The position numbers were made by a program, and so were the translations under genes. Below the pieces are notes generated by a model, which saw nothing but the letters and a program-made list of their open reading frames with translations, had not been told where the DNA came from and made no database searches. Source: Infirmifilum sp. NZ (GTDB lineage: Archaea > Thermoproteota > Thermoprotei > Thermofilales > Thermofilaceae). From it: 64,000 nt of DNA. The DNA lies in assembly GCF_022693705.1 (NCBI RefSeq), contig NZ_CP094288.1, forward strand, positions 1,692,526-1,756,525. The letters run 5' to 3'. Within the stretch, counting starts at the first letter, position 1. The number at the start of each line of letters is the position of its first letter. Shown one piece after another: positions 1 through 64,000 of the stretch.

Positions 1-1
1 G

Positions 2-226
2 CGCCAAATCATCGCGGATGTTTTCCAGATGCCTGTTCACAGAGTAAAGTCTGTCGAGTCAACCCTGTTAGGCTCGCTAATCCACTACGCTAACGCCAGG
101 GGTGCTCTAAGAGAATTCGCGCTACCTGAAGACGTGACACAGCCTATTGAAGAGAATCGGGAAACCTACGCAAATGCGTATGCAAGGTACCTTAAATTGA
201 TTGAAAAGCTCTCGGAGTTTGTATAA
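2..226 (+). CDS. FGGY-family carbohydrate kinase, C-terminal end (cut by window edge)
   Basis: The reading frame is open from the window edge, so this is the last ~74 residues of a longer protein. The sequence QIIADVFQMPVHRVKSVEST followed by a small-residue helix and a conserved acidic tail matches the end of xylulokinase/glycerol kinase (FGGY) proteins, where this part closes the ATP-binding lobe. Such enzymes phosphorylate a sugar or polyol in the cytoplasm. The substrate cannot be read from this fragment. An internal ATG at 29 exists, but homology continues upstream of it, so it is not the start. The stop is TAA at 224-226. Confidence 0.75.
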   Translation, partial: RQIIADVFQMPVHRVKSVESTLLGSLIHYANARGALREFALPEDVTQPIEENRETYANAYARYLKLIEKLSEFV

Positions 227-336
227 CTAGCTATCTTCTGTGTGCCTTGCAAAAGGTTCTGGCTTTGGCTTACATATGAGGGGATGCTTAAACAATTTCA
301 ACACTTATGATTAGTATAAAGTGCTCTAGAGTAAAA

Positions 337-345
337 GCTTAAAAG
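337..345 (+). promoter_or_regulatory. TATA box of hicBA
   Basis: GCTTAAAAG is centred 27 bases before the hicB ATG at 368. This spacing puts transcription start at or next to the ATG, so the mRNA should be leaderless. Inference from spacing only. Confidence 0.5.
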
Positions 346-367
346 GCTGGGTACACCCTTACACACT

Positions 368-568
368 ATGAAGAGAATTATTCACGTAAGGATTTACAAG
401 GGAGAAAAGTATTACGTTGCAGAGTGCATTGATCTTCCAGTTGTGAGCCAGGGTAAGACTCTAGACGAAGCAGTAGAAAACATAAGAGAAGCTATACATC
501 TTCATCTTGAAGGAGAAGATTTAAGCGAATGGGATATTCACCCAGACCTTTCTATCCTAGAAGCATAG
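368..568 (+). CDS. hicB: HicB-family antitoxin
   Basis: This 66-residue protein has the HicB partial RNase-H-like fold pattern: an N-terminal beta strand pair (MKRIIHVRIYKGEKYYVAEC), the CIDLPVVSQGKTLDEAVENI core, and an amphipathic helix. HicB proteins bind and neutralise the HicA mRNA interferase. Here no C-terminal DNA-binding domain is present, as in the shortest family members. The gene is followed after 12 bases by a hicA-like sequence whose frame is broken. The base composition is AT-richer than the rest of the window, which suggests recent acquisition. Confidence 0.8.
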   Translation: MKRIIHVRIYKGEKYYVAECIDLPVVSQGKTLDEAVENIREAIHLHLEGEDLSEWDIHPDLSILEA

Positions 569-580
569 AAGTCCCCTCCT

Positions 581-824
581 ATGCCGAAGCTTAAAAGCAT
601 TAAGTGGGAGAGACCTAGTTAAAATATTCTACAGACTCGGATTTACGGTAGCTTCTCAGAAGGGAAGCCACGTTAAACTAAAAAGAATTCTACCAGATGG
701 AACAAAGCAAATCCTAACTATTCCTCTACACGAAGAATTAGACAAGGGGACTCTGAAAGCTATCTATAGACAAGCCTTGAGATATATTCCAGAAGAGGAA
801 TTAAAAGCATATTTTTATGAGTGA
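581..824 (+). pseudogene. hicA: hicA toxin gene with a one-base frameshift
   Basis: The ATG at 581 reads MPKLKSI and then hits TAA at 620-622 in frame 0. One extra base near 602 restores a full HicA: SGRDLVKILYRLGF, then the hallmark SQKGSHVKLKR with the catalytic His, then a typical PLHEELDKGTL stretch, ending at TGA 822-824. No ATG, GTG or TTG lies upstream in the second frame before a stop at 558-560, so the second frame has no start of its own. HicA is a small double-stranded-RNA-binding-fold ribonuclease that degrades mRNA. The toxin is probably inactive, unless the extra base is a sequencing error or is bypassed by ribosomal slippage. Confidence 0.75.
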
Positions 825-1201
825 GTATTCTGCACTTCCGATAGAAGAGAAGTTTTTGAAAAACTTTAGGTGGGGTAGAGCTGAAATAAGTGGAGAAGTT
901 TCGAGAACTTTAGAGTTTTCTAACTAATTAGCTAATAAGATTAAGAAAAATAGCAAGGGATAGAAGGCTTTTATGGCACAATAAAAACCGTCCAGTGGCA
1001 ATTGGGTAAAAATCATTCAAGTGTGTAACAGGGGCTTAGGAGGGCGGACAATGTTCTCCTAATCCACTAAAGACTACGTTATTCTAACCACGCACGGCAC
1101 ACTCCCCCCTCAGGGCCTTCATTCTGCGGCTTCCTTGGGGTGGTCGTGGGCTCCATGTCTTCGCCCCCCTCACCGGGCTGTTTGCCAGTAGCAGCTCGGG
1201 G
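825..1201. other. Gene-free AT-rich stretch before the treT remnant
   Basis: About 375 bases without a convincing gene. A 36-codon frame from the ATG at 817 overlaps the hicA end, but I do not recognise it. A TATA-like GGCTTTTATGG lies near 967-977, but no gene starts at the right distance. From about 1090 the GC content rises sharply and the open frame of the treT remnant begins without recognisable homology, as expected at a deletion or rearrangement junction. Confidence 0.4.
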
Positions 1202-1672
1202 ACGCAGCTCCTACTAATCACCTCTATGGCGCGCGGCGACTCAGAGGGAGCGTTGTTCTACGAGAGAGTCCTGGACTACGTGGCCGGCGACGAAAACATT
1301 CACATACTCACAGACCAGCAGGGCGTCCACGATCTAGAGGTTAACGCGCTGCAACGCGTAACCACCGTTGGCCTCCACACGGCGGTCAGGGAGGGCTTCG
1401 GGCTCGCGGTAACAGAGTTCCTTTGGAAGAGCGTGCCGGTGGTTGCTAGGCCCGTGGGAGGGGTTAAGCTGCAGGTGATAGACGGGCAGACTGGGCTCAC
1501 GGGCTGGAGCGTGCCCGAGCTGGCCGAAAAGGCGGCCAGGCTCCTGAGCGAGCCCGACGCGAGGACAAGGCTCGGGGAAGCGGGCAGAGAGCACGTGCTC
1601 GAGAACTTCGTCATCACCCGGCACGTGCAAAGGTACTTGGCCTTCTTCTCCAGCCTTCTATGCGGTCATTAG
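1202..1672 (+). pseudogene. treT: Trehalose glycosyltransferring synthase (TreT-type GT4), C-terminal remnant
   Basis: From about 1202 the frame encodes the second Rossmann domain of a GT4 retaining glycosyltransferase. It shows TQLLLITSMARGDSEG, a loop on nucleotide-sugar binding, then the signature REGFGLAVTEFLWKSVPVVA (the E-x7-E motif of GT4) and a C-terminal helix ending FVITRHVQRYL. The closest family I recognise is TreT, which joins NDP-glucose and glucose to trehalose. Roughly the first 250 residues, including the acceptor-binding domain, are missing, and the frame upstream has no homology or clear start. The first ATG at 1226 would give 148 residues. I therefore read it as a dead fragment. 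Confidence 0.7.
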
Positions 1673-1730
1673 CATATGCGCATACCTATCGATATTTTTA
1701 CAGGGAAATATCGAGAGCTGTACATAAAGT

Positions 1731-1738
1731 TTTATATA
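1731..1738 (+). promoter_or_regulatory. TATA box of the molybdopterin oxidoreductase operon
   Basis: TTTATATA is followed by 25 bases and then the ATG at 1764, so the operon transcript should begin on or next to the start codon. It is the strongest TATA match on the left side of the window and fits a well-expressed respiratory operon. Confidence 0.65.
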
Positions 1739-1763
1739 CGTTTTGATACGTGTTTAATAACGT

Positions 1764-4199
1764 ATGACCGAGATCACAAGGAGGGACGCCATCAAGCTCG
1801 GAGCCTTCCTCGCCGCGGCCACGGCTGTTAAGTGGCCCGTAAGCCTCGTCGTGAAGCCCCCAAGCCAGCCCCAGAGCCTCGCGGCCGAGGAGAAAGCCCC
1901 CGTGTCTTGCAACATGTGCGCCGCCGGCTGCGGGCTGTACTTCGTCAAGAGGAACGGCACCATGTACTTTGAGCCCAACCTTGAGCACCCACAGCCGGGC
2001 CTCTGCGCTAGGGCGGCCTCGTCCATCCAGCTCTGGAACCACCCCCTCCGGCTGAAGAAGCCACTTAAGAGGGTCGGCGAGAGGGGGGAGGCTAAGTTCC
2101 AGGAGGTTGACTGGGACACCGCCCTCAACGAGATCACTCAGAAGCTGAAGGAGATAATATCCAAGTACGGCCCCGAGAGCGTCGTGTTCACGTACCACTA
2201 CTTCTACGCGTGGCACATGCCGCTCATAGCCTACACTCTCGGCACCCCTAACATAATCCAGTACGCCTCCTGCTGCCACAACGCCTCGACCTACGCCAGG
2301 CAGCTCGTTCTCGCTGCCGGAGGCCCGCCCTCCGTGGACCCCGACTACGAGAACGCCCGCTACATAATCTTCGTCGGCAGGGTCCTGAACGCCGCGATGG
2401 GGATGGTTCAGAGGCTTCAGAGGGCCCGCGAGAAGGGCGTGAAGCTCGTGTTCGTGGACCCGAGGATGCCCAACGCCGCGATGTCCGAGGCCGAGTGGGT
2501 CCCGATCATACCCGGGACAGACGCCGCCTTCCTGCTCTCCATGATACACGTGATCATCCAGGAGAAGCTCTACGACGAGCCCTGGGTCAAGAAGTACACG
2601 AACGCCTGCCTCCTCATCAAGCCCGACGGCTCCGCGCTCACTGGTAAGGACATCGGGAAGGACACCTCCGACTTCATGGTGTACGACCTCGACGCGAAGG
2701 ACTTCGTGAGCTACAAGGCGGCCAAGAACCCGGCGCTCGAGTGGGAGGGCGAGGCCCCTGGCGTCGGCAAGGTCAGGACCGCCTTCACCCTGCTTAAGGA
2801 GAGGGCCGCGCAGTACCCGCCCGAGGAGGCCGAGAAGATCACCGGCGTACCCGCCGAGACGATCAGGAGGATCGCCCGGGAGTTCGCTACAGCGAAGGGC
2901 GTAGTGGAGGACGGCTGGTGGTCTTCGAAGAACGCCAACGACTCCGACGCATTCAGGGCAGCGCTCACCCTGAACGCGCTCGTCGGAAGCATAGAGACGA
3001 GGGGAGGCCTCTACATCCAAGTGGGCGCGAAGTTCCCCGCCTCAGCCACAGCGGCGGCCGACAAGGTGACAACGATCACGGGCGGCACGCTACCCCCGAT
3101 CAAGGCGAAGAGAGTTGACAGTAAATACCCTGTTCTAAACGTCTTCGACACAGTCTTGGACGCGGTGCTGACCGGCCAGCCGTACCCCGTCAAGGCCCTC
3201 TTCATCGTCGGCACGGAGCCCTTCACCCGGGACGTGAACACCCAGAAGCTCATCGAGGCGCTGAAGAAGCTCGACCTCGTCGTCGTGATAGACGTCGTGC
3301 CCAACGACAGCGTCGACTGGGCGGACTACGTGCTCCCCGACAACATCTACCTCGAGCGCGAGGAGCTGGCGACGGTGATGTGGACGCCGCACGCCGCCAT
3401 ACAGCTCTCCCACAAGGTCCTCGACCCGCCGCCCGGAGTCGACGCCAGGAACGGCTTCTGGATCATGATGGAGATCGTCAGGCGCACAGTCCCCGACAGG
3501 GCGGCAGCGGTCGGCTACACGGAGAAGTACGCTGACTACCACAACTTCGAGGAGTTCGAGGCCCTGATAAAGAGGAAGGTCCTGGAGAGCCTGTCCAAGG
3601 CCTGGAACGTGCCGGTGGAGGAGATCGAGAAAGCCCTGGAGATGAAGGGCTTCTACGTGTTCCAGAAGTGGACGCCGAAGGCCGGGCCCGGGACGCGCGG
3701 CACACCCAGCGGGCTCGTGGAGATCTACAGCCTCAGCGCCATCCAGTACGGCGACGACCCGCTGCCGAAGTGGAAGCAGCCGCCCTACAAGAAGCCCACA
3801 GCCCCCAACGAGTTCTACCTCGTGAACGGCCGCGACCAGTTCGTGAGCGCGCACTCCGCTTGGACGAAGAACATCCTCTTCCTCGCTGACAGGAGGGTCT
3901 GGATGAACCCGAAGGACGCCGAGCGCCTAGGCATAAGGGACGGGGACCTGATAGAGCTCGAGGGTCTCGACAACGGCGTCAAGCAGAGGGCGCGCGTTAG
4001 GGTGACGAACCGCGTCCGCGAGGGCATCCTCTTCGTCTACAACAGAGTTGGCGGCAGGGCGTCGAAGCTGATAGGCGGCGAGTACGAGGTCATGAAGGAG
4101 GGCATCAACACCAACAAGTTCACTCTAAGCTGGCTCGAGCCGGTTAGCGGCTCTACCGGTCTTAACTCAACGGTTCGGGTCACGAGGGTGGGAGCATGA
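1764..4199 (+). CDS. Molybdopterin oxidoreductase catalytic subunit (PsrA/PhsA-like)
   Basis: This 811-residue DMSO-reductase-family protein probably acts on the outer face of the membrane. The twin-arginine motif TRRDAIKLGAF (residues 5-15) marks Tat export of a folded, cofactor-loaded enzyme. Cys49, Cys52, Cys56 and Cys81 give the C-x2-C-x3-C-x24-C [4Fe-4S] site. SCCHNAS around residues 169-175 sits where family members place the Mo/W-ligating residue, so Cys170 or Cys171 is the likely ligand. Residues ~680-810 form the molybdopterin-dinucleotide-binding domain. The partner genes (4-cluster ferredoxin subunit, NrfD) show a PsrABC-type complex. Polysulfide, thiosulfate or tetrathionate is a reasonable substrate for such an organism, but sequence alone does not decide it; arsenate is less likely. 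Confidence 0.85.
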   Translation: MTEITRRDAIKLGAFLAAATAVKWPVSLVVKPPSQPQSLAAEEKAPVSCNMCAAGCGLYFVKRNGTMYFEPNLEHPQPGLCARAASSIQLWNHPLRLKKPLKRVGERGEAKFQEVDWDTALNEITQKLKEIISKYGPESVVFTYHYFYAWHMPLIAYTLGTPNIIQYASCCHNASTYARQLVLAAGGPPSVDPDYENARYIIFVGRVLNAAMGMVQRLQRAREKGVKLVFVDPRMPNAAMSEAEWVPIIPGTDAAFLLSMIHVIIQEKLYDEPWVKKYTNACLLIKPDGSALTGKDIGKDTSDFMVYDLDAKDFVSYKAAKNPALEWEGEAPGVGKVRTAFTLLKERAAQYPPEEAEKITGVPAETIRRIAREFATAKGVVEDGWWSSKNANDSDAFRAALTLNALVGSIETRGGLYIQVGAKFPASATAAADKVTTITGGTLPPIKAKRVDSKYPVLNVFDTVLDAVLTGQPYPVKALFIVGTEPFTRDVNTQKLIEALKKLDLVVVIDVVPNDSVDWADYVLPDNIYLEREELATVMWTPHAAIQLSHKVLDPPPGVDARNGFWIMMEIVRRTVPDRAAAVGYTEKYADYHNFEEFEALIKRKVLESLSKAWNVPVEEIEKALEMKGFYVFQKWTPKAGPGTRGTPSGLVEIYSLSAIQYGDDPLPKWKQPPYKKPTAPNEFYLVNGRDQFVSAHSAWTKNILFLADRRVWMNPKDAERLGIRDGDLIELEGLDNGVKQRARVRVTNRVREGILFVYNRVGGRASKLIGGEYEVMKEGINTNKFTLSWLEPVSGSTGLNSTVRVTRVGA

Positions 4200-4759
4200 G
4201 GCTGGCGCACCTCTGGGACCAGTCGGCATGCATAGGGTGCGGCGCCTGCATAGCCGCCTGCAACGCGGCTAACTACGGCTCCAGCACCAGGGAGAACAGG
4301 ACGTGGGGCTGGATCAGGAGCAACATCAGGAGGATCACCTTCGACCTCAAGGCGAAGCCTTACATGCTTCTCGTGCAGTGCCAGCACTGCGACAACGCCC
4401 CCTGCGTGGCCGTCTGCCCCACGGGCGCGAGCTACAGGGACAAGGACGGCCTCGTCAAGATCAACCCCGCGCTGTGCATCGGGTGCAAGTACTGCATGAC
4501 CGCGTGCCCCTACGGGGCCAGGTGGCTGGACGACGAGACCGGCCTACCAATGAAGTGCATGGGGGAGGAGTGCCAGAGCAGGGTGGCCGCGGGCCTCGAG
4601 CCCGTCTGCGTGGCGGTGTGCCCGGCCGGCGCCAGGGCCTTCGGCGACATCGACGACCCGAACAGCGAGATCAGCAAGAGGCTGGCCTCAGGCCGCATAA
4701 TCAGGTTGCTCGAGTATAAGGGCACTGAGCCCAAGTTCTTCGTAAGGGTGGGACCATGA
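4196..4759 (+). CDS. Electron-transfer subunit with four [4Fe-4S] clusters (PsrB-like)
   Basis: This 187-residue protein carries four cysteine groups: CIGCGACIAAC, CQHCDNAPCVAVC, CIGCKYCMTAC and a last group with Cys-x4-Cys then CVAVC. That is the standard DmsB/PsrB arrangement of four cubane clusters, which wire the membrane quinol subunit to the molybdenum site. It has no signal peptide. Family members are carried through the Tat pathway together with the catalytic subunit. Its ATG overlaps the previous stop by four bases (ATGA), so the subunits are translationally coupled. Confidence 0.9.
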   Translation: MRLAHLWDQSACIGCGACIAACNAANYGSSTRENRTWGWIRSNIRRITFDLKAKPYMLLVQCQHCDNAPCVAVCPTGASYRDKDGLVKINPALCIGCKYCMTACPYGARWLDDETGLPMKCMGEECQSRVAAGLEPVCVAVCPAGARAFGDIDDPNSEISKRLASGRIIRLLEYKGTEPKFFVRVGP

Positions 4760-5634
4760 GCTTCCAGGAGGTTTGGACCCCGTTCCTGATAGGGCCTTTC
4801 CTGTGGTTTGCAGGGATAGCAGGGATGGGCAGCGTGGCGTACGCGCTGATGCGCTTCGCGAAGGTTGAGGAGAAGCTACGCGAGCTTTCGCTCACCGTCT
4901 TCGGGAGCGTTGTGCTGGCACTACTGTTCGTCGTCGCCGACCTCTCCCGCCCGGCCAACATGCCCCTAGCCATCCTGGGCTCGCTGGCGAGCGGAGTGTT
5001 CCTAGCGAAGCTGACGGTCTCCTGGATGACACTCGGCATCAGCCTGCTCTTCCTCCTGCTCCTCGCCACCCTAGCCTTAGCGCTCAGGCACACGGCCCTG
5101 CCGGCAATGGCTAAGCTCACCGACAACAAGTACTTCCTGGCAGTGCTAGCCCTGATCGGCCTGCTCGTGACGCTCTACAGCGGCTTCCTCGTCTCCTCGG
5201 CGCCCGGCGTACCGTTCTGGAACACCTCGCTGATACCAATACTGTGGCTGATCAGCGCCTCGATATGCGCGGTCGCTGTCCTCAAGATACTGGTTCACGA
5301 CGAGAGGGTTACGAGGTTCCTCACCACGAGCGGCCTAGCCCTGGACGTGGCCGAGCTTGCGGCTCTGGCAGCACTGATCAACGTCGCCCTCTACTCCGGC
5401 AGCGTGGCCGCGAAGATGAGCGCTGAAGCGCTACTGGTCGGCGAGCTCGCGGCGGCTTTCTGGATCGGCCTAGTGCTCCTCGGTGTCCTAGCGCCGCTAG
5501 CCCTCGGCTTCCTGCTCCTGAAGAAGGAGGACCGAAGGCTGGCCCTTGCGGCTGCTGTCCTCGGCCTGCTCGGGGCCTTGGTGCTAAGGACCCTCGTGAT
5601 ACAAGCGGGGATATTCGAAGTACTAGGTCTCTAG
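4756..5634 (+). CDS. NrfD/PsrC-family membrane anchor
   Basis: This 292-residue protein has about eight hydrophobic helices and short loops. It begins after the previous gene with an ATGA overlap. NrfD/PsrC proteins oxidise or reduce quinones in the membrane and pass electrons to the B subunit. The operon order A-B-C is the classic one for polysulfide and thiosulfate reductases. A T-rich stretch follows about 20-50 bases after the stop and probably ends the transcript. Confidence 0.85.
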   Translation: MSFQEVWTPFLIGPFLWFAGIAGMGSVAYALMRFAKVEEKLRELSLTVFGSVVLALLFVVADLSRPANMPLAILGSLASGVFLAKLTVSWMTLGISLLFLLLLATLALALRHTALPAMAKLTDNKYFLAVLALIGLLVTLYSGFLVSSAPGVPFWNTSLIPILWLISASICAVAVLKILVHDERVTRFLTTSGLALDVAELAALAALINVALYSGSVAAKMSAEALLVGELAAAFWIGLVLLGVLAPLALGFLLLKKEDRRLALAAAVLGLLGALVLRTLVIQAGIFEVLGL

Positions 5635-6247
5635 CACTAAGACTTAAAACATTAATTCTTTACCTTTCATTTAACTTTTTCACTTTAGTAAAACCTCCTT
5701 GGACCTCTTTTTCCACGCGTGTCTCGCTAGCCCATCAAGGACCTAGCTGAGTTTGGCGATAACTCTCGCGTGGTTCCATGAGGGCATGTATAGGTGCGAC
5801 CGTCTCACCGAGCCTACCGCTTTTTGCGCAGAGTGGATAACACGCGCATAACGATGTGTAAACCGCCACACTATGTAACATTATGTAGAACTCTTACCTA
5901 TATACCACCCGAATCCCGGTAGCTACGCGCCGGTCAGGTTTAGCTATCATTTTCGTGTTTCTCCGCCCTTACATACCAGAAGCGGCACCGTCCCGTGTGC
6001 AAGCGACGTATTCAAGCTATATCAACTCAGTATGGGAGAGCTTTTGGAAGCATGGGAGAGGGGCTGGAGCCCTTCGAGCTAGCGGGAGTATCGCAAAAAA
6101 CAATAACAAAAAAATTTTGTTAATGTTATGGTGCCCTAAGCATGCTAAGCGCACGGAACTAATGAAACCCCCTCAGCGCTGAATAACGCGTCACGAGAGC
6201 GCCAACTTTATTTACCGCCTAGCAGTATACAAGAGTAGGAGTATACG
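5635..6247. other. 613-base intergenic region, no convincing gene
   Basis: It starts with T-rich runs (5656-5690) that fit a terminator of the psr-like operon. Around 5868-5890 the sequence has two copies of an ATGTA motif, then a TATA-like CTATATACC near 5899-5907, but no plausible gene follows at the right distance. At about 6104-6122 lies a perfect AT dyad, AACAAAA-AAA-TTTTGTT. A 75-codon frame at 5955-6182 is not protein-like. A short structured RNA or decayed DNA is possible. TTTATTTACC near 6208-6217 probably serves vapB. Confidence 0.4.
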
Positions 6248-6481
6248 GTGGTACAAGTGCCCTCTGATGTAATCTCTGTCAGAGTGCGGCGGGGTCTTAG
6301 GGAGGAGGTCGCGAAGCTGGGGATAGACGTGAGGGAGGTCATTGAGAGAGCTCTCGAGGAGGAGGTTCGCAGGGTTAAAAGGGAGAGGTTCAGGACGCTA
6401 GTTGAGGAGGCCCTGAGATCCATGGACGTAGATGTCGAGGAGTGGGCTTCCGCGGTCAAGGAGTCGAGGCTTGAGAGGTAG
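6248..6481 (+). CDS. vapB: VapB-family antitoxin
   Basis: This 77-residue protein has an N-terminal ribbon-helix-helix-like segment (VISVRVRRGLREEVAKLG, then DVREVIERALEEEVRR) and a charged tail that should wrap the toxin. It begins with GTG at 6248, five bases after a purine-rich AGTAGGAG. The stop is three bases before the vapC ATG. The antitoxin both blocks the PIN toxin and represses its own operon. Confidence 0.75.
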   Translation: MVQVPSDVISVRVRRGLREEVAKLGIDVREVIERALEEEVRRVKRERFRTLVEEALRSMDVDVEEWASAVKESRLER

Positions 6482-6484
6482 GGT

Positions 6485-6901
6485 ATGGCCCCCAGGTTTC
6501 TGCTGGACGCCTCCGCTGTTTACCCGCTTGTAGCTACTCTTAGAGAGGAGTTCGTAGATCACGCGAGGCTGTTTGCCGTGCTCGACCTAACAGCGTACGA
6601 GGTGGGAAACGCGCTGCTGAAGGAGTATAGGAAGGGCAGAGTCCGGGACCTCGATGCCGCCTTTAGGCTCTTCGAAAGCGCGCTCAGCTACGTAACGGTG
6701 CTTAACTTCCCTGGGCTTTCGGAGGTCTTAAAGCTCGCGTATAGTGAGAACCTAACTTTCTACGATGCAGCTTATCTCTACTCGGCCAGAGCCCGCGGGA
6801 TGAGGCTCGTCACAGAAGACCGGGATCTGCTTCGGTTCCCCAAGTCCATCAACGTGAGAAGCCTCCTGGAGGCGCTGGGCACTGGCTCCGAGATCACTTG
6901 A
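6485..6901 (+). CDS. vapC: VapC-family PIN-domain ribonuclease toxin
   Basis: This 138-residue PIN domain has the expected acidic residues for metal-dependent RNA cleavage: Asp8 in FLLDASAV, Glu39 in TAYEVGNAL, Asp94 in FYDAAYL, and Asp112/Asp114 in TEDRDL. All look intact, so the toxin should be active. VapC toxins typically cut tRNA or rRNA. It is the second gene of the pair. Downstream there are 320 bases without a gene. Confidence 0.85.
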   Translation: MAPRFLLDASAVYPLVATLREEFVDHARLFAVLDLTAYEVGNALLKEYRKGRVRDLDAAFRLFESALSYVTVLNFPGLSEVLKLAYSENLTFYDAAYLYSARARGMRLVTEDRDLLRFPKSINVRSLLEALGTGSEIT

Positions 6902-7221
6902 AGGTCTCTTCTCAAGTCCTAATGCCTCACTCTACTAGTGAAGTCAACATCACCTCGCGGTACTACCGGAGCTCAGCACCGGTTTATGCTCTATTATCTC
7001 GAAGGTGCCAGGGATGCACGATGTCGCATGAGCCTGACAGCTACTCATTATTCAGCACCTTTAGGGTACTTCCTTTAACTTCTCTTCATTTCTCGTGTGT
7101 TTAGGGAAAGCATGAAACGAACAGGGAAAATAGGTAGAAAGCGAGAGAAGGACTATCGCCCTGGAGTACCGCCAGAGGCCAGAGTTCCGCGGGGCTAGCA
7201 GAGCCGCAGGACTTGAGTTTC
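6902..7221. other. 320-base gap between vapC and the Nudix gene
   Basis: A 68-codon frame beginning at TTG 6898 has no protein-like character and overlaps the vapC stop. I see no tRNA, repeat or clear terminator hairpin. Two converging transcripts (vapC and the Nudix gene) end here. Confidence 0.4.
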
Positions 7222-7680
7222 TCAAAACACTTTCAGGTTGAACCCGATGAGCCTGGAGTAGTCCCCGTCGAAGTAGAAGTGCCCCTCCACGTTGTACCCC
7301 GACAGCACGTGGGGTAGCCAGTGCCTGTCATCCTCCCACATCTCGCTGAAGGGGATCGAGCCTAAAGGCACCCAAAGGGGCTCCGCCTCGTCGCTCCCCG
7401 AGACCTCCCCCTCGTACGAGTCCGCTACGAAGACGTGGACGACCCAGTCAGGCACGTGGTCGCTTGAGTAGAAGTGGAGCACACCCCTGTGGTGGACGTT
7501 CCGGACCGTGAGGCCTACCTCCTCGAGGACCTCTCGCCTAGCCGCCTCCTCGAGGGGCTCTCCCTCCTCGACCTTGCCCCCAACCCCGTTCACCTTGCCC
7601 GCGCCGAACCCCCTCCTCTTCCTGATGAGGAGGACTTTGCCCGAGCTGATTACGAAGACCAAGGTCGCCAGCGTCGTCAA
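7222..7680 (-). CDS. Nudix hydrolase, MutT/MTH1-like
   Basis: This 152-residue protein carries a complete Nudix box, starting at Gly35 in GGKVEEGEPLEE and continuing through Arg49-Glu50 and Glu53-Glu54 to Gly56. These residues bind the divalent metals that hydrolyse nucleoside diphosphate linkages. The N-terminal pattern LATLVFVISSGKVLLIRKRR and the downstream layout resemble eukaryotic MTH1 and bacterial MutT, which remove oxidised dNTPs. The substrate here is inferred. The start is TTG at 7680, since the nearby ATG runs into a stop at once. A TATA-like ATTTAAG lies about 35 bases upstream. Confidence 0.85.
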   Translation of the reverse strand: MTTLATLVFVISSGKVLLIRKRRGFGAGKVNGVGGKVEEGEPLEEAARREVLEEVGLTVRNVHHRGVLHFYSSDHVPDWVVHVFVADSYEGEVSGSDEAEPLWVPLGSIPFSEMWEDDRHWLPHVLSGYNVEGHFYFDGDYSRLIGFNLKVF

Positions 7681-7776
7681 CCTAGAACACCATTACTCGT
7701 TGCGGATGGAGGCTTAAATCTCCTTCTCCCTGAAGGATAGATTTATTAGGTCAGGAGGAGTTGTCGAGGCGGGCAT

Positions 7777-8463
7777 TTGCCCTGGAAGCTGGAGCACGTT
7801 GGTGAGCGTAAAGAGTCTCGGGTTGTACTGGCGCTCGACTACTTCAAGGGTGGAGACCCGCTAGCGTACTGGACTCACCTTCTCGGCAGAACCGCGCACT
7901 TGCTAGCCGGGGTTAAGATCGGCCTCCCAGCTTTCATGAGAGCGGGACCGACCGGCGTAGCGAGTCTCATCGAGGGCTACCGCGACGACCTCTACTTCCT
8001 CGCCGACTTCAAGCTAGCAGACATAGGAGACATCGTCTCCGAGGAGCTTTCCCTGCTGGAGGCCCTCGGCTTCGACGGGGCCATAGTCCACCTCTTCCCA
8101 CGCTGTCTCAGCAAGGTGCCTGCGGTCTCGCTGAACGTGTTCGGGCTCGTCTCCATGACCTGCCCTAACAGCCTAGTCGACGCGCACTTCCAAGAGTTGC
8201 TGGACTACGCGTCCGAGCTCGGGCTTCGAGGCCTCGTCGTCGCGGCCACCAAGCCCAGCGCGATACGCGCCGCTAGGGAGAGGCTGAGGGAGGCGGTCAT
8301 CCTCTCGCCTGGCGTGGGGGTTCAGGGCGCGCCTCCGGCCTCTGCGCTTCGCGCGGGAGCCGACTTCGAGATCGTAGGGAGGTCTGTCGTCCTGGCCGAA
8401 GACCCCCTGAGCGAGCTCGAGAGGATAGTTGAGGCTCAAAGGGTGGTTTTGCGTGGGGGTTGA
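7777..8463 (+). CDS. pyrF: Orotidine 5'-phosphate decarboxylase
   Basis: This 228-residue TIM-barrel enzyme makes UMP from OMP, the last step of de novo pyrimidine synthesis. The catalytic set is visible: Asp21 in LALDY, Lys47 in VKIGL, and the DFKLADIGDI motif with Asp77, Lys79 and Asp82. The phosphate-binding loop is near the C terminus (LSPGVG and IVGRSVV). The start is TTG at 7777. The nearest other TTG, at 7761, lies out of frame even though it follows a good GGAGG. It is the first gene of a five-gene pyr operon. Confidence 0.92.
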   Translation: MPWKLEHVGERKESRVVLALDYFKGGDPLAYWTHLLGRTAHLLAGVKIGLPAFMRAGPTGVASLIEGYRDDLYFLADFKLADIGDIVSEELSLLEALGFDGAIVHLFPRCLSKVPAVSLNVFGLVSMTCPNSLVDAHFQELLDYASELGLRGLVVAATKPSAIRAARERLREAVILSPGVGVQGAPPASALRAGADFEIVGRSVVLAEDPLSELERIVEAQRVVLRGG

Positions 8464-8983
8464 AGAGTTGCTTTGGAGCGTGGGCGCCGTGCAGCGGGGC
8501 GTTTTCAAGCTCTCTTCGGGGAAGGTGAGCAACGTTTACGTCGACTTGAGGAAGCTCCCGTCCCACCCCAGGGAGTTCAAGCTCCTGATAGACGAGATGG
8601 CCCGCGAGGCGCTCAAGCACAGGTTCGACGCTGTCTGCGGCATCGCTGTGGGGGGTCTGCCCCTTGCGACGGGCGTCGCTCTAGCTCTCTCGAAGCCGCT
8701 GGTCTACGTTCGGAGGGACAGGAAGGACCACGGCACGCAGAAGCAGCTCGAGGGGGACTTCGAGCCCGGCACTAAGGTCCTCCTGCTCGACGACGTTGCC
8801 ACGACCGGCGGCTCCCTCCTCGAGGCGCTCCGCGTAGCTAGAGCCCACGGGCTCGCCGCAGACACAGCTCTCGTCGTCGTGGACAGGGAGGAGGGCGCCC
8901 GCGAAGCGCTCGAGGCCGAGGGGGTCAAGCTAGTAAGCCTGACGACGCTGAGGAAGCTCCTCGAGGTGGGGTCGCGTGCTTAG
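8453..8983 (+). CDS. pyrE: Orotate phosphoribosyltransferase
   Basis: This 176-residue type I phosphoribosyltransferase converts orotate and PRPP to OMP. The PRPP motif [13 protein letters not shown] and the flexible loop with [14 protein letters not shown] are both intact. I place the start at GTG 8453 ([13 protein letters not shown]), which overlaps the pyrF stop by 11 bases. An earlier ATG at 8429 would add eight residues that the family lacks. The overlap implies coupled translation with pyrF. Confidence 0.9.
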
Positions 8984-9893
8984 GGGCAGGGACGTCCTCT
9001 CAATCCTGGACTTCAGCCGCGAGGAGCTGGAGGAGCTGTTCGCGGAGACCGACCGCGTGAGGTCGAACCCCGCGGCATACGCGGGCGCTCTCTCGGGCTT
9101 CATCATGTCGACCGCGTTCTTCGAGCCCAGCACGCGGACGAGGCTGAGCTTTCAGTCCGCGATGCTGAGGCTGGGGGGCTCCTACATAGACCTCGGCGAG
9201 CTGGAGAGGAGCTCAGTGGCCAAGGGGGAGAACTTCGCCGACACGATTAGGATGCTCGACTCATACGCCGACGTGATCGTCGTGAGGCACAGGCTTGAGG
9301 GGGCGGCGAGGTACGCGGCGGAGATAGCTGAGGCCCCGGTGATCAACGCGGGCGACGGGAGGAAGCACCACCCAACCCAGGCTATGCTCGACCTCTACAC
9401 CGTGAGGAGCGCCAAGGGAAGGGTCGACGGGCTGACCTACGGAGTGCTCGGCGACCTGAGGTTCGGGCGCGCGGCGGCTAGCTTCATCCTAGCCCTCTCG
9501 AAGTACCGGCCTAGGAAGGTTTACCTGGTCTCTCCCCCGCTCCTCAGGGCCAGGCCGGAGGTGCTGGAGGTCTTGGAGAAGGCGGGCGTCAGCTACGAGG
9601 AGGTGTCGGACCTCGATAGCGTTCTGCCGGAGCTTGACGTCCTCTACGTCACGCGGGTGCAGAAGGAGCGCTTCCCCGACCCGGCGGAGTACGAGAAGGT
9701 GAAGGGCAGCTACGCCGTGACCTCTAAAAGCCTCGCCAGGGCCAAGGAAGACCTGGTGGTCATGCACCCCTTGCCCAGGGTGGATGAGATCGCGTTCGAC
9801 GTGGACCGGACGAGGCACGCGTACTACTTCGAGCAGGCGAAGCTGGGGGTTTGGGTGAGGATGGCCCTGCTCAAGCTGATACTTAAGGGGTGA
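8976..9893 (+). CDS. pyrB: Aspartate carbamoyltransferase catalytic chain
   Basis: This 305-residue ATCase joins carbamoyl phosphate and aspartate. The carbamoyl-phosphate loop S52-T-R-T-R56, the 80s loop lysine (Lys83 in SSVAKGE), HHPTQAMLD, and the 240s-loop [10 protein letters not shown] are all present. The GTG start overlaps pyrE by eight bases. The regulatory chain follows four bases after the stop, so the holoenzyme should be the allosteric dodecameric type. Confidence 0.95.
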
Positions 9894-9897
9894 GAGG

Positions 9898-10368
9898 ATG
9901 GAGGACAGGCTGATCGTACGTAAGATCAGAAACGGGACGGTCATAGACCACATCCCGGCTGGAAGGTCCCTCGACGTCCTGAAGATCCTCGGCATCTCAG
10001 GGAGGGAGGGCGCGACTGTAGCTCTGGTGATGAACGTGGAGAGCAAGAAGCTGGGCAGGAAGGACATCGTGAAGATAGAGGACAGGTTCCTCAAGCCCGA
10101 GGAGGTCGACAAGATCGCTCTCATCGCTCCGACAGCCACGATCAACATCGTTCGCGACTACCAGGTCGTGGAGAAGAGGAGGGTCAGTGTGCCAGAGGAG
10201 ATCGTGGGCATCCTGAGGTGCGTCAACCCCCTCTGCGTCTCGAACTCGCCTCGCGAGCCCATCACGCCAAGGATAATCGTGGTCTCCCGTCAGCCCCTCA
10301 AGCTCAGGTGCGCCTACTGCGACGAGGAGTTCGGAGAGGAGGCGCTGTCCCAGCTGGTGTCTCAGTAG
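9898..10368 (+). CDS. pyrI: Aspartate carbamoyltransferase regulatory chain
   Basis: This 156-residue regulatory chain binds CTP/ATP effectors through its N-terminal domain and docks on PyrB through a C-terminal zinc domain. The zinc ligands are Cys108, Cys113, Cys138 and Cys141 (CVNPLC and CAYC). It starts with ATG four bases after pyrB. Presence of PyrI implies feedback control of the pathway by nucleotide pools. Confidence 0.95.
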
Positions 10369-11117
10369 TGTACCTGCGGGCGCTCGTCAAGGAGGCGAGG
10401 AGAGCCGGGAGCACAACGATCCTAAGGCTGTCCGTCGAGCTGGCCACGCCGAAGCCCGGACAGTTTATCATGCTCTGGGTGCCCGGTGTCGGCGAGATAC
10501 CGCTAAGCGTCGCGGACTACAGCGACGGGGAGCTCCTGCTCGCCATTACCAGGAAGGGTAAGGTGACGGGCTACATTTACGACGCCGTGCACAGCGGGTC
10601 AGTGCTCCACGTGAGAGGCCCTTACGGCGCCTCGTTCACGGTGCCACCGAGCGGCTCCAGGGTGCTCCTGGTAGGGGGCGGGAGCGGGGTGGCCCCCCTG
10701 CACTTCCTCGCCCGCGTCTCAAGAGAAGCCGGGGCCTCGTGCAGCGCCGTCCTAGGCTTCAGGACGGCGAGAGAGGTCTTCCTCGCCGACTCATTCCAGC
10801 GCTACTGCCGGGTGGTGCTCACCACAGACGACGGCAGCCTGGGTGTTAAGGGGCTTGCCTCCGACGAGGCCGCGCGCCTCATCTCGGAGGGGCCCGTTGA
10901 CGCGGTGTACGCCTGCGGGCCGGAGCCGCTCATCGAGAAGGTGCTTTCGCTTGCCCTGGAGAGGGGGGTTCGCTTCGAGGCCTCGATGGAGAGGTACATG
11001 AGGTGTGCTGTAGGGGTATGCGGCTCGTGCGTGCTGGAGCCCGTCGGGTTGCGGGTTTGCAGGGACGGGCCCGTCTTTGGTGGAGAAGTTCTCTCAAAAG
11101 TGTTTTCCAAAAAATAG
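10368..11117 (+). CDS. pyrK: Dihydroorotate dehydrogenase electron-transfer subunit
   Basis: This 249-residue ferredoxin-reductase-like protein starts at GTG 10368, overlapping the pyrI TAG by one base. It has an FAD-binding beta barrel with IPLSVADYS, a nucleotide-binding LLVGGGSGVAPL, a YACGPEPLI motif, and a C-terminal [2Fe-2S] site made by Cys213, Cys218, Cys221 and Cys231. PyrK passes electrons from dihydroorotate dehydrogenase (PyrD) to NAD. No pyrD or pyrC lies in this window, so the operon is incomplete on its own. Confidence 0.9.
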   Translation: MYLRALVKEARRAGSTTILRLSVELATPKPGQFIMLWVPGVGEIPLSVADYSDGELLLAITRKGKVTGYIYDAVHSGSVLHVRGPYGASFTVPPSGSRVLLVGGGSGVAPLHFLARVSREAGASCSAVLGFRTAREVFLADSFQRYCRVVLTTDDGSLGVKGLASDEAARLISEGPVDAVYACGPEPLIEKVLSLALERGVRFEASMERYMRCAVGVCGSCVLEPVGLRVCRDGPVFGGEVLSKVFSKK

Positions 11118-11123
11118 AGATCT

Positions 11124-11483
11124 TTACTGGGCCTCGTCCTCGAACTCTATCACTCCGGTCCCGTAGCCCCTGATCGAAACCTCCACGCTGACCTTGTGCT
11201 TTCCCCTCGAGTACGGGCCCTTAACGCGAAGCTCTAGCTCCGCGCCGACGGGGACCTCCAGCGGCTGCGAGGGGGACGGCTGGCCAGTGTAGGGTTGCCC
11301 GTTGAGCAGTAGCTGCACGTCTTCCTGCTTGACGGGGTTGCCGTCTACCTGAACCTTAACAGGGGCGTCGACCTGAGCCGTCGCAAGCGTGTTCCTGAGC
11401 TTGAAGGACAGCTCCTCGCCGGTAGCCCGCATGCTACCCTTCACGTAAAGCCTCCTGAGGAGGGCCTTAGGTATGTAGCCCAT
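11124..11483 (-). CDS. Conserved archaeal protein of unknown function
   Basis: This 119-residue protein begins MGYIPKALLRRLYVKGSMRA, a pattern I know from uncharacterised archaeal proteins with conserved beta-strand-rich bodies (phrases such as LSFKLRNTLA and a DG-NPV loop). No membrane segment, metal motif or catalytic pattern is visible. It converges on pyrK, leaving six bases between stops. Its start region faces the glycerophosphodiesterase gene. The AT-rich gap between them holds a TTTAAGC element for this gene and GCTTATTA for the neighbour. Confidence 0.6.
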   Translation of the reverse strand: MGYIPKALLRRLYVKGSMRATGEELSFKLRNTLATAQVDAPVKVQVDGNPVKQEDVQLLLNGQPYTGQPSPSQPLEVPVGAELELRVKGPYSRGKHKVSVEVSIRGYGTGVIEFEDEAQ

Positions 11484-11542
11484 GCCTATCGAAAAAGCAA
11501 AGTAAGAGCTGGCGTTTAAGCTTTTTCACTCTTTGCAGCAAA

Positions 11543-11550
11543 GCTTATTA
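11543..11550 (+). promoter_or_regulatory. TATA box of the glycerophosphodiesterase gene
   Basis: GCTTATTA is centred 26 bases before GTG 11573, which supports that GTG as the start and a leaderless transcript. Confidence 0.5.
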
Positions 11551-11572
11551 CGCGACGCTACAACTGAGACGT

Positions 11573-12283
11573 GTGACCCAGCTGAAGCGAAAATTCATCC
11601 TAACGGGCCACAGGGGCGCCAAGGCCCTAGCTCCCGAGAACACCCTACCGAGCTTCCTCAAGGCCCTGGAGTGCGGCGCGACGGGCATCGAGTTCGACGT
11701 GCGCAGGACCCTCGACGGAGTGGCCGTCATCGCCCACGACGACGAGCTTGACCGCGTCGCGGGGGTAAACCTCAAGGTAAGCGAGGCCAGCTACAGCGAC
11801 CTGCAGAAGGTGCGGGTCGGGGGCGTAGCAAGGGTTCCGACACTAAGGGAGGTGCTCGCGCTAGCCAAAGGCAGGCTATACGTCGACATCGAGATCAAGG
11901 TCCAAGGAGTCGAGGAAGAGGTCACCGATGCGCTCCGAGAGCTCGACATGCTCGGCGAGGCGCTCGTGACGTCTTTCCTCCCAGCCCCGCTTGAGAAGCT
12001 GAGGAAGCTCGAGCCCCAGCTGGACATCGGCGTCCTCATCGAGGAGTGGGACGACGAGTACTTGGACATAGCCCGCAGGCTCGGAGCCGTCGCCATCCTG
12101 CCGTCGCACGAGATCCTGACGAGGGACCTCGTCGCGAAGATCAAGCGGGAAGGCTACAGCGTGATCACGTGGACCGTGAACAGCCTCGAGGAGGCGGAGA
12201 AGCTTGTAGAAATGGGGGTGGACGGCATAATCACCGACAACCCCTGCCTTTTGAAGCCCATTAGAGAGAAAGCAGGGTTATAG
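11573..12283 (+). CDS. Glycerophosphodiester phosphodiesterase
   Basis: This 236-residue TIM-barrel enzyme splits glycerophosphodiesters into glycerol phosphate and an alcohol. The family motifs are present: the catalytic His in TGHRGAKALAPENT, the metal-binding Glu and Asp in GIEFDVRRTLDG, the second His in VIAHDDELDR, and a late metal ligand in YVDIEIK. It has no signal peptide and should be cytoplasmic, perhaps recycling lipid head groups. The start is GTG 11573, since the GTG two bases earlier reads straight into TGA. Confidence 0.9.
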   Translation: MTQLKRKFILTGHRGAKALAPENTLPSFLKALECGATGIEFDVRRTLDGVAVIAHDDELDRVAGVNLKVSEASYSDLQKVRVGGVARVPTLREVLALAKGRLYVDIEIKVQGVEEEVTDALRELDMLGEALVTSFLPAPLEKLRKLEPQLDIGVLIEEWDDEYLDIARRLGAVAILPSHEILTRDLVAKIKREGYSVITWTVNSLEEAEKLVEMGVDGIITDNPCLLKPIREKAGL

Positions 12284-12307
12284 GCCTGTTTTTTCTAACC
12301 ATTTTGC

Positions 12308-14266
12308 GTGCGCTGTGTAAAGGCGTTTGCGCTACTGGCTCTAGCCCTATTAGCCGGCTACACGCTCACCCTCAACGCGCTCAAAGCTGGTCCTGGTGTT
12401 TCGAGCGTGGAGGTGAAGGAGGTGGTGTTCGGCACCATCGAGCAGGGCGCCTTCCTCCCCCGCCCGGGCAGGACCTTCCGGGTCGGCGAGACCCTGGCTG
12501 TTCGAGTCAACGTCGTGGTTTCCGCCAGCCCCGGAACCCTATACACCCTCTCCCTTGCAGTTGAGGTCCGGGACCCGCTGGGAGCCGTCCTGACTACCAG
12601 CAACTCGAGCAGGTCTGCCAGGCTAGCGGGGAGAAGCGAGGAGTGGGTTTTCACGTTTGCCTACAACGTGACCCCCGACCTCATCACCGGGTACTACACC
12701 CTCCAGGTCACGGCTAGTGCTGGAGGCTTGGTGTCGTCCAGGAGGCTCGACTTCTTCATCGAGTCCTACGCGTCCACCAGGAACGTCTACGAGGTGACGT
12801 ACACAGTCCAGCTCACGGGGAGGGGCGAAGTTAAGATGCTCTACCTGGCACTGCCAACCAACACGTCCACAACAACCATAGTAGCTGGCCCGATGGTGAC
12901 GCCAGCTCCGAGATCCCTACAGCGCGACGAGCAGGGCAACCTCTACGCCGTCTACACTGGAGTCCGCGTTGGCCCCGAGCCATTCAAGATAACGGTCCGC
13001 TTCGCGGCGCTAGAGACCGTGGCCTACGTGCCTGCAGACGCGCCGGTAAGCTCCCTAGCCCACCTCCCCGACTCGGTGAAACCATTCCTAAGCCCTGAGG
13101 AGTACATCGAGTCCGACTCCCCGGAGATCAGAGCCCTGTCCCGCAGCCTGACCGCTGGCTCGAGGACCGTGCTCGAGGCTGTTAGGAGGATAGCCGACTA
13201 CACCTCCACGCAGATACAGTACAACCCCGCTCTCGGCACGATCTCCTCCTCCTGGAGCCTGGGCGCTCTATGGACGCTTCACTCCCGGCAGGGCGTCTGC
13301 CTGCAGTACTCCAGGCTCTTCGTGGCGCTCGCCCGAGCATCTGGCATCCCAGCTAGGGTTGTCGGGGGCCTACTGGCGCTCCCGCCTGCGGGCGAGGATC
13401 GCGAGTACCTCCACGCCTGGGCTGAGGTCTACGTACCCGGCTACGGCTGGCTACCCGTCGAGCCGCAGAAGCCTGGCAGCAGGGTTGGGGTGAGCCCCCC
13501 GGCCCCGGGCTACATACGCCTCGTGGCGGGCCTCGGTGGGAAAGCCGGGAGCATTCCGCAGGCGTTCCTGTACTACGAGTACACGGGAAGCGTCGAGGTA
13601 GAGCAGAGCTACTCGTACAAGCAGACACCGCTTGAAAAATTCCGCGGCGGGGTGAGCCTGGTTATCTCGTATAACCCCCGGTTGCTCTTCGGGGACACCG
13701 CGAAGTTCTCAATAGAGACACAGCCGGGGACAAGGTGCGAGGTCTCGGTCACAAAGCCGGACGGGTCGCAGTACGTGTTTACCCGGGACTGCCCCTGCTC
13801 CTTCGAGCTCAAGGCTGACAAGATAGGCGTGTGGCGGGTCGAGGTCTTCGCTGCAAACCCCGAGCTCGTACCCGCCTACGGGAAGGTCAACTTCACCGTT
13901 TCGCCGAGGCCTCTCAGCCTCTCGGTAAGCACAGGGGACGTACTCCTCTTTAAGAGCGCGGTGTTCACTGTGGAGACGCGTCCCCCGGCGCCCGGGATAA
14001 ACCTATCCGTAGTCTACGAGGACTGTGCGACAAGGAAGGTTTTCGCGCTGAGGACCGGAGAGGACGGCCTCGCCAGCTTCCAAGCTACTCCTCTCTTGCC
14101 GTGCCGGGTGAGGGTGCTGGTCTCCTCAGAGGAGGAGGGTTACGAGCCAGCCCAGGCGTACATCGAGGTCACCCCCAGCCCTCCCCAGGAGCTTTACGCG
14201 GCGGTACTTCTGCTCGCGGCCCTCTGCGCGGTTCTCATGCGGGCTAGGCGCAAGCGGCCGGATTAA
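12308..14266 (+). CDS. Secreted, membrane-anchored transglutaminase-fold protein
   Basis: This 652-residue protein has an N-terminal signal segment (VKAFALLALALLAGYTLT), a long beta-rich region, and a transglutaminase-like core with Cys331 in GVCLQYS, His369 in LHAWAEV and Glu385 in LPVEP. The third position is Glu where Asp is usual. A C-terminal helix plus a basic tail (LLLAALCAVLMRARRKR) anchors it outside the cell. Proteins of this kind are protease-like or crosslinking enzymes. The true activity is unknown. Several Ig-like beta domains flank the core. Start GTG 12308; a T-rich run just upstream ends the previous gene. Confidence 0.75.
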   Translation: MRCVKAFALLALALLAGYTLTLNALKAGPGVSSVEVKEVVFGTIEQGAFLPRPGRTFRVGETLAVRVNVVVSASPGTLYTLSLAVEVRDPLGAVLTTSNSSRSARLAGRSEEWVFTFAYNVTPDLITGYYTLQVTASAGGLVSSRRLDFFIESYASTRNVYEVTYTVQLTGRGEVKMLYLALPTNTSTTTIVAGPMVTPAPRSLQRDEQGNLYAVYTGVRVGPEPFKITVRFAALETVAYVPADAPVSSLAHLPDSVKPFLSPEEYIESDSPEIRALSRSLTAGSRTVLEAVRRIADYTSTQIQYNPALGTISSSWSLGALWTLHSRQGVCLQYSRLFVALARASGIPARVVGGLLALPPAGEDREYLHAWAEVYVPGYGWLPVEPQKPGSRVGVSPPAPGYIRLVAGLGGKAGSIPQAFLYYEYTGSVEVEQSYSYKQTPLEKFRGGVSLVISYNPRLLFGDTAKFSIETQPGTRCEVSVTKPDGSQYVFTRDCPCSFELKADKIGVWRVEVFAANPELVPAYGKVNFTVSPRPLSLSVSTGDVLLFKSAVFTVETRPPAPGINLSVVYEDCATRKVFALRTGEDGLASFQATPLLPCRVRVLVSSEEEGYEPAQAYIEVTPSPPQELYAAVLLLAALCAVLMRARRKRPD

Positions 14267-14377
14267 GAAAAGCATATTTCTAGGCCCCGCGCCTCTTCAA
14301 CGGGATGACGAGCAACCGGAGGGCTTGCTGAAGCGTGAAGACTGCGGCCGTATCTGACCGAAAATTCGCCACAAAAC

Positions 14378-14385
14378 CTTATAAG
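14378..14385 (+). promoter_or_regulatory. TATA box of the V4R protein gene
   Basis: The self-complementary CTTATAAG is centred about 26 bases before GTG 14408, giving a leaderless start. Confidence 0.55.
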
Positions 14386-14407
14386 GAAGTGTTTCAATGT
14401 ATAAAGC

Positions 14408-15220
14408 GTGTCCCGGAACATCGACCACCACAAGCCCTACGAGCTCGGGCGCGTAGTGGCCCTGAGCTCGACGTCCGCTTACATGTTCAGGGTTGTTTTC
14501 CGCGAAGAAGCCTTGACCGCGAAAGGGGTGCTGGCCCGCTGCTTGGAGTGCTTCTCTAAGGCCGACGCGCCGGTGCTCTCACTCCACGTGTCCTGGAGCG
14601 ACAGGTCCCGAGACCTCTGGGCCTTTATAGTGGCGGGGGTCCGGGACCCGGCAACCGCAAAGAGGGTAGCTGACTGCTTGGGTCAGGTGAGCATGGTGGA
14701 GAGCGTGGACTACACTCCACCGGTGAGCAACGGCGTCGCCGCAGACCCGTGGGGCTATCCTCCTCTGCTCGGGGGCGAGAGGGCTATCATTCTGCGGGGA
14801 GAGGCCCTAAGAAATTTCCTGGTGTCGGGCTGGTCGCAGCTCGGGACGGGCTTCGGCTCAATACTCTACTACACGTTCTTCGAGGCGGGCGCCAGCCTTT
14901 ACAGGGACTTCTACTCGAAGCTGCTGAAGGATAGGCGCGGTGTAGCGGTGCTGGCGGAGAGGGCCTTCACTCTGATGGGATACGGTGTCCTCAAGATCCT
15001 CGAGTGGGATGACGGTAGCTTCGTGGCGCGTGTGTACGACAACTTTGAGTGTCAGGCGCTGAAGGAGATAGAGGAGGCTGAGAGCATGATGATCAGGGGG
15101 TTGCTAGCCGGAATGGTCGCCGCAAGCTGGGGTCAAAGCATCAAGGGTGTCCTGCCCGAGGAGACAAAGTGCATCAAGAGGGGGGACCCGTACTGCGAGT
15201 TCGTAATCAGGAGGCGCTGA
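14408..15220 (+). CDS. V4R-domain (4-vinyl reductase-like) regulatory or sensor protein
   Basis: This 270-residue cytoplasmic protein has an ACT-like N-terminal half (residues ~20-100) and a C-terminal V4R domain. The latter ends in the typical small-ligand/metal motif with Cys-x7-Cys: ETKCIKRGDPYCEFVI. V4R domains bind hydrophobic or small ligands and often sit beside regulators of lipid, aromatic or energy metabolism. No DNA-binding domain is visible, so it may sense a ligand and act through a partner. It stands alone in its own transcript. Confidence 0.7.
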   Translation: MSRNIDHHKPYELGRVVALSSTSAYMFRVVFREEALTAKGVLARCLECFSKADAPVLSLHVSWSDRSRDLWAFIVAGVRDPATAKRVADCLGQVSMVESVDYTPPVSNGVAADPWGYPPLLGGERAIILRGEALRNFLVSGWSQLGTGFGSILYYTFFEAGASLYRDFYSKLLKDRRGVAVLAERAFTLMGYGVLKILEWDDGSFVARVYDNFECQALKEIEEAESMMIRGLLAGMVAASWGQSIKGVLPEETKCIKRGDPYCEFVIRRR

Positions 15221-15227
15221 GTGATAC

Positions 15228-15236
15228 CTTTATTTG
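15228..15236 (+). promoter_or_regulatory. TATA box before the 15259 gene
   Basis: CTTTATTTG is centred 27 bases before GTG 15259, so the GTG is very probably the true, leaderless start. Confidence 0.5.
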
Positions 15237-15258
15237 AGGGGCGTGCCCCTTAGGTCTC

Positions 15259-15645
15259 GTGAAGCTGAGCGTTTTCTCCGTGGGTGACGGCACCTATAGC
15301 TACGGTGTGGTTGAGTTCGAGGAGGGGGAGAGCGTGCTCGAAGGAGTGGCGAAGAGCAGCCCCGCGGCGCTGAAGGAGGAGCTCGGGAGGAAGCTCGGCT
15401 CGCCACTCACATCGCTGAGCCTTGCCTCAGGCGCCATGGACTACAAGGGTGAGTTGCTGCCGATGGTCTACATTAGGGCGGAGCTCGAAGACGGCAGCGA
15501 CTTTAGCCTGGAGATCTACCCTACCTCTGCCAGGAGCCTCTCGAACACGGACGCGGAGGAGCACTTCAACACTCTCGTGAAGCTGTTCGACGCGCTGAAG
15601 CCTGGGCTCAAGCTCCCTAAGGCTAGGATGATCGGGATCGCGTAG
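15259..15645 (+). CDS. Hypothetical protein, 128 residues
   Basis: I do not recognise this protein. It is soluble, acidic, and appears alpha/beta, with a strand-rich N terminus (LSVFSVGDGTYSYGVVEF) and a helix ending EEHFNTLVKLFDAL. Codon use matches its neighbours and the TATA spacing supports expression. The next gene starts nine bases later, so it is probably co-transcribed with the sugar-nucleotide epimerase. No membrane segment or motif is visible. Confidence 0.6.
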   Translation: MKLSVFSVGDGTYSYGVVEFEEGESVLEGVAKSSPAALKEELGRKLGSPLTSLSLASGAMDYKGELLPMVYIRAELEDGSDFSLEIYPTSARSLSNTDAEEHFNTLVKLFDALKPGLKLPKARMIGIA

Positions 15646-15654
15646 GCGGTGGCG

Positions 15655-16599
15655 ATGAGGATCCTGGTAACCGGCGGGGCTGGCTTCATAGGCAGCCACC
15701 TAGCGGAGAGGCTCGTCAAGGAGGGGCACAGCGTCGTGGTCTTCGACAACTTCTCGTCAGGCAAGATCGAGAACCTGTCGAGGATCCTACGCGATGTGGA
15801 CGTCGTGAAGGGAGACCTGCGGTCGCGCAGCGACCTTGAGCGGGCTTTCGCCGGAGGCGTCGACGCGGTGTTCCACTTCGCGGCCAACCCAGAGGTGCGG
15901 GTTGGGGATCCCCAGGAGCACTTCGAGAACAACATCCTCGCTACGTACAACCTGCTTGAGGAGATGAGGAGGCGCGGCGTTAGGGACCTCGTGTTCGCTT
16001 CGACGAGCACGGTGTACGGTGAGGCCTCGAAGCTCCCAACGCCCGAGGACTACGGCCCGATGAAGCCGATATCCCTGTACGGGGCCTCGAAGCTCTCCTG
16101 CGAGGCCATCATCTCCTCCTACGCTTACACGTTCCAGTTCAAGGCCGTGGCCCTGAGGTACGCGAACGTTGTCGGGCCCAGGGCTAAGAGGGGTGTCGTC
16201 AGGGACTTCGTCCTGAAGCTGCTCAACAACCCCCGGGAGCTCGAGATCCTCGGGGACGGAACCCAGAGGAAGAGCTACGTGTGGGTCGAGGACGCCGTCG
16301 AGGCCACGCTGCTCGCGTGGCGCGGTACGCGGGGCGGCTTCGAGGCCTATAACGTGGGAAGCGAGGACTCGATCACGGTGGTGGAGGTCGCGGACATAGT
16401 CGTGGAGGTGATGGGGCTTAGCGGTGTGCGGTACAGGTTCACGGGCGGCGTCGACGGCGGTAGAGGCTGGGTGGGGGACGTGAAGTACATGCACCTCGAT
16501 ATCTCAAAGCTTAAGTCCCTCGGCTGGAGTCCTAGGTATAGTAGCCGCGAAGCCGTGAGAAGGGCGGCGGAGAGCGCCCTCGAGGAGCTTAGAGGTTAG
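15655..16599 (+). CDS. NAD-dependent sugar-nucleotide epimerase (UDP-glucose 4-epimerase-like)
   Basis: This extended short-chain dehydrogenase of 314 residues begins MRILVTGGAGFIGSHLAERL, the classic Gly-x2-Gly-x2-Gly NAD site. It has the catalytic STSTVYG and YGASKLSCE (Tyr-x3-Lys). The C-terminal half carries sugar-nucleotide loops (NVVGPRAKRGVV, LGDGTQRKSYVWV). It probably interconverts UDP-glucose and UDP-galactose or a related pair for surface glycans. I choose ATG 15655 over GTG 15649 because the family begins at this methionine. It converges on the next gene with an 11-base overlap. Confidence 0.88.
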   Translation: MRILVTGGAGFIGSHLAERLVKEGHSVVVFDNFSSGKIENLSRILRDVDVVKGDLRSRSDLERAFAGGVDAVFHFAANPEVRVGDPQEHFENNILATYNLLEEMRRRGVRDLVFASTSTVYGEASKLPTPEDYGPMKPISLYGASKLSCEAIISSYAYTFQFKAVALRYANVVGPRAKRGVVRDFVLKLLNNPRELEILGDGTQRKSYVWVEDAVEATLLAWRGTRGGFEAYNVGSEDSITVVEVADIVVEVMGLSGVRYRFTGGVDGGRGWVGDVKYMHLDISKLKSLGWSPRYSSREAVRRAAESALEELRG

Positions 16600-17020
16600 C
16601 GGTGAAAAGCGCGTAAGTCAGGGTGAGCCTGTCCAGCGTCATTGAACCCTCGTTCTTCAGGCTCCTCTTGATCTTCCCGTTCTCCCTGAGGAGGAAGACT
16701 ATGGTCGGCGAGATGTGCACGTCGAATATTTCGAAGAGCCTCTTAGAGTGCTCTGAGCTGCACTGCCTTGCGAACCAGTCGCACAGGGCTATCATGAAGT
16801 ACGTGCTGTCAGCCTTATCCGCGCTCTTCTCGACGAAGGTGAACCACGTCTTGTCGAATCGTCTGCACGCCGGGCAAAGCGTGTTGTCGAAGTATATGAC
16901 GTGCACGCCGTTGTCACTCAGCCAGAACCTGTCTAGGAGAACCCACCCCCTCTTCTCCCTCGAGTAGACGTACAGGCCGTTCGGCGTGCCGGGTCCGGGC
17001 TGAGCGTAAACCTCCGTCAT
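16589..17020 (-). CDS. Thioredoxin-fold protein with CPAC motif
   Basis: This 143-residue protein has a thioredoxin-like strand-turn-helix with the redox motif CPAC in FDNTLCPACRRFDKTWF, and a cis-Pro-like region HISPTIVFLL. It lacks a signal peptide and is probably a cytoplasmic disulfide reductase or thiol sensor. The TATA element TTTTATATAT at 17046-17055 on the minus strand is about 26-30 bases upstream of ATG 17020, so that ATG is preferred over TTG 17038. Two extra cysteines (LCDWFARQC) may form a second pair. Confidence 0.75.
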   Translation of the reverse strand: MTEVYAQPGPGTPNGLYVYSREKRGWVLLDRFWLSDNGVHVIYFDNTLCPACRRFDKTWFTFVEKSADKADSTYFMIALCDWFARQCSSEHSKRLFEIFDVHISPTIVFLLRENGKIKRSLKNEGSMTLDRLTLTYALFTANL

Positions 17021-17060
17021 ACGGCTTTCGACTACCAATAGAGCGATATATAAAATTTCT

Positions 17061-17834
17061 TTAGGGAGCGATCGTGGTGTAAGCTTTCAGGAGTGGCTGG
17101 TAGACCGCGTTTGCCACGGTGGCCTTCAAGAGGAAGTCGAGGGCTATGAAGACGAGGGAGTAAACGAGAAGCCTCCTCGCGCCGTCCTCCAGCCTAAACC
17201 TGCGCTCCCTTAGCAGTAGCCACGAAACCCTTGAGAGGGCAGTCCCGAGCATGACGTACCCTACGACGCGGAGCACGGCGTACACGGGCCAGGAGAGGAG
17301 AGCCACCTCGAGGACGTGCTCCGCCTTCGCGAACGTGAGCAGCACACCCACGTAGAAGTTCATGTAGTCGAGCAGGTAGGCTCCCATGAACAAACCCGCG
17401 AAACCGACCGTGAGGAGCGTCGCCACCGAGAAAACCGTCACCTCGACGATCTTCGGGAGGACGAAGAGGGAGGGGTCTCCCTCAGCGCCCCTACCGGTTC
17501 TAATCCAGTCGAACATCTCCCTCACGTAGCTCTCTCCCTTTGCGATCATGCCTCCAGCTTGCATTCCCTGCGTGTATGAATAGTAGGCTACGAGTAGCGT
17601 TGACAGGAGCGCCCAGCCGTAGACTAGCGCCTGCGCGGCCCACAGCCTGTTCGCCGAGACCATTTTCAGGAAGCCAGGGTACACGGCGAGGGTTAGGCAC
17701 AGCGGGAGGAGGAGTGGGTTGGCCTTAGCTAGGAGAAGGCCGACGTAGAAGGCTACCACCGTGGCGGCTAGCGTCGAGACAACGCACAGCAGCATGTTTT
17801 CGCAGTAGCGGGAAGGGTCCTCCAATGAAACCAC
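17061..17834 (-). CDS. Polytopic membrane protein of unknown function
   Basis: This 257-residue protein has about six hydrophobic helices. One stretch (GLFMGAYLLDYMNFYVGVLL, then KAEHVLEVALL) faintly recalls SpoIIM-type membrane proteins, but I would not name it on that basis. It starts with GTG 17834 and is divergent from an ABC ATPase gene. Both promoters seem to use the same short AT element between them. It may belong functionally with the neighbouring ABC exporter. Confidence 0.6.
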   Translation of the reverse strand: MVSLEDPSRYCENMLLCVVSTLAATVVAFYVGLLLAKANPLLLPLCLTLAVYPGFLKMVSANRLWAAQALVYGWALLSTLLVAYYSYTQGMQAGGMIAKGESYVREMFDWIRTGRGAEGDPSLFVLPKIVEVTVFSVATLLTVGFAGLFMGAYLLDYMNFYVGVLLTFAKAEHVLEVALLSWPVYAVLRVVGYVMLGTALSRVSWLLLRERRFRLEDGARRLLVYSLVFIALDFLLKATVANAVYQPLLKAYTTIAP

Positions 17835-17852
17835 CTGTTTTCCTTTTGCAAA

Positions 17853-17863
17853 CGTTTATTACG
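17853..17863. promoter_or_regulatory. Near-palindromic TATA element shared by divergent genes
   Basis: CGTTTATTACG lies midway between GTG 17834 (minus strand) and ATG 17887 (plus strand). Read on either strand it is a TATA-like box (TTTATTA or TAATAAA) centred 24-29 bases from a start codon. One TBP site may therefore serve both genes. Confidence 0.4.
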
Positions 17864-17886
17864 TGATCTAAGATTTATTTTTTACA

Positions 17887-18615
17887 ATGCCTGCTGTGGT
17901 CGTTAAAAACCTGGTTAAGGATTTCGGAGGCTTCAGAGCGCTTAGCGGCGTGAGCTTCACCGTTGAGGAGGGCGAGGTTTTCGGGCTCATAGGGCCGAAC
18001 GGCGCCGGAAAGACGACGACGTTCAGGATACTCGCCGGCCTGCTGTCACCGACCAGCGGTGAGGTGCTCGTCCTTGGCGAGAAGCCCGGCTCCCTCAAGG
18101 TCAAGAAGTTGGTATCGTACCTGCCGGAGGACGCTGGGACATACAGGAACATCACGGGCTACGAGTTCCTCCGCCTGGTGGCCGAGCTCTACTACGGGAA
18201 GACCAGGGAGGCTGAGGAGGCGCTCGAGATGGGGGTGAAGATAGCGGGACTGGGCGAGAAGATCCACGAGAAGATGAAGTCCTACAGCAAGGGAATGAAG
18301 CGCAGGGTCCAGGTTGCCAGAGCCCTCATGGTTAAGCCCAAGCTAGCCATACTCGACGAGCCTACCTCGGGGCTCGACGTCGTTCAGGCCAAGGAGATAC
18401 GCGACCTAATCAAGGAGTACGCCCAGAGCCTAGGGGCAACTGTCCTTGTCTCGAGCCACAACATGCTTGAAGTCGAGGACGTCTGCACCCGCGTCGCGCT
18501 GATCGACAAGGGCAGGATCCTCGAGGAGGGCCCCATTAAGGAGCTCGTCTCGAAGTACGGCGCCCGCAACCTGGAGGAGGTGTTCTTCACGGTCGTAAAG
18601 GGTGGTGGGAAGTGA
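17887..18615 (+). CDS. ABC transporter ATPase (NatA/drug-export type)
   Basis: This 242-residue ATPase has Walker A GPNGAGKTT, an ABC signature YSKGMKRRVQ, Walker B KLAILDEPTSGLD and the switch His in VSSHNM. The single-domain form with a following ABC-2 permease marks an exporter for ions, drugs or lipids. Its stop overlaps the permease GTG by four bases. The ATG lies about 29 bases after the shared TATA element. Confidence 0.9.
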   Translation: MPAVVVKNLVKDFGGFRALSGVSFTVEEGEVFGLIGPNGAGKTTTFRILAGLLSPTSGEVLVLGEKPGSLKVKKLVSYLPEDAGTYRNITGYEFLRLVAELYYGKTREAEEALEMGVKIAGLGEKIHEKMKSYSKGMKRRVQVARALMVKPKLAILDEPTSGLDVVQAKEIRDLIKEYAQSLGATVLVSSHNMLEVEDVCTRVALIDKGRILEEGPIKELVSKYGARNLEEVFFTVVKGGGK

Positions 18616-19931
18616 TCGCCCCACTCTTCGCGAAAGAGATTAAGGACCTGCTCAGAGACCCGAGGATCCTAGTCCCGTTCATACTAAGCGCCCTAATCAT
18701 GCCCGTGATAGCGCTGGTCATATCGGTTCCCATGAAGACAGCCGTCGAAGAGGCGGTGCGAGGCGCGCAGAACATAGGCGTGGTGAGCTACGACAAAGGC
18801 CCCTACTCCGAGAAGCTCATCGCGTGGCTGGCCGGGAGGGGCTTCAACGTGACTAAGCTCCCTCAGGGAAACCCTGAAGAAATATCGCTGGAGGCCTCGA
18901 GGAGAGGCGTACGCGTCGTGCTCATCCTCCCTGAGACGTTCTCCCGCTCGCTCACCGTTGGAGATGTTGCGAACATCACCGTTCTCTCGGTGGTCGACGA
19001 GATATCCGTGTTCTCAGGCGTGGAGACAGCCCCCGTAGTGGAGCAGGTTAAGAGCTTCTACCTAGAGCACGTCGCGAACAAGAGTGGTATAAGCCCACAA
19101 GTTCTCCTTAATCCGGTTCACTCCACACCCCAGACCTACATTGCTAGCAAGAAAGCGTTCCTGCCCGCGGACCCGGGCTCGCTGGCAGGGCTGCTGATGG
19201 CCGCGCTCCTGGTCCCCCTGATCGTCATGTCGATATCCCTAGTGGTCATGCAGATGTCGGCGACCTCCATGGCTGTGGAGAACGAGGAGAGAACCCTCGA
19301 GACCCTCCTGACGATGCCTGTGCCCCCGCACGAGATCCTGACAGCCAAGCTGCTGGGAATGTTCGTCGTGTCCCTTGTGGGCTCGGCGCTCGAGCTGGCC
19401 GGCATGGCGCTCTACTTCGCGATATACTTTGCAACCTTTCTCGGCTCGATGCCGGGAGTCTCGGGGCAGCAGGCGCTCACGCTGAACATCCCGAGCCAGG
19501 CGAGCCTGCTCTCCCCCCACGACCTCCTACTGCTGGCCCCCAGTCTCCTTATCTCGCTCTTCTTCGCCGCGGCCCTAGGAGTGATCGTGGGCGCGCTCAG
19601 CAGAGACGTGCGCATAGCTAACACGATCATGAGCCCGCTGGGCATGCTCATAGTGATTCCCGGCTACTTCGTCGTATTCGCCCCCTCGAGCATGGTCGGC
19701 CCCGCTGTGAAAGCAGCCCTCTATGTATTCCCGATGACGCAGCCCACGATCCTGGCAAGGGACATCGTCGCCTCGCAGCCTCCTCTCGAAGCCCCCGTCT
19801 ATATCCTCCTCTCAGTGCTAGTGACGCTGGGCCTTGTGTACCTCACCTCGAGCCTGATCTCCCTGGAAACCCTGTCGCGGGTCCAGTACAGCGTCGAAAG
19901 AGCTCTATCTAGATTCAGGAGAAAGCCATAG
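18612..19931 (+). CDS. ABC-2 type permease
   Basis: This 439-residue membrane protein has one N-terminal helix, a large extracellular domain (~residues 40-190), and five C-terminal helices starting near SLAGLLMAALLVPLIVMSIS, as in NatB and YhaP exporters. The conserved motif ENEERTLETLLTMPVPPHEI is the ABC-2 coupling region that touches the ATPase. The start is GTG in a four-base overlap. The substrate cannot be told from sequence. Confidence 0.85.
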   Translation: MIAPLFAKEIKDLLRDPRILVPFILSALIMPVIALVISVPMKTAVEEAVRGAQNIGVVSYDKGPYSEKLIAWLAGRGFNVTKLPQGNPEEISLEASRRGVRVVLILPETFSRSLTVGDVANITVLSVVDEISVFSGVETAPVVEQVKSFYLEHVANKSGISPQVLLNPVHSTPQTYIASKKAFLPADPGSLAGLLMAALLVPLIVMSISLVVMQMSATSMAVENEERTLETLLTMPVPPHEILTAKLLGMFVVSLVGSALELAGMALYFAIYFATFLGSMPGVSGQQALTLNIPSQASLLSPHDLLLLAPSLLISLFFAAALGVIVGALSRDVRIANTIMSPLGMLIVIPGYFVVFAPSSMVGPAVKAALYVFPMTQPTILARDIVASQPPLEAPVYILLSVLVTLGLVYLTSSLISLETLSRVQYSVERALSRFRRKP

Positions 19932-20020
19932 CTCAGTAATCTATTTCCTTAATTTTACCCCAAAAACTATAGAGTATATATTTTTATTTTACGAGAATAT
20001 TTAAAGCTTCCCAGAAAAAC

Positions 20021-20030
20021 AGATAAATAG
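20021..20030 (+). promoter_or_regulatory. TATA box of the CUT1 sugar importer operon
   Basis: AGATAAATAG is centred 26 bases before ATG 20052. A second AT element, GAATATTTAAAGC near 19995-20007, could serve as an upstream activator or alternative site. Confidence 0.45.
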
Positions 20031-20051
20031 TTATCTTGCAGACGCATCACG

Positions 20052-21563
20052 ATGAGCACGAGTAAAACACTGCAAAAGACCACCGCACTGCTGTTAATAG
20101 TTACGCTCATCATCGGCTTTATTGCAGGTTATTTAGTGCACTGGGCGACTGCGCCGACAGCCCCGGCTGGGGAGTACGTGCCTAAGTCGGAGTACGATAA
20201 GCTAGCCTCCGAGCTTCAGAGCCTAAAGGCGCAGCTGCAGCAGCTCCAGCAGCAGGCAGGCGGCAAGCCGGTAGAAATTGTGATCACAGCCTGGACGCAG
20301 GGTCCTGAGAGGGAGTCCATCTACAGGCAACTAAACCTCGTGGAGGCGGCTAACAGGCTTAATGCGATATTCCAAGCGACAGGCGTACCGGCCACTGTGA
20401 AGCTTGAGGGAGACTTCTCAACGGCGCAGTGGACCGACTACAGGAACAAGGTGTTCCTCGCGCTACAGGGGGGCACGGGCCCGTGCATATTCCAGATGGA
20501 GCACCACTACGCGGCGCTTCTCAGCGAGAACGGGTGGATCATACCGCTGGACGACTACGTGAAGAAGTACTGGAACTGGACCTACTACGACGTTATAAGC
20601 GGGCTCTGGGACTCCGTGACTTACAAGGGGCACATCTGGGGTATACCTCAGGACACGGAAGCCAGGCCTGTCTACTTCAATAAACTGCTGCTCAAGCAGC
20701 TGGGCTGGACAGACGAGCAGATCAACGCGCTCCCCGAGAAGATCAGGAGAGGTGAGTTCACTCTCTGGGACATGCTGAAAGTCGCAGAGGAAGCAGTGCA
20801 AAAGGGAGTTGTGCAACCAGGCTACGGTATCTGGCACAGGCCCAACGCTGGCCCAGATTGGCCTATCGTCTACCTGGCTTTCGGAGGCACGCTCCAAGAC
20901 CCCTCAACGGGTAAGCTTGTTGCCGACATGAAGGTTTGGAAGAAGGTCTTCGACTGGTACTACGAGGCTTCGATGCAGAAGGGTAAAGTTATCTCCGACA
21001 AGATAACATCCCTCGACTTCAACCGCGACGTTCACCCGACGGTTGTATCAGGGAAAGTCCTGTTCTGGTTCGGAGGCACGTGGCACAAGGGCCAGTGGAT
21101 AGGGTCGTTCAACCTTACTGAGGAGAAATTCTGGCAGATGTTCGGCTTCGCCCTCTACCCCGCCGGCGAGCCCGGACTTAAGCCCGTCACCCTTTCTCAG
21201 CCACAAGTGTACTTTATCTCAAAGACCTGCAAGTACCCTGAGGTGGCGTTCCTCATCCTCACCCTAGCCACCGACCCGTATCTGAACAGCCTTCACGCAG
21301 TTAAAAGCGCACACTTGGCGATACTCTACAGCCAGCTCTCCTTACCGGTCTACACTCAGGACAAGTTCCTCGCCGCGACAGGCTACATGGTCGAGTACGC
21401 TAAGTACCAGCCCTTGCACCCGAAGTGGAGTGACTACAACACGATAATCTTCAACGTGATCAAGGGCATCGAGACAGGCCAGTTCAACTCCGACCAGGCG
21501 CTCCAGGTGTTCAGGCAGAACCTGCAAAGCACGCTGGGAGACCAGGTAATAATCAGAGAGTAA
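20052..21563 (+). CDS. Sugar ABC transporter solute-binding protein (family 1)
   Basis: This 503-residue binding protein has an N-terminal hydrophobic helix (ALLLIVTLIIGFIAGYLV), then a short coiled segment rich in Gln/Leu that acts as a stalk, then two alpha/beta lobes typical of maltose/glycerol-3-phosphate binders. Many Trp and Tyr residues (for example YWNWTYYDVISGLWDSV) fit sugar stacking. It captures substrate outside the cell for the two permeases that follow. The exact sugar is unknown. A U-rich tract follows the stop. Confidence 0.88.
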   Translation: MSTSKTLQKTTALLLIVTLIIGFIAGYLVHWATAPTAPAGEYVPKSEYDKLASELQSLKAQLQQLQQQAGGKPVEIVITAWTQGPERESIYRQLNLVEAANRLNAIFQATGVPATVKLEGDFSTAQWTDYRNKVFLALQGGTGPCIFQMEHHYAALLSENGWIIPLDDYVKKYWNWTYYDVISGLWDSVTYKGHIWGIPQDTEARPVYFNKLLLKQLGWTDEQINALPEKIRRGEFTLWDMLKVAEEAVQKGVVQPGYGIWHRPNAGPDWPIVYLAFGGTLQDPSTGKLVADMKVWKKVFDWYYEASMQKGKVISDKITSLDFNRDVHPTVVSGKVLFWFGGTWHKGQWIGSFNLTEEKFWQMFGFALYPAGEPGLKPVTLSQPQVYFISKTCKYPEVAFLILTLATDPYLNSLHAVKSAHLAILYSQLSLPVYTQDKFLAATGYMVEYAKYQPLHPKWSDYNTIIFNVIKGIETGQFNSDQALQVFRQNLQSTLGDQVIIRE

Positions 21564-21574
21564 GGGAACAGCTT

Positions 21575-21592
21575 GAAAAAGAGTTTTTTCTC
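21575..21592 (+). terminator. T-rich tract between binding protein and permease
   Basis: GAAAAAGAGTTTTTTCTC follows the binding-protein stop and precedes the permease SD (AGGTGG). T-runs stop archaeal RNA polymerase, so partial termination here would give excess binding protein. Confidence 0.4.
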
Positions 21593-21606
21593 CCAGGTGG
21601 TCTAAT

Positions 21607-22518
21607 TTGACCTCAAGGAGGCGTCTGTTGAAGCTCGCCGTAATTACCCTCATGCTCGCCCCCGCCACAGTCGTTGTCGTATCCTTCATGATAGTCCCGG
21701 CAATCATAACGATCCTCATGTCATTCACCAACCTTGACTACAGGTTCATCTGGGAGTGGGTGGGGCTGGCGAACTACCAGAAGTTCATCTCCGACATCAA
21801 CACCCCGATCTTCGTGAGGAACACGATAATCTACGTCGCGGGAACCCTCACCTTCAACGTGGGCATGGGGCTCTTCCTAGCCCTCGTCTCCACGCACATC
21901 CACGACACCCTGGGTACGCTTATGCGTGCGCTGTGGTACCTGCCAAGGGTCATGCCCTCGGTGATATACGCTTTCATAATGATGTGGATCTTCTCACCCA
22001 TGGACACGGGCTTCCTGAACACCGTGCTGAAGGCGCTCGGCGGAGAACCCGTACCCTGGACCTTCCAGTACTACTGGCCGTTCCTCTTCATCGTGAACGG
22101 CTTCATTGGCTGTAGCTTCGGGATGGTGATATTCAGCTCGGCCATAAAGGCCATACCGCAGGACTACATCATAGCCGCGAAGGTCGACGGCGCGTCACAG
22201 CTCACGATAATCAGGCGCATCATACTGCCTCTCATCAAGTGGCAGATAGCCTTCGTCGTTGCGTACCAAACCCTCTCGCTGCTCGCCTCGTTCGAGTACA
22301 TACTCCTCACGCTCGATGGAGGCCCGGGCTACTACTCGACTGAGGTCATGATACTCCAGGCGTACCACCTGGCGTTCGGGCAGTACCTGGCATCTATGCG
22401 CTACGGCTACGCGGCAGTCTTCGTCACCATACTTCTCGTAATCGGCTTGGTTCTCTCGATAGTCTACTGGAGGGTGTTCAGGCTGCGCGAGCTCATGGCT
22501 GAGCCGAAAATGGAGTAG
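21607..22518 (+). CDS. Sugar ABC transporter permease, MalF/UgpA type
   Basis: This 303-residue permease has six helices and the EAA coupling motif in the cytoplasmic loop (AAKVDGASQLTIIRRIILPL). It starts with TTG 21607 after the SD-like AGGTGG about six bases upstream; the second and third residues are basic (TSRRRLLK), as expected for a cytoplasmic N terminus. It pairs with the next permease to form the CUT1 channel. Confidence 0.88.
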   Translation: MTSRRRLLKLAVITLMLAPATVVVVSFMIVPAIITILMSFTNLDYRFIWEWVGLANYQKFISDINTPIFVRNTIIYVAGTLTFNVGMGLFLALVSTHIHDTLGTLMRALWYLPRVMPSVIYAFIMMWIFSPMDTGFLNTVLKALGGEPVPWTFQYYWPFLFIVNGFIGCSFGMVIFSSAIKAIPQDYIIAAKVDGASQLTIIRRIILPLIKWQIAFVVAYQTLSLLASFEYILLTLDGGPGYYSTEVMILQAYHLAFGQYLASMRYGYAAVFVTILLVIGLVLSIVYWRVFRLRELMAEPKME

Positions 22519-22528
22519 GTGGTGGAAG

Positions 22529-23371
22529 GTGAGGGTGAAGGCATCAACAATCCTCCTTTACGCCGTCGCTGTGGTCCTAATAGTCGTAATCACGGTTCCG
22601 ATACTGCTTCTCCTAGGCCTAGCGTTCAGCGAGAGCCCCGTTACGATTAAAGGCTTTACGCTTGAGAACTTCAGCTACCTCAGAAAAGGAGTGCTCTTCG
22701 AGAACGACCCGGTTTACAGCAAGCTCTACCCCAACGTTTACAGCGTTGCCTTCAACACGCTTCTGCTCGCCCTCGGGAACATGCTCCTCGTGGTGTTCAT
22801 CTCCTCCATGGCGGGCTATGTGATCTCTCGCTACAGCTTCAGGGGCCGTAGCGCCATACTGGGTGCTTTCCTCGTGATCCACGGTGTCCCCGCGTCGGTG
22901 CTACTGATAGCTCTCTACTTCATGCTTCGGGAAATGAAGCTCCTGAACACGATCCTCGGCGTAGTGCTCGTAAGGATGTCCGTCGACCTACCCTTGGGGG
23001 TGTGGGTTCTCAAGGGCTTCTACGACAGCATCCCCTGGGACCTGGAAATAGCGAGCATGGTTGACGGCACCAGCAGGCTTGGGGCCTTCTACAGGGTTAT
23101 GTTGCCGCTGGTTAAGCCTGGGATTTTCGCCGTTGCCCTCTTCTCATTCCTCAGCGGTTGGGGCGAGTACATTTTCGTGTACACGTTCATACAGTCGCAG
23201 ACGAACTGGACTTTCTCCTTGCTTATACGAAGCCTCATCGGCGAGATGGGTGGGATAAACCTCTCGCTGATAGCCGCCCTATCGGTATTCTATTTAATCC
23301 CGGTCATCGTTCTGTTCGTTGTGGGCGAGAAGTACCTGGTTAGGGTCACGATAGGTGGTGTCAAGGGGTGA
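22529..23371 (+). CDS. Sugar ABC transporter permease, MalG/UgpE type
   Basis: This 280-residue permease has six helices. The EAA loop reads ASMVDGTSRLGAFYRVMLPL, ending in the usual Pro-Leu. It starts with GTG 22529 after GGTGGAAGG, ten bases after the previous stop. It completes the CUT1 transmembrane pore with the upstream MalF-like subunit. Confidence 0.88.
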   Translation: MRVKASTILLYAVAVVLIVVITVPILLLLGLAFSESPVTIKGFTLENFSYLRKGVLFENDPVYSKLYPNVYSVAFNTLLLALGNMLLVVFISSMAGYVISRYSFRGRSAILGAFLVIHGVPASVLLIALYFMLREMKLLNTILGVVLVRMSVDLPLGVWVLKGFYDSIPWDLEIASMVDGTSRLGAFYRVMLPLVKPGIFAVALFSFLSGWGEYIFVYTFIQSQTNWTFSLLIRSLIGEMGGINLSLIAALSVFYLIPVIVLFVVGEKYLVRVTIGGVKG

Positions 23372-23377
23372 GCATGC

Positions 23378-24451
23378 GTGGTTAGGGTTAGGCTGGAGAA
23401 CGTATCGAAAACGTTCCGGGGCGGAGTGGACGCTGTCAAAAACCTGAACCTCGAGGTGAAGGACAAGGAGTTCGTCGTCCTGCTAGGCCCCAGCGGCTGC
23501 GGGAAAACGACAACCCTGCTCATGATAGCAGGCGTCTACAAGCCCACGACAGGCTACATCTACTTCGACGACACGATAGTGAACGACCTGGAGCCCAAGG
23601 ACAGGAACATAGGAATGGTGTTCCAGAGCTACGCCCTCTACCCCCACATGACGGTGTACGAGAACATAGCTTTCCCGCTGAGGCTGAAGAAGCTACCGAA
23701 GCAGGAGATCGACGCTAGGGTTCGAGAGGTCGCTGCTATGCTCAGGATAGACGACCTCCTCGACAGGAAGCCGTCGCAGCTCAGCGGCGGGCAGCAGCAG
23801 CGCGTAGCCCTAGCCCGCGCGATAGTGAAGCAGCCCCAGCTCTTCCTCATGGACGAGCCCCTGAGCAACCTGGACGCGAAGATAAGGATCGAGGTGAGGG
23901 CGGAGCTGAAGAGGCTTCAGAGGGAGCTGGGCATCACCACGATCTACGTGACGCACGACCAGGCCGAGGCGATGAGCCTCGCCGATAGAGTGGCTGTGCT
24001 CAACAAAGGGGAGCTGCAGCAGTACGCTACACCGGAGGAGCTCTACAACAACCCCGCGAACACGTTCGTCGCCAGCTTCATCGGGAGCCCGCCCGCGAAC
24101 ATCCTCGACGCGGAGGTGGTGCTGGAGCCTCAGCCCAGAGTTGAGGTCGCGGGCGCGTCGTTCGCGCTGCCTGACGACATCGCGAGGGTCTTCAGGGAGC
24201 TCGGGGAGACCAGGGTGCTACTGATGCTCAGGCCTGAGCACGTACAGGTCAGGAGGGGTAAGGGCTTCACGATCTACACCACCGAGTGGCTTGGCCGCGA
24301 GGAGATCGCCTTCCTGCACGCGCCCGACGGGACGCTCATCAGGGCCGTCCTGAGGCCGGAGGAGAGGCTCGGCGTCGGGGAAGAGGTCGAAGTGTACTTC
24401 GACTTCAAGAAGGTCCACTTCTACAGGCGAAGCGGGGAGCTAATAGTATAG
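23378..24451 (+). CDS. Sugar ABC transporter ATPase (MalK/UgpC type)
   Basis: This 357-residue ATPase has Walker A GPSGCGKTT, signature LSGGQQQRVALARA, Walker B LFLMDEPLSNLD, switch His in YVTHDQAEA, and a C-terminal regulatory OB domain (residues ~240-357) typical of MalK. It powers import by the preceding genes. The start is GTG 23378, because the ATG four bases earlier runs into TAG. It overlaps the opposing CruF-like gene by 12 bases at the stop. Confidence 0.92.
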   Translation: MVRVRLENVSKTFRGGVDAVKNLNLEVKDKEFVVLLGPSGCGKTTTLLMIAGVYKPTTGYIYFDDTIVNDLEPKDRNIGMVFQSYALYPHMTVYENIAFPLRLKKLPKQEIDARVREVAAMLRIDDLLDRKPSQLSGGQQQRVALARAIVKQPQLFLMDEPLSNLDAKIRIEVRAELKRLQRELGITTIYVTHDQAEAMSLADRVAVLNKGELQQYATPEELYNNPANTFVASFIGSPPANILDAEVVLEPQPRVEVAGASFALPDDIARVFRELGETRVLLMLRPEHVQVRRGKGFTIYTTEWLGREEIAFLHAPDGTLIRAVLRPEERLGVGEEVEVYFDFKKVHFYRRSGELIV

Positions 24452-25174
24452 TTTTTCTGATCCCGTGTTCCAAGCCTTTCTGCTTACGATGTATAGGGCT
24501 GTCGACGCCGTAGCCAGCAGTGCGAAGCTGGCGAGAGCAGGTAAGAGAGCTCCCCCTGATGCCTCCTTGAGTATCGGGAGGCAGGCCGCGAGAACGGTGA
24601 ACGAGACGACAGGCCTAGCCACGGGCTCACTTTTCACCAGCCTCTGGTAGATGAGAATGGCAGAAGCCGATACTGTTGCCCAGCCCAGGTAGTTCGTGAG
24701 GGGCACGCCAAACCAGCAGGGGCACTGCGCGCTCCACGTCCAAAGCCCTTTCTCCACCATAACGGGATCGACTCCGAGGTCTAGGAGAACCATGTAGAGT
24801 GTCGCCGCCAGCGCCCTCTTCCACCTCCCCGCGAGTGGGAGCGCGGAGAGGTACGACGCGTACAGGTAGGTGCCCCAGGCAAACACCACGGGCACAGGGA
24901 CGCCGAATACCCGAGGAGCTCTCCACGTGTAGGTGTAAGCCCCAAAGGGCAGGCCCGTGCTGAGCCCCACGACCTCAAAAGCGAGCCCCGTCGCGGAGCC
25001 GATTAGAAAGAGTAGAGGGGCTCCCCGCCAAAGGGTCCATGAGACGCCAAGCGATGCTGAGAGGAGAGCGAGCATCAAGTACTCGCTGAGAGGCCTGTCT
25101 AAGAAGACCTGGAGCGCAAATCCCAGCGCTAGCAGGATAGAAGCATAGGTCTCACGCGCATTCATTCCCGTCAT
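24440..25174 (-). CDS. CruF/DUF422-family membrane protein (carotenoid hydratase-like)
   Basis: This 244-residue polytopic protein of about seven helices carries the conserved DUF422 pattern: EVVGLSTGLPFGAYTYTW, VPVPVVFAWGTYLY, LLDLGVDPVMVEKGLW and GVPLTNYLGW. Characterised relatives are C50 carotenoid hydratases (CruF) that add water to bacterioruberin precursors, and also bacterial 1',2'-hydratases. No other carotenoid gene lies nearby. ATG 25174 and ATG 25165 are both possible, since a TTTAAC element is about 22-31 bases upstream. Confidence 0.7.
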   Translation of the reverse strand: MTGMNARETYASILLALGFALQVFLDRPLSEYLMLALLSASLGVSWTLWRGAPLLFLIGSATGLAFEVVGLSTGLPFGAYTYTWRAPRVFGVPVPVVFAWGTYLYASYLSALPLAGRWKRALAATLYMVLLDLGVDPVMVEKGLWTWSAQCPCWFGVPLTNYLGWATVSASAILIYQRLVKSEPVARPVVSFTVLAACLPILKEASGGALLPALASFALLATASTALYIVSRKAWNTGSEKLYY

Positions 25175-25231
25175 TTACTCTTTAATCAGCGGGGGTTAAA
25201 GCCATTTTGTCATTATTGATTAATGATAATA

Positions 25232-25240
25232 CTTTAAATT
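25232..25240 (+). promoter_or_regulatory. TATA box of the GAPDH gene
   Basis: CTTTAAATT is centred 26 bases before GTG 25262, fixing that GTG as a leaderless start. Confidence 0.55.
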
Positions 25241-25261
25241 AATAACTTGTGCTTTTAAGAT

Positions 25262-26275
25262 GTGATCAGGGTCTCGGTGAACGGCTACGGCACGATAGGC
25301 AAGAGGGTGGCCTGGGCTGTCAGCAGGATGCCTGACATGGAGCTCGTAGGTGTTTCGAAGACGAGGCCCGACTGGGAAGCCGCTCTAGCCGTCAAAAACG
25401 GTTTCAGGCTGTTTGTCCCAGATGGCTACGCAGAGCGGTTTGAGGAAGCCGGGATAAAGCCATCCGGCTCTATCGAGGAGATGATCGCTGAAAGCGACAT
25501 CGTCGTGGACGCGACTCCCAGCGGAGTCGGGGCGAGGTACAAACCGGTATATGAGGCAGCGGGGAAGAGGGCGGTGTTTCAGGGAGGCGAGAAGCCGGAC
25601 GTCGCCGAGGCGAGCTTCTTCCCGCTGGTGAACTACTCGAAGGCTCTTGGGAAGAGGTACCTGAGGGTGCTTTCGTGCAACACGACAGGCCTAGCGAGGG
25701 TGATTTATGCTCTATCAAGGGTGGGTGAGCTCAGGCGGGTTTACGGCGTTATAGTTAGGCGGGGGGCGGACCCCAAGGAAGTATCGAGGGGCCCGATCGA
25801 GGGATTGCTCCTCGAGAGCCTGCCGCCTCCCTCCCACCACTCGCGCGACCTAGCCGAGATTTTCCCCAACATCGAGGTCTTAACCTACGCGGTCGTCGCG
25901 CCGACTACCCTCTCGCACCTCCACATTATTTTCGCTGAGTTCCGCGAGCCAGTTTCCGCGTCGAAGCTCGTCGAATCGCTACATGAGGCCCCCCGTGTCC
26001 TCGTGCTGGACGACAGCATCAGGTCAACCGCGGAGCTGCGAGAGCTGGCCAGGTACGCTGGCAGGCCCCTCGGGGACATATACGAGGTTGCCGTATGGGA
26101 GGATAGCGTTGCGGTTAAGGGGGCAACGGTTTCCCTAGCCTACGCGGTGCACCAGGAAGCGGTCGTGATTCCTGAGAACGTGGACGCTGTGCGGGCATCC
26201 ATGTCTACCGCGAGTGAGGCAGCGGACTCCATACTCCTTACGGACAGGATATTGGGCGTGAAGAGCTGGCTTTAA
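25262..26275 (+). CDS. gap: Type II phosphorylating glyceraldehyde-3-phosphate dehydrogenase
   Basis: This 337-residue archaeal GAPDH starts IRVSVNGYGTIGKRVAWAV, the NAD(P) Rossmann motif. The active-site Cys139 sits in LSCNTTGLAR and the substrate His region HHSRDLAEIF follows. It interconverts glyceraldehyde-3-phosphate and 1,3-bisphosphoglycerate. In many archaea it mainly works in the gluconeogenic direction, next to non-phosphorylating oxidoreductases for catabolism. PEP carboxylase, four genes downstream, also fits central carbon metabolism. Confidence 0.93.
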   Translation: MIRVSVNGYGTIGKRVAWAVSRMPDMELVGVSKTRPDWEAALAVKNGFRLFVPDGYAERFEEAGIKPSGSIEEMIAESDIVVDATPSGVGARYKPVYEAAGKRAVFQGGEKPDVAEASFFPLVNYSKALGKRYLRVLSCNTTGLARVIYALSRVGELRRVYGVIVRRGADPKEVSRGPIEGLLLESLPPPSHHSRDLAEIFPNIEVLTYAVVAPTTLSHLHIIFAEFREPVSASKLVESLHEAPRVLVLDDSIRSTAELRELARYAGRPLGDIYEVAVWEDSVAVKGATVSLAYAVHQEAVVIPENVDAVRASMSTASEAADSILLTDRILGVKSWL

Positions 26276-27766
26276 ATCGGATCTAGCGGTTGTTTCTATG
26301 TGCGCTTGAGTTATGCTCTGTTGCTCGCGGCTCTAGCCATAGCGGCTGCTGCGGCGAGCGCGCGGGCTGAAGGAGGTTGCGTGGTGCTCGTCTACTCGGT
26401 TCAGGACAGTGTGGCGCCCGGCTACTACTCTTACTACCCCCTCACCTTCGACTCAGCCGGAAACGTTGAACTAACCCTGTACCCAGAGCTGTACTCCAGT
26501 GTGCCCGTGAGGCTCATGGTCTACGACCTCACCTCCTCCAGGGAGCTGTCCTCATCCCCCTCTCTGCCCAGGATCTTCAGCCCTCTCTCGGTGTCGGTGC
26601 GGGTTCCTAGGAGGGTCGGGCTGGCCGTCTACAACCCCTCCTCCGCGACCGCTAGGGTCACTGGGAGCGTGAAGGCCCTGCTCTGCGGCGAGCCAGCGCT
26701 GGCGTGGGCGCTAAACCGGGCAACCGGCACGGCGGCGACGAGCTTGGGGAGGGCTGCCCCGACGGGGATCGTGGACCTGGGCATCGCGTACCTCAACGGG
26801 TCCTACACCTCCTACTCGTACAACTTCACCCGCGCGAGGGCCGAGGTGTCGTTCACCCCGGAGCTGAAGGCGACAAGCTACGATCACCTCCACCTGAGGG
26901 GGAGCTTCAGCGTCCAGCTCAACCTGAACCTCAAGGTCCTGACCAGGGGAGGAGGACAGCAGGTCTACTGGGTGCAGGAGGTTCTCATAGTCACGGGGAG
27001 CGGTGCTTACGTCAATGTGAATATCTGGAACACCACGAAGGTCTTAAAAGTCCAGTACTGCTCCCTCTCCCCTCTCAACCCCGAGAGCATCACCGGGATG
27101 GGCCGCGTCCACCACTACACTGGGAGCCAGGGAGGGTGCGCAGGCGACGTGTACATCTATGCGTCGCAGGTGACACCCTTAGGGGCCTCTGCAACGCTCG
27201 AGGCAGCGCTCAGCGCCTCGCCCCAGGGGGTTACTGTGAGCTTCCACAGGGACTCGGGCATCGTGGACTCCGTGAGAATCTCACCGTCAGATGGCGTTAG
27301 CTGGGCCGGCTTCGTCGTAGAGCCGGTCCTGTGGGAGTGGTCTCCTCTCGATGCCGAGCTTGTCCTAGCCGGCAGGTCGAGTGACTACCCAACCGCCGTG
27401 CTGGAGAGCGGGGCGGTGACGCTGAAGCTCAGCTACTTCCGGGAAAACCGCTGGTCCCCACCGCAGGCCGCGTGGTCAGCCGGAGGAAACACCTTCGAGA
27501 AAGCAGTAGCGAGTGTAGCGCAGGTTGTTGATGGCGCAGCCCGAGTAACCCCCGGCGAGCCGGTCGTGAGACAGCTGTGGGCTTTCCTCGTCCTAGTTAG
27601 AACCCCTTTAGGCACCTACTACTCCACGAGCCTAGACATCTCCCAGTACATCGTCCCCGTCGTGGACCTCGGCAACGGCACGAGGCTCGTCAACCCAGTA
27701 GTCTACGTAGACGGCCAGCGGTTCAACGGAACGAGGGTCTGGCCGGGTGCAGCTGTCGATATCACG

Positions 27767-28380
27767 TACACCAGGCAGTACAGGGTTTTTGTCGTACTCC
27801 CCACCGGTGCCCGCGAGGACTGGGTGGACGAGGGCACACCCGTCGAGTCACTGGTGCCCCGGGAAATCGGCTTCGACAACGGCACCAGGTACGTGCTCGA
27901 GCGTGTCCTCCTCTCGGGCGAGGATGTCGGCCCAGACAGCAGGGTCGCGAGCGCTGGGAGGCTTGAGGGGGTCTACAGGAAGCAGTTCCTCGTCACGATA
28001 GTATCTGTGAACACTACGACCCTCTGGCTCGAAGCGGGCTCAAAGCTCTCACCGCTCATCCCAGAGGCTATCGAGTTTGGCAACGGCACGAGGCTCGTGT
28101 CACCCATCGTCCTCTACCGAAACACGAGCTTTAGCCTCTCGGATGCCGCAGCTACGGGGCCGGGCGTCTACAGGGTGGTTTACCGGAAGCAGTTTCTCGT
28201 GAGAGTCACCGCGCTGAACACCACCTATGAGGACTGGGTGTACGAGGGCGCAGCCTTCGAGGTCAAAGCCCCGAGCTTTGAATCTCGAGGCGTGGCCGTG
28301 CTACCGGTCGCGTACGAGTACAGCGGTAAGCGCCAAACCTCCCCCAGCGTAGTCGTCCGAGCACCCCTCAGCGTGAGAGT
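27767..28380 (+). repeat. Three tandem ~70-residue protein modules
   Basis: Within the thermopsin-like gene, three consecutive segments begin near 27767, 27971 and 28170. They share R/KQ-hydrophobic strands (RQYRVFVV, KQFLVTIV, KQFLVRVT), a Trp (DWVDEG, LWLEAG, DWVYEG), and NGTR-like turns in the first two. They look like duplicated beta-sandwich modules for binding or spacing at the cell surface. Confidence 0.65.
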
Positions 28381-28673
28381 TGTGTACAACGCGACCACGA
28401 GGGTAACACTAACCAGCTTTAACCTGCCAGCACTCTACGCTGAAGTAACGCTCACGTGCGGATCCACGTCACGTAGAGCGACGCTCCTTCTAGCCTGGGA
28501 AGCCTCACTCACCCTAGGAGATGTCGACGCGGCCAACTGCTCGGTCGAGTACACGAGCATCCCATCGTGGCCCCTCTTCCCCGCTTTAATCGTCACCTCC
28601 ACGCTTATCGTAGTGAGGGTCGCGGCAAGGAAGAGGGCAAGCAGGTCTCAAGCCTTGGCTACAATCGCAGAAT

Positions 28674-29314
<641 letters not shown>

Positions 29315-29333
29315 TTAGTAATCAATTTACTAG

Positions 29334-29345
29334 TATTTAAATATT
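29334..29345 (-). promoter_or_regulatory. TATA box of the AbrB-VapC operon
   Basis: On the minus strand ATATTTAAATAC is centred about 27 bases before GTG 29311. The sequence around it (TAGTAAATTGATTACTAATT) contains repeated ACTA/TAGT steps that could be AbrB-type operator sites. Confidence 0.5.
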
Positions 29346-29534
29346 TCTAGTAAGTACTCGAGCTCACGCATACCAGCGAGCATTACACGGAGGAGGCATA
29401 TGCATACTCCTGAAATTTTTACAATATTTCCAATAAATATCTAAAAATTTATGCGTACTCATCGCGTGAATATAGGTGATTATTGCGAAAAAATATTGGA
29501 AAAGATGAAAAATCGCTAGGCGCGCTACAGCGAG

Positions 29535-30905
29535 ATGGCTATTCCGAGGCTGATGTGTACTCAACACCCGGACTCGGCTGTGAGGATCCCGGTGTCTGAA
29601 GAAGTCCGGGAGGCTATCCTAGGCTACAGGCTGTACGGCTGCGACGAGGTCATGGTGGACTTCGAGGGCAAGCTGACCCCGTACTCCCAGCCGCGTGACA
29701 TCGTCCTCAAGGCTCTCGAAGAGGGGATTCCGGTTGGGGAGGAGTTCTTCGTGACGGTCAGGGTGCCGAACCCGAAGCTGGAGGGCGTGGACAGGCTCCT
29801 CCTAGCGCTGGAGTCGGCCGTGCTGGCGAACTACTACTCTGTCGAGCGCGCGGGCGTTGAGGCTGTAAGGTGGGTAGTCGTGCCGATGGTCGACTCCTCT
29901 GACGTCCTCAGCGTAGCGTGCAGAGCCCTCCGCGAGAAAGCCAGGCTGGTGCGGGAGCTCACCGGCGTTGACGCGGAGCCGCCCGAGGTGGTCCCGCTCC
30001 TCGAGGGGGTCAGCGAGCACCTTAACGCGGAGTCTATACTGTCCTCCTACCTCGAGTTCCTCGAGAGAAACGGCATCGACCCCAAACCCCTAAGGGTCTT
30101 CGTGGGTAAGAGCGACGCGGCGCTCCGCTCAGGCCACCTCGCTTCTCTCCTCTCCACACTCCACGCCCTGAGCTCAGTCCACGACTTCGCCCGCCGCTCC
30201 GGAGTGGATGTGAGCGTGATTCTCGGCATGGGCTCTCCCCCCTTCCGCGGCGGGCTGAACAACCCTTCTCTCACTGAGGTGGAGGCACGCCTCTACCGAG
30301 GCTTCGACACGGCCACGCTCCAGTCAGCCGTCAGGTACGATGTGCCGCGTGAGGTCGCGCAATACGTCTCCAAGGTTCTTCGGGACAACGCAGGGAAGCC
30401 CGCTCCGAGATTCCGGGCAGGCCACGAGCTGCTGGAGGCGATGTCTCAGGCGTACAGAAGCAGGGTGACGCAGCTCCTGCCCGCGATAAACGAGATCGCC
30501 AACAAGGTCCCGCAGACGCGCGAAAGGCTCGACCGTAGGCTCTACGGGCGCTTCATGGCTGAAGACGCACCAGGCCCGGCTCCTCGCGCGATAGCATTCA
30601 CAGCCGCTTGCTACAGCGTGGGTTTCCCGCCCACCCTCCTCGATGCGCACGGCATCGTGGAAAAGCTGGAAGAGCTCTCTTCCCCCCTCCTGGAGCATAT
30701 AAAGGCTGAGCTAGAGCTCGACTACCAATTCTTCGCACCCGAGGTCGCGAGCAGTTTTCTCGGGTTCAGTACCGTCAGGGAAGCCCTTGACCTGAAGGAG
30801 AAGATAGGGGTTGAGGCAGCCCCAAGAAAAGACTACCTCATCGCCATAGACGCGGGCGATTTCGACGCGGTGCGCCTAGCAAGGATCCGGGGATTCCTCG
30901 GCTAG
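29535..30905 (+). CDS. ppcA: Archaeal-type phosphoenolpyruvate carboxylase
   Basis: This 456-residue enzyme carboxylates PEP to oxaloacetate to refill the C4 pool. It is the short archaeal PpcA form, half the size of bacterial PEPC. Signs are the N-terminal motif LMCTQHPDSA, DEVMVDFEGKLTPY, the GMGSPPFRGGL loop with its conserved Arg, and PAPRFRAGHELLEA. It starts with ATG 29535. It is the last intact gene before a region full of decayed genes. No clear TATA box lies at the usual distance. Confidence 0.93.
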   Translation: MAIPRLMCTQHPDSAVRIPVSEEVREAILGYRLYGCDEVMVDFEGKLTPYSQPRDIVLKALEEGIPVGEEFFVTVRVPNPKLEGVDRLLLALESAVLANYYSVERAGVEAVRWVVVPMVDSSDVLSVACRALREKARLVRELTGVDAEPPEVVPLLEGVSEHLNAESILSSYLEFLERNGIDPKPLRVFVGKSDAALRSGHLASLLSTLHALSSVHDFARRSGVDVSVILGMGSPPFRGGLNNPSLTEVEARLYRGFDTATLQSAVRYDVPREVAQYVSKVLRDNAGKPAPRFRAGHELLEAMSQAYRSRVTQLLPAINEIANKVPQTRERLDRRLYGRFMAEDAPGPAPRAIAFTAACYSVGFPPTLLDAHGIVEKLEELSSPLLEHIKAELELDYQFFAPEVASSFLGFSTVREALDLKEKIGVEAAPRKDYLIAIDAGDFDAVRLARIRGFLG

Positions 30906-31248
30906 CCGCCGGGTGTCCCGTGAAACGGTACTTCCGAGGTGATAGTGAAGAGAGGTCATAAAGGAGTCGGAGATCTGGGATATGCTCTGGAAGATCGCGC
31001 CTGGCTCATCTGCCCCCTTCACCTTTCTGAGGGCCCCCTTTCGGGGTGTCATGGGTCCCCTTTTCGGGGCGGGCCGCCCTGGCTGGGCGGCCTTCAGCCC
31101 GCGTCGCCGCGGGCACATCCCCTCTTCGCACCGCGCGCGGCACCCTCCACTCCCCCTGAGGGGGATGGAAGGGAACTGAGTTGCTCATACCTCAAGATGA
31201 AGAGGGATTTATCTCCTTTTTGCTTTGAGGGCTGGAAGTGGAAACTAG
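30906..31248. other. Non-coding GC-rich stretch after ppcA
   Basis: No credible gene is seen. All six frames give only low-complexity Pro/Arg/Gly-rich products. The middle part holds five perfect short hairpins (described separately). From about 31165 the GC content falls, and the decayed SWIM gene starts near 31249. Confidence 0.5.
31035..31164. repeat. Cluster of five perfect GC hairpins, possible structured RNA
   Basis: Perfect stems lie at 31035-31046 (4 bp), 31057-31069 (4 bp), 31072-31092 (8 bp, loop TGGCT), 31097-31114 (7 bp, loop TCGC) and 31152-31164 (5 bp, loop TGA). On the minus strand the first two become CCCC-GAAA-GGGG and CCCC-GAAAA-GGGG, the first a stable GNRA tetraloop. This suggests, if it is an RNA, that the minus strand is the RNA strand. 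I could not match it to SRP, RNase P or tRNA. It may also be a compound terminator or a mobile-element end. Confidence 0.4.
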
Positions 31249-31693
31249 GGCGGAGCTAGGAGCTACCTAAGGCTCATCGACCGCAGCTATTACTTGAGGG
31301 TTGAAAGAGAGAAGAGCAGGCTGGCCTGAGCCCTGGTGAGGTGCATCCTCTCCGGCTACTGTGGTAAAAGGCTGAGCGAGGAGCGCAGGGACCTGCTCAA
31401 CGCGCTGGGCGAGCCGCACTCTTCATTCCCGGACAAGCCCGCGGAGTGGCTCTACCGCGCAACCTACAGGCTCTTGGCCGGGAAGGTGGAGAGGGTCGGC
31501 GTAGAGCACTGGCTCGTCAGAGAGTTGCCCGAGACGGGAGACACCTACCCCTGGTACAACGTCTGAATAAGCGAGGGGAGGTACAGGCGCGGCTGCCTCT
31601 CCAGCCTACGGCTACGTCCGCAAGGCGAGGGCATGTAGCCATATAGCAACAGTCATGCTCCACAGGAGGCAGCTGAGGCCCCGCGCCGGATGA
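31249..31693 (+). pseudogene. Decayed SWIM zinc-finger protein gene
   Basis: Joined frames read SYLRLIDRSYYLRVEREKSR, then VRCILSGYCGKRLSEERRDL and YRATYRLLAGKVERVGVEHW. A tail follows: SEGRYRRGCLS and, after a frameshift near 31598, RKARACSHIATVMLHRR. The tail matches the SWIM pattern C-x-C-x(n)-C-x-H, with the first Cys replaced by Arg (CGC). In-frame TGA at 31327 and 31564 break the gene. Small SWIM proteins are common in crenarchaea and are thought to bind nucleic acids or partner proteins. This copy cannot make a full protein. Confidence 0.65.
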
Positions 31694-31951
31694 GCCTAAA
31701 AGTAGCATCGCCGCACAGCACTTCCTCGGCGCTGTAGCCGAGCAACACTGGGAGGCCGCAGGCCCCATCCATCAGGATGTTGATTATCCCCCTGTACATC
31801 TCAGCGTGCTTTCTTGAGTCGTGTGCGATGCTCCCCAGTATCGCTTTAATCATCTCGCTCCTCAGTCCAGCAACCCAAGCTCAAGCGAGCACGCGTTCTT
31901 CAACTCGAGCTCCACGCTCCTCCTGATGCTTTCAACAAGCTTCTGGCTCAT
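31653..31951 (-). pseudogene. Frameshifted ferritin-like/rubrerythrin-family gene
   Basis: From ATG 31951 the frame reads MSQKLVESIRRSVELELKNA and then CSLELGLLD before TGA. One frame over it resumes as MIKAILGSIAHDSRKHAEMY and continues briefly. Together they form the first helices of a ferritin-like four-helix protein with the E-x6-Y/H-type metal ligands (ELELKNA, HDSRKHAEMY). The second helical pair is missing or unrecognisable. It also overlaps the SWIM remnant on the other strand. I read it as a truncated and frameshifted remnant. Confidence 0.55.
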
Positions 31952-32009
31952 CGTTGTATAGGCGCACCAGCTATAGAAATATCTAGCGCTTGTGAGGTAA
32001 CCCTGCTGA

Positions 32010-32882
32010 GTGGAACCCCGTATGGTTAGCGTGAAGGCTGCGCTGGAGCGTGCCATCAGGACAAGCCGGAAGCTGGTCGCCCCAGGTGACAGAGTGTTCG
32101 TTGCCGTCAGCGGCGGGAAGGACAGCGCGGTGGCGCTGTACGTCCTCCGGGAGCTCCAGAAGACCAAGCCCTTCGAGCTGAGGGCTTTCCACATAGACCT
32201 CGGTCTAACCCCCACGCTCGGGGTCGTCGAGGATCTGGCTGGGATGCTCGGCGTCCAGCTCCACACCGTCAGCCTCAGGGACTACGGGATAGACATACCC
32301 TCCGCGAGCAGGGCCCTGAGAAGGCCACCGTGCTCGGTCTGCGGGGCGGTGAAGAGGTATCTCATGAACAAGGCTCCCAGAGAGCTCGGGGCGACTAAGG
32401 TCGCGACAGGCCACAACGCTGACGATATCCTGGTCTTTTTCCTGAAGGACCTTGCGCAGGGGAGGGCTGACTGGGCCGCTAAGCTCAAGCCGATCGCCCC
32501 CTCCACGCACCCGAAGCTTCTCCCGAAGATCCGGCCGCTCTTCGAGGTCACAGGCGAGGAGGCGCTGGCGATAGCTGAGTCACAGGGTCTGCCCTTCACG
32601 AGAGAGAGGTGCCCCCTCGCGCCGCTAAAGGGAGACTGGCTCCAACCCTTCTTGCAGGACTTCGCACGCAGGGTTGAAGAAAAGCACCCCGGCTTCAGGC
32701 TACAACTGGTCCGCGGGGTAGCCCAGCTACCCGTAACAGGTCAGAACCCAGAGCTCAGAGAGTGCAGGCTGTGCGGTGAACCTACAAGCAAGGATATTTG
32801 CGACTTTTGCAGAATACGCATCGCTCTACATCTCACGAGCCTACCCTCTTCAAGTCTAGGAGAAAAGGGGTCTAACATCTGA
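32010..32882 (+). CDS. PP-loop tRNA thiolation enzyme (TtuA/TtcA/Ncs6 family)
   Basis: This 290-residue protein should thiolate a tRNA base after activating it with ATP. Signs are the PP-loop VSGGKDSAVALY (residues 33-44), an iron-sulfur-type Cys pair PPCSVCG with a third Cys in RERCPLAP, GHNADD, and a C-terminal zinc site CRLCGEPTSKDICDFC. The N-terminal zinc ribbon found in TtuA is absent, so this is a shortened variant. GTG 32010 and ATG 32022 are both possible starts. It stands between decayed genes but is itself intact. Confidence 0.8.
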   Translation: MEPRMVSVKAALERAIRTSRKLVAPGDRVFVAVSGGKDSAVALYVLRELQKTKPFELRAFHIDLGLTPTLGVVEDLAGMLGVQLHTVSLRDYGIDIPSASRALRRPPCSVCGAVKRYLMNKAPRELGATKVATGHNADDILVFFLKDLAQGRADWAAKLKPIAPSTHPKLLPKIRPLFEVTGEEALAIAESQGLPFTRERCPLAPLKGDWLQPFLQDFARRVEEKHPGFRLQLVRGVAQLPVTGQNPELRECRLCGEPTSKDICDFCRIRIALHLTSLPSSSLGEKGSNI

Positions 32883-33008
32883 GCGAATCGCCTATAAACT
32901 GAGAGACAAACCTCTTCGAAGAGCGTTTCGCGAGACTAAAAGTGCGAGAATCTTGCGTGGTGAACATGAATAATCGATAAATAGTCTACAATCGCTAAAC
33001 TATACGAT

Positions 33009-33515
33009 ATGAGGGCGGCGATTCTCGTAGAAGACTACTTCGACGAGCGCGAGCTCATATATCCTCTTTACCGCCTCAAGGAGCTAGGGTTCGAGGTAGA
33101 CCTCGTAGGACCAGAGTTGAGGGAGTATCACGGGAAGCAGGGATTCAAGGTTAAGGCAAACGTCCAGGTCGATCCATCAAAGGCCACCTATTATGACTTG
33201 ATCTGGATCCCCGGTGGCTACGCCCCCGATAGGCTCAGGAGGAACAAAGGAGTTCTCGAATTCGTGAAGAAAGCCTATGAGTCCGGCAAGGTTGTCGCGG
33301 CCGTATGCCACGCGCCATGGGTTCTGATCTCCGCCGGGGTTATCAAAGGGAAAAAGGTCGCAGCCTTCCACGCGATTCACGACGACGTGAGGAACGCCGG
33401 GGGTGTGCTAGTGGAGGGGAACGTAGCCGTTGACGGGAACCTGGTCACCGGTACTGACCCAGAAGCCATGCCCGAGATGTTTAAGAGTATCAGGAAGCTC
33501 CTCAAGCTGGATTGA
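33009..33515 (+). CDS. PfpI/DJ-1 superfamily protein
   Basis: This 168-residue protein lines up closely with the Pyrococcus intracellular protease PH1704, with Cys100-His101 in AAVCHAPWVL (nucleophile elbow) and the substrate region FHAIHDDVRNAG. At the position of PH1704 Glu12 this protein has Asp12, followed by Glu13. Members are hexameric peptidases or deglycases that repair glyoxal-modified molecules. It starts with ATG 33009, 29 bases after ATAAATA. Codon use is more AT-rich than the neighbours. Confidence 0.88.
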   Translation: MRAAILVEDYFDERELIYPLYRLKELGFEVDLVGPELREYHGKQGFKVKANVQVDPSKATYYDLIWIPGGYAPDRLRRNKGVLEFVKKAYESGKVVAAVCHAPWVLISAGVIKGKKVAAFHAIHDDVRNAGGVLVEGNVAVDGNLVTGTDPEAMPEMFKSIRKLLKLD

Positions 33516-33690
33516 GCACTCCAGGCAGATACTAAACGCTTGAGTGTATTCAACTCCTTCTAGCGGTATACTTCTCCTCACTATAATGTTGAGCCGATAC
33601 TTTAGCGCAGGGTAGGAAGTTGTTAACCGCGTAACACGGATAAACGCGCCAGCAGGCTGTTACCGGATACTCTGCGAGGGCCTTGAGCAA

Positions 33691-33970
33691 CTGCTTAGGG
33701 TTGATCCTGCGGTTGCGTCGATGGGTGTTTGAGTAGACTACCCGGTAGCCTGACGCGGGGGGTGCTCCTTGAGACCTGCCCGGGGTGCTGGTAAAAGAGA
33801 TACTGTAAGAGGTTAGAAGGGGCTCAGAGTCGAGGACTTGAAGAGTGTTCCAGGGGTGCGAGCTTACAGGGACTTCTACTGGCGTATCGGGCTAGATCCC
33901 ACGAAGACAAGCCCCTCAAGTGAGGGTTGTCCTCAGGAGGTTTCTGAGGCCCCCACATTTCGTTGAATGA
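33691..33970 (+). pseudogene. Decayed B3/B4 tRNA-binding-domain protein gene
   Basis: One frame reads VDPAVASMGV, stop, VDYPVA, stop, then degraded sequence and GVRAYRDFYWRIGLDPTKTS. The end of that match, PSSE, is followed after a one-base shift by VVLRRFLRPPHFVE. This is the first half of the B3/B4 domain known from the phenylalanyl-tRNA synthetase beta chain and free-standing editing-like proteins (signature AYRDFYWRxGxDPTKTRPSSE). Stops are TGA 33730, TGA 33751 and TAG 33814. The second half of the domain is missing. Both TGA codons sit where Arg (CGA) would be expected. Confidence 0.7.
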
Positions 33971-34002
33971 AACTTTATTACTAGCTGGCTATTGTTTCTC
34001 AC

Positions 34003-34665
34003 GTGACTGAGAGCTTAGCAAAGGTCACAGCAAGGCTGAGGAAGCTTCTCGGCTCCTCAACCGTAGACACCTACACGCTCAACCGCGTCTACCTCATGGC
34101 CATCATGGAGATGCTGGAGAAGTATGGGTACCCGGCTACTGCTGAAAGGCTCTTCGAGTGGGGCTACGCGATGGGGCACTCTTTTATGCTGAAGCTTGAG
34201 AAAGAGGTCGAGAAGCTCAAGCCCGATCCGAAGGTCATCAGGATGCTTGCCTGGCTTGGATGGTATACGTTCTCCGGGACAAAGCCCGTGATAGAGCAAC
34301 GCGTTGTCCCCGAGCCTGGCTTCCCATACCCCGTCTCCGTGACTTACGTCAGGGATCCTAACTCGCCTTGGGACCAGGAGATATACCTCGGTGAGTACAG
34401 GCGGGCACCACACTACCCCGCGGGAGCTTACGAGGCCGCCGGGAACACTTTTAGCATCCTCGCTGTTAAGGGGGAGTTGAGGCACTTCGCGAGGATCACG
34501 AAGGCGATCTCAGCCGGCGACAGCTACACCGAGCTTACCTTCGTGGCGGTACCATCCGCTCTCGCAACCGAGGACTACGTCGAGAAGCTCGTGCCGGGCT
34601 TCTTCTCGGAGATACCTTTCAGAAAAAGCCAGGAACTCTACGAGAAGTACTTCGGTGTCAAGTAA
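34003..34665 (+). CDS. Hypothetical soluble protein, 220 residues
   Basis: I do not recognise this family with certainty. It is helical at first (VYLMAIMEMLEKYGYPATAE, then GYAMGHSFMLKLEKEVEK), then strand-rich. The helix with GYAMGHS and the end SAGDSYTELTFVAV recall V4R-type ligand-binding domains, but the Cys pair typical of V4R is absent. The GTG 34003 lies about 28 bases after AACTTTATTA, so it should be expressed without a leader. It converges with the next gene, sharing eight bases. Confidence 0.55.
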   Translation: MTESLAKVTARLRKLLGSSTVDTYTLNRVYLMAIMEMLEKYGYPATAERLFEWGYAMGHSFMLKLEKEVEKLKPDPKVIRMLAWLGWYTFSGTKPVIEQRVVPEPGFPYPVSVTYVRDPNSPWDQEIYLGEYRRAPHYPAGAYEAAGNTFSILAVKGELRHFARITKAISAGDSYTELTFVAVPSALATEDYVEKLVPGFFSEIPFRKSQELYEKYFGVK

Positions 34666-35269
34666 CCTTCTCCTGGGCGGCTCTCACAGCCTGAGCGCTA
34701 GACTCGATGTAGAGTACCAGCCAGGATACGGGCGCGAACGGGGGCGCGAGCGCTGACAGGATCGCGAAGGCCCCGGCCAGGGTGAAGGTGGAGGAGTTCA
34801 GGTAGGTCCCGAGCTTGAGCGAGAGAACTCCTAGGCCCACGTAGCCGACGGCTAGGGTGAGAAGGGCGAGGCCGACGACAACCCACCTTCCTAGCCACGT
34901 GAAAGCCACTAACGCGATTCCTGCGGTCATAAGGGCTACGCCTATAGATAGCCCCGCCACTGCTAGAGGGGAAAGGCTCTTCAAGTCCTCCTTCCAAGCA
35001 CCTAGGGAGCTGAAACTCCTCGAAAGCTTAGCCAGGATTGCGTAGAGCGCAACGCCACCCGCTACAGCAGCTAGGGCCGCCACTAGAAACGGCCCCCAGG
35101 GCTGAGCGGTGAAGGCTGGACGGTGCCTGAGCACTCCTAGGTAGGAAAACCTGAGGAGGGGGGCCAGTAGCACCCCAGCGGCTAGGAGGATGTAGGCTAA
35201 GAGCATCAGCAGCGACGCTGACGACAGCGCGCGCAGACCCTCAGCCAAGCTTTTCTCTTCTTGTGCCAC
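34658..35269 (-). CDS. DUF996-like membrane protein
   Basis: This 203-residue protein has about five to six hydrophobic helices and begins with a short charged segment. The layout (L-rich helix pairs, an S-rich loop SRSFSSLGAWKEDL, then a final WLVLYIESSAQA) resembles archaeal DUF996 membrane proteins, whose function is unknown. The start is GTG 35269, 26 bases downstream of the TATA element CTTATAAG at 35291-35298. Confidence 0.6.
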   Translation of the reverse strand: MAQEEKSLAEGLRALSSASLLMLLAYILLAAGVLLAPLLRFSYLGVLRHRPAFTAQPWGPFLVAALAAVAGGVALYAILAKLSRSFSSLGAWKEDLKSLSPLAVAGLSIGVALMTAGIALVAFTWLGRWVVVGLALLTLAVGYVGLGVLSLKLGTYLNSSTFTLAGAFAILSALAPPFAPVSWLVLYIESSAQAVRAAQEKVT

Positions 35270-35290
35270 ACACGTATCACCGGCTCAAGG

Positions 35291-35298
35291 CTTATAAG
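35291..35298 (-). promoter_or_regulatory. TATA box of the DUF996-like gene
   Basis: CTTATAAG is centred about 26 bases before GTG 35269 on the minus strand. Being palindromic, it could also start a plus-strand transcript near 35320, but no gene is seen there. Confidence 0.5.
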
Positions 35299-35394
35299 GA
35301 TCGTGGACTTGAAGTCCATGTCTAGGCTCGGGAAGCACTCCAGCCCTCTGGGAGGTCTTCACGATGATGGCAGAGAAACGCGCCGCATAGCTCT

Positions 35395-36150
35395 TCAGTC
35401 GAGGTACGTCACAGCCTTTATATCCCTGTGGACGATAGCCTTAACGCCGTAAACCCGGCTTATGTTCTCCTCTATGATGACTTCCTCGGGCCTACCAGCG
35501 GCGTAGACCACCCCGTTCTTCAGCATCACGACCTTCTCGGAGTACCTGTAGGCGTGTGTGAGGTCGTGGAGGGCCATGATCACGCACAGCCCGCTTTTCG
35601 CTAGAGAGCGGAGTATCCTCAGCACCTCAAGCTGGTACTTGGGGTCGAGGTTAGCGGTAGGCTCGTCGAGGAGGAGGACTTTCGGTCTGGCGGCTAGCGC
35701 CCTGGCTATCAAGACTCGCTGGAGCTCGCCCCCGCTGAGAGTGGTTATGGGCCTGTCGCGCAGGCTGCTTGTCCCCGTCACTTTAAGCGACTCCTCCACG
35801 GCCTCGTGGTCCTCGCGCTTAGGCAGGCCTTCGACGTGGGGGCGCCGGCCTGTCAGGACGAAGTCGTACACAGTTATCGGCGCGAAGCTCTCGAGCCTCT
35901 GGGGGACGTAGCCGACGACCTTAGCGATCTCCCTCTGCCCGATCCTCCTCACATCTCTCCCGTCCAGGTAAACTGCTCCGGTGAATCTTCTGAGGATTCC
36001 GTCGAGTGTCTTCAGGAGGGTTGTTTTTCCCGAGCCGTTCGGGCCCACGAGCGAGGCAACCTCACCGGAGTCCACGCTGAGGGTCACGTTCCTGAGAGCC
36101 TCAACGCTACCGTACCTCACCGTCACCCCTACGACTCTAATGCTGACCAT
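35395..36150 (-). CDS. ABC transporter ATPase (FecE/BtuD type)
   Basis: This 251-residue ATPase has Walker A VGPNGSGKTTL, signature LSGGELQRVLIARAL, Walker B VLLLDEPTANLD, and switch His in ALHDLTHAYRYS. FecE/BtuD proteins drive uptake of iron chelates, haem, cobalamin or other metal complexes. I choose ATG 36150 over GTG 36159; both overlap the permease stop, which couples translation. It is the last gene of a four-gene minus-strand operon. Confidence 0.9.
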   Translation of the reverse strand: MVSIRVVGVTVRYGSVEALRNVTLSVDSGEVASLVGPNGSGKTTLLKTLDGILRRFTGAVYLDGRDVRRIGQREIAKVVGYVPQRLESFAPITVYDFVLTGRRPHVEGLPKREDHEAVEESLKVTGTSSLRDRPITTLSGGELQRVLIARALAARPKVLLLDEPTANLDPKYQLEVLRILRSLAKSGLCVIMALHDLTHAYRYSEKVVMLKNGVVYAAGRPEEVIIEENISRVYGVKAIVHRDIKAVTYLD

Positions 36151-37159
36151 GCTTACCACGCACCACCAGGTAGACGAGCAGAGGGGCTCCTATAATCGTC
36201 GTCATTATCCCCACGGGTATCACGATAGGGGAAAGAACAGTGCGGCCCACAAGGTCGGATAGCACAAGGAGGGTCGCGCCCAGCGTGGCGGCAAGCGGGA
36301 GGCTCCTCCTGTTGCTCCAGCCAGCAATCTGCCGAGCCATGACCCCGCCCGCTAGCCCAACGAAGCCTATGACTCCTGCGAACGACACGGAGACGGCTGT
36401 AGCCAGCGCGGCGGCTAAGAGCAGAACAACACGCGTAGCGGAGGGGTTTACGCCGCTCGACCTAGCGACATCGTCGCCGACCATGAGCAGGTCCAGGTCC
36501 ATAGAGAAGTACCAGTACACAGCCAGGCTGAGCGCCGCTGTGATGCCTAGTATGTGGATCTCCTGCCAGCTCGGCCTACCCACGTCGCCGAAGGTCCAGA
36601 AGAGGAGGGCGGCCACCAGGATCTCGTTGAAGTAGAGGTACTGGAGCAACGAGAGTATAGCCTGCGTTATAAAGCTCATGGTCACCGAGACAAGCACTAC
36701 AGCGTACGCTGTGAGTCCCCCTGCGGCCGAGAGAGCCAGGATCAGCAGAGTCTGCGCGAGAGCCGATAGGAACGCGAAGCCAGACACCACAAAGGGGTTC
36801 GTGACGCTAATGCTCCACCTAGTCACGGAGCCGCCGTATAGGGCCATGAGCGCCACCGCGGCTCCGATAGACGCCGCCTGCTGCACACCCAGTGTGAACG
36901 GCGAAGCCAGGACGTTCCTTAGAGAGGACTGCAGCACCATCGTGCTAGAGCCCAGGATAGCCCCTACCGCGACCGCCGCGAGGGCTCTCCTAAGCCTCAT
37001 GTCTAACACCGCTCGAACCTCAGGGGGGACGCTGGCGCCCGTGATGCAAGCTATGATGTCGCGAAGCGATAAGCTGTACGCGCCGAAGCTTACCTCTGCT
37101 AGGAAAACCCCCAGGAGGGCCAGCAGGAAAAACGCTGCCAGGAGTGACTCCTTCCTCAC
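36137..37159 (-). CDS. FecCD-family ABC permease
   Basis: This 340-residue permease has about ten helices with the FecCD/BtuC features VAVGAILGSSTMVLQ, LGVQQAASIGAAVAL and the coupling region FVGLAGGVMARQIAG. It forms a homodimeric channel for a metal complex or corrinoid. It follows the binding-protein gene by 15 bases and shares a transcript with it. Confidence 0.9.
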   Translation of the reverse strand: MRKESLLAAFFLLALLGVFLAEVSFGAYSLSLRDIIACITGASVPPEVRAVLDMRLRRALAAVAVGAILGSSTMVLQSSLRNVLASPFTLGVQQAASIGAAVALMALYGGSVTRWSISVTNPFVVSGFAFLSALAQTLLILALSAAGGLTAYAVVLVSVTMSFITQAILSLLQYLYFNEILVAALLFWTFGDVGRPSWQEIHILGITAALSLAVYWYFSMDLDLLMVGDDVARSSGVNPSATRVVLLLAAALATAVSVSFAGVIGFVGLAGGVMARQIAGWSNRRSLPLAATLGATLLVLSDLVGRTVLSPIVIPVGIMTTIIGAPLLVYLVVRGKHGQH

Positions 37160-37174
37160 GCCTCGAAACCCCTC

Positions 37175-38323
37175 TCAGGGGCACTTGAACAGGCTGCTAA
37201 GGTTCGCGAAGCCGGGGTACCCCCTGTCAACGAAGCCCCTGTAGATGGGCTTTCCGAGGAATGCTCTGAAGATCTCGTCAGCCTTAGAGGCAGGGTCTAT
37301 GTCTTTGAACCTATCGGGGTAGAGTACGCTACCCATGTAGTAGGCGTTTGCGAGCGCCGTGGCCACGTTAGTCCAGTAGTAGTTGAAGGGCAGGACGCCG
37401 TACACTCTGCCTTCCCGGAAGGCCTTGAGGGCGCAGTACTTCTCGGGGGACTTCTGGAAGTCCTGAAGCACGGACTGGAGGTTTCCCTCATCGATGAACA
37501 CGTACTCTGGCTGCGCTTTGAGGAGGTACTCGAAGTCCAGCGAAACGAAACCCTTGCCCTTTCCCGCCTCGTCGGCCACGCTCGGAGTGTTCAAGAGTAG
37601 CAGAGGCGGGTAAGGCGACTGCGTGGACGTGAAGGGCTGGGCGCCCTTGAAGGAGACCGCTCCGACGTAAACACTTGGCCTCGCCGCGAGCCCCGCTGTT
37701 CTCCTGCTCAAATCCTGAACGACCCCATCTATGTACTCGGAGAGCTGTCTGGCTCTCTCATCCCTGCCTAGAACCCTGCCGAGGAGGCTTAGCGCGCGCT
37801 TCAAGCCAGGCACATCCACGTTACCCACTGTCCCGTAGTTGACGACCACAACTGGTACTCCGACCTCGCTCTGGAGCCTGTCTGGATCGTAAGCACCGAT
37901 CAAAGCGTAAGACATCACCACGAGGTCAGGCTGAACCTTGAGTATGAGCTCGGGTGCGGGCGGTTTGTCGGGACCACCGGGCCCGATCACGGGCTTCGAG
38001 GAGAAGTACTCGCTGCCAAGGGCCATCGCGTAGTCCCTCCCAAGAGGGCTCCACTGCTTCTCCGCTTGCTCAACACCCACGACGAGGTCGCTGGCGTTCA
38101 AGTACACCAAAAGCCTCAGCATGCCGGGCCCTACGGCCACGAGACGCTCGGGCCTCCTTTCAATGGTCACCGTCCTGTTGGCGGAGTCCACGACTGTCAG
38201 TGGGTACGTGGCCCCAGACGGAGTAGGTGGCTGTGCTTCGTGCCTCCCGCCTAGCATGAGCAGAGCGGCTGCCGCGACGGCGACTGCTACGACGAGGACG
38301 GCCAGAACGACCCTCAACCTCAT
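37175..38323 (-). CDS. Metal-complex or corrinoid-binding periplasmic protein (FecB/BtuF type)
   Basis: This 382-residue protein has an N-terminal membrane helix (VVLAVLVVAVAVAAAALLML), then two lobes of a class III binding protein: TVTIERRPERLVAVGPGMLR opening, ELILKVQPDLVVM in the middle, and KAFREGRVYGVLPFNYYW late. The ligand is unknown. Its ATG overlaps the FmdE-family stop by four bases (ATGA), tying the importer to that gene. Confidence 0.85.
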   Translation of the reverse strand: MRLRVVLAVLVVAVAVAAAALLMLGGRHEAQPPTPSGATYPLTVVDSANRTVTIERRPERLVAVGPGMLRLLVYLNASDLVVGVEQAEKQWSPLGRDYAMALGSEYFSSKPVIGPGGPDKPPAPELILKVQPDLVVMSYALIGAYDPDRLQSEVGVPVVVVNYGTVGNVDVPGLKRALSLLGRVLGRDERARQLSEYIDGVVQDLSRRTAGLAARPSVYVGAVSFKGAQPFTSTQSPYPPLLLLNTPSVADEAGKGKGFVSLDFEYLLKAQPEYVFIDEGNLQSVLQDFQKSPEKYCALKAFREGRVYGVLPFNYYWTNVATALANAYYMGSVLYPDRFKDIDPASKADEIFRAFLGKPIYRGFVDRGYPGFANLSSLFKCP

Positions 38324-39045
38324 CCCACCACCTCAACAGGGTACTGAAGCCCAGCAACTATCCCGCGCCCGATCACCCCGTTAACACTCGCACGAGCGCA
38401 TGCCGGGCAGAGGTAGCCTTCCGGCGTTGCAACGGCCCTGGGCTTCGCCACAAGCTCGCCGCACCTCGCGCACTTGACGCTCTCGAAGATCGGGGCACGC
38501 TCAATCGGGCTCACCCTGACCCTGCTCACCTTGAAGTAGTCCACCGGGAGCTCCAGCAACTTGAGGGCAACCTGCTCCCACAGGGCATGAAGGCGCTCAG
38601 CCTCCTCCATGGACGCAGACCTCTCAACGACGACCTTCCTCCAAAGCTCGTTGCCCTCCCTCCAAGCCCCGCCAGCCGTGCGCGGGAGAAACTCGCCGCT
38701 GATCCTCTCCCAGTCCACGTAAACCCTCACCCCCTCGCCCGTGCTCCTCCTGTAAAGGGTGAGCGCGTTCTTCCCGGTGTCGAGGTAGATGAGGCTGTTG
38801 TTCCCAAACGTGCAACCGGTTGCCACTTGAACGCCGTCAGCCATGCAGTTGTTAGCCTCCACCACGGCGACCAGCTCCTCGTGTATCGTCTCGTAAACCC
38901 CCGCCTTGGAAACTCCGAGCTCGCTCTTAGCAATCTCGGAAGCGAGAAGGCCGAGCACGAGGAATGGGCACACGTGCCCGTGAAACTCTCGCGCTCTCTC
39001 GAGGAGTTTCTTGTCGATAGTAATACTTTTCGGTGTTTCTGTCAT
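38320..39045 (-). CDS. fmdE: FmdE-family metal-binding protein
   Basis: This 241-residue protein belongs to the formylmethanofuran dehydrogenase subunit E family. It has the conserved HGHVCPFLVLG near residue 23 and DGVQVATGCTFGNNSL, then a zinc ribbon CARCGELVA...CPACA. FmdE proteins occur outside methanogens beside metal transport and Mo/W enzymes; their reaction is unclear. The ATG 39045 lies about 27 bases after AGTATTTATGG, so it opens the operon. The link to the importer suggests a role in metal or cofactor handling, possibly serving the molybdenum oxidoreductase. Confidence 0.85.
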   Translation of the reverse strand: MTETPKSITIDKKLLERAREFHGHVCPFLVLGLLASEIAKSELGVSKAGVYETIHEELVAVVEANNCMADGVQVATGCTFGNNSLIYLDTGKNALTLYRRSTGEGVRVYVDWERISGEFLPRTAGGAWREGNELWRKVVVERSASMEEAERLHALWEQVALKLLELPVDYFKVSRVRVSPIERAPIFESVKCARCGELVAKPRAVATPEGYLCPACARASVNGVIGRGIVAGLQYPVEVVG

Positions 39046-39214
39046 ACAAAGTCTCAGTTATTAACAACCATAAATACTTTACTCACGTACGTTGCCAGCC
39101 AAGGCTACTCGGGTCGCTCGCCCAGCACCCGAGGCTGTACTCTTGTAAATAATAGCATGAAATATATTCCTAAATTTACTGAACGGTTAAAAGAGGGCTA
39201 TCAAATATCTGCCT

Positions 39215-40000
39215 GTGCTTACCCCAACGCAGGTACTTCTCTCCGTCTTCTCGGGCTTCTTCGTCGGCTTTTCTCTAGGGCTGATCGGCGGAGGGGGATC
39301 TATACTTGCCGTCCCCCTGCTTCTCTACTTCGTCGGCCTAAGCGGCTACCCCGACGCCGTGCACGTTGCCGTCGGGTCAACAGCTTTAGCGGTTGGTTTA
39401 AACGCCTTCATAAACTCCGCCTACCACCTTAGAAGGGGAAACGTGGACCTTAAAACGGGTACCATCTTTGCGACAGCGGGCGTCGCGGGTTCTCTTCTTG
39501 GTGCACAGGTCGGGAGAACAACTCCGGGAGGCTACCTACTAGGCCTCTTCGCGATCTCCATGATCGCTATCGGCCTCTACATGCTCTTATCCCGCGGCGG
39601 AACCCGTGAAACAGTTGCCCCGTACCCGAGGAGGAGGCTTGTACTGGTCGTGCTCGCAGGCTTCGCTGTTGGCTTTCTGAGCGGCTTTCTAGGCATAGGT
39701 GGAGGCTTTCTCAACGTTCCAGCGCTTGTCTACATTGGGGGCATCGACGTACGGCTGGCAGTCGGCACCTCCCTCATTTGCGTCGGTACCTTCGGGCTCG
39801 TCACCGGCATAGAGTACCTCCTGGCGGGGAAAGTGTTGCTCTCGGTCGTTTTAGCGTACCTCTCGGGCGGCCTCGCCGGAGGCTACCTGGGCGCCAGGCT
39901 CGCGGTCGGCATCGATAGAAGACTACTCCGCTCGATCTACGGTGTAGCCATAGTCCTGGCGGGCATCTACATCCTCCTGAAAACCCTGAGCGTAGTATGA
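39215..40000 (+). CDS. TauE/SafE-family membrane exporter
   Basis: This 261-residue protein has about eight helices in two similar halves, each opening with a glycine-rich loop: GFSLGLIGGGGSILAVPLLL and GFLSGFLGIGGGFLNVPALV. The pattern is the signature of the TauE/SafE family, which exports sulfite, sulfoacetate or other organic anions. In a sulfur-metabolising organism sulfite or thiosulfate is plausible. It starts with GTG 39215, 27 bases after a GGTTAAAAG box. Confidence 0.85.
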   Translation: MLTPTQVLLSVFSGFFVGFSLGLIGGGGSILAVPLLLYFVGLSGYPDAVHVAVGSTALAVGLNAFINSAYHLRRGNVDLKTGTIFATAGVAGSLLGAQVGRTTPGGYLLGLFAISMIAIGLYMLLSRGGTRETVAPYPRRRLVLVVLAGFAVGFLSGFLGIGGGFLNVPALVYIGGIDVRLAVGTSLICVGTFGLVTGIEYLLAGKVLLSVVLAYLSGGLAGGYLGARLAVGIDRRLLRSIYGVAIVLAGIYILLKTLSVV

Positions 40001-40059
40001 GGCTCCCTCGATGAAAAATTTATATAATTCTGTGCGATATCCCAAAACGGTGAAAGCTG

Positions 40060-40356
40060 TTGGGATGGAGGTACGGAGGCTGGCGCAACCGAGGGCCTTG
40101 GCCGGGAAACGGCCCTTGGGCTGACCTCCCTCCTTGGGAGAGGCCGGGCTGGGTCTACGGCCCGGGATACTGCTGGCGCGCATACGGAGCACCGGGCTGG
40201 TACTACTGGGGCGCAAACCCGACGTTCGATGAGCGATCCGCGGAAGAGTACAAGCGCTTCCTAGAGGAGGAGCTGAAGAGATTGGAAGATTACAAGAAGT
40301 CCCTTGAGGAGGAGCTTGCACGGGTCGAAGCTAGGCTAAGGGAGTTGAAAAAGTAG
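40060..40356 (+). CDS. Small Trp/Gly/Pro-rich coiled-coil protein (DUF5320-like)
   Basis: This 98-residue protein has a remarkable N-terminal half rich in Trp, Gly, Pro and Tyr (WRYGGWRNRGPWPGNG, then PPWERPGWVYGPGYCW) and a C-terminal coiled coil (EEELKRLEDYKKSLEEELAR). Similar proteins (DUF5320 group) occur in archaea and bacteria near metal or radical-SAM genes, with unknown function. The start is TTG 40060, eight bases after GGTGA. TTTATATA is at 40019-40026, about 37 bases upstream, so a short leader is expected. Confidence 0.65.
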   Translation: MGWRYGGWRNRGPWPGNGPWADLPPWERPGWVYGPGYCWRAYGAPGWYYWGANPTFDERSAEEYKRFLEEELKRLEDYKKSLEEELARVEARLRELKK

Positions 40357-40515
40357 CGGTCAAGCCGCTTTTTTTATCTTCATGGTGCTAGTAACACCTG
40401 CGCTTCGTAGCGGCGCGCTTCCACTTCACCCTTGTGTGGCTTTTCCCTCTGCCGTCCCCAGCACGAGTCAGTACTGGGAGAATAAAATATAAAATAAATA
40501 TAAGTTGAAGCACCT

Positions 40516-41235
40516 GTGCATTTCCCCATGGCCAGGTTGCCCGACTCCTTTCTCGAGTGGAATTACTACGCCCGGCGTAACCTGCTCCTGCAGCTCGCTG
40601 AAGGGAGGCGCTTAAGCCCTGAGAAGTTTTTCCTCGAGTTCACTCGACACAACCCGGCTCTCGTGACGGCTACGTGCGTGAACGGCGAGGTAAAGGTGAA
40701 CGCGAAGATCGTCGGATGCGGCTACGTCCCGAGGGAGGAGCACGCAGACGAGGTTACACGTAAACTCGAGGAGCACGTGAAGCTTTCTGACGAGAAGTAC
40801 CTCCAAGCCTCCGGCGATAAAGAGGCACTGAGGAGGCTCTACGAAGAGCACAGCCTCCGGGGCGCCCGTCTTCTGCTGCAGCTCGTTTACCACCCGCGGG
40901 GCGTGGCCGAGAAGTACATTGACTTCGAGAAGCTCGCAACTGTGGAGCTCGCCAAGAGGGTGAGGGACAGGCCCCACCAGACCTGGAGCATCGTGCAGAG
41001 CGGCAGAGCCGCGAGCCTACTCTTCTTCCAGCCCCCCAGCGTAAGCTTCGAGGTCAAAGGCAGGCTAACCGTGCACCTGGACGACGCCGTGCACAAGCTG
41101 GTAACGCTCATACACGACGCGTACCACTACACGCCGCCCGAGCACAGGAGCGACCGGCCCGTCTACGTGCTACACGTGGAGCAGGTTTACGACAAGAGCC
41201 CAACGCCTTCAGGCTTCGGGAGAAGGCTCGCTTAG
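40516..41235 (+). CDS. Hypothetical protein, 239 residues
   Basis: I do not recognise this protein. It looks soluble, alpha/beta, with two basic helices (EALRRLYEEHSLRGARLLLQ) and a middle region rich in His and Tyr (LIHDAYHYTPPEHRSDRPVY). No membrane helix, P-loop or zinc motif is visible. The start is GTG 40516 or ATG 40528. An A/T stretch (AATAAATATAAG at 40492-40503) supports a promoter for either. Codon use is like its neighbours. Confidence 0.6.
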   Translation: MHFPMARLPDSFLEWNYYARRNLLLQLAEGRRLSPEKFFLEFTRHNPALVTATCVNGEVKVNAKIVGCGYVPREEHADEVTRKLEEHVKLSDEKYLQASGDKEALRRLYEEHSLRGARLLLQLVYHPRGVAEKYIDFEKLATVELAKRVRDRPHQTWSIVQSGRAASLLFFQPPSVSFEVKGRLTVHLDDAVHKLVTLIHDAYHYTPPEHRSDRPVYVLHVEQVYDKSPTPSGFGRRLA

Positions 41236-41380
41236 CGGCGCTTCCCCTGCGCTCAGGCCGAAACTCGGTTTTTTCACTTGTCGAGGGGCCTACCAGGGCT
41301 TCATAAAAGCTGGGTACTTTCCTAATGAGTTCCTGAAAAGCGAGAAAAATATTCTTAACGAAGGGGGCACGCTTGAGAAG

Positions 41381-41893
41381 TCACTTCTCCGTCTTAAACC
41401 ACTTCCTCAGACGCGGGAGTACTCGGAGGTACGAGATTGAAACTGGTGCCTGGATTGCTGGAACCAGGGCTGGGACGAGGGCGGCCTTGGGGCCGAGGGC
41501 CATGACTGCGATCATCGCGGCGACGCTCTGGTTCTTGGTTGCTGAGATGTACGCTATAGCAGTGTTGGCCTCATAGCTAACCCCCAGGGCTTTATCTATG
41601 GCTGTGATAAGGGCCAGCAGAAAGCCGAGCATGACTGTCTGGAGCAGCAGCACCTCAACGGCCAGTACCGGCGTCTTCAAGATGAGACCCGACTCGTTAG
41701 CGACTAGGAGGGCTACCAGCACGAGCATCGACAGCATCGTCGCGAGTTGCGTGTAGGGCTTCAGGTCCTGCGAGATCCAGCTGTACGCGGACCTCTTGTC
41801 GCCTCCCGCTCTTGCCTTGTAGTACACGAGGATCCACCGCGTCGCCTGCCCTGCGACGAACGGCACCACGAGGGTGTACAGCACGGACATCAT
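41381..41893 (-). pseudogene. Acr3/BASS-family transporter, C-terminal half (split by frameshift)
   Basis: These 170 residues hold about five helices that complete a BASS/Acr3 anion exporter: the pore motif TKNQSVAAMIAVMALGP and ALVPAIQAPVSISYL. It is one base out of frame with the N-terminal half just upstream (41902-42408); the sequence between them, read one base over, continues LDQIMMSVLYTLVVPFVAGQ. A start at ATG 41893 exists, so a two-chain transporter is possible. A broken single gene is more likely. Confidence 0.75.
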
Positions 41894-41901
41894 TATCTGG
41901 T

Positions 41902-42408
41902 CTAGCGCAGGTTAAGTGAAGTTGCCGAGGCGTAGGCGCTGAGGTAGCCCGGGATAGCCACGAGGCTGCCGAGCAGGCTGATGACAGCCAGAACTGTAGC
42001 GAGCTCTATGTCGCCCTCCGCGAGGAAGACGTAGCTGATCGACGCGCTGCTGGCCGGCACAATGTTTGATGCGACGTAGCCGAGCGCCACCTGCGGGTCG
42101 GGGAGCAGGTACGCGAAGAGGATCGCTATGAGGGGCGCAACCACGAAGACGAACACGAGGGATATGAGCATCTCCTTACCCTTTTTAGCGGCTTTCCCCA
42201 GCTCCTCGCCCTTCAGCTGGATCATGGACGGGTATATCGTGAGTATGGCGAAAGCCATGATCAGGTTCTTGATGAGGGTGGTGTTCTTCGAGATCCAGGC
42301 TTGGAAAGCGACTCCAAGCAGGAAACCCGCAAGCAGGGACAGTAGCGTGTATTCCAGGAAGTGCTTGTTCACGTGGGCCGACACTTTCTTCAGGCTCATG
42401 TTGACCAT
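41902..42408 (-). pseudogene. Acr3/BASS-family transporter, N-terminal half (split by frameshift)
   Basis: These 168 residues hold the first half of a ten-helix BASS/Acr3-type transporter, with the helix-breaking core ASNIVPASSASISYVFLAE and LVAIPGYLSAYA. The frame ends with TAG (41904-41902) after SLNLR. The homologous sequence continues one frame over. Relatives export arsenite or antimonite, or import bile-acid-like anions. It is the regulated target of the divergent TetR gene and its operators. ATG 42408 lies about 30 bases after a TTTTTATT box. Confidence 0.75.
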
Positions 42409-42410
42409 TA

Positions 42411-42454
42411 GTTCAATGTTGAACAGGCGTTCAATAAAAACCTTTCTGTTGAAC
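42411..42454. promoter_or_regulatory. Operator with paired GTTCAA/TTGAAC dyads
   Basis: Two dyads lie in the TetR/BASS divergent region. The first is GTTCAA-TG-TTGAAC (42411-42424). The second has GTTCAA at 42429-42434 and TTGAAC at 42449-42454, a 14-base spacer. They cover the TATA box and transcription start of the BASS gene, where a TetR dimer would block TBP. The TetR promoter lies just to the right, so it may autoregulate too. Confidence 0.75.
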
Positions 42455-42505
42455 AGCTGGACAACGCGTATATACGTGGGCCGGCGTTTCTATACCGGGG
42501 TTTCA

Positions 42506-43039
42506 GTGAGCCTCGAAACGTATCAGAGGATCGTGGAGGCCGCACGTGAGGTCTTCGCCCAGTACGGGTACGAGGCGCCACTCCAACTCGTGGCTAAAAA
42601 AGCGGGCGTGGCGAAGTCTCTCGTCGTGTGGTATTTCGGCTCCAAGTGGGACCTCGTAAGGAAGGTGGCCCTTGAGAGCCTCCCGGCGGACGTGGCCCAA
42701 GCCTGCACCTCCAGGGGGCTAAGGGGGGAAGAGCTCATGAACTGCCTTATAGACGGCTTCATGCGCAAGTACAGCGACGATGTCACGAGGAGGCTATACA
42801 TCGAAGCCATGGCGCTCTCGAACAGGGACGAAGAGGTTGGGAGGGAAATCTCTAGGTTCTGCGAGTCCGTTGTCGGGGAGCTAGCCTCCGCGATATACGG
42901 CTCAGACACGCCCGAGAACAGGGTCAGAGTGAGGATCATCTTCGGGGCCCTCATGTGCTACGCGCTCAACAAGCCCCGCTTCGTGACCCCAGAGCTCTAC
43001 GCCGACGTGCTGAAGAGGGTCGCAAAGTGCCCTATCTGA
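42506..43039 (+). CDS. TetR-family transcriptional repressor
   Basis: This 177-residue regulator has an N-terminal helix-turn-helix: IVEAAREVFAQYGYEAPLQL, then VAKKAGVAKSLVVWYFGSKW with the VWYFGSK recognition-helix ending. The C-terminal region is all-helical ligand-binding. I start it at GTG 42506 because the family begins a few residues before the first helix; the long open frame upstream lies in the BASS promoter. It is divergent from the BASS gene and faces the GTTCAA/TTGAAC dyads. TATATA near 42468 is the likely promoter. Confidence 0.85.
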   Translation: MSLETYQRIVEAAREVFAQYGYEAPLQLVAKKAGVAKSLVVWYFGSKWDLVRKVALESLPADVAQACTSRGLRGEELMNCLIDGFMRKYSDDVTRRLYIEAMALSNRDEEVGREISRFCESVVGELASAIYGSDTPENRVRVRIIFGALMCYALNKPRFVTPELYADVLKRVAKCPI

Positions 43040-43139
43040 GCGAAATCCACATACATGATAGTGCATAGTATACGTTTAAGTTGAAGACTTCTTCAAGCTT
43101 GCTACTTACTACAAAGGAAATCATAACGATATTTTTGAA

Positions 43140-43637
43140 TTAAGGTTTAAGTTTCTCGAGTTTTTTGGAAAGGGCCTCAGTCAGCTCCTCAGTGGATACG
43201 AGATTTAGCCCATAGGAGGGAAGCCCATTGTATAGACGAGGATCGACTGTTACGAGGGTCAGGTTGTGCGTCATAGCTGTAGCGGCGACGAGTAGGTCTA
43301 TCTGGTTCAGGAATATTCTTCTTCGGGATAGTTCCCCGTCGAGCAAGGCAGCTTTCACTATAACATCGTTGTCCACACCCAATACATGGTATATTTTAGA
43401 CAAGTTACTTACAACTTTGTTTACGTCCACCCGCTGGTGGAAGTAGACGGATGAAGCATACTCGTATACGCTCAAGATAGAGACATAAACTGTGTATTCT
43501 AGGAGTAGAAACTCTAGGAAAGCCCTATTCTCCTTTGTATGAAGGATGGCAAGCGCTGTTGAGTCGAGCTGAAAGCCCTTCTCTTCTAAGTTGATTGTAG
43601 AGGGCTCCTCTACTCTGTTCTTTGACCTTTGAGACAT
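43140..43637 (-). CDS. vapC: PIN-domain ribonuclease toxin (VapC-like)
   Basis: This 165-residue protein has the PIN acidic set Asp25 (QLDSTALAIL), Glu59 (VYEYASSV), Asp114 (NQIDLLVAATA) and Asp132 (TVDPRLYN). It is longer at the N terminus than common VapC proteins. Codons are AT-rich compared with the window, hinting at acquisition. It follows the antitoxin by seven bases, in the same transcript direction as the GH1 gene. Confidence 0.8.
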   Translation of the reverse strand: MSQRSKNRVEEPSTINLEEKGFQLDSTALAILHTKENRAFLEFLLLEYTVYVSILSVYEYASSVYFHQRVDVNKVVSNLSKIYHVLGVDNDVIVKAALLDGELSRRRIFLNQIDLLVAATAMTHNLTLVTVDPRLYNGLPSYGLNLVSTEELTEALSKKLEKLKP

Positions 43638-43644
43638 CGTTTAT

Positions 43645-43869
43645 TCACTGATTTTCTCTCTTCATGGCTTTCCTATCCAATATATATGAGACGAGATCAG
43701 AAGACTTCTCAGAGGGTTGGATTAAATCCACAATACTTTGATTTAGCTCCTGCTTCTGCCAAACTTCGATCAACTTATCTATTATCTCGTCGTACGATCG
43801 AACTCCAAGCTTCTCTCTAAGCTTCTTGAGTTTCTTCCACGTGATTTCGTCGACAGCTATGGTCTTCAT
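43645..43869 (-). CDS. vapB: VapB-like antitoxin
   Basis: This 74-residue protein starts MKTIAVDEITWKKLKKLREK and continues GVRSYDEIIDKLIEVWQKQE, a VapB/RelB-type dimerising segment plus an acidic-rich tail for toxin binding. Its ATG overlaps the GH1 stop by four bases (ATGA), so it could be translated from the glycosidase mRNA. This links a toxin-antitoxin pair to a catabolic gene. Confidence 0.75.
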   Translation of the reverse strand: MKTIAVDEITWKKLKKLREKLGVRSYDEIIDKLIEVWQKQELNQSIVDLIQPSEKSSDLVSYILDRKAMKRENQ

Positions 43870-45410
43870 TCTGTCTTCACCTTTAAGTCTGATAGAAGGT
43901 ATTTGCTTTTAAGGTCTTCTGGGACCCCATTGTTCTCGACGATCCTCCTGTACAGCGTGGCGCTGAATCTGGGCTTTCTTTCTTTCGTGAGAAGATCTAC
44001 CTCGAACAACCCGAACTTCAATCGGAAGCCGCTCGCCCATTCATAGTTATCTGTTAAAGCCCAGTGCAGATACCCCCTGATATCAACCCCACTTTCGAGA
44101 GCTTTTTCCATGACATAGACATGGTTTACAATGTAGTAAGGCCTCAGGAGGTCTCTATGATCGGCTATCCCGTTCTCCGTAATAAAAATGGGTTTCTTGT
44201 ATTCCCAGCCGATGTTGATCGTATCCAGGAAGCCTTCAGGGTATACCTCCCACCCGAAATCGCTGCAAGGTCTCCCGTCCTTCGAGGCACCGTTCGGCAG
44301 ACATGCGTAGCCATAGCCCTCAACTCCCTCGAAGTTCAAAAGTGGGATTTCTTCAACTTTTTTCTCGCTCTTTTTTATCACGACACGGGTGTAGTAGTTT
44401 ATCCCAAGCCAGTCGAGCTTGTTGCCCAAGTGGGGTAGTTTTTCCAGGCTTTTCCCGTCAAGGTGCACGTCCATCACTCCTCTAACCCAAGCCTCGAGAA
44501 TCAGCTTGTTCCTGAAGTAGTTGTAAGAATCGCAGCTCGACGCGTCGGAGCTGTCTAGCGGGTAAGGTGGTATGATGTTGTGGATAACGCCTATCTCGGC
44601 AGGTTCGCGTGAATCAGGGTAGGCCTTTACCCTGTCGAATCTCTTGATCGCATCATATGCTCTGGCGTGCGCTATTATGTGGTTGTGAAGGGCTCTTGCA
44701 GCGAGACGAGGTGCCCGGATGCCCGGAGGGAAACCAGATGTGCTTGACAGAAATCCGAGCTCTACCATCACCATGGGTTCGTTAAACGTGGACCAGAGGT
44801 CGACGAGGTCACCGAACTTCCAAGCGACGTAAGCCGCAAATTTCGTGAACTCCGTGACGAACATCTCCTCAGCGTAACCCCGTGGTCCTTCCTCGCCGTG
44901 TGTATCCCTAACTACTAGAGGATCATGAAGCCATATCGGAAGTGTGAAGTGGTTCAGGTTTACAATCACCTTGAAACCCCTTTTCCGGAGATCCGCTATA
45001 AGCTCACGGTAGAACGACACGTACCTTTTGGATGCTATTCTGTCGAGATGCCGCAAAGTCTCCTCACTTATTCTCACATCTTTTATGAATCCCAAACCAT
45101 CGCGCTCAACATCCACCTCAACGAGAGAGGTCGGATAGGGAAATATCCTACTCCATTCAACAGTGACACGGTAAACATCAAGGGACAGTGAGCGAGCAAG
45201 CTCGTGGTCCTTCGGGTAGTACTCAGCGTAATCAACGCCGTCCTCCGGCAAATCGCCGCTCACTAACCCCTCAAATATGTTCTTAGGATCTCTTACCCAA
45301 GCCCACCAGTCGGTGTTGGGGTCGATGAACCTTCGAAGGCTATCTCCCATCTCGAACTGAAAAGCAGAGCTGCTCACACCCCAGAATATCCTTCTTTCCA
45401 TGTTGCTCAC
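43866..45410 (-). CDS. GH1 beta-glycosidase (LacS-like)
   Basis: This 514-residue TIM-barrel glycosidase has the acid/base Glu211 in STFNEPM and nucleophile Glu412 in FITENGIAD, plus the GH1 opening FWGVSSSAFQFE and closing HWALTDNYEWASGF. Archaeal members (Sulfolobus LacS) hydrolyse cellobiose, lactose and beta-glucosides in the cytoplasm. Divergent from an Opp-type importer and near a GH5 glucanase, it probably finishes oligosaccharides. Start GTG 45410 or ATG 45401, both near the GGTTTATAAG box. Confidence 0.92.
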   Translation of the reverse strand: MSNMERRIFWGVSSSAFQFEMGDSLRRFIDPNTDWWAWVRDPKNIFEGLVSGDLPEDGVDYAEYYPKDHELARSLSLDVYRVTVEWSRIFPYPTSLVEVDVERDGLGFIKDVRISEETLRHLDRIASKRYVSFYRELIADLRKRGFKVIVNLNHFTLPIWLHDPLVVRDTHGEEGPRGYAEEMFVTEFTKFAAYVAWKFGDLVDLWSTFNEPMVMVELGFLSSTSGFPPGIRAPRLAARALHNHIIAHARAYDAIKRFDRVKAYPDSREPAEIGVIHNIIPPYPLDSSDASSCDSYNYFRNKLILEAWVRGVMDVHLDGKSLEKLPHLGNKLDWLGINYYTRVVIKKSEKKVEEIPLLNFEGVEGYGYACLPNGASKDGRPCSDFGWEVYPEGFLDTINIGWEYKKPIFITENGIADHRDLLRPYYIVNHVYVMEKALESGVDIRGYLHWALTDNYEWASGFRLKFGLFEVDLLTKERKPRFSATLYRRIVENNGVPEDLKSKYLLSDLKVKTE

Positions 45411-45426
45411 TGTGATGTTTCCAAAG

Positions 45427-45440
45427 TTTCTTATAAACCT
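45427..45440 (-). promoter_or_regulatory. TATA box of the GH1 gene
   Basis: On the minus strand AGGTTTATAAGAAA is centred about 24 bases before GTG 45410. It faces the importer promoter 80 bases away, so both may be co-regulated from this 133-base gap. Confidence 0.55.
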
Positions 45441-45510
45441 TTTCTCAACTTATAAAGATGCCGAAAAATGCAACATGTAATGTTTTTCTAAATTATAACT
45501 TGAAGAAAAA

Positions 45511-45518
45511 TTTATAAG
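45511..45518 (+). promoter_or_regulatory. TATA box of the Opp-type importer operon
   Basis: TTTATAAG is centred 29 bases before ATG 45544, giving a leaderless mRNA for the solute-binding protein. Confidence 0.6.
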
Positions 45519-45543
45519 ACTGCAAGTTACTTATCATCACGCC

Positions 45544-47439
45544 ATGGCAGAAAAAACTTCGAAGAAAAACTTAAGAAGGACAATAACCGCACTGCTTTCG
45601 ACCTCCCTGCTCCTGCTAGCCCTGTTCTCCGCGCTAGTTTACAGTCAGCCTCTGCCGCGCAACGAGACGATATACGTGGGAGGTGGCCTGTGGTCTCCGC
45701 CAAACAACTTCAATCCACTCATCCCCTGGACTGCTGTTACCGGAACCAATGGTCTGATATACGAGACGCTTTTCGCCTACCACCCGTTCAAGGACCAGCT
45801 TATCCCATGGCTGGCCGAGAGCGGCACCTGGGTTGACTCCAAAACATTTGAGGTGAAGTTGAGAGACGCCACGTGGCAGGACGGGCAGCCCTTAACGAGT
45901 GAAGACGTTAAATTTACTTTCGAGCTTGCCAAGCAGGTTACGGACATATGGTACTCTGGCATCTGGCAGTGGCTAGATCACATCGAGACCCCTGACGCGA
46001 AGACCGTCAGGTTCGTGTTCTCTCAACCCCACTACCCAGAGTGGGCGTACGACCTCTACACAATTCCAATAATTCCGAAGCACATATGGCAGAGTATTGA
46101 CAAGCCGCTAGAACAGGCGAACCTGAACCCTGTCGGCTCAGGCATGTATAAGCTCAAGTCGACTACAGAAAACCAGTTTGTTCTAGAAAGAAACGAGAAC
46201 TGGTGGGGAATCAAATACTTCGGGAAACCAGGACCCAAGTACATCGTCTATCTGATGGTGCCCAGCAACAACGTCGCTCTCGCTATGCTTGCTAGGGGAG
46301 AGCTAGACTGGAGCAACTACTTCCTCGCAGGGATAGGCGACCTCGTCAAGACCTACCCTCACATCATCACGTTCTACGGTAAGAAAGCCGGGCACCTCCC
46401 TGCAAACGTAGCATTCCTCTTCATAAACAATCAAAAGGCTCCGCTCAACGACCCCAACTTCAGGAAGGCCATAGCTTTTGCCATCGATGTTGACTCTATA
46501 GTTTCGAGAGTGTTCGAAGGAAGCGTGAACAAATCTAACTCCGTCGGCTATCTACCCATCCCTGCCTGGCAGAAATACGAGGCAGTGGATCTAGAACAAA
46601 AGCTGGGATTCACGTACAATCCTGATAAAGCGAAAGCTATTCTCGCCCAAGCAGGCTATAAGGACATAGACGGTGACGGCTTTGTCGAGACTCCCGACGG
46701 CAAGAAGATTCAGCTGACAATAATCGTACCCTACGGGTGGACTGACTGGATGGAGGCAGCTAGGATCATAGCGGACAGTTTGAAGGCCGTCGGCATATAC
46801 TGTGAAGCCAAGTTCCCTGACTACTCGAAGTACTACGACGACCTCACCAAGGGTTACTTCGACCTAGCGATAAACAACTTTAACAGCTTCGCCTCACCAG
46901 CACCATGGACGCTTTACAACTGGCTCTTCTACGCCCAAACCCCGCCAATCGGTCAGAACAGCTGGAGCGGTAACTTCGGGAGATACAACAACCCGGAGAT
47001 TACAGACCTGCTCAACAAGATCCTGACAACTCCGCTCACAGACGAGGCCACGCTTAAGCAGTACTACAGGAGAATTCAGGAGATATTCCTGACAGACCTG
47101 CCCTACATCCCTCTATGGTATAACGGTTACTGGTTCGCAGCCAGCACGATGTACTGGACCGGATGGCCAAGCCCCGATAACTTCTACGGTGTACCTGTTA
47201 CATGGAACGGGAACTGGCAACACGGAGGGCTGATGACACTGCTAAACCTGAAGCCTGCACAGCAGGCAGCGGCGCCACCGCAACAAGCTCAGCCAGCTCC
47301 GAGCGCACCCACTGCCCCCGCCGTTGACTATACACCCTACATTGTAGCGGCCGTTCTGGTCATTGTGATTATAGTCGCCGTCTACTTCTACCTCAGAGCA
47401 TCCAAGAAAAAGGCACCTTCAGAGGAGAAGAAGCAATAA
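45544..47439 (+). CDS. Family 5 oligosaccharide/oligopeptide-binding protein
   Basis: This 631-residue binding protein has an N-terminal signal helix (ITALLSTSLLLLALFSALVY) and a family-5 (OppA/DppA) fold beginning IYVGGGLWSPPNNFNPLIPW. A Pro/Ala/Gln-rich stalk and a C-terminal helix (YIVAAVLVIVIIVAVYFYL) then fix it to the outer membrane face, as in archaeal sugar binders such as cellobiose-binding CbtA relatives. It probably binds cello-oligosaccharides given its neighbours. A strong T-rich tract follows the stop. Confidence 0.85.
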   Translation: MAEKTSKKNLRRTITALLSTSLLLLALFSALVYSQPLPRNETIYVGGGLWSPPNNFNPLIPWTAVTGTNGLIYETLFAYHPFKDQLIPWLAESGTWVDSKTFEVKLRDATWQDGQPLTSEDVKFTFELAKQVTDIWYSGIWQWLDHIETPDAKTVRFVFSQPHYPEWAYDLYTIPIIPKHIWQSIDKPLEQANLNPVGSGMYKLKSTTENQFVLERNENWWGIKYFGKPGPKYIVYLMVPSNNVALAMLARGELDWSNYFLAGIGDLVKTYPHIITFYGKKAGHLPANVAFLFINNQKAPLNDPNFRKAIAFAIDVDSIVSRVFEGSVNKSNSVGYLPIPAWQKYEAVDLEQKLGFTYNPDKAKAILAQAGYKDIDGDGFVETPDGKKIQLTIIVPYGWTDWMEAARIIADSLKAVGIYCEAKFPDYSKYYDDLTKGYFDLAINNFNSFASPAPWTLYNWLFYAQTPPIGQNSWSGNFGRYNNPEITDLLNKILTTPLTDEATLKQYYRRIQEIFLTDLPYIPLWYNGYWFAASTMYWTGWPSPDNFYGVPVTWNGNWQHGGLMTLLNLKPAQQAAAPPQQAQPAPSAPTAPAVDYTPYIVAAVLVIVIIVAVYFYLRASKKKAPSEEKKQ

Positions 47440-47462
47440 AAATAAATAAAAATATTTTTTCT
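47440..47462 (+). terminator. AT-rich tract with T6 after the binding-protein gene
   Basis: AATAAATAAAAATATTTTTT runs up to the permease start. It may terminate most transcripts, leaving the permeases at lower dose. This is inference from the T-run. Confidence 0.4.
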
Positions 47463-47463
47463 G

Positions 47464-48471
47464 ATGGTGGATAAATTGCCTGGCATAAGAAAGTACCTTT
47501 TAAGTAAAGTAACCATCTACGCGGTGACGTTTTTCGTAGCGGTGACGCTGGACTGGGCTATTCCGCGATTCATGCCGGGAGACCCCATCGCTATACTCAT
47601 TTCTAGGATGTCGACTCTCCCTCAATCCGCTCAGGTTCTGTACAGCTACTTCTACCACGCTTTCGGGCTTAACGAGCCTCTCTGGAAGCAGTACCTAAAC
47701 TTCTGGGCAGCTCTCTTGCAGGGAGACCTCGGCGTGAGCATCTACCTTTACCCTAGGAGAGTAGCCGACATCATTTTTTCGGCATTGCCCTACGACATCA
47801 TCCTGCTCTACCCCGCTGTGATTTCAAGCTGGATCGTTGGGAATCTCCTCGGCGCGCTCGCGGCTCGTAGCCGGTTCTTAGATAGCGTCACTCTACCAGT
47901 CTTCTACTTCCTGAACGCCTCGCCGTACTTTTGGCTTGCAATCGTTCTGCAGTGGAATTTCACAGTAACGCTGCCGGTTTTCCCTCCCAGCGGGGCCTAC
48001 ACGCCAGGACATATACCCTCGCTTACCTTAGACTTTGTTGTAGACTTCCTTTACCACTACATACTTCCTTTCCTCTCGATCTTCCTAGTTAGCTTGGGTG
48101 GTTGGGCGATAGGCATGAGAAACATGATAATATACGAGATCGAGAGCGACTACATACGATACCTCGAATCGCTCGGTGTGCCGCGGAGCCTGCAGCTTAA
48201 CTACGCGTTCAAAAACTCGATTCTACCTCAGATAACTGGTCTAGCTCTCCAGATGGGCACAGTGGTAACGGGCGCCATAACCACCGAGGTCGTATTCAGC
48301 TACCCGGGACTGGGGTACATTCTGATGCAGGGGATTCTGAACGAGGATTACTTCCTGATACAGGGATGCTTCCTCTTCATCGTCCTGCTCGTACTTGCAT
48401 CAAACTTCGTGATAGACCTGCTCTACGCCGTAATAGACCCACGGATACGCGTTGCAACGGTGGGTGAGTAG
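47464..48471 (+). CDS. Opp/Dpp-type ABC permease (OppB-like)
   Basis: This 335-residue permease has six helices, with the OppB N-terminal FFVAVTLDWAIPRFMPGDPI and the EAA-like loop SDYIRYLESLGVPRSLQLNY, closing with NSILPQITGLALQMG. It forms one half of the pore. It begins ATG 47464 just after the T-rich tract. Its stop is two bases before the next permease start. Confidence 0.9.
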   Translation: MVDKLPGIRKYLLSKVTIYAVTFFVAVTLDWAIPRFMPGDPIAILISRMSTLPQSAQVLYSYFYHAFGLNEPLWKQYLNFWAALLQGDLGVSIYLYPRRVADIIFSALPYDIILLYPAVISSWIVGNLLGALAARSRFLDSVTLPVFYFLNASPYFWLAIVLQWNFTVTLPVFPPSGAYTPGHIPSLTLDFVVDFLYHYILPFLSIFLVSLGGWAIGMRNMIIYEIESDYIRYLESLGVPRSLQLNYAFKNSILPQITGLALQMGTVVTGAITTEVVFSYPGLGYILMQGILNEDYFLIQGCFLFIVLLVLASNFVIDLLYAVIDPRIRVATVGE

Positions 48472-48472
48472 A

Positions 48473-49330
48473 GTGTCTAGACGGTGGACGGGGCTTCTAG
48501 GGGAGTTGAAAAGGGCTTTCCGAAACCTAAAGTTCCTCGTAGGCTTCGCACTTCTAATTCTGTTCGTAATAATTGCTGCATTCGGCCCCCTTGCAGCGAA
48601 GTACGGTCCGCTTGAGTACACCGGTGTTAGGAGCGCACCGCCCGACCAGCATCCGCCCCTAGGAACCAACCGGTTCGGGTACGACGTGTACTCGCAACTA
48701 GTTTACGGCCTGCAGTCCTCGTTGCTCGTCGGCCTAATCGGGGGAAGTCTTGCAACAGTGTTAGGTCTACTCATAGGCTTCGCTTCTGGGTATCTGGGAG
48801 GGAAGGTAGACGAGTTTCTCATGGCGGTGACGAACGTGCTTCTCGTCCTACCAACAATGGCTCTCCTGATAATTATCGCGGCCTACCTTCCTTACAGGGG
48901 CATCACGATCGAGAGCCTAATCATCGGCTTTACCTCTTGGCCCTGGACAGCCCGCGCAGTTCGCGCGCAAACTCTTTCTCTAAAAACACGGGAATTCGTT
49001 CTAACAGCTAAAATGAGCGGGGAGGGCTCGCTAGGGATAGTCTTCAACGAGATAGCCCCCAACATGGCGTCCTACATTTTCATGGTTTTCATACTTCAGT
49101 TTGGAGGAGCAATCCTCTATGCTGTGGGGCTGGATTTCTTAGGTCTGGGCCCAACCGCAGGCATTTCCCTTGGTCTGATGCTGCAGCAGGCAACACTATG
49201 GAATGCTGTGCAGCTAGGTCAGTGGTGGTGGGCGATTCCTCCCGGGTTGATTATAGCGTTGCTTCTGGTGTCGCTCTTCCTCATAAACACTGGCCTAGAC
49301 GAGGTGTTCAACCCCCGTCTAAGGAGGTGA
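48473..49330 (+). CDS. Opp/Dpp-type ABC permease (OppC-like)
   Basis: This 285-residue permease carries the OppC features PPDQHPPLGTNRFGYDVYSQ, GFASGYLGGKVDEFLMAVTN, and the coupling loop LKTREFVLTAKMSGEGSLGI. I prefer GTG 48473, which has GGTG about six bases upstream and lies right after the OppB stop. GTG 48464 and TTG 48452 are possible earlier starts. The stop is part of the strong SD of the next gene. Confidence 0.88.
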   Translation: MSRRWTGLLGELKRAFRNLKFLVGFALLILFVIIAAFGPLAAKYGPLEYTGVRSAPPDQHPPLGTNRFGYDVYSQLVYGLQSSLLVGLIGGSLATVLGLLIGFASGYLGGKVDEFLMAVTNVLLVLPTMALLIIIAAYLPYRGITIESLIIGFTSWPWTARAVRAQTLSLKTREFVLTAKMSGEGSLGIVFNEIAPNMASYIFMVFILQFGGAILYAVGLDFLGLGPTAGISLGLMLQQATLWNAVQLGQWWWAIPPGLIIALLLVSLFLINTGLDEVFNPRLRR

Positions 49331-49331
49331 T
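49321..49331 (+). promoter_or_regulatory. Strong Shine-Dalgarno at the OppC stop
   Basis: AAGGAGGTGAT pairs almost fully with the archaeal 16S rRNA 3' end and overlaps the OppC stop TGA. It sits about four bases before GTG 49336, fixing this start and coupling translation. Confidence 0.85.
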
Positions 49332-49335
49332 TTGC

Positions 49336-50307
49336 GTGAGTCTGCTTAACGTCGAAAACCTGAGAGTCTACTACGAGACCGACAGAGGATATGTTAAGGC
49401 AGTGGACAACGTTTCCTTTGAGGTCCGCGAAGGCGAGGTCTTCGGCATAGCCGGAGAAAGCGGATGCGGTAAAAGCACGCTTGTCCAGTCCCTAGTGCTG
49501 TTGAAGCCACCGCTTAAACACATCTCTGGGGACGCCTTGCTTAATGGCCTCAGCCTGTTCAAGTCCGATATAAAAACCCTTGAGAAGATAAGGATGAAGG
49601 AAATTTCAATTATTCCGCAGTACGCCCTCAATGCGCTGAACCCTACCCGCAAGGTTAGGGACATTGTCGTGGACATTATTAGGAGCAAAGGGTACCCGTT
49701 ATCCGAGAGGGAGGTTGAGGAGCTACTGGAGCAGAGGCTCTCCATGGTTATGCTGAGCAAGCGGGTGAAAGACATGTACCCGATCGAGCTCTCCGGAGGG
49801 ATGAGGCAGAGGGTGAGCCTTGTTATTTCGACCCTCCTCAACCCCAAGCTCTTGATCGCCGACGAGATAACCTCTGCTTTAGACGTTTCAACCCAGAGGA
49901 GAATCCTCGAGCTACTACAAGACTTCATGAAGACGGGAATCGTGAAGTCGCTGATCTTCGTCACTCACGACCTCGCGTCCCTGTACCAGATCGCTGACAG
50001 AATCATGATAATGTACGCGGGGAAGGTTGTCGAACTGGGACCCATTGACGAGATCATAAACAACCCCGCTCACCCCTACACCCGCGCGCTTATCTCCTCA
50101 GTACCCAAGCTCGGCGCCTCGTATAAGACTGGGAGGCTGAGCGGGCTCAAAGGGCACCCGCCCAGCCTACTCAACCCGCCTACTGGTTGCCGCTTTCACC
50201 CCAGATGCCCCTACGCGGCTAGAAGGTGCGTGAATGAGGAACCCCCCATGGTGAAGGTGGGAGAGGAGCATTACGTGTCCTGCTGGCTGTACGCGGGTGG
50301 TGTATAG
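49336..50307 (+). CDS. Opp/Dpp-type ABC ATPase (OppD-like)
   Basis: This 323-residue ATPase has Walker A GESGCGKST, signature LSGGMRQRVSLVISTLL, Walker B LLIADEITSALD, switch His in VTHDLASL, and the C-terminal OppD/F cysteine segment RFHPRCPYAARRC, which often holds an iron-sulfur or zinc site. The GTG start is fixed by a near-perfect SD; the long open frame upstream is only overlap with OppC. Confidence 0.92.
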   Translation: MSLLNVENLRVYYETDRGYVKAVDNVSFEVREGEVFGIAGESGCGKSTLVQSLVLLKPPLKHISGDALLNGLSLFKSDIKTLEKIRMKEISIIPQYALNALNPTRKVRDIVVDIIRSKGYPLSEREVEELLEQRLSMVMLSKRVKDMYPIELSGGMRQRVSLVISTLLNPKLLIADEITSALDVSTQRRILELLQDFMKTGIVKSLIFVTHDLASLYQIADRIMIMYAGKVVELGPIDEIINNPAHPYTRALISSVPKLGASYKTGRLSGLKGHPPSLLNPPTGCRFHPRCPYAARRCVNEEPPMVKVGEEHYVSCWLYAGGV

Positions 50308-51257
50308 TGAGCGAGAGAATCGTGGAATTGGTTAATGTCAGCAAGGTTTTCAGGCTGGGTTTCCTGGGAAGGACGACCATTCCAGCCGTTACAGGTCTAA
50401 CGATGTGGGTCAACAAGAGAGAAATCTACTCACTGGTTGGGGAGAGTGGTAGCGGCAAGACGACTGTCGCCAAGATGATACTCGGCTTTTACAAGCCCAC
50501 TGAGGGCAAGGTGCTTATTGACGGTGTTGACGTGAACTCGCTCAAGGATAGTAAGTGGCTTTACCGTAAGGTTCAAGGCGTTTTCCAGGACCCCTACGCG
50601 AGCTTCAATCCCGTTCGACCCGTGGACAGGATACTACGTGTAACCGCGGGATTCTTCCACAGTAATAGGAGCGAGGCGGACCGGTTGACGCTTATCCGGC
50701 AGACGCTAGAGCGGGTAGGCCTTTCACCGAGCGATGTTCTCGGCAAGTACCCCCACCAGTTAAGCGGCGGACAGTTGCAGAGGGTTGCCATTGCTCGTGC
50801 GCTATTAGCTGAACCAGAACTAATAGTCGCTGATGAACCGGTATCAATGCTCGACGCCTCAACTAGGATTGACGTCCTGAACATCTTCCTAGATCTCAAG
50901 GATGAGGGCATCTCAGTTCTCCTTATCGGCCACGATATTTCGCTCGCCAACTACGTCAGCGACAGGGTTGGCGTCATGTACCGAGGTGTTCTAGTTGAGG
51001 AGGGAGAGGCTACTCAAGTGTTCAACAATCCACTGCACCCATATACGCAGATGCTTGTCTCCTCTGTCCCAAGGATAGACAAAAAGTGGGAAAAGGCCTC
51101 AGCCTTCATCCCGGAGAAGAGCGAGGAGGAAGTCTACGCGCTAAAGGGTTGCAAGTTCGCCCTCAGGTGTCCCTTCGCCACCGAGAGGTGCAAAACCGAG
51201 CAGCCCAAGCTGATTGAGGTTGACGGTAGGAGAGTCGCCTGCTGGAGGCTTGAGTAG
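50307..51257 (+). CDS. Opp/Dpp-type ABC ATPase (OppF-like)
   Basis: This 316-residue ATPase has Walker A GESGSGKTT, signature LSGGQLQRVAIARALL, Walker B LIVADEPVSMLD, switch His in IGHDISLAN, and C-terminal Cys residues CKFALRCPFATERC. It starts with GTG that overlaps the previous stop by one base. OppD and OppF form a heterodimer that powers the two permeases. The next gene (GH5) begins one base after this stop, so enzyme and importer share a transcript. Confidence 0.92.
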   Translation: MSERIVELVNVSKVFRLGFLGRTTIPAVTGLTMWVNKREIYSLVGESGSGKTTVAKMILGFYKPTEGKVLIDGVDVNSLKDSKWLYRKVQGVFQDPYASFNPVRPVDRILRVTAGFFHSNRSEADRLTLIRQTLERVGLSPSDVLGKYPHQLSGGQLQRVAIARALLAEPELIVADEPVSMLDASTRIDVLNIFLDLKDEGISVLLIGHDISLANYVSDRVGVMYRGVLVEEGEATQVFNNPLHPYTQMLVSSVPRIDKKWEKASAFIPEKSEEEVYALKGCKFALRCPFATERCKTEQPKLIEVDGRRVACWRLE

Positions 51258-51258
51258 A

Positions 51259-52608
51259 ATGAGTGCGAAAAAAGCTATCTTGTTGTTTGCAATCGCGCTG
51301 GCCTTTACAACTGCTGTCTATTTCCTCGTCTTTCATGTCGGCCGCGAGAAGGCCCCTCGGGAAAGCACAAAGCAAATCAACTACCAGAACGCGACAACAA
51401 CCCCTGGGGCAGGTGGAGAGGGTAAAGAAGCCGGGCCGCCAGGACAACCACCCGGCCCGTCAAACGCCACCGGGAGCGTGTCCCCCTCCGCCGGGGCTGC
51501 TTCAGCCGCCTCGGTGAGCGTAAACTACGTGGTTCGGGAAGGCGAGATATACGAGGTGAACGTGACCACCGGCGCGTCTAGGAGGTTGCGGTTATTCGGG
51601 GTCAACTGGTTCGGCTTCGAGACTAGGAGCTACGTGGTTCACGGATTGTGGGCTCGAAACTGGGAGGACATGCTCAGGCAGATAAAGAGCCTCGGCTTCA
51701 ACGCCGTACGCCTCCCATTCTGCACCTACGCTGTTGAAAACCGCACTTTCCCGACGAGCATAAACTACAACCTGAACCCGGACCTCAGAGGGCTCACGTC
51801 CGTCGAGATCATGGAGAAGATCGTGGCCAAGGCGAACGAGCTCGGAATCTACGTTCTCCTAGACTACCACAGGCTAGGCTGCGACAACATCGAGCCCCTC
51901 TGGTACTCTGACCAGGTCACCGAGGAGAAATTCATCGAAACGTGGCTGAGCGTCGCGAGGAGGTTCTCCAAGTACCCCAACGTCATCGGGGCAGACATCA
52001 GGAACGAGCCCTGGGGGGCAACCTGGTGCACCGGCGACCCGGCGACGGACTGGCGCCTCGCCGTGGAGAAGGTGGGGTCGAAGATCCTCGAGGTAGCACC
52101 CCACTGGCTCATATTCGTCGAGGGAACCTACAAGTCGAAGCCCGAGATCGACTCGAAGGCCCTGTATCCATACTCGCTTTTCTGGGGCGAGAACCTGCGA
52201 GCCGTCAGGGAGTGTCCCGTCCGGTTACCCCCAGAGAAGGTCGTGTACACGGCCCACGTCTACGGCCCCGACGTCGCCAAGCAACCGTACTTCGACGACC
52301 CAGCCTTCCCGGAGAACATGCCTGCCATTTGGATGCAGAACTTCGGCTACGTTAAGCTGAACCTCAGCCTCCCACTCGTCATAGGGGAGTTCGGCGGAAG
52401 GTACGGGCACGGGGGAGACCCAAGGGACAAGGCGTGGCAGGACAAGTTCGTGGACTGGCTCATTCAGAACCGGATATGCGACTTCTTCTACTGGAGCTGG
52501 AACCCCAACAGCGGCGACACCGGTGGGCTACTCCAGGACGACTGGACGAGCATCTGGGCCGACAAGTACCAAAACCTGCAGAGACTGATGCAAGCCTGTA
52601 AACCTTAG
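51259..52608 (+). CDS. GH5 glycoside hydrolase, membrane-anchored (endoglucanase-like)
   Basis: This 449-residue protein has an N-terminal membrane helix (AILLFAIALAFTTAVYFLV), a low-complexity Gly/Pro/Thr linker to about residue 90, and a GH5 catalytic barrel with the acid/base Glu250 in RNEPWGA and nucleophile Glu377 in IGEFGGRYG. Hyperthermophilic archaeal members cut cellulose or beta-glucans outside the cell. The start is ATG 51259, one base past the OppF stop. It sits at the end of an importer operon and opposite a GH1 gene, so the whole block looks like a beta-glucan utilisation locus. Confidence 0.88.
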   Translation: MSAKKAILLFAIALAFTTAVYFLVFHVGREKAPRESTKQINYQNATTTPGAGGEGKEAGPPGQPPGPSNATGSVSPSAGAASAASVSVNYVVREGEIYEVNVTTGASRRLRLFGVNWFGFETRSYVVHGLWARNWEDMLRQIKSLGFNAVRLPFCTYAVENRTFPTSINYNLNPDLRGLTSVEIMEKIVAKANELGIYVLLDYHRLGCDNIEPLWYSDQVTEEKFIETWLSVARRFSKYPNVIGADIRNEPWGATWCTGDPATDWRLAVEKVGSKILEVAPHWLIFVEGTYKSKPEIDSKALYPYSLFWGENLRAVRECPVRLPPEKVVYTAHVYGPDVAKQPYFDDPAFPENMPAIWMQNFGYVKLNLSLPLVIGEFGGRYGHGGDPRDKAWQDKFVDWLIQNRICDFFYWSWNPNSGDTGGLLQDDWTSIWADKYQNLQRLMQACKP

Positions 52609-52625
52609 CCTATAAACTCCCTCAA

Positions 52626-52634
52626 GCTTTATTA
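52626..52634 (+). promoter_or_regulatory. TATA box of the XPB-bax1 operon
   Basis: GCTTTATTA is centred 28 bases before GTG 52658, supporting that GTG as a leaderless start. Confidence 0.55.
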
Positions 52635-52657
52635 CCCCTTAGTTCTCTCCTCTATGC

Positions 52658-53998
52658 GTGGAGCTCATCTGGGACAGAGGCACTATACTCCTCGACGAGA
52701 CGCCGCCCCCGGAAGCCCTGAAGTTCTTCAGGCTCGACCAGAGGGTGGGGAAGTACAGGGCCCTCGCGATCCACTACTCCGCCGTCAGGAGGGTGCTCGA
52801 GGAGAAGGGGGTTGTCTTCGAGGACCGCGTGCTGCGGCCCGCCTGCAGGGAAGTGAAGGCGAAGGTGAAGCCCGAGCTGAGGCACTACCAGCGTCAGGCC
52901 CTGGAGGCGTGGCTCCACGCTAAGCGGGGCGTCGTGGTCATGCCCACCGGCGCGGGGAAAACCTTCGTCGCGATCGCCGCTATAGCTGAGGTCTCGGAGC
53001 CGGCCATGGTGGTGGTCCCCACGGTGGAGCTGGTGGAGCAGTGGCGGAGGAGGCTCAGCAGGTACTTCCCCGGGGCTGTGGGCGCCTGGTACGGCCAGGA
53101 GAAGGAGGAGAACTGCGTCCTCGTCACCACCTACGACTCGGCCTACATCTCCGTCGAGCAGCTGGGGCCGAAGTACCCGCTACTCGTCTTCGATGAGGTC
53201 CACCACCTCCCATCGGAGTCCTACAGGCAGATAGCGGAGCTCTCGCCTGCTCCCTATAGGCTCGGGCTCACCGCGACCCCGGAGCGAGCCGACAACCTCC
53301 ACCTCCTCCTGGACGAGCTGGTGGGCCCAGTGGTGTACGAGATGAGCGTCTCCGAGGCCTCCGGCAGGTACCTAGCGGAGTTCGAGGTCGAGCTCGTGAA
53401 GGTGAGGCTAAGCGAGGAGGAGGAAGCAGAGTACCGGCGGCTCGAGAAAGTCTACCTTGACTACGTGAGGGGGAAGGGGCTCAGGTTCAGGAGCCCCGCA
53501 GAATTCCGGAAGCTCGTGGTGCTGAGCGGGCGCGACCCCAGGGCGAGGAGGGCACTGGAGGCGTGGGTGAAGATGAGGAGTATTCTCTTCAACTCGGAGA
53601 GTAAGGTCCAGGTGGTGGGGGAGATCCTCTCCAAGCACCGCGACGGCAGGATCCTCATCTTCACCGAGTACACCTCGCTGGCCAGGGCCGTCTCAGAGAG
53701 GTACCTGATCCCCCTGATAACCCACGATACTAGCGGCGACGAGAGGAGGAGGGTGCTCGAGGGCTTCAGGTCGGGGGTGTTCAAGGCTATCGTAACAGGC
53801 AAGGTCCTCGACGAGGGGATCGACGTGCCGGACGTGAACGTCGTGGTGATACTCGGGGGCACCTCTTCGAGGAGGCAGTTCGTCCAGCGGGTTGGCCGAG
53901 CTCTCAGGCTCAAGCCGGAGAAAGCCAAGATCTACGAGGTCGTGACCGCTAGCACGCGGGAGGTCGCCGCCTCGAGGAGGAGGCGGAGGGGGCTGTAG
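52658..53998 (+). CDS. xpb: XPB/Rad25-family DNA helicase
   Basis: This 446-residue superfamily 2 helicase has Walker A VVMPTGAGKT (residues 93-102), DEVHH in LLVFDEVHHLPSES, motif III GLTATPERAD (motif III with an RAD sequence in the place of the RED motif), and motif VI QRVGRALRLKPEK. XPB opens DNA at damage or initiation sites. In archaea it works with Bax1 in nucleotide excision repair. Its stop overlaps the bax1 GTG by one base. Confidence 0.92.
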   Translation: MELIWDRGTILLDETPPPEALKFFRLDQRVGKYRALAIHYSAVRRVLEEKGVVFEDRVLRPACREVKAKVKPELRHYQRQALEAWLHAKRGVVVMPTGAGKTFVAIAAIAEVSEPAMVVVPTVELVEQWRRRLSRYFPGAVGAWYGQEKEENCVLVTTYDSAYISVEQLGPKYPLLVFDEVHHLPSESYRQIAELSPAPYRLGLTATPERADNLHLLLDELVGPVVYEMSVSEASGRYLAEFEVELVKVRLSEEEEAEYRRLEKVYLDYVRGKGLRFRSPAEFRKLVVLSGRDPRARRALEAWVKMRSILFNSESKVQVVGEILSKHRDGRILIFTEYTSLARAVSERYLIPLITHDTSGDERRRVLEGFRSGVFKAIVTGKVLDEGIDVPDVNVVVILGGTSSRRQFVQRVGRALRLKPEKAKIYEVVTASTREVAASRRRRRGL

Positions 53999-55137
53999 TG
54001 CTGCCCGCAGAGCTGCTCAGGGTTTCCAGGAGAGGAGGCTTCGTCAGGCCGGTTTACCTCAACGACCCGGGGCCGGCGGAGTACGTTATCGACCTGTACA
54101 AGCCTGGGCTGAGGCTCAGGGAGGCTAGGGAGAGGCTCGCGGAGGCCCCCTTCGACCCCAAGCTGGCCAGGGGGCTCGCCCACATCCTGGAGCGGACGCT
54201 GGAGCTTGAGGAGGTGGACAGAGACCTCGTGGCGAGGCTGAGGCTCGAGGTTTTCAGGGAGGCGTCTAGGCAGTTCCCGGTTGTGGACCCAGTTGACAGG
54301 GCTATGGTGTTTGAGCGCGTCGCCGCGCGGTTCGGCCTCACCCCCGAGGGGGCCGAGAGGCTGTTCACCAAGGCCTTCGAGGACGAGCTCGAGATCGCGG
54401 AGCTGCCGAGGCTTACGGCCGAGGAGCTTGTGGCGATGTACAACACCTCCCTGATTCAGACCCTGCTGTTCAAGTGCACAGAGCTGAGGGTCTACTTCAA
54501 GTCAAGCGGGGCCTCCGTGAAGCCCGCGCTGAGAGCCCTGAAGTCGCTTGGCCTGATGTACGTGGCGGAGGAGGCGGGAGACGGCGGCATCAAGCTGGTT
54601 ATCGACGGCCCGGTATCCGTCCTGAAGCAGACCGAGCGGTACGGGACCAGGCTCGCGAAGTTCGTGCCCTACATCTTCGGCTTCGACGACTGGGCCATCG
54701 AGGCCACGATCCGGCTCCACGGCAAAGCGTACACCTTTAAGGAGCAGCGCAGCTCGGCGCCCAGGCTCGTCCCAGCGAAGCCCCATGAGGAGCTCTTCGA
54801 CAGCCAGGTGGAGCGGGAGTTCTACAGGCAGCTCTCCCAGCTGTGCGAGGTGGAGCGGGAGCCCGAGCCCCTCGTCGTCGACGGCAGGATATACGTGCCG
54901 GACTTCAGGGTCGGGGAGCTCTACATCGAGATCGCAGGCTTCTGGACGCCCGACTACCTGAAGAGGAAGTTCGAGAAGCTCTCGCAACTAAAGTCCCCGA
55001 TCCTCGTCCTCGTGGACGAGAAGCTAGCCGTGTCCGCGTGGAAGAGCCTGCCGCACTACGTCGTCGCCTACAGGGAGAGGCCTAGGATAAGCGACGTCTA
55101 CAGGTACGTGCGCGCACACTGCCGGAAGAGAGGCTAG
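53998..55137 (+). CDS. bax1: Bax1 nuclease, XPB partner
   Basis: This 379-residue protein of the DUF790 family starts one base inside the XPB stop. It has an N-terminal XPB-binding helical region and a C-terminal PD-(D/E)xK-type nuclease: FDSQVEREFYRQL, then VPDFRVGELYIEIAGFW with Asp302 and Glu311. Archaeal Bax1 cuts DNA at the edge of bubbles that XPB unwinds. It ends convergently with the ATPase gene, sharing four bases. Confidence 0.9.
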   Translation: MLPAELLRVSRRGGFVRPVYLNDPGPAEYVIDLYKPGLRLREARERLAEAPFDPKLARGLAHILERTLELEEVDRDLVARLRLEVFREASRQFPVVDPVDRAMVFERVAARFGLTPEGAERLFTKAFEDELEIAELPRLTAEELVAMYNTSLIQTLLFKCTELRVYFKSSGASVKPALRALKSLGLMYVAEEAGDGGIKLVIDGPVSVLKQTERYGTRLAKFVPYIFGFDDWAIEATIRLHGKAYTFKEQRSSAPRLVPAKPHEELFDSQVEREFYRQLSQLCEVEREPEPLVVDGRIYVPDFRVGELYIEIAGFWTPDYLKRKFEKLSQLKSPILVLVDEKLAVSAWKSLPHYVVAYRERPRISDVYRYVRAHCRKRG

Positions 55138-56495
55138 CAGAGGTCTCGTAGCTCGAAGACCAGGAACCCCTCTCTCTGGAGCTCCTCCCTATCCTCCACC
55201 CTCAGCGCCGCTATGCCGTACCACTTCTCGGCTCCAGGTAGCCGCCTCGCCTTCAGCTTGAGCTGGGCCAAGACCTCCTCCGCCTCGCGCAGGCTGAGCT
55301 CCCTGCACTTTGCCTCTACGATCACTACTCTTCCACCCTCCCTGTCCCTAGCAACAGCGTCTACCTCCCCCTCGGGGCCCGACCAGCTACCTATCTTCCA
55401 CGGCTTGAACGGCAAGCTGAGCGTGTGGAGGCTCTCTCTCACAACGTCCTGAAAGACCAAGCCCAGGTAGGATCTGAAGTCCCTCTCAACCTCCTCCAGC
55501 ACCTCATCCACCATTCCCAGCTCAAGCAGGCTTCTGTTGGGGTGGACGTAGCGGAACCAGAACCTGTAAAAGTTGTCCTTGACCTTGTACGCCGGTCTCC
55601 CTCCGAAGACAGGCTCCTCGCGCTCAACCATGTCCAAGTCCTCGATCAGCACTCTCAGGTAGTAGTTGACTGATGTCCTAGCCGTCTTGAGGCTCCCCGC
55701 GAGCTCGCTGAAAGAGGATTTCCCCGACGCTAGGAGCCTCAGGACCTCGAAGTAGACCAGGCTACCTCTGAGCTCTGTCCTGAGGAGGAACTCAGGCTCG
55801 TAGTAGAGAGGAGACCGGTTATCTAGGACAAGCCTCCTGGCCTCAGAGCTCCAGCTTGGGCTCTCAACGAGCGAGAGGTAGTACGGCGTCCCGCCGAAGA
55901 CAGCGTAGAGCATCAGCGCCTCCTCAGGCGTCGCCCCAGCCCTCGCGCGGAGAAACCTACACGACGTGCGGAAGTCAAACGGCTTGAGCTTCAGGAAGCT
56001 GGTTGCCCGGCCGTAGAGCGGCTGCCCGCTCCTGAAGAAGCGCTCGATCATGCCGACCGCTGACCCGCTTACTACGAGCATTAGCTTCGTGCCGGCAGCC
56101 TCCTCGTCTATGACTCTCTGGAGATCAGTCAGAGCCGACCTGTCAACATCCACAAGCCTCTGAAACTCGTCCACCGCTAGGATGATCCTCCGGTCCCTCG
56201 CCGCCCTGAACACCCCCGAGAAGATATCCCTCCAGCTCGGGTTCCTCGGCACACGAACCCCCAGCCTTTCCCTGATTTCCCACGCGATGCTCTCCCTCAG
56301 CTCTGAAGACGGCATCTCGGACACGTAGAGGTATAGTGAGTTGGGCTTGCCTCTCAGGAACTGCCTGAGGAGGAAAGTCTTCCCTACGCGCCTCCTACCG
56401 AAGAGAACGACGAAGGAGAAGCCGCTCCTGCGGTACTCCTCCTCGAGCGCCCTCAGCTCCAACTCCCGGTCGAAGAATACAGTTTCGTTAATCAT
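55134..56495 (-). CDS. Archaeal ATPase with DUF234-type nuclease-like tail
   Basis: This 453-residue protein of the MNS/archaeal ATPase class has Walker A GRRRVGKTFLL (about residues 33-43), Walker B ILAVDEFQRL, and a winged helix followed by a DUF234 C terminus with a PD-(D/E)xK-like GEVDAVARDREG and VIVEAKCREL. Such proteins are widespread, often on mobile or stress loci, with unknown roles. I place the start at ATG 56495, 27 bases after the TATA-like GATTTAATTAAT. A longer frame from GTG 56537 would run through the promoter repeats. Confidence 0.78.
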   Translation of the reverse strand: MINETVFFDRELELRALEEEYRRSGFSFVVLFGRRRVGKTFLLRQFLRGKPNSLYLYVSEMPSSELRESIAWEIRERLGVRVPRNPSWRDIFSGVFRAARDRRIILAVDEFQRLVDVDRSALTDLQRVIDEEAAGTKLMLVVSGSAVGMIERFFRSGQPLYGRATSFLKLKPFDFRTSCRFLRARAGATPEEALMLYAVFGGTPYYLSLVESPSWSSEARRLVLDNRSPLYYEPEFLLRTELRGSLVYFEVLRLLASGKSSFSELAGSLKTARTSVNYYLRVLIEDLDMVEREEPVFGGRPAYKVKDNFYRFWFRYVHPNRSLLELGMVDEVLEEVERDFRSYLGLVFQDVVRESLHTLSLPFKPWKIGSWSGPEGEVDAVARDREGGRVVIVEAKCRELSLREAEEVLAQLKLKARRLPGAEKWYGIAALRVEDREELQREGFLVFELRDLC

Positions 56496-56522
56496 TAACC
56501 AATTAATCATTAATGCATTAAT
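56488..56522. repeat. Repeat array TTAATCATTAA and a 14-base palindrome at the ATPase promoter
   Basis: Two copies of TTAATCATTAA lie at 56488-56498 and 56503-56513, followed by the perfect palindrome ATTAATGCATTAAT at 56509-56522. They cover the ATG, the likely transcription start and the TATA box of the ATPase gene. This is a plausible binding array for a regulator, possibly autoregulatory. Confidence 0.6.
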
Positions 56523-56577
56523 TAAATCTTTCCTCACCCAATGAGTATATTATCGCGTTCATCACAGTCTAGTTGAA

Positions 56578-57525
56578 ATGCCCCGAGTGGGTAGCGCTAT
56601 CGCAAGGATGTATACGTTCGAGCTGCTGTTCGAGAAGGACGCGGAGCTGCCGAGGTGGAAGGGCAACATCATAAGGGGCGCACTCGCCGCGCGCCTGGCA
56701 GAGTTCTGCCTGAAGGGGGAGCCCAGGTGCTCCGGCTGCGAGCTGCTCCATGACTGCCCCTACGGCTACCTCATCCGAACCCCCAGCAAGGGCGTTGTCC
56801 TCAGAAAGCTCGAGGGCGTCTCAAAGCCCCTGGTTCTCAAACCACCCCTAGACTACATCTCCGGGGTTCGCGAAGGCTCAGCCTTAACGTTCAGCGCGGT
56901 GCTCTTCGGCGATGCCGTGAGGTTCGAGAAGCACCTCCTGCTGGCGGTGTCCCAGATGGCGAAAAGTGGGCTTGGTAGGCGGGAGAAGAGAAGCCCCCTC
57001 AGGCTCGTTAGAGCCTGGGTTGAGAACCCCTTCACGCACTCCAAAAGCCTCATCTACGAAAGCGGAAGGCTTTACTCCTCGGACACATGGATACGGGAGC
57101 AGGACGTAATCCTGCCGAGCGCGAGGGTCTACTCGGTCACGTTCCTTACGCCCACGAGGATACTCAGGAACGGCGCGCTGGTTACGCGCCCCACCTTACG
57201 GGACCTGATCGCCGCTGCGATGAGGAGGTACACCACCATAGCGGCGCAGTACATGCTCAAGAAGCCCGAAGAGGCTCTGGGCCGCAGGTACTCCCCCTCC
57301 GAGATCTTGGAGAAGGCGGAGAGCGCGAAAACACTGGCGCTAGAAGTCCGCCGCGTATGGCTGGTCTACAAGGGCGAAAAGGAGGAGTACATCTCCGGCC
57401 GGGCGATCTACGCGGCCGACCTGACGCGTGCTCAGAGGAAGATCCTCGGCTTCGCGCAGCTCTCGCACGTGGGCAAGAGGGCGTCCTACGGTCACGGCTG
57501 GATAAAGGTCGAAGCGGTCGCTTAA
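56578..57525 (+). CDS. cas6: Cas6-family CRISPR RNA endoribonuclease (orphan)
   Basis: This 315-residue RAMP protein has an N-terminal ferredoxin fold with a Cys motif (CLKGEPRCSGCELLHDCPYGY, Cys51/54/60) and a C-terminal glycine-rich loop (GFAQLSHVGKRASYGHGW) diagnostic of Cas6. Cas6 cuts CRISPR precursor RNA in repeats. No CRISPR array or other cas gene lies in the window, so it may serve an array elsewhere or have a side role. ATG 56578 lies 29 bases after GTATATTA, so this start is preferred over ATG 56608. Confidence 0.75.
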   Translation: MPRVGSAIARMYTFELLFEKDAELPRWKGNIIRGALAARLAEFCLKGEPRCSGCELLHDCPYGYLIRTPSKGVVLRKLEGVSKPLVLKPPLDYISGVREGSALTFSAVLFGDAVRFEKHLLLAVSQMAKSGLGRREKRSPLRLVRAWVENPFTHSKSLIYESGRLYSSDTWIREQDVILPSARVYSVTFLTPTRILRNGALVTRPTLRDLIAAAMRRYTTIAAQYMLKKPEEALGRRYSPSEILEKAESAKTLALEVRRVWLVYKGEKEEYISGRAIYAADLTRAQRKILGFAQLSHVGKRASYGHGWIKVEAVA

Positions 57526-57582
57526 CCTCTGCACGCGGCCCGCACGTGGCGACGCAGCGGCTCGGACCCTTTGCCAAGCAAC

Positions 57583-58704
57583 TCAGAGAGATTTTATGAA
57601 CCGCGTTAGGAGCTCGTACGCGTGAAACCTTGAGATGTTCCTGGAGCCCGGCGGCGCAGGCCTCTTCATGTAGAACGCGTTGACCTCGTATACGGTGCCC
57701 CTGAGGCCCTTCTTCTTTAGAAGCCATCCTATACGCGCCAGGTCGACTATGAGGCCCGCAAGCGCGGGGCTGTCGTTGATCCTCATGTTAACTATGAGCT
57801 CGTCCACAGCCCCGTTGAAGCTCTCCCACCAGATGTGCATTGCAACAAACTTCTTGTCGCCCAAAGGCTCAAGGTACCCCGTGGGCTTTATGTAGTGCGG
57901 CGCGTCGTAGCCGAGGATGTCCCGTACGACGCTGCTCTTCGTCTCCTCCTTGGCGCGGTTTCTCTTCTCCTCCGTTAGGGACAGGAAGTCCGTGTTGCCG
58001 CCTATGTTGAACTGCGCTATGCTGTAGACTCTCCTGTTTCGCTCTCTGAGGTGCTCCAGCAGGTCAGCTGTAAGCGGCGTGGCACCCGTGGCGCCGTCAT
58101 CCCCTAAGACAATGCAACCGGTCTGCTCCGCGAGCTTCAGGATAGCGGGGGAGTGAGCGACGGGCGTGGGGTTCAAGTTAACGTAAGCTAGCGGGCCGAT
58201 CCTGCGTGAAGCCTTAAGCGCGAGGTAGGCGTAAACTTGCCCCGGCGCGGCATCCCCTCTGGCCACAGCCCCCTCGAACTCCTCTATGTCCTCGTAAGCG
58301 TGTGCGCTCTGAGTCGTGGTCACGTCCAGGATTACATCCGGTTTAAGCTCCTGGATAAGCTCCTCGACTCTGCTTAGCGAAAGGCTCCAGTCCTCATTCT
58401 CCACCGGGAACAGGTCCCTCACCCACTCACCGCCTAGTCCCCTGTGGACGTAAACGTCGCGCAGAGCGCCTGAGGGGCTCCTCAGCCCGTAAAACTCCTC
58501 AGCAACGCTGGCGAGATCCCTCCCGACCTTCCTTTTATCCACGTCGACTGCGCCAACAATCTCCACTTCATCGATGCGGACGCCGAAGTCTTGGTCAGCG
58601 AGCGGCACACCGTAAGGCTCAGCCTCCCCGCTCTTCACCCTCTCGAGCCCCACAGCGAAGTTAGCCGCTACCTGACCGAAGCCTATTACCAGTGTTCTAA
58701 TCAT
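57583..58704 (-). CDS. ino1: Myo-inositol-1-phosphate synthase
   Basis: This 373-residue enzyme converts glucose-6-phosphate to inositol-1-phosphate, the first step to archaetidylinositol lipids and inositol-based osmolytes. It has the NAD motif TLVIGFGQVAANFAVGL, the middle AQFNIGGNTDFLSL loop and VKINP-type LNPTPVAHSP region. ATG 58704 is about 27 bases from the TTAAATATC box. It is divergent from a PadR regulator that may control it. Confidence 0.9.
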   Translation of the reverse strand: MIRTLVIGFGQVAANFAVGLERVKSGEAEPYGVPLADQDFGVRIDEVEIVGAVDVDKRKVGRDLASVAEEFYGLRSPSGALRDVYVHRGLGGEWVRDLFPVENEDWSLSLSRVEELIQELKPDVILDVTTTQSAHAYEDIEEFEGAVARGDAAPGQVYAYLALKASRRIGPLAYVNLNPTPVAHSPAILKLAEQTGCIVLGDDGATGATPLTADLLEHLRERNRRVYSIAQFNIGGNTDFLSLTEEKRNRAKEETKSSVVRDILGYDAPHYIKPTGYLEPLGDKKFVAMHIWWESFNGAVDELIVNMRINDSPALAGLIVDLARIGWLLKKKGLRGTVYEVNAFYMKRPAPPGSRNISRFHAYELLTRFIKSL

Positions 58705-58766
58705 CGTTAGAGTCTAATGATTATTAGATATTTAAGGTTTATTAAACTCTGAAGCGAAGGAATTCT

Positions 58767-59117
58767 GTGGAGACGAGGGCGTTAACACGTCTCAAGCGGA
58801 AAACGCAGGTCGAGATCCTCTGGCTGTACATATCCGCGATACTGTCTGAGGGGGACTCCTACGCCTACGACATCTCCCGGAAGATAAACGCGAAGTACGG
58901 GTTCAACCCAGGCAGGGTTCTGCCATACGTTGTACTCGGCAAAATGGAGTCGGAGGGCCTGGTGCGCTCATACTACGACGAGAGGAGGAAGTACTACACG
59001 CTAACGGACAAGGGCAGGCAGACTTACTGCTTGGCGTTGGAGATGCTCAGAGAACTGCTCCAGAAGCTACCTGAAACCCCATGCCGCGAGAGCGCCTCGG
59101 ACCCCAAACCCGCGTAG
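58767..59117 (+). CDS. PadR-family transcriptional regulator
   Basis: This 116-residue winged-helix protein has the PadR pattern QVEILWLYISAILSEGDSYA, then YDISRKIN, LGKMESEGLVRSYY and DERRKYYTLTDKG (wing). It starts with GTG 58767, 27 bases after the shared AT-rich gap element GGTTTATTAAAC. The 62-base gap to ino1 makes ino1 a natural target. No ligand domain is visible, as usual in PadR-s1 members. Confidence 0.88.
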   Translation: METRALTRLKRKTQVEILWLYISAILSEGDSYAYDISRKINAKYGFNPGRVLPYVVLGKMESEGLVRSYYDERRKYYTLTDKGRQTYCLALEMLRELLQKLPETPCRESASDPKPA

Positions 59118-59255
59118 CGGCTCGGTGGACCTCTCAGCTGAGAGGCACGCGCCCACCGTGGCTGATCGACAGCCCCTCGCGTCGCGAAGGGCTCTTGATT
59201 TACGAGTAGCACACCCATTTATTACGGCCCAAAAGCCCCTAGAGTCTGAGAAACA

Positions 59256-59885
59256 ATGACCCGTGAAATGGTGGAGCTCGCGGCTCTCGCGGAGAAGCTG
59301 AGGGGCTACCTTGAGCTGGTTTTCGCTGCGAACCTCTTCTTCTCGATCGGCTTGATGCTCGGCGGGTACTGGTTGGTAACCTTTTCGCTGTTCGTGATTT
59401 TCGAGCTAGGGGCATCGTTGCACGCCTGGCTTGCCGCCGTGGTGGCGAACTTCGCGCTAGCCGCCTTAGCCGCGTGGCTGCTCTCCAGAGTCTCCCCTGG
59501 CGCCGTCAGGCGGGCCTGGGCTCTGGGGGGCCTCAGGAGCCTTCTTGCTCTTGCTCCGTTTGTAGTACTCTACGCCCTGCCGTATCCGACGCCGTATGTT
59601 TACGCGGTTCTCTGGGTCCCCGCCCTAGGGATCTACCACCTGATCTTGTACGCCTTCGCACGAGGGGCAAGGCACTCGAAGCTCTTCCTGCTGTCGGCGC
59701 TGCTCATCCTGCTGGGATCACCCGCCCCCCTGTGCATCGCACTCCAGCAAGCCCAGGGCAGTGCCGACTCCCTAGCGTTCCTCTTCACTCCCATACTAGG
59801 GCTGGGCATCGTCCTCCTCTCGTACTTCGTCTCCGCGCTCTATGGTCTGTGGCTGGCGAAGGGGTGCCTGGAGTCTGGCGAGTAG
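59256..59885 (+). CDS. Polytopic membrane protein of unknown function
   Basis: This 209-residue protein has about six hydrophobic helices (for example VTFSLFVIFELGASLHAWLA and LLALAPFVVLYALPY). I do not recognise a family. The last 44 bases overlap the start of a winged-helix regulator gene in another frame, which suggests the two are expressed together and work together. Start ATG 59256, with CCATTTATTACGG about 35 bases upstream. Confidence 0.55.
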   Translation: MTREMVELAALAEKLRGYLELVFAANLFFSIGLMLGGYWLVTFSLFVIFELGASLHAWLAAVVANFALAALAAWLLSRVSPGAVRRAWALGGLRSLLALAPFVVLYALPYPTPYVYAVLWVPALGIYHLILYAFARGARHSKLFLLSALLILLGSPAPLCIALQQAQGSADSLAFLFTPILGLGIVLLSYFVSALYGLWLAKGCLESGE

Positions 59886-60180
59886 CGGTCTCCCCGAGCT
59901 CGACGAGGAGCTGATGAATGCTAAGAGGTTTGCCATAGTCACCTTACTGTACTCCCTGGGCCCGCTCACCGTCTCGGAGATTGCTAAGATAGCTGGCCTG
60001 AGCATAGGAGACGCCGACACCCACCTTCGGAGGCTGAGGGAGAAGGGCTACGTGAGGGTGTACAAGGCTTTCACGGACTGGGGTCCAAGGACGGTCGTCG
60101 AGCTCACGGATGATGGGGCGAGGAGGTACAGGGAGCTCCTCGCTAAGCTCAGGTCCCTAGCGGATCGTCTTGAAAAGTAG
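59842..60180 (+). CDS. Winged-helix transcriptional regulator (ArsR/MarR-like)
   Basis: This protein has a winged helix: LDEELMNAKRFAIVTLLYSL, LTVSEIAKIAGLSIGDADTH, then LRRLREKGYVRVYKA and TVVELTDDGARRY. The longest start is ATG 59842, giving 112 residues and a 44-base overlap with the membrane gene. ATG 59914 gives a shorter form that cuts the first helix. The pairing of a membrane protein with a coupled DNA-binding protein hints at signal transfer from the membrane, but this is inference. Confidence 0.7.
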   Translation: MVCGWRRGAWSLASSGLPELDEELMNAKRFAIVTLLYSLGPLTVSEIAKIAGLSIGDADTHLRRLREKGYVRVYKAFTDWGPRTVVELTDDGARRYRELLAKLRSLADRLEK

Positions 60181-60232
60181 TTTCTCGGAGTGTTAAGAAA
60201 CGGTTATTTTAGCCCGCCCGCTTCAGGGGCTT

Positions 60233-61609
60233 GTGTCGAGGGTTAAGATCGCGGTCATAGGCGCTGGGAGCATCGCCTGGAGCTCTAAGATTATACACGA
60301 CCTGCTTCACACGCCCACGCTCTTCGGGAGCGAGGTCGTGCTCATGGACATCGACCAGGGAAGGCTGAGGCTCGTGGAGGGCTTCGCTAAGAGGTATGCC
60401 TCGGAGCTGGGTGCCGACATCAAGTTCATCGCTACCACCGACAGGCGCGAGGCGATCAGGGACGCCGACTTCGTCGTCAACACTGCGATGTTCGGCGGCC
60501 ACAGCTACTACGAGAAGATGAGGGAGGTGTCTGAGAGGCACGGCTACTACAGGGGCGTTAACAGCACCGAGTGGAACATGGTCAGCGACTACCACACAAT
60601 CTGGGGGTACTACCAGTTCAAGCTCGCGCTGGAGGTGGCGAGGGACGTAGAGGAGCTAGCGCCCGAGGCATGGCTGCTTCAGCTGGCGAACCCAGTGTTC
60701 GAGCTCACCACGCTGATCTCCAGGGAGACTAGGGTTAAGGTCATAGGTCTGTGCCACGGCCACCTAGGCTACAAGGAAATCGCCCGCGCCCTCGGCTACG
60801 ACCCCGAAAAAGTCGAGTTCGAAGCGATAGGCTTCAACCACGTGATATGGCTGACCAAGCTAACGTACCAGGGCAGGGACCTCTACCCGCTGATCGACGA
60901 GTGGGTGGAGCGCAGAGCCAGCGACTACTGGGAGAGGTGGAGGCTCACCCAGAGAGACCCCTTCGACATACAGCTGAGCCCCGCCGCGGTCGACATGTAC
61001 AAGCGCTACGGCCTCTTCCCCGTCGGGGACACCGTCAGGGGCGGGACCTGGATGTACCACTGGGACCTCAGGACGAAGCAGCGCTGGTACGGGCCAACAG
61101 GAGGGCCCGACAGCGAGGTAGGCTGGATGCTGTACCTGGCGAGGCACGAGTGGTACACGGGCCTGCTGGAGAGAGTCGCCTCGGACCCGAGGCTCTCGGT
61201 GTCCAGCTTCTTCCCGCCGGCAAGGACGGATGAGTCGCTGATACCTATCATAAGCTCCATCGCGAACGACCAGCCAGCGGTGTACCAGGTGAACATACCC
61301 AACATGGGCTCCATCGACGGGCTCCCCGACAACGTGGCTGTGGAGGTCCCAGCGGAGGTCTCCGGGAAGGGGGTCAGGAGGACTCTAGGCTTAAAGCTCC
61401 CCGGGAAGATACTCAAGGCGGTTCTCTGGCCCCGCATGATGCGGATGGAGATGGCTCTGACCGCCTTCCTGGAGGGGGGCAGGCAGATCCTCATCGACTG
61501 GCTCATGCTAGACCCCAGAACAAAGTCCGAGAAGCAGGCTGAAGAGGCCTGGGAGGCAGTCCTCTCGCTCCCCGAGAACCAGGAGATGGCCCGACACTAC
61601 AGGGGTTAA
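60233..61609 (+). CDS. GH4-family NAD- and metal-dependent glycosidase
   Basis: This 458-residue enzyme has the GH4 Rossmann start VIGAGSIAWSSKII, the metal-site Cys174-His175 in GLCHGHLG, and His203 in GFNHVIW. GH4 enzymes use NAD and Mn to break alpha- or beta-glycosides by an oxidation-elimination route. Known members include alpha-glucosidases, alpha-galactosidases and phospho-glucosidases. The absence of sugar-phosphotransferase genes makes a free glycoside more likely. Start GTG 60233, 27 bases after CGGTTATTTT. It ends in a four-base overlap with the opposing htrA gene. Confidence 0.88.
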   Translation: MSRVKIAVIGAGSIAWSSKIIHDLLHTPTLFGSEVVLMDIDQGRLRLVEGFAKRYASELGADIKFIATTDRREAIRDADFVVNTAMFGGHSYYEKMREVSERHGYYRGVNSTEWNMVSDYHTIWGYYQFKLALEVARDVEELAPEAWLLQLANPVFELTTLISRETRVKVIGLCHGHLGYKEIARALGYDPEKVEFEAIGFNHVIWLTKLTYQGRDLYPLIDEWVERRASDYWERWRLTQRDPFDIQLSPAAVDMYKRYGLFPVGDTVRGGTWMYHWDLRTKQRWYGPTGGPDSEVGWMLYLARHEWYTGLLERVASDPRLSVSSFFPPARTDESLIPIISSIANDQPAVYQVNIPNMGSIDGLPDNVAVEVPAEVSGKGVRRTLGLKLPGKILKAVLWPRMMRMEMALTAFLEGGRQILIDWLMLDPRTKSEKQAEEAWEAVLSLPENQEMARHYRG

Positions 61610-62538
61610 GGAGCCTCCTCAATCCGGACAACGTACTTCCTAACGACGCCCCTCCTGTAAACCTCAAGCTCAATGCTTTCTCCCACGCCTCGCTCCCTCA
61701 GGGTGGCGATGAGGTCGGAGACGCCTTTCAGCCGCCTCCCGTCGGCGGATAGTAGAATGTCCCCGGGCCTGATGCCCGCGCGGTGCGCAGGCCCCCCGGC
61801 GGCTATCCTCACAACGAGGACCCCGCCGGGCTCCCTCAAGCCCAGCTGGAGCGCGACCATAGGAGTCACGTCCAAGCCGTAGACGCCTATCCAAGGCCTA
61901 ACTATCCTGCCGAAGCGGCGCACCTGATCCAGAGCCCAACGGACCTCGTTCACTGGGATGGCGAAGCCTATCCCCTGGGCGAAGGGTATCATGGCCGTCG
62001 TTATCCCGATGACCTCGGCGTCCAGGTTCACCAGAGGCCCCCCGCTGTTACCCGGGTTCACGGCCGCGTCGGTCTGGATCATGTTCTCGTAAACCTTCCC
62101 CTCGACTCGGAGAGTCCTGCCCACGCCGCTCACGATGCCGAATGTGAGCGACGGCCCGCCTAGCAGCTGGCCGAACGGGTTACCGATAGCGAGTACGAAC
62201 TGGCCGATCTGAACCCTGTCGCTGTCCCCTAGCCTAGCCGGCTGCAGATCAGCCCCATCCACCCTGAGGAACGCGATGTCCCACTGCGGGTCCTCCGAAA
62301 CGACCTCAGCGGGGTTGCTTTCGCCGTCGGGCGTCGTGACGGTGATCCTCTCGAAGCCCTCGACGACGTGCGAGTTAGTGGCTATGATGCCCCTGTCAAC
62401 AGCAACTCCGGAGCCGAAGCCCGTTATAGGCGCTTGTGTGAAGAGGAAGTCGATGACCCTTAGGGTAGAGACGCCTACAACGCTCGGCAAAACCCTGCTG
62501 TAAACCTCGATAACCCTCCTCTGCAGCTCCTCTGCCAT
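61606..62538 (-). CDS. HtrA/DegP-family serine protease
   Basis: This 310-residue protease has the trypsin triad His57 (IIATNSHVVEG), Asp87 (WDIAFLRV) and Ser165 (NPGNSGGPL) and one PDZ domain (~215-305, with GLREPGGVLVVRIAAGGPAH). It lacks a signal peptide, so it is probably cytoplasmic, acting on damaged proteins at high temperature. It is convergent with GH4 and its start faces an AT-rich region shared with the next gene. Confidence 0.92.
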   Translation of the reverse strand: MAEELQRRVIEVYSRVLPSVVGVSTLRVIDFLFTQAPITGFGSGVAVDRGIIATNSHVVEGFERITVTTPDGESNPAEVVSEDPQWDIAFLRVDGADLQPARLGDSDRVQIGQFVLAIGNPFGQLLGGPSLTFGIVSGVGRTLRVEGKVYENMIQTDAAVNPGNSGGPLVNLDAEVIGITTAMIPFAQGIGFAIPVNEVRWALDQVRRFGRIVRPWIGVYGLDVTPMVALQLGLREPGGVLVVRIAAGGPAHRAGIRPGDILLSADGRRLKGVSDLIATLRERGVGESIELEVYRRGVVRKYVVRIEEAP

Positions 62539-62648
62539 ATGGCCGACACCGCACAGCGGTATTTACGCGTATCGCCGGAAAATCGGCAGTAGAGGACTAT
62601 AGTATCAATATAATCCCACGAAGTATTAAATAAACAGATACAGAAATC

Positions 62649-62660
62649 CTTTTAATTAAC
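62649..62660 (+). promoter_or_regulatory. TATA box of the 62697 gene
   Basis: CTTTTAATTAAC lies 27 bases before about 62682. The transcript would have a 15-base leader carrying GAAGGTGA (62683-62690), a good Shine-Dalgarno seven bases before TTG 62697. Confidence 0.5.
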
Positions 62661-62696
62661 GGTGTGACAAGTTTACACGCCAGAAGGTGAAAGCAG

Positions 62697-63899
62697 TTGA
62701 GTAAAGGCAGACTGTTTGGAGCGTTAATCCTGGCAGTGCTGGTGTTCTCGCTAGCGATAACACAGGTGGCTAAAGCCGAGAACCCTACCATCCAGGTTCC
62801 AGACCCTGAGGGAGACGACAAGGGCCCAGGCTTCTACGGCTACCCCACGGCTGACGTCTTCAAGCCAGGGGTTTTTGATATCGTGAAGTTCGAAGTCTAC
62901 ACAACCGACACCGCGGTAACCTTTAAGGTATACTTCAAGGACCTCGGCGGTAACCCGTGGGCCGGTAAAAACGGCTTCTGCCTCCAGCAGGTCCACATCT
63001 ACATACACACGGATGCAACGCCGAACGTGCCCGCCAGGCTAAGCGCGGTGGGACTGAACCTGAATTTCGACCCGACCTGGGCGTGGCACTACGCCCTCAT
63101 CATCGGCCCCTGCTGGGAAACACCCCCTCAGCCCCTGCCCACTGGGCAGTGCGCGGTCCTCTACAGGCCCTTCGACGAGGTCGTCCAGGACGATAAATTT
63201 AAGGTAAGTGTAGATGGCAACGCCATCGTAGCCACCGTGGACAGGGGTCTCTTCGAGTACGGTGACGTCGGCAACATCAAGAACTGGAGGATCGTGGTGG
63301 CCGTAGCGAGCCACGACGGCTTCGGCCCACTGAAGATCAGAGGAGTTGGCCTCAGCAAGGGCGACTGGAACATCTGGGCCACTGCAACGGCAACTGATGC
63401 CCAGAAGACCCTGATAGCCAACGCCATAAAGTTCGGCATCGAGCCTCGTGTGCTCGACATCGCAGTGTACGCGCCGGAGTACCCTAACGGTATTACAGCT
63501 GACCAGCAGTACGCGTGGCTCAGCAGCATGGACATCGACGCAAAGATGCCCGCCACTATTCCGCCCATAGCTTCCCAGGTGGTCGCGCAGCTCAAGGCCC
63601 AGCTTTCCTCCGTGACGCAGGAGAGGGACAGCCTCAAGTCGCAGGTCAGCAACCTCCAGAGCCAAGTTTCGAGCCTGCAAAGCCAGCTCAGCAGCCTTCA
63701 GAGCCAGGTGAAGTCCCTTCAGGACCAGAACTCGCAGCTCTCAAGCGAGCTGGAGTCCCTCAAGGCTTCTACCATTAATACTGGAGTCGCGGCGGCTCTA
63801 GCGGTGGTGCTTCTGCTTGTCGGCGTAGGCGCGGGCTACTTCCTTGGCAAGAGGAAACCCAAGGAGGCAACCGGGGGGACTCAAGTCAAAACTTCTTAA
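62697..63899 (+). CDS. Anchored extracellular protein with glucodextranase-C-like domain
   Basis: This 400-residue protein has a signal peptide (LILAVLVFSLAITQVAKA), a beta-sandwich domain beginning IQVPDPEGDDKGPGFYGYPT that resembles the C-terminal binding domain of glucodextranases (PF09985), then a heptad coiled coil (SLKSQVSNLQSQVSSLQSQL) and a C-terminal helix (ALAVVLLLVGVGAGYFL) before a basic tail. It probably binds or displays polysaccharide at the cell surface. A T-rich tract follows the stop, then another secreted-protein gene. TTG 62697 has a clear SD. Confidence 0.75.
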   Translation: MSKGRLFGALILAVLVFSLAITQVAKAENPTIQVPDPEGDDKGPGFYGYPTADVFKPGVFDIVKFEVYTTDTAVTFKVYFKDLGGNPWAGKNGFCLQQVHIYIHTDATPNVPARLSAVGLNLNFDPTWAWHYALIIGPCWETPPQPLPTGQCAVLYRPFDEVVQDDKFKVSVDGNAIVATVDRGLFEYGDVGNIKNWRIVVAVASHDGFGPLKIRGVGLSKGDWNIWATATATDAQKTLIANAIKFGIEPRVLDIAVYAPEYPNGITADQQYAWLSSMDIDAKMPATIPPIASQVVAQLKAQLSSVTQERDSLKSQVSNLQSQVSSLQSQLSSLQSQVKSLQDQNSQLSSELESLKASTINTGVAAALAVVLLLVGVGAGYFLGKRKPKEATGGTQVKTS

Positions 63900-63916
63900 A
63901 AGTATTTTTTTCTTAC
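63898..63916 (+). terminator. T-rich tract after the anchored protein
   Basis: AAAAGTATTTTTTTCTT overlaps the stop and lies before the SD (AGGTGG) of the next gene. Same layout as after the two solute-binding proteins, which points to partial termination. Confidence 0.4.
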
Positions 63917-63927
63917 AGGTGGTTTTG

Positions 63928-64000
63928 ATGAAGAATAGCAAAGTTGTGACTCTCGCCTTGACCTTAATCCTCCTCGCTGAGGTGCTGATGTACCCTGCTT
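63928..64000 (+). CDS. Start of a secreted protein gene (cut by window edge)
   Basis: ATG 63928 follows AGGTGG by five bases and opens a frame MKNSKVVTLALTLILLAEVL, a typical signal peptide, up to the window end. It directly follows the glucodextranase-C-like gene in the same transcript. A glucan-degrading enzyme is a reasonable guess, but nothing beyond the signal peptide is visible here. Confidence 0.6.
   Translation, partial: MKNSKVVTLALTLILLAEVLMYPA

What the first reader, a model, noticed from the sequence alone, without database searches (positions are those of the whole stretch)
31035..31164. Cluster of perfect GC hairpins with a GNRA loop on the minus strand: candidate structured RNA
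Five perfect stems within 130 bases, two repeating CCCC-GAAA(A)-GGGG, in otherwise non-coding DNA downstream of ppcA. No known RNA family matched by eye. A novel ncRNA, a mobile-element end, or a compound terminator are the options.
Basis: partly seen in the sequence, partly recalled or inferred. Interest (0 to 1): 0.6.

Follow-up and report, generated by a model that had tools for sequence, protein, structure and literature searches.

The report
Guide-RNA scaffold of archaeal TnpB element
The hairpin cluster is one copy of a roughly 150-base structured RNA, the likely guide-RNA scaffold of a TnpB (CRISPR-ancestor) mobile element; the archaeon's genome carries about 25 copies, and this one has lost its protein gene but kept what looks like a promoter.

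Summary
Confirmed and explained. The five stems lie inside a 186-nt minus-strand structure (30993-31178) with about 25 copies in this 1.83-Mb genome and about 37 in the close relative Thermofilum sp. NZ13. In intact copies it sits directly 3' of a 450-500-aa tnpB and ends exactly at the element's right end: the position of a TnpB omegaRNA (reRNA) scaffold, whose guide is the flanking DNA. Fifty copies covary (92% paired; 21 of 35 pairs changed on both sides; 0/500 shuffles as high). The protein models with Cas12f/TnpB/Fanzor folds. In 16 occupied/empty allele pairs, the base 5' of the guide-equivalent is always C and position -3 always a pyrimidine: a YYC TAM-like motif that the right end itself lacks (G at -3). 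The window copy has lost tnpB but keeps the scaffold and a promoter-like tail: a candidate stand-alone omegaRNA gene. Departures from textbook elements: no Y1 or serine transposase in the genome; 9-11-bp target duplications or left-side deletions; no canonical RuvC-II Glu. Transcription, guide use, nuclease activity and the mobilising enzyme are untested.

The parts
30993..31143 (-). Core of the omegaRNA-like scaffold: a long-range closing stem (CCGCGCG near 31139 with the right-end GCGCG) around hairpins, several with GNRA-type loops. Its 3' end is the element's right end.
   Evidence: Covariance model R1: 158.9 bits; covariation over 20 and 50 copies; alignment A4.
31144..31178 (-). Variable 5' hairpin of the scaffold; its sequence differs between copies while pairing is kept
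   Evidence: e.g. CCCTTCC/GGAGGG here against CCCGGCA/TGCCGGG in other copies.
31179..31257 (-). Promoter-like tail kept although tnpB is gone: GTTTCCACTTC.. and TATA-like GAGATAA (31209-31215), with an expected start near 31185 just 5' of the scaffold
   Evidence: Homologous to c1590 (81% over 250 nt). c1590, L129 and L130 tails match the tnpB upstream region better than all 300 shuffles; the window's own tail alone does not (43/300).
30973..30992 (-). Guide-equivalent: first 20 nt beyond the right end (TTCCAGAGCATATCCCAGAT)
   Evidence: Position by analogy with reRNA (PMC8612924); identical in NZ13. Use as a guide is inferred.
31294..31776 (-). Remnant of the element's upstream part (between left end and tnpB in intact copies); tnpB itself is deleted
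   Evidence: 74-83% identical to upstream parts of other copies.
31258..31963 (-). 706-bp segment absent from the same locus in NZ13; contains the upstream remnant plus an adjacent truncated ORF
   Evidence: L133 aligns to window 29494-31257 and then 31964-32838.
29535..30905 (+). ppcA, archaeal-type phosphoenolpyruvate carboxylase, the neighbouring host gene
   Evidence: TIGR02751, 283 bits against a cut-off of 146.

Best explanation
The hairpin cluster is the minus-strand guide-RNA scaffold (omegaRNA/reRNA) at the right end of a TnpB-carrying mobile element. In intact copies the RNA is the 3' part of the tnpB transcript: TnpB binds the scaffold, and the 16-20 nt just past the right end act as the guide. 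Those nucleotides match the same site without the insertion, next to a YYC TAM-like motif, so the RNP can recognise the empty allele and favour keeping or re-copying the element. The right end carries G at -3 instead of a pyrimidine and should be spared. The window copy is a deletion derivative: tnpB is lost, scaffold and promoter-like tail remain, so it probably makes a stand-alone omegaRNA that could load TnpB made elsewhere in the genome. Shown: repeat family, covariation, link to tnpB, fold, fixed right end, motif in empty alleles. Inferred: transcription, TnpB binding, guide use, cutting or silencing.
For: Dispersed copies. Antisense tnpB directly beyond the block in about ten G000 copies. 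tnpB under purifying selection, median dN/dS 0.28. AF2 model pLDDT 88, pTM 0.83; top PDB matches are Cas12f, ISFba1 TnpB, Cas12m and Fanzor2; profile match to ISDra2 TnpB E 4e-4 and Fanzor2 8e-8. Covariation: 92.3% of cells paired, 21 of 35 pairs changed on both sides, 0/500 shuffles as high, slid versions 42-52%. G-U outnumbers A-C 112 to 32 at paired positions, favouring minus-strand RNA. Related tnpB elements in two other genomes have their own 3' block with shared motifs. Empty alleles: -1 C in 16/16, -3 pyrimidine in 16/16. Right end precise in all pairs. Known reRNA anatomy and guide source: PMC8612924.
Against: No RNA data. In an HMM alignment the canonical RuvC-II Glu is replaced by a hydrophobic residue, with an invariant Asp next to it, so cutting is not assured. 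No TnpA of either known kind is in the genome, and target duplications are not IS605-like. The YYC motif could be only a transposase target preference. The covariation alignment was fitted to the model's structure, and copies are related. The window copy's own promoter-like tail is not better than shuffles against tnpB promoters (43/300); the link rests on c1590.
Confidence: 0.86

Rival explanations
1. The hairpins act as DNA: a subterminal palindromic right end recognised by a transposase acting in trans, with the RNA fold incidental.
For: The block forms the exact right end in all occupied/empty pairs; tnpB-less copies and truncated copies exist; IS200/IS605 right ends use DNA hairpins (established knowledge).
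Against: 150 nt of multibranch structure with G-U pairs favouring one strand (112 G-U against 32 A-C) and GNRA-type loops exceed what a DNA end needs. No Y1 transposase in the genome. Both roles can coexist.
Confidence: 0.08
2. The window copy is simply a dead remnant: a decayed element end with no transcription or function, kept by chance. (This concerns this copy only and is compatible with the family being an omegaRNA scaffold.)
For: The right-end base has changed (GATC for GGTC), tnpB is gone, the NZ13 ortholog lost another 706 bp, and the TATA-like box is non-consensus.
Against: It scores highest of all copies in the model (158.9 bits, though it was in the training set). Changes against its NZ13 ortholog are clustered and largely keep the stems. 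Promoter-like tail 96%, 5' hairpin 97% and guide 20/20 identical, in line with the flank (98.9%), so no excess conservation was shown.
Confidence: 0.4
3. A compound transcription terminator or attenuator downstream of ppcA.
For: Position 88 nt past the ppcA stop, GC hairpins.
Against: The same block occurs at about 25 unrelated places in either orientation, always ends at the same nucleotide and is linked to tnpB; no T-run follows the hairpins.
Confidence: 0.02

Closest known systems
TnpB with omegaRNA/reRNA of IS200/IS605 and IS607 elements (OMEGA systems; ISDra2 TnpB, PMC8612924, PMC10097598)
   Same: TnpB/Cas12f fold; CCCC zinc finger; structured RNA at the right end just 3' of tnpB; the scaffold's last bases pair with its far 5' part; guide-equivalent in right-end flank; TAM-like motif 5' of it in the empty allele.
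   Different: No canonical RuvC-II Glu; motif YYC; no Y1 or serine transposase in the genome; 9-11-bp target duplications or left-side deletions; stand-alone promoter-scaffold copies; no Rfam match.
Fanzor elements, including 'ghost' copies lacking the Fanzor gene (PMC10432273, PMC10711439)
   Same: Fold match (Fanzor2 9b0l); many gene-less copies with the ends kept.
   Different: Fanzor's relocated Glu (ExxxxxxCxxC) is not conserved here; no inverted repeats; archaeal host.
Nuclease-deficient TnpB/Cas12 relatives (TldR, PMC13418256; Cas12m2, PMC10442227)
   Same: Altered RuvC triad in a TnpB/Cas12 fold.
   Different: RuvC-I and RuvC-III Asp are retained here and the gene is still inside a mobile element; Cas12m2 has His-Asp-Asp.
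Archaeal omegaRNAs described in haloarchaea and Sulfolobales (PMC12558985)
   Same: Archaeal omegaRNA linked to TnpB-type elements.
   Different: Those belong to IS200/IS605 elements; no paper in the held library names both Thermofilum and TnpB.

Membership tests
TnpB / OMEGA RNA-guided system | TnpB/Cas12f fold (WED, REC, RuvC, zinc-finger TNB) | tested here: met
   Model pLDDT 87.9, pTM 0.83; all listed top Foldseek hits are Cas12/TnpB/Fanzor; profile match to ISDra2 TnpB.
TnpB / OMEGA RNA-guided system | RuvC D-E-D catalytic triad | tested here: not met
   D208 and D420 conserved; RuvC-II Glu absent, with invariant D347 at or one place after its position. Fold and RNA support the relation; a cutting enzyme is not claimed.
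TnpB / OMEGA RNA-guided system | CCCC zinc finger between RuvC-II and RuvC-III | tested here: met
   C393, C396, C410, C413 invariant in 20 sequences.
TnpB / OMEGA RNA-guided system | Structured RNA at the 3' end of tnpB ending at the right end | tested here: met
   Position; covariation; empty alleles show the end. Structure and position only; expression not shown.
TnpB / OMEGA RNA-guided system | Scaffold bases just before the guide pair with the distal 5' part | tested here: met
   Helix 1 of A7: 91.7% of cells paired. A nested helix in this model; whether it forms the known pseudoknot was not tested.
TnpB / OMEGA RNA-guided system | Guide from right-end flank, with a TAM 5' of it in the empty site | tested here: met
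   Sequence level only: C at -1 in 16/16, pyrimidine at -3 in 16/16. Use by TnpB not tested.
TnpB / OMEGA RNA-guided system | RNA bound by TnpB and guiding DNA cleavage or binding | not testable with these tools
   Needs biochemistry.
IS200/IS605 | Y1 (HUH) TnpA transposase | tested here: not met
   PF01797 absent from the genome; five of the 14 control genomes match.
IS200/IS605 | No target-site duplication; insertion motif next to the left end | tested here: not met
   9-11-bp duplications in c1354, c401 and c925; left-end flanks share no motif.
IS607 | Serine recombinase TnpA | tested here: not met
   PF00239 absent from the genome.
Fanzor / pro-Fanzor | Relocated Glu six residues before the zinc finger (ExxxxxxCxxC) | tested here: not met
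   Not conserved in A2; motif from PMC10711439.
Non-LTR-type retroelement moved by a cellular reverse transcriptase | Reverse transcriptase available in the genome | tested here: not met
   PF00078 absent from the genome.
Known Rfam family | Score above gathering threshold | tested here: not met
   No match in the whole window.

The most novel reading that the evidence does not exclude
A Thermofilum TnpB lineage without the canonical RuvC-II Glu is served by its own gene's RNA and by a dozen or more stand-alone omegaRNA genes acting in trans. The elements spread by a target-duplicating route that needs no known TnpA, and insertion is tied to the YYC motif at the guide boundary. This would be a multi-guide, trans-acting OMEGA network in an archaeon and a third way of moving TnpB elements in prokaryotes.
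Probability: 0.22. Interest if true: 0.85.

Novelty: new variant of a known kind. Interest (0 to 1): 0.62.

Why it matters
It moves an anonymous hairpin cluster into the TnpB/Cas12 ancestry. It gives a covariation-backed scaffold, a predicted guide boundary, a predicted TAM (YYC) and a set of matched occupied/empty alleles, so guide use can be tested directly. TnpB elements that make target duplications without Y1 or serine transposases, carry many tnpB-less guide RNA units and lack the canonical RuvC-II Glu bear on how TnpB elements spread and on how RNA-guided proteins shift from cutting to other roles.

Tried and rejected
Rfam gathering search: none. Sequence and model searches in same-genus genomes: none outside this genome and NZ13, so nucleotide conservation is narrow; the structural parallels in G002 and G013 came through the protein. 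PDB search with a single protein: nothing; the alignment profile worked. I first thought window 31294-31776 was a separate second repeat family, because NZ13 lacks it at this locus; in most NZ13 places it lies 0.7-1.9 kb from a scaffold copy, as upstream parts of the same element do, so I dropped that. A wHTH reading of the upstream ORF has no Pfam support. Target-primed retrotransposition was suggested by the fixed 3' end and variable 5' end but is not supported: no RT. Sixteen-mer guide matches in viral contigs (12) are about what chance gives in a collection of that size. No relative of the TnpB was found in viral contigs. Alignment A5 contained chance hits and was replaced by A6 and A7.

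Full report
OBSERVATION. The five stems are real and unusual for this window: 28 stem base pairs in 31035-31164, with no equal among 983 tiles, and z -3.95 for the minus strand of 30993-31178 against -2.16 for the plus strand. ppcA ends at 30905. The feature is larger than stated and is one of many copies: 18 places by BLAST and 25 by covariance model in the 1.83-Mb genome.

LINK TO TnpB. In about ten copies, antisense tnpB coding begins just beyond the block as read on the plus strand. The ORFs run 450-500 aa with a conserved GTG start behind a GGAGGTGG site, about 75% amino-acid identity and median dN/dS 0.28, so the protein has been under selection. Pfam finds only the zinc-finger domain, near its cut-off. 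The AlphaFold model is good (pLDDT 87.9, pTM 0.83), and its best PDB matches are Cas12f, ISFba1 TnpB, Cas12m and Fanzor2. A profile of 20 related proteins matches ISDra2 TnpB at 4e-4 and Fanzor2 at 8e-8.

RNA. The block folds into a closing stem that joins the right-end GCGCGGCC to CCGCGC some 140 nt upstream, around five hairpins, several with GCAA, GCGA or GAAA loops; a further 5' hairpin changes sequence while keeping its pairs. In 20 G000 copies 92.0% of cells pair and 16 of 35 pairs show changes on both sides; in 50 copies from G000 and NZ13 the figures are 92.3% and 21 of 35, with no shuffle as high and slid structures at 42-52%. Caveats: these alignments are fitted to the model, and copies are related and probably exchange sequence. 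G-U pairs outnumber A-C 112 to 32, which favours the minus strand, with the same caveat. Related tnpB elements in G002 and G013 (35-40% protein identity) end in their own blocks sharing CCCATGAC, GAnGAGGGG and GGCGCGG-end motifs.

ELEMENT ANATOMY. Full-length copies are 2.2-3.3 kb: left end (G)TAGCAATGCTA..., an upstream region with a small ORF of unknown family, tnpB, the scaffold, right end GGCGCGGCC. NZ13 is close enough (flanks mostly 92-99%) to give empty alleles. c1354 has a perfect 9-bp duplication (GGCTACTTC), c401 a 9-bp one with one mismatch, c925 11 bp; c1276, c1483, c188 and NZ13 copy L118 instead lack 65-346 bp of host DNA on the left side. The right end is precise throughout. The genome has no Y1 transposase, serine recombinase or reverse transcriptase by Pfam search, so the mobilising enzyme is unknown.

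GUIDE BOUNDARY. In 16 true empty alleles the base just 5' of the guide-equivalent is always C (expected by chance 3e-9 for 16/16) and position -3 always a pyrimidine (1.5e-5); position -2 is C 9, T 5, A 2; positions farther out are mixed. Locus c34 was excluded because its NZ13 counterpart carries a right-end remnant. The right end reads GGCC or GGTC, that is G at -3. This is the arrangement a TnpB system needs: the empty allele shows TAM plus guide match, the occupied junction does not. An equally sequence-consistent reading is a target preference of the mobilising enzyme; in IS605 elements the two coincide (PMC8612924).

THE WINDOW COPY. The block at 30993-31178 is followed (minus-strand 5' direction) by a promoter-like tail and then, from 31294 to 31776, by a remnant of the upstream part of the element; tnpB is gone. 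NZ13 has the same right end at the same place but lacks 31258-31963. Tails of c1590, L129 and L130 match the conserved tnpB upstream sequence GTTTTCACTTTCGGCG...GATATAAGGCC better than 300 shuffles; the window tail alone does not (43/300) but is 81% identical to c1590. A TATA-like GAGATAA lies 31-34 nt before the scaffold's AGTTCCC, which would start the RNA just ahead of the scaffold. I therefore read this copy as a candidate stand-alone omegaRNA gene, with a 40% chance that it is only a remnant.

CATALYSIS. D208 and D420 are conserved (one relative lacks the first); the RuvC-II position carries an invariant Asp, one place after the canonical Glu in the HMM alignment. The Fanzor-type relocated Glu is absent. 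Whether the protein cuts, or binds only as Cas12m2 does (PMC10442227), cannot be decided here.

VERDICT. A new, divergent archaeal example of the TnpB-omegaRNA kind with unusual mobility and tnpB-less guide-RNA units. The identification as a TnpB right end with a guide-RNA scaffold is strong; expression, guide use and trans action are inferences.

Noticed in passing
L023:2490-2546 (G000:C1 about 346,680-346,735): The last spacer of a CRISPR array (repeat GCAGAAGTCAAGAGACAATTGAAAG, at least 14 units) contains a 29-nt perfect match to window 31117-31145, inside the scaffold core: the host's own CRISPR appears to have sampled this element.
   Followed up: partly
L042, L043, L050 against L165, L171, L129: Insertions accompanied by loss of 315, 346 and 589 bp of host DNA, always on the left-end side, with the right end precise.
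   Followed up: partly
L121 (NZ13) against L096 and L181 (G000): The two flanks of one NZ13 copy map to places 300 kb apart in G000, suggesting a rearrangement between element copies.
   Followed up: no
window 30993-31143 against L133: Scaffold core 89% identical between orthologous copies although the flank is 98.9%; changes are clustered in the 3' half and resemble other copies, as gene conversion would give.
   Followed up: partly
L085:4291-4397 (G002): A solitary right-end block without tnpB beside an intact element, so tnpB-less copies also occur in another Thermofilum-like genome.
   Followed up: no
window 28674-29311, minus strand: Adjacent ORFs that look by eye like a PIN-domain toxin and an AbrB-type antitoxin (VapC/VapB-like) upstream of ppcA.
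   Followed up: no
L132 (NZ13): An element copy inserted about 50 nt upstream of what looks like a tRNA gene.
   Followed up: no
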